From Planctomycetota bacterium (GTDB lineage Bacteria > Planctomycetota > UBA8742 > SKZP01 > JAIOTL01): DNA of 8,905 bases. The position numbers and the translations under genes are program-made. The notes under the pieces are model-generated. The model saw nothing but the letters and a program-made list of their open reading frames with translations. It ran no database searches and was not told the origin of the DNA. The stretch lies in the NCBI GenBank assembly GCA_021106775.1, contig JAIOTL010000244.1:1-8905 (forward strand). The letters run 5' to 3'. Of this stretch, positions 1 to 8,905 are shown piece by piece (positions within the stretch are counted from its first letter, which is position 1; every line of letters begins with the position of its first letter).

Positions 1-325
1 GCCTTTTCGCATCTTCCTCAGGCGAAGTAAATTCAATACTTGTCGGATGTCTGCCATCCAAATATTCCTTATCTTTCCGAAATGTCGCAACTTCGAATTT
101 ATACTCGCGAACTTTGACAATAACTACGCCAAACGCTGCACCTACAAGTTTCGAATTCACAAATAATCTCGAGATTTCCGTTGTTTTCGCAACCGTTGCA
201 ATATCAATATCAGTTGGATTTATATTGAGCAGCATGTCGCGCACAGCACCACCTACAAAGTATGCTGTGAAACCTGCAGCATGTAGTTTTTCAACGATTT
301 CCTGTGCTTCCTGAAACAAACCCAT
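1..325 (-). CDS. cca: CCA tRNA nucleotidyltransferase, N-terminal part (runs off the window)
   Basis: This enzyme adds or repairs the 3' CCA end of tRNAs in the cytoplasm using CTP and ATP. Only the first 108 codons are present; the gene continues beyond position 1. Reading the minus strand from ATG at 325 gives a class II nucleotidyltransferase head. It shows the nucleotide-binding motif GGAVRD (residues 25-30), the metal-binding carboxylates in DIDIAT (D39 and D41), and the palm motif FEVATFRKD followed by YLDGRHP and EDAKR, which in full-length relatives leads into the RRDFTIN motif. An in-frame stop six codons upstream of the ATG fixes the start. No strong ribosome binding site is seen. 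The gene is divergent from the hydrolase cluster. A poly(A) polymerase or an A-adding or CC-adding variant cannot be excluded because the C-terminal part is missing. Confidence 0.9.
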   Translation of the reverse strand, partial: MGLFQEAQEIVEKLHAAGFTAYFVGGAVRDMLLNINPTDIDIATVAKTTEISRLFVNSKLVGAAFGVVIVKVREYKFEVATFRKDKEYLDGRHPTSIEFTSPEEDAKR

Positions 326-433
326 ATTTCTATCCGGTATTTAGGCAACTTGTATATAAAAATCTGTAAAAAACATTTATAAATATACAATATCTTACGT
401 GTGTTTAACGACGAATTTTATCGGGAATTTAAT
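326..433. promoter_or_regulatory. Divergent A+T-rich spacer between cca and the hydrolase cluster
   Basis: This short spacer must carry the start signals for both the leftward tRNA nucleotidyltransferase gene and the rightward three-gene cluster. It is very A+T-rich, with TTGTAT at 350-355 and TATAAA at 378-383 on the plus strand. The spacing between them (22 bp) is too wide for a confident sigma-70 promoter, so no exact promoter is called. Confidence 0.25.
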
Positions 434-1081
434 ATGTTTATAGAAAAGACCTTTTTTCTTACGCCTGAGGAAGTCCCTGTTCAGATAGAGGCGGAATTAA
501 CTTTGAAATCGAAGGATGAAACTCAGGATTGCGGCATAATTGTAATGCATCCGCACCCGCAAATGGGTGGCAATATGAATTTCAAGATGCTCTACAGGCT
601 GAGCAAGAATCTGTATCAAGCTGGTTTTGATGTGTTACGATTTAATTTTCGTGGCGTGGGCAAATCTGAAGGTGAATTTGGTGGTGGTATCCTCGAAGGA
701 TTTGATTTCGCAGGTGCTTACGCGTTTATGAATGAGAAGGGTTACAGCAAAATTGGAGCATGCGGGTATTCTTTTGGGTCTGTTGTCGGGCTGTCTCAGC
801 TTGTGAATATTCCGGTTTGTGCGTATACAGCAATTGGATTTCCGAACACCTCAGCGACTCTCATAGATAATATTGAACGCACTTTGAATATAAGGATTCC
901 TTCAATGTTTATCTCAGGCGACAACGACGATTTTTCTGATTTAACTCAAATTCCAGCACAATTTGAATTCGAAATTGAGCCTGAAATTGTTATCATTGAT
1001 AATGAAGACCATTTCTTCCTTACAAAGTGGCAGGAATTGGTAAACGATGTTACCAGTTTTATGTTGAAACACTTCAATTAG
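434..1081 (+). CDS. Alpha/beta hydrolase of the COG2945 type
   Basis: This is a predicted cytoplasmic serine hydrolase with unknown substrate, 215 residues from ATG 434. It has the features of the small alpha/beta hydrolase group annotated as COG2945. The oxyanion-side motif is HPHPQMGG (residues 39-46), followed by LRFNFRGVGKSEGEF (68-82). The nucleophile elbow is GYSFGS with Ser113, a likely acid lies in GDNDD (D163 or D165), and His193 sits in EDHFF. No signal peptide is seen. I prefer ATG 434 because GGGA at 423-426 lies seven bases upstream. An in-frame GTG at 401 would add 11 residues but has no ribosome binding site. The next gene starts 20 bp downstream with a good ribosome binding site, so the two are probably cotranscribed. 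The fold is clear, but esterase, peptidase or dienelactone-hydrolase-like activity cannot be told apart. Confidence 0.85.
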   Translation: MFIEKTFFLTPEEVPVQIEAELTLKSKDETQDCGIIVMHPHPQMGGNMNFKMLYRLSKNLYQAGFDVLRFNFRGVGKSEGEFGGGILEGFDFAGAYAFMNEKGYSKIGACGYSFGSVVGLSQLVNIPVCAYTAIGFPNTSATLIDNIERTLNIRIPSMFISGDNDDFSDLTQIPAQFEFEIEPEIVIIDNEDHFFLTKWQELVNDVTSFMLKHFN

Positions 1082-1101
1082 CTTGAAAACAGGAGAATAA
1101 A

Positions 1102-1551
1102 ATGCCGGATAATTGGTTTTACTACGTTGTTCTCGTAATCTTGCTGATTATCATGATAGTACTCGGTTTTTTCATCGGGTATCACTATCAGGGTGATAGG
1201 GATGTCATGAAACAAAAACTACAAGAAGCGGATGAAAAAATCAGCACCCTTGAAACGAACATGAAAAAGGATGAAGATTCACATAAAAAGGCATTGTTGG
1301 AACTGGATTTTTATAAAGATGAATTTACGAAATATAAGCAAGAACTTGGCGAGAACGGTATAAATGCTGATGAATTGATAAAAAAATATGAGGATGAAGT
1401 TAGCAGAAGCATTATGCGTAAAAATATTGTGGTGAAATTGATTAAGTGGCTGCAGGATAATACTTCAATTTCAGTTCCGAATACTGCGGAAGAGCTTGGT
1501 ATGGAGGAGGATGGCAAAGAAATAGAAGAATATAGAAAGATAAATAAGTAA
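1102..1551 (+). CDS. Small membrane-anchored coiled-coil protein, unknown function
   Basis: I do not recognise a family. The 149-residue product has one strong N-terminal membrane helix (about residues 7-27, rich in V, I, L and F). A highly charged Lys/Glu-rich stretch with heptad-like spacing follows (about 33-105), probably a coiled coil. A short segment, VVKLIKWLQDNTSISVPNT (110-128), then precedes an acidic and basic tail. This suggests a bitopic inner-membrane protein with the coiled coil on one side; with no charged cluster before the helix, orientation is uncertain. The start is well supported by AGGAG at 1091-1095, six bases before ATG. It lies 20 bp after the hydrolase and 76 bp before the lipoprotein-like gene, in the same direction. 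Distant similarity to LapA-like or YneF-like small membrane proteins is possible but unproven. Confidence 0.7.
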   Translation: MPDNWFYYVVLVILLIIMIVLGFFIGYHYQGDRDVMKQKLQEADEKISTLETNMKKDEDSHKKALLELDFYKDEFTKYKQELGENGINADELIKKYEDEVSRSIMRKNIVVKLIKWLQDNTSISVPNTAEELGMEEDGKEIEEYRKINK

Positions 1552-1627
1552 ATAGCACGAACTTCAAGAAATTCAGCACGTTAATCAACAAATATTTACA
1601 TAAGTTTAAACATGAATAGGGGATAAA

Positions 1628-2980
1628 ATGAAAACTTCAATTATTCTGTCGGTGGCAATTTTGGTGCTTGTATTTGGATTGTATATTCTTACAGGATTGA
1701 GCTGTGGCGACACAAAACAGCCTGACACCAAACATAACGACAAAACCAAACATCAACCGAAAGCGGATACAATTAAAGATGATAATAAAGTGGAAAAAAC
1801 AGTCGTTGAGAAGACTAAGGTGGAGTTCGCTTCTGAAAAAGGCAAAGAATTTCTTGTAGCACAATACGGCAAAGGCTGGGGAAAAGATTTTAAGCAAAGA
1901 TATCTCGGAATAGATGGATTAGTTATCGGGGCATTATTGAGCAAACCAAATCCCTTGAAACCAACTGATACGATTGTTGCTGAAACGTTGGATTATTTGC
2001 TCGCAAAACAAAACAGCATAGATGGCAAATGGGAAAATCCGCAGGGAGGTTTGGCGGTTTATGAGACGTCCACAATTATTCTGGCGTTAAAGAAAGCTCT
2101 GGAACTTGACCCGAATCTTGCGAATAAAGATAAAATCAAGGAAGCGATAAAAAGAGGAGTTGATTATTTAATTTTGGCTCAGGTTGATGAGAATCCTGCA
2201 TTTGAGGGTGATGTTATCGCTAAGGAAGGTGATACAGGATTTGTTGCTGCTCATCGTGGAGGCTGGATTTATGGTCATCACAAACCCGGCAAATCTCCCG
2301 CGAACCTTTCGACGTCGCACTTTGCAATGGAAGCACTTTTTGAATCGGGCTTGAAAGATGACCCGAAAGTTAAAGATGCCTTCAAAAAGGCAATCGGTTT
2401 TCTCGAATACTGTCAGAATCGTGGTGAGAAAGTTATCGAGATACCTGCCGGTATTGGTGATAGAGAAAAAGCTGATAAAATCAAGTATAGTACGGATGGT
2501 GGCGGAATTTATGGACCGGGAATCGCCAAACCCAAGTATATCGAAAAAGATGGATTCAAGATTCCAAAATCCTACGCATCAATGACATATGCTCTGCTGA
2601 AAGGCTATATTTTCGCAGGGATGCCCAAAACCGACCCAAGAGTAGTCGCAGCGTTTGAATGGCTGAAAATAGCAGAGAATTTTACGTTTGAAAGAAATGC
2701 CGGCTTCGAAGAACAGCCTTATACAGGTTTGTATTATTTAATTTATACTGCATCGAAAGCATTGAAAATTATGGGTGAAGATATTATTGCAGATTCAAAA
2801 GGTCAGGAACATGAATGGCGTAAGGAAGTTAACGATAAAATCTTGAAAATGCAGAACGACGATGGAAGCTGGGTTAACGAAAAAGAACCTAGATGGGATG
2901 AAGGAAATCCTGTTCTTGCAACGTCTTACGCGCTTCTGACGTTCGGTAACACAGCAAAAGAAGCTTATGAATCAGATTAA
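1628..2980 (+). CDS. Prenyltransferase/squalene-oxidase repeat protein, probable lipoprotein
   Basis: This 450-residue protein has a hydrophobic N-terminus (residues 4-24) ending in LTGLSC, so Cys26 may be lipidated. The residue at -3 is Gly rather than Leu, so the lipobox is imperfect and a plain membrane anchor is the alternative. A hydrophilic Lys/Asp/Thr-rich linker (27-66) leads to an alpha/alpha-toroid domain of the terpenoid cyclase fold. Repeat signatures are QNSIDGKWENPQGG (128-141), TDGGGIYGPG (289-298), GLYYLIYTASKALKIMG (367-383), and QNDDGSWVNE (409-418) followed by RWDEGNPVLATSYALLTFG. No DxDD catalytic motif of squalene-hopene cyclases is visible. It is therefore probably a non-catalytic binding or scaffold protein at the cell envelope, a type abundant in Planctomycetota. 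AGGGG at 1618-1622 supports the start. Confidence 0.8.
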   Translation: MKTSIILSVAILVLVFGLYILTGLSCGDTKQPDTKHNDKTKHQPKADTIKDDNKVEKTVVEKTKVEFASEKGKEFLVAQYGKGWGKDFKQRYLGIDGLVIGALLSKPNPLKPTDTIVAETLDYLLAKQNSIDGKWENPQGGLAVYETSTIILALKKALELDPNLANKDKIKEAIKRGVDYLILAQVDENPAFEGDVIAKEGDTGFVAAHRGGWIYGHHKPGKSPANLSTSHFAMEALFESGLKDDPKVKDAFKKAIGFLEYCQNRGEKVIEIPAGIGDREKADKIKYSTDGGGIYGPGIAKPKYIEKDGFKIPKSYASMTYALLKGYIFAGMPKTDPRVVAAFEWLKIAENFTFERNAGFEEQPYTGLYYLIYTASKALKIMGEDIIADSKGQEHEWRKEVNDKILKMQNDDGSWVNEKEPRWDEGNPVLATSYALLTFGNTAKEAYESD

Positions 2981-2998
2981 TCCAATCTTTTAAGAATC

Positions 2999-3020
2999 TT
3001 ACTACTAAGAACACTAGGAA
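2999..3020 (-). repeat. CTTCGTGTTCTTGG-type short interspersed repeat
   Basis: Read on the minus strand this resembles the sequence at 7164-7192; both contain GTGTTCTT followed by (A/G)GT(A/G)G. Similar strings are scattered in intergenic DNA of many planctomycete-like genomes. This copy is diverged and short, so the call is tentative. Confidence 0.4.
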
Positions 3021-3027
3021 AATGGTC

Positions 3028-3087
3028 GGTCAGGCATCTTGCTTGACACATAATTTCACATTGACAGACTATGAAGCCTGTCCTACC
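3028..3087. repeat. Bracket repeat: worn inverted pair of GGACAGGCATCTTGCCTGTC type
   Basis: The left arm (3028-3048) reads GGTCAGGCATCTTGCTTGAC. The right arm (3062-3087) begins with TGACAG and ends with GCCTGTCCTACC. The arms are nearly reverse complements, separated by 13 bases. The same two arms, better preserved, bracket 205 bp at 8496-8749. Confidence 0.6.
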
Positions 3088-3159
3088 GCTTTCGCTGATA
3101 GAGAACATTTCACATTATTCGGTATCATCAACCAACTCGAACTATTCGATGGAATACAT

Positions 3160-3195
3160 GAGATTGCTTCGCTTCCGCTGATCGCTCGCAATGAC
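3160..3195 (-). repeat. GTCATTGCGAGCG-type interspersed repeat
   Basis: On the minus strand it starts GTCATTGCGAGCGATC and ends GAAGCGAAGCAATCTC. Outer ATTGC and GCAAT can pair, giving a stem with a G+C-rich apex. It belongs to the same broad class as the GTCATTCTGAGCG copies near nusG and at 8414-8440. Confidence 0.6.
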
Positions 3196-3198
3196 ATT

Positions 3199-3223
3199 GG
3201 TTCGAATGTTTTCTATACGAACC
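3199..3223. repeat. Imperfect hairpin GGTTCG/CGAACC
   Basis: A six-base-pair stem GGTTCG...CGAACC encloses 13 bases, 50 bp beyond the rplS stop codon. It could help stabilise or end the rplS transcript on the minus strand, but no T tract follows, so it is not called a terminator. Confidence 0.35.
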
Positions 3224-3272
3224 GCCAAATTCTGTGGGTGGTACACAGGGAACAAAATTCAAAATATTTCTG

Positions 3273-3956
3273 TTATTCCGAGGGTTTTTCATCCTCAGCT
3301 TTGACTTCTTCTGACTTGGCTGCATTTGCTTTAGCATCATCTGCTTTGTCCTTCGCCTTTTTAGCAGCGATTAATTCCTCAATCTTCGCATTGTAATTAG
3401 CTTCTTTTTCCTCAAGACGCTCAGCTTCACGCTTCTTAACCTTTTTAACAGGCTCGCCCAAAAGCTCCTTGACTTTTCTTGCTTTACCAACTCTATCGCG
3501 CAAATAATAAAGCTTTGCACGTTTTACACGACCGCGTCTCAAAACTTCGATTCTTGAAATCTTAGGTGAATGAAGCGGGAAGATTCTTTCAACCCCTTCA
3601 CCCTCGACGATTCTACGCACGGTAAACGTTTCGCGGATTCCTCCATGTTTCTTCGCAATGACAGTTCCCTGGAAAATCTGATGCCTTTCCTTGTCCCCTT
3701 CGACGATTTTGAAAAACACCTTAACTTCATCGCCAACACGGTACAATGGAATATCATATTCGAGAACATCGCCTGATTTCCCTTTTTTCTTAGGCTTTTT
3801 CGTTTTCTTCGCTTTTTTGCCTTTTTTCTTTGCAGTTTCTTCTTTGGAAACCTTTTCTTCTTCTTTTTCTTCCTCAGGAATTGTTACTTCGCCTTCTTTG
3901 GCTTTTGCGATTTCTTCCTGAATTGTTTTTTCAGTCTTCTTGATGAGCGGATCCAT
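3273..3956 (-). CDS. rplS: 50S ribosomal protein bL19 with long charged insertions
   Basis: bL19 sits at the interface of the 50S and 30S subunits. The conserved core is unmistakable: [29 protein letters not shown], then [30 protein letters not shown], then [25 protein letters not shown]. The product is 227 residues from ATG 3956, about twice the usual 115-130. An acidic then Lys-rich stretch (roughly residues 17-66) is inserted between the N-terminal [12 protein letters not shown] helix and the core. A roughly 60-residue Lys/Glu/Ala tail follows the core. I choose ATG 3956 because GGAG at 3963-3966 stands six bases upstream and bL19 proteins typically begin with a sequence like MDPLI; an ATG at 3968 is the alternative. 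The start overlaps the end of trmD by 26 nt, which suggests translational coupling. Confidence 0.93.
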
Positions 3957-4767
3957 CGTTTTCTCCATTTATATTTTTATTCTCAGTTTTTTTCTGTTTG
4001 TTGTTTAGAAAAGCTGGGAATTTTAGTTTTTTTCTTTCTCTTTGTAAACCAGGAAGTTGTAAAAATTTGGTTAAAATCGCATTTTCATTTGTTTTTAAGT
4101 CGGGTCTGCGTTTTTTTGTCCGTTCGATACTTTGTTTCATACGCCATTTTGCAACTTTTTCGTGATTACCCGAAAGTAAAATTTCAGGCACCTTTTTTCC
4201 TCTGAATTCAAAAGGGCGAGTGTAAGTTGGGAAATCGAGCACATTACCAACCTCAAAACTCTCGAAATCCGAAGAATAATCGTCGCCAAGAACGCCAGGA
4301 AGAAGTCGGCACACAGCATCGATAACCACAATTGACGCCAATTCACCACCAGAAATGACATAATCACCAATCGAAATCTCATCCCAGTCATATCCTTCGC
4401 GTATTCTTTCGTCAAAACCCTCGTAATGACCGCAGAGCATGAGCAAATGTTCTTCATTCGATAAATCCTGGGCAAGCTTTTGGTCAAAGGTTTTGCCCTG
4501 CGGCGTCAGCATAATAATTTTCGGCATTTTTGCTAGATTTGATGTTATATTTTCTATGCAGTCGAAAATCGGTTCGCATTTCAACACCATCCCAGGTCCA
4601 CCACCATATGGTCTGTCATCTACAGTCTGATGTTTATCAGTTGTGAAATCCCGAAAATTATGCGTCGTAATATTAATCAAACCCTTTTCCCGCGCACGTT
4701 TCAGTATGCTATACGATGTACCAGCATCAATTAATTCTGGAAAAAGGGTCAATACATCAAATTTCAT
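3931..4767 (-). CDS. trmD: tRNA (guanine-N1-)-methyltransferase TrmD
   Basis: TrmD methylates G37 next to the anticodon using S-adenosylmethionine, which prevents +1 frameshifting; it works as a dimer in the cytoplasm. The 278-residue product starts [13 protein letters not shown]. It shows [11 protein letters not shown] (50-60) and the SPOUT trefoil-knot cofactor site with [12 protein letters not shown] (111-122) and [10 protein letters not shown] (133-142). Arg154 lies in CRLLPGVLG, followed by LDFPTYTRP (177-185) and [17 protein letters not shown]. At the position of the catalytic Asp169 of the E. coli enzyme, Glu169 is present (ESF rather than DSF). A Lys/Asn/Glu-rich tail of about 30 residues extends past the usual end and overlaps rplS. 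The stop is TGA. Upstream, rimM and rpsP, which often precede trmD, are absent. Confidence 0.95.
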
Positions 4768-4802
4768 GACAGGTAAACCTGCTTTTCTTTGCTAACACTG
4801 GC

Positions 4803-4831
4803 AATAAGACTCAAATGTTATTTGTCCTATT
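4803..4831. promoter_or_regulatory. 29-bp imperfect palindrome, left copy
   Basis: Starts AATAAGAC and ends GTCCTATT, ending 35 bp upstream of the trmD ATG. It matches the copy at 5310-5338 at 23 of 29 positions, and both are partly self-complementary. Similarity continues a few bases outwards on both sides (GGC before, AT(A/G)TTG after). It may be an operator, a leader hairpin or a transposon-end relic. Confidence 0.4.
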
Positions 4832-4852
4832 GAAAATATTGCATGTTTGTGA

Positions 4853-4865
4853 GTGCGATTCGCAC
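4853..4865. repeat. Small hairpin GTGCG-ATT-CGCAC
   Basis: A perfect five-base-pair stem with a three-base apex, about 85 bp upstream of the trmD ATG. No T tract follows on either strand. Its role, if any, is unknown. Confidence 0.3.
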
Positions 4866-4979
4866 GCTGGGAAAATATACCAAAATAAACTTATGGGACA
4901 TATCATAGTAAATCTTTATACAATCTGCGCTAAAATATACAATAAACATCGAATTTGTTTGAATCTTTAGATGTTTTAG

Positions 4980-5247
4980 GTTCTGTCCCGTAAGTTGTTT
5001 GAGAGGAGATTTTATCAGATTTATGCAACAAGCATGCTGGATTTGATTTTGACCTGCTCAATTGCACCGAAAAACATAATTTGCAGCTGAGAAGGTTGAA
5101 AACATTAAAAGCAATGCTTTTTCGGAATCGAGGATTGAGAAACTCCGCAGGCGTAGCCAAAGCTACATCGAGGTCGTTTTGATTGAAGAGATTTCGAAAA
5201 TTGTGTGAAGCTGAAAAAATATATCAAAACTACTTTTGGGACAGAAC
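4980..5247. mobile_element. MITE-like element with GTTCTGTCCC terminal inverted repeats
   Basis: A 268-bp stretch begins GTTCTGTCCC and ends with the exact reverse complement GGGACAGAAC. Similarity of the ends continues inwards (AAGT.GTTT in both) for about 20 bp. The trinucleotide TAG flanks both sides (4977-4979 and 5248-5250), as expected of a target duplication. No transposase is encoded; a minus-strand open frame across 4930-5160 runs past the element end and is not convincing. It looks like a non-autonomous relative or deletion derivative of an insertion sequence. The parent family is not identified. Confidence 0.55.
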
Positions 5248-5272
5248 TAGCAGGAAGATAAATAAAAAGCAT

Positions 5273-5295
5273 AAAGGGATGCAAGCATCCTTTTT
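5273..5295 (+). terminator. Rho-independent terminator-like hairpin upstream of secE
   Basis: GGATG-CAAG-CATCC forms a stem with a four-base loop, preceded by AAAG and followed by five T on the plus strand. It would stop rightward transcripts before the secE promoter region. No gene that would use it remains upstream, so it may be a relic of a lost neighbour. Confidence 0.5.
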
Positions 5296-5309
5296 CTCAC
5301 GGCGCAGGC

Positions 5310-5338
5310 AATAGGACATAAGAGTTATTTGACCTATT
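5310..5338. promoter_or_regulatory. 29-bp imperfect palindrome, right copy
   Basis: Starts AATAGGAC and ends GACCTATT, with 10 of 14 position pairs able to pair (AATAGG/CCTATT at the outside). It lies 87 bp upstream of the secE ATG and matches the copy at 4803-4831 in the same orientation. Confidence 0.4.
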
Positions 5339-5363
5339 TTCGATGTTGTAAAGAAAAAAATAC

Positions 5364-5391
5364 TTGCCTTTTCCGATTCAAAGTGTATTTT
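5364..5391 (+). promoter_or_regulatory. Possible sigma-70 promoter for secE-nusG
   Basis: TTGCCT (5364-5369) and TATTTT (5386-5391) are separated by 16 bp, with TG just before the -10 element, about 35 bp upstream of the secE ATG. The match is partial. Confidence 0.3.
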
Positions 5392-5425
5392 ATCAAGTTT
5401 TACGTACTATCCGAAAGTTTGCACA

Positions 5426-5953
5426 ATGAGTATCCTTATATCGTTTTTTCCGAGAAATAAATGGGGACAGGGCATGGTAGCCCGGTGGTGGGCATTTATT
5501 GTCCTGATTGCAGTTTTTGCATGGGGAAGTTACAGTTCTTTCCAAATTTTGTACACATATATTGGATGGCAGACCGAGATACCGAACCCGGGCATTGAAT
5601 TACCTGAAGAATCCAGGATTGCTGAATACGAAGTAATAATTTCTGCAGATGATGCAGAAGCCATCAAAGAACTCAGCAAATTCGACAAAACCGACGATGG
5701 ATCGTATTTAATCAACGAAAGTGCCGACTATATTCTCAAAGAGGGTTACGGCTTTGACCCTGTAACAAAAGAACAGAGGAATGGTTCCGGTATTGCATGG
5801 GCTGCATTAGTTGCATTCGGCATTTTCATGCTGTTTTTCTTGTTATCCTGGCGTGTTGTACACGGTAGAAAAGGTTCAGAAGTTCTTCTTGAAACCGAAC
5901 ATGAATTGAGGAAAGTTGTTTGGCCCAGCAAGCAACGTGTGTTTAATTCGTGA
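5426..5953 (+). CDS. secE: Protein translocase subunit SecE, ending at an in-frame TGA before its last helix
   Basis: SecE clamps SecY in the SecYEG channel of the inner membrane. This 175-residue frame has NKWGQGMVARW (11-21), a first helix (about 20-45), an extracytoplasmic-looking stretch of roughly 75 residues (46-120) and a second helix (about 122-143). The conserved amphipathic segment follows: SEVLLETEHELRKVVWPSKQ (151-170), then RVFNS. A TGA at 5951-5953 stops it exactly where the universally conserved third helix should begin. The same frame then continues for 32 codons of helix-like sequence to TAA at 6050-6052. The N-terminal extension resembles planctomycete SecE. ATG 5426 has only a weak ribosome binding site; an ATG at 5474 has GGGGA upstream, but using it would remove the conserved GQG. 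Sequencing error, point mutation, readthrough or a split subunit are all possible. nusG follows, as usual. Confidence 0.85.
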   Translation: MSILISFFPRNKWGQGMVARWWAFIVLIAVFAWGSYSSFQILYTYIGWQTEIPNPGIELPEESRIAEYEVIISADDAEAIKELSKFDKTDDGSYLINESADYILKEGYGFDPVTKEQRNGSGIAWAALVAFGIFMLFFLLSWRVVHGRKGSEVLLETEHELRKVVWPSKQRVFNS

Positions 5954-6052
5954 ATTCTTGTTGTTATAACAATGACATTTTTTTCAATAATTCTGTTTTT
6001 CTCAGATATCTTGATTAACATGTTGATTAAAGATATCTTGAAACTCTGGTAA
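5954..6052 (+). other. In-frame remainder of secE: third transmembrane helix after the TGA
   Basis: These 32 codons plus TAA continue the secE frame and read ILVVITMTFFSIILFF then SDILINMLIKDILKLW. This is what follows the WPSKQ segment in intact SecE proteins: the membrane helix that contacts SecY, then a short amphipathic end. An internal ATG at 5972 could start only a 26-residue fragment. A 12-bp palindrome, TTGTTATAACAA (5961-5972), lies seven bases after the TGA. Confidence 0.75.
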
Positions 6053-6107
6053 ACTGTTCCGCATAACTTTTATTCAACAGTCAGATTAGAATCGCGAGGG
6101 GTTAATC

Positions 6108-6677
6108 ATGTCAAAGCTTTGGTACGTATTGAGAATTAGAACCGGTCAAGAAGAGATTATTAAGGAATCCATTGCGCGAAGAATGAGGCAGGAAGGGCTG
6201 GAGCATCTACTTGGTGAAATCCATATCCCAACTCAGATGGAATTTGATTATGAGGACGGGAAAAAGCCCAAGAAAAAAGACCGCAAGATTTACCAGGGAT
6301 ATTTGTTTCTTGAGCTTGATTTGATGGTCGAGGACAAACTAAACGACGATTTGTACTACATTATCAAGGATGTGCCTGGTGTTGGCGATTTTGTCGGTCC
6401 GCAGGGTCAGCCTTTGCCGATGACCGATGAAGATGTGGATAAAATGCTGGATCGTCAGCCTGAACCTGTGATAGATGCAACCGGCGAAACTGAGCTTGAT
6501 GTTGTTGTGCCATTTTCGGTTGCTGACAGAGTTACGGTTACTGAAGGCGGATTCAAGAACTGCGAGGGAGAGGTTGAGAAGATATTGGAGCGTGGAATGG
6601 TTCGCGTGAATATCATGATTTTCGGCAGGAAAACACCCACGGACATCGAATTCACCAAGCTCGAAAAAATCGACTAG
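6108..6677 (+). CDS. nusG: Transcription termination/antitermination protein NusG
   Basis: NusG binds RNA polymerase near the bridge helix region. It modulates pausing and links the polymerase to Rho or to ribosomal protein uS10. The 189-residue product has an NGN domain (about 3-110), starting KLWYVLRIRTGQEEIIKESI, with KIYQGYLFLEL (60-70) and VPGVGDFVGPQGQPLPMTDED (89-109). A short acidic linker follows, then a KOW domain (about 135-189) with PFSVADRVTVTEGGFKNCEGE, VRVNIMIFGRKTPTDIEF and a final lysine-rich end. The VGDFVG and PLPMTDED features are planctomycete-like. GAGGGG at 6096-6101, six bases before ATG, is a strong ribosome binding site. It follows secE by 55 bp after the TAA at 6052. 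rplK, the usual next gene, is missing: a repeat block follows instead. Confidence 0.95.
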   Translation: MSKLWYVLRIRTGQEEIIKESIARRMRQEGLEHLLGEIHIPTQMEFDYEDGKKPKKKDRKIYQGYLFLELDLMVEDKLNDDLYYIIKDVPGVGDFVGPQGQPLPMTDEDVDKMLDRQPEPVIDATGETELDVVVPFSVADRVTVTEGGFKNCEGEVEKILERGMVRVNIMIFGRKTPTDIEFTKLEKID

Positions 6678-6743
6678 TGTTACCTTTACGTTCTTTTTGC
6701 ATATTTCACAGAATCTGTCGGTTTCGTAGAGAAAATTCCCATT

Positions 6744-6779
6744 GTCATTCTGAACGAAACGAAGTAGAGTGAAGAATCC
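6744..6779 (+). repeat. GTCATTCTGA...GAAGAATCC interspersed repeat, copy 1
   Basis: Begins GTCATTCTGAACG and ends GTGAAGAATCC, directly followed by AGGATGGTCAT, which also follows later copies. ATTC at the start and GAAT at the end are complementary and can close a stem. Confidence 0.65.
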
Positions 6780-6780
6780 A

Positions 6781-6835
6781 GGATGGTCATACACTAATTA
6801 CATGCCTGCTCGTTGTCATTCTGAGCGCAGCGAAG
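6781..6835 (+). repeat. Direct repeat A, left copy (with a GTCATTCTGAGCG repeat at its end)
   Basis: This 55-bp stretch, beginning GGATGGTCAT and ending GCGCAGCGAAG, recurs at 8381-8435 with three mismatches, exactly 1600 bp away. The last 40 bp are identical. Confidence 0.8.
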
Positions 6836-6869
6836 CGGACGAAGTCCTTTAATTATCCAGGATGGTCAT
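6832..6869 (+). repeat. Direct repeat B, left copy
   Basis: A 38-bp stretch, beginning GAAGCGGACGAAG and ending GGATGGTCAT, is repeated without mismatch at 8353-8390. In the left block it follows repeat A; in the right block it precedes it. Confidence 0.8.
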
Positions 6870-6885
6870 ACACAAAACATCGAAT
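6855..6885 (+). repeat. Direct repeat C, left copy
   Basis: A 31-bp stretch, beginning ATCCAGGATGG and ending ACATCGAAT, is repeated without mismatch at 8437-8467. It overlaps repeat B on the left but follows repeat A on the right. Confidence 0.75.
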
Positions 6886-6985
6886 AATAGAAAACATTTT
6901 ATTCAATGAAGACAAAGATTCTCGGTCAGAAATTATCAGACATAAAACATTTTAATGTGTTCCACGTTTAATCTTCCGCTAGCCT

Positions 6986-7029
6986 GGATTCTTCGTTACA
7001 CTCCCTTCGTTCGTACCACTCAGAATGAC
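6986..7029 (-). repeat. GTCATTCTGA...GAAGAATCC interspersed repeat, inverted copy
   Basis: Read on the minus strand it begins GTCATTCTGAGTGG and ends AACGAAGAATCC. It faces the copies at 6744-6835 and forms part of the foldback. Confidence 0.6.
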
Positions 7030-7059
7030 AAGATTCTGTGAAATCTGCAAAGAAGACGC

Positions 7060-7081
7060 AAAAAAAAGTGGGTTTACCCAC
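7060..7081 (-). terminator. Terminator-like hairpin on the minus strand (TAAA loop, T8 tract)
   Basis: On the minus strand GTGGG-TAAA-CCCAC is followed by eight T, the form of a Rho-independent terminator. No leftward gene lies upstream of it. A second hairpin at 7133-7146 has the same loop and flanks, so this is probably part of a repeat family. Confidence 0.4.
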
Positions 7082-7132
7082 CTCTACGAAACCGTTAGAT
7101 TCAGAAAAATATGAAAAGGGACGGAAAAAAAC

Positions 7133-7146
7133 GCATGTTTACATGC
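7133..7146 (-). repeat. Second TTTA-loop hairpin with A tract
   Basis: GCATG-TTTA-CATGC is preceded by GACGG and seven A. The hairpin at 7068-7081 is GTGGG-TTTA-CCCAC preceded by GACGC and eight A. Stems differ completely while loop and flanks are kept. Confidence 0.45.
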
Positions 7147-7163
7147 TTGTCAGCGAAAGCGAA

Positions 7164-7192
7164 CCTTAGTGGTTCTTCGTGTTCTTGGTGGC
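7164..7192 (+). repeat. CTTCGTGTTCTTGGTGG-type interspersed repeat
   Basis: Reads CCTTAGTGGTTCTTCGTG followed by TTCTTGGTGGC. A diverged, opposite copy lies at 2999-3020. It looks like non-coding filler and overlaps the unsupported frame at 7111-7299. Confidence 0.45.
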
Positions 7193-7343
7193 AAAAAGAT
7201 TTTAACTGGATTAAATCGAATACTTCTGTCCTTAACTATGAGATTGAGTCAAATTGTAAAACTGCTTACAATTCTTTGAATAATATTGATTTGCCTTAAA
7301 TTTTGATTTATTGTCTGCGAGAGTTCATCAAGTCAGGATAAAC

Positions 7344-7826
7344 ATGTATTATTTATATTTTGCAACTGGTTTGCTGCTATTGATTTCATTTATCAAAAGC
7401 CGAAAAAAAACTATCAAAGCGTTTAAAATTTCCATAAAGAAATTTATTAAAATTTTACCTGCATTTGTAATTATGATTATTTTGGTTTCAATTGCTTTTT
7501 TCCTGTTGCCTTCAAGTTTGTTTATGAACCATTTTAATAACAAGGTGCAATTGATTGATGTATTTATCGCAACAATTCTCGGCTCCATCACACTTATGCC
7601 GGGATTTATAGCATATCCAATGTGCGGTATTTTGTTACAAAAAGGTGTCAGTTATATGGTTATATCAGCATTTACAACAACTTTGATGATGGTGGGGATT
7701 CTTACTTTTCCTGTTGAAAAAGAGTATTTCGGAATCAGAGTTGCCCTAATCAGAAATATAATTGGATTGATTATCGCTTTGGTAATAGCGATTACAATTG
7801 GATTCATCTACGGTGAAATATTATGA
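7344..7826 (+). CDS. Half-size permease, N-terminal half of a DUF318/ArsP-like transporter
   Basis: This 160-residue membrane protein has about five predicted helices (3-17, 37-56, 70-92, 103-122, 130-155). It resembles the first half of predicted permeases of the PF03773 (ArsP_1/DUF318) type. Segment ATILGSITLMPGFIAYPMCG (76-95) is followed by LLQKGVSYMVISAFTTTLMM (97-116) and a Pro/Glu turn FPVEKEYFGIRVALIRN (122-138). ATG 7344 is chosen because AGGA at 7335-7338 lies just upstream; a TTG at 7311 would add 11 residues without a ribosome binding site. Its TGA overlaps the ATG of the next gene (ATGA), so the two halves are translationally coupled. Base composition is visibly richer in A+T than the neighbouring housekeeping genes. 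The substrate is unknown; arsenic-type Cys motifs of true ArsP are not evident. Confidence 0.7.
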   Translation: MYYLYFATGLLLLISFIKSRKKTIKAFKISIKKFIKILPAFVIMIILVSIAFFLLPSSLFMNHFNNKVQLIDVFIATILGSITLMPGFIAYPMCGILLQKGVSYMVISAFTTTLMMVGILTFPVEKEYFGIRVALIRNIIGLIIALVIAITIGFIYGEIL

Positions 7827-8350
7827 AAATTCGAAAAAAGCATATCAAGTACATCTTCATTGCAGTATATGTCATATTTATACTTATATCATTGCTCTTT
7901 AGTTTTGATTCAGGTAATCAAATTGGTGCAAATTCCGCGAACTTTGTGCTTGAGTTACTCAAAATACTGCCTTGTGCATTTATTTTGATTGGCTTGTTCG
8001 AAGTCTGGGTAAAAAAAGAAAAAGTTGAAAAATATTTTGGCGAAAAATCCGGGTTCATGGGGTACATTTGGAGCATTATTCTCGCTGGTTCAACTGTCGG
8101 CGGATTGTATGTTGCATTTCCCGTTGCCTATTCTTTGCGCAATAAAGGTGCAAAATTAAGCATTGTTTTTACTTATGTTGGTGCAGCAGGGATATGCAGA
8201 ATTCCAATGACAATTTTTGAAGCATCATTTATGGGTTTGAAATTTACTCTGATAAAGTTGATTGTATCTCTGCCTTTAGTTATTTTGTCATCGATTTTAC
8301 TTGGAAAATATCTTGAAAAACACGATTATCAACTTCTGAAAGGGAAGTGA
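7823..8350 (+). CDS. Half-size permease, C-terminal half of a DUF318/ArsP-like transporter
   Basis: This 175-residue membrane protein has a basic N-terminus (MKIRKKHIKY) and about five helices (10-27, 40-62, 81-103, 111-128, 140-161). The central part, IILAGSTVGGLYVAFPVAYSLRNKGAK (85-111), parallels residues 77-101 of the partner. The later IPMTIFEASFMGLKFTLIKL (127-146) parallels the partner's FPVEKEYFGIRVALIRN. This inverted or duplicated two-half design is typical of PF03773 permeases, which are usually one chain of about 300 residues. It probably assembles with the upstream half in the inner membrane. The start overlaps the upstream stop by four bases. TGA at 8348-8350 is followed two bases later by direct repeat B, so the gene abuts repeat DNA. 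The transported substrate is unknown. Confidence 0.7.
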   Translation: MKIRKKHIKYIFIAVYVIFILISLLFSFDSGNQIGANSANFVLELLKILPCAFILIGLFEVWVKKEKVEKYFGEKSGFMGYIWSIILAGSTVGGLYVAFPVAYSLRNKGAKLSIVFTYVGAAGICRIPMTIFEASFMGLKFTLIKLIVSLPLVILSSILLGKYLEKHDYQLLKGK

Positions 8351-8352
8351 CT

Positions 8353-8390
8353 GAAGCGGACGAAGTCCTTTAATTATCCAGGATGGTCAT
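8353..8390 (+). repeat. Direct repeat B, right copy
   Basis: Identical over 38 bp to 6832-6869. It starts two bases after the stop codon of the second permease gene and is truncated at its left side relative to the GTCATTCTGAGCG unit it belongs to. Confidence 0.8.
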
Positions 8391-8435
8391 GTACAAATTA
8401 CATGCCTGCTCGTTGTCATTCTGAGCGCAGCGAAG
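8381..8435 (+). repeat. Direct repeat A, right copy
   Basis: Matches 6781-6835 over 55 bp with three mismatches. Its end continues into GAATCC, giving a complete GTCATTCTGAGCG...GAAGAATCC unit (8414-8440). Confidence 0.8.
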
Positions 8436-8436
8436 A

Positions 8437-8467
8437 ATCCAGGATGGTCATACACAAAACATCGAAT
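8437..8467 (+). repeat. Direct repeat C, right copy
   Basis: Identical over 31 bp to 6855-6885. Together with A and B it shows that the same modules flank the permease pair in a different order. Confidence 0.75.
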
Positions 8468-8495
8468 TTTGAAATATTTAGCCTGCAGTCAAAAA

Positions 8496-8749
8496 GTAGG
8501 ACAGGCATCTTGCCTGTCAACCCAACGTTGTCATTATTCTAGTTCCCAAAGTCCTCTTTGGGAATGAACTGAACCGCGAAACTCCGTTTCGCACACAAAC
8601 AGAGTTTGTAATGTAAGTGTGTTCCCAAACAGAGTTTGGGAACAAGGAAACGGTGGTTGAGCGGAGTCGAAACTACCAATGTTACGTATTGCCTTCGACT
8701 ACGCTCAGGCAACAACGTCAGCAATGACAGGCAAGGATGCCTGTCCTAC
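8496..8749. repeat. Hairpin cluster bracketed by GTAGGACAGGC arms
   Basis: The outer arms (8496-8519 and 8725-8749) are reverse complements, and each is itself a hairpin (GACAGGCA/TGCCTGTC). Between them lie, in order: TTCCCAAAG/CTTTGGGAA (8543-8564), GCGAAAC/GTTTCGC (8576-8592), ACAAAC/GTTTGT (8595-8609) and TGTTCCCAAAC/GTTTGGGAACA (8620-8644). Two stems around a TTCGACT(A/C)CGCTCA core, in opposite orientations, follow (8652-8677 and 8689-8712). No gene is supported here. Confidence 0.75.
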
Positions 8750-8905
8750 AGTGCGTAGCTGCGAAATAGCACAGTACAAGCAGTTGTATGAGTGCTGTTC
8801 GTCAATATTTTGTGCTGAATTGATTTCATACCAATTTAATAGCAAAGTAAAGCGAATTTATCTGCATAACGCCTGCAAAACGCTACATATCGCTAAATTG
8901 ATGCC
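8750..8905. other. Right end of window, no feature supported
   Basis: All three minus-strand frames carry stops. One plus-strand frame stays open to the window end, but it has no ribosome binding site, an implausible residue make-up (many Cys) and no recognisable motif. Confidence 0.4.

Follow-up and report, generated by a model that had tools for sequence, protein, structure and literature searches.

The window, that is, the whole stretch of 8,905 nucleotides analysed here, carries a secE gene whose reading frame is interrupted by an in-frame TGA. nusG, the usual neighbour of secE, lies directly downstream. The interrupted frame and its neighbour were laid out as follows:

5426..5953, plus strand: secE, the part before the in-frame stop, as given in the open reading frame (ORF) listing (175 amino acids; 64-79% identity with the relatives P0002-P0005)
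5951..5953, plus strand: in-frame TGA, directly after ELRKVVWPSKQRVFNS; serine in 7/7 relatives of the same type
5954..6052, plus strand: continuation in the same frame, with 32 codons for the C-terminal SecE helix and then TAA at 6050-6052
6108..6677, plus strand: nusG (PF02357, 65.5 bits; the relative P0040 is 95% identical)

The 175-residue ORF encodes an N-terminal helix, a loop, a second helix and, at its end, the conserved segment ELRKVVWPSKQRVFNS. The first-pass annotation had the frame 5426-5953 stopping at the TGA of 5951-5953, directly after this segment, and had the helix kept in the same frame up to a TAA at 6052; both the coordinates and the preserved helix were borne out. The residues encoded past the TGA over these 32 codons, ILVVITMTFFSIILFFSDILINMLIKDILKLW, are identical to those of the nearest relative (P0002) at 25 of 32 positions, and the continuation is therefore not a product of chance. 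An alignment via P0002 also placed it on the helix seen in solved SecE chains. A Pfam scan of the 175-residue ORF alone returned no family at E<=0.001; scanning only the called ORF for families thus fails to reveal SecE at all. Read through the TGA, the frame matches PF00584 (SecE) at 40.8 bits (E 2.1e-10, cut-off 22.7), with residues 156-202 corresponding to profile positions 6-52 of 55; the 32 residues alone align to positions 27-52 at 10.8 bits (E 0.49), under the cut-off. The earlier naming of the gene as secE is supported; the profile match exceeds the cut-off only when the frame is read through the TGA, and nusG is present downstream (6108-6677), the neighbourhood looked for around a SecE gene. 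In the contig as read, the TGA parts the conserved segment from the SecY-contacting helix, and the two are not found in one chain.

Several other features surround the pair. Between trmD and secE, at 4980-5247, 21-nt inverted repeats (GTTCTGTCCC.../...GGGACAGAAC) that are 86% complementary stand 226 nt apart; the unit looks like a small non-coding mobile element, a type that we infer. On the minus strand, trmD, at its 3′ end, and the gene for ribosomal protein L19, at its 5′ end, share 38 bases (3931-3968). The gene rplK usually comes after nusG. In the window, nusG is followed from 6678 to 7310 by repeats and then by a permease pair, and none of the ORFs listed there stands out as a ribosomal protein gene. 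The two permease genes are half-size (7311-7826 and 7823-8350), overlap by ATGA, and both align to one and the same half of the 294 positions of ArsP_1 (PF03773), the first to 4-134, with a score below the curated cut-off, and the second to 12-139. They are flanked on both sides by a 60-nt direct repeat (6776-6835 and 8376-8435, 95% identical), with further related copies at 6832-6876 and 8353-8397.

A protein search with the 175 residues returned the window's own protein and five relatives, and a search with an alignment of these added two more long-type relatives, P0007 and P0008. Identity to the window is 46-79% across these seven, of which P0006 is a 105-residue partial sequence. None of the seven is interrupted; each has a serine at the TGA position (7/7), with segment and helix in one chain. 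The first-pass annotation had raised the question of whether the TGA is conserved in close relatives, and the aligned SecE proteins of the same type answer it in the negative. The window shares with these long-type SecE/Sec61-gamma proteins (PF00584; P0002-P0008) the overall layout, the LRKVVWPSK segment, the C-terminal helix and nusG directly downstream; among them, it alone has a stop that separates the conserved segment from the helix. In P0007 and P0008, the extracytoplasmic loop is shorter and contains four cysteines (CX4C and CX2C) that may form a metal-binding knuckle; the window has none there.

A wider SecE alignment took in 16 of the 39 proteins found, and threonine occupies the TGA position in all eight of the more distant SecE proteins aligned (8 of the 31 distant ones found). 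Neither the first genome-contig scan nor a scan of viral contigs returned a locus. A contig scan with the alignment of the seven relatives gave 13 loci, all titled Planctomycetota or planctomycete MAGs, and further genome searches added loci L014-L030, the share from the phylum search consisting of its best 15 matches. At the aligned place, these 30 Planctomycetota SecE loci (L001-L030) have serine (29/30) or threonine (1/30) and never a stop (0/30); each has a sense codon and one continuous SecE. The number of independent cases is somewhat below 30, since L001 and L021 refer to one and the same place, and L003, L004 and L006 resemble one another at the site. A TAG flagged as a stop inside the SecE of genome G061, among the matches listed, follows a complete helix and is simply where that gene ends. 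Judged from these alignments, the TGA is private to the window among the sequences compared.

Since an ordinary amino acid stands at the place of the stop in the relatives examined, the TGA most likely stems from a sequence error or a very recent mutation rather than from a novel type of gene. Four options had been put forward in the first-pass annotation, namely a sequence error, a fresh mutation, programmed readthrough, and a SecE made from two chains. The first two stand. The other two lose support, since one would expect kin to share readthrough or a two-chain SecE, yet the relatives have a sense codon (7/7 and 30/30).

Programmed recoding, by which the UGA would be read through or decoded as selenocysteine in normal SecE expression, would fit a continuation that is intact and conserved in the same frame. 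As in bacterial UGA readthrough and selenocysteine insertion, an in-frame UGA is followed by a conserved continuation in the window; unlike in these systems, the UGA is not conserved, with a stop at the site in 0/7 same-type relatives and 0/30 Planctomycetota loci, and no structural signal was found. At the site, RNA folds over 60, 101 and 91 bases were not better than those of shuffled sequences (z -0.53, -1.48 and -0.54, respectively), and Rfam gave no match at E<=1 over 5400-6120. The relatives, moreover, have serine or threonine and not cysteine at this position, which argues against selenocysteine. Selenocysteine insertion and a structured readthrough signal were rejected on the missing structure, Rfam match and conservation, and we consider programmed recoding very improbable.

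Similarly, a SecE formed from two chains, in which the C-terminal helix is made as a peptide apart from the 175-residue piece, would fit the preserved helix, and a 26-residue ORF does open with the ATG at 5972. Since this ATG comes six codons into the 32-residue segment, a separate peptide begun there would miss the start of the helix. No ATG, GTG or TTG start that would give the whole helix separately was found, and none of the compared relatives is split. With neither a suitable start nor split relatives, a two-chain SecE was set aside and appears exceedingly improbable.

As for the genetic code, reassignment of TGA to an amino acid in the window's organism has only the one in-frame TGA in its favour. 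The first-pass annotation took TGA to be a genuine stop in the window and a changed code to be unlikely, and we agree on both points. TGA closes three of the window's genes (trmD and the two permease genes), no internal stop was found in the nine other genes, the first of which runs off the edge, and the tryptophan codons of these nine are all TGG (15/15). On the TGA ends, the absence of internal TGA and the use of TGG for tryptophan, all within the window, a changed genetic code was discarded; we give reassignment almost no credence.

The window and P0002 differ at 7/32 residues after the TGA and at 33/159 before it, which is about equal; by stretch, they differ at 31/130 positions in residues 17-146 and at 2/29 in residues 147-175. 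By these counts, the part behind the stop is not decayed. Against six other relatives, the window matches at 124/192 positions after the TGA and P0002 at 140/192, and before the TGA the respective values are 502/821 and 519/821 (all hand sums). This leans slightly towards a faster change behind the TGA in the window, the extra changes being few and the hand sums raw.

We also counted SecE matches per genome across 392 evenly drawn Planctomycetota genomes. With a threshold of E<=0.001, matches occurred in 346 of them and were lacking in 46. Among the matches listed, inspected by eye, two genomes of the 346 (G209 and G313) have two SecE matches and the rest have one; G209 also has two NusG matches. 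In addition, following 11 of the 13 named loci (L004 and L006 left out) to their genomes led to 11 genomes with one SecE match each and no stop inside. A spare secE is therefore uncommon in the phylum. Class searches around four genomes (1, 9, 2 and 154 genomes; E<=1e-14 or 1e-15) yielded no close relative. Nor did a NusG search of the phylum sample at E<=1e-25, which matched 303/392 genomes, largely the same as those matching SecE, with a best NusG identity of 45% among the matches listed. The closest NusG proteins are 95% (P0040) and 84% identical. As measured by these comparisons, the nearest genomes in the searched collections are Planctomycetota, but distant ones, and the lineage of the window's organism seems to have no close genome in those collections.

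A true and very recent nonsense mutation, present in some or all of the sampled cells, comes second among the readings; we regard it as possible but rather unlikely. A very young stop would fit the conserved continuation. The mutation could be tolerated through near-cognate readthrough of the UGA giving enough full-length SecE, through a suppressor tRNA or through a second secE, or its carriers could be dying out. UGA can be leaky, with a measured readthrough of about 12% in E. coli, but of 0.08% and 0.04% in two Pseudomonas species (PMC9481147). A text search of PMC13092985, a paper on UGA-reading tRNA-Trp, gave no mention of planctomycetes. Speaking against a real mutation are the essentiality of SecE in E. 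coli, as described in PMC9360617, the rarity of a second SecE match in the phylum (2/346 genomes, by eye among the matches listed) and the lack of any sign of decay behind the stop. It is highly doubtful that the TGA is both real and fixed in the population, with the essential SecE made only by UGA readthrough and export newly dependent on leaky termination. If true, an essential translocase subunit would depend on the reading of a stop codon, a rare situation.

The best reading is that a single-base error in the contig turned a sense codon into TGA, and we hold this to be probable. A wrong base gives the best fit because the stop is unshared, the gene is essential in E. coli and the continuation is intact; it is supported by the absence of TGA from the compared relatives, the conservation of the frame behind it and the otherwise open state of the contig. 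We infer an erroneous base rather than a genuine change. Three observations count against this. Measured against the six farther relatives, the window has changed slightly faster than P0002 behind the TGA, the other genes of the window gave no further sign of sequence errors, and the cluster of the truncated ORF (P0001) counts two member sequences on one contig. The second member might be a separate, independent sequence that also carries the stop, and so uncertain a member would fit a real mutation; just as well, it could be the same gene with its start called at an internal methionine, which is how P0002, P0004 and P0005 are listed.

If the contig error is the correct reading, the locus would be the ordinary secE-nusG pair of a Planctomycetota-like bacterium, in which one wrong base, arising from a sequencing, amplification or assembly-consensus error, caused a sense codon to be read as TGA. 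In the cell, the gene would most likely be continuous and encode one SecE chain of about 208 residues, and the C-terminal helix of this full-length SecE would clamp SecY, as in other bacteria. The case shows that one doubtful base in a short contig can mimic a broken essential gene, and that relatives narrow the options.
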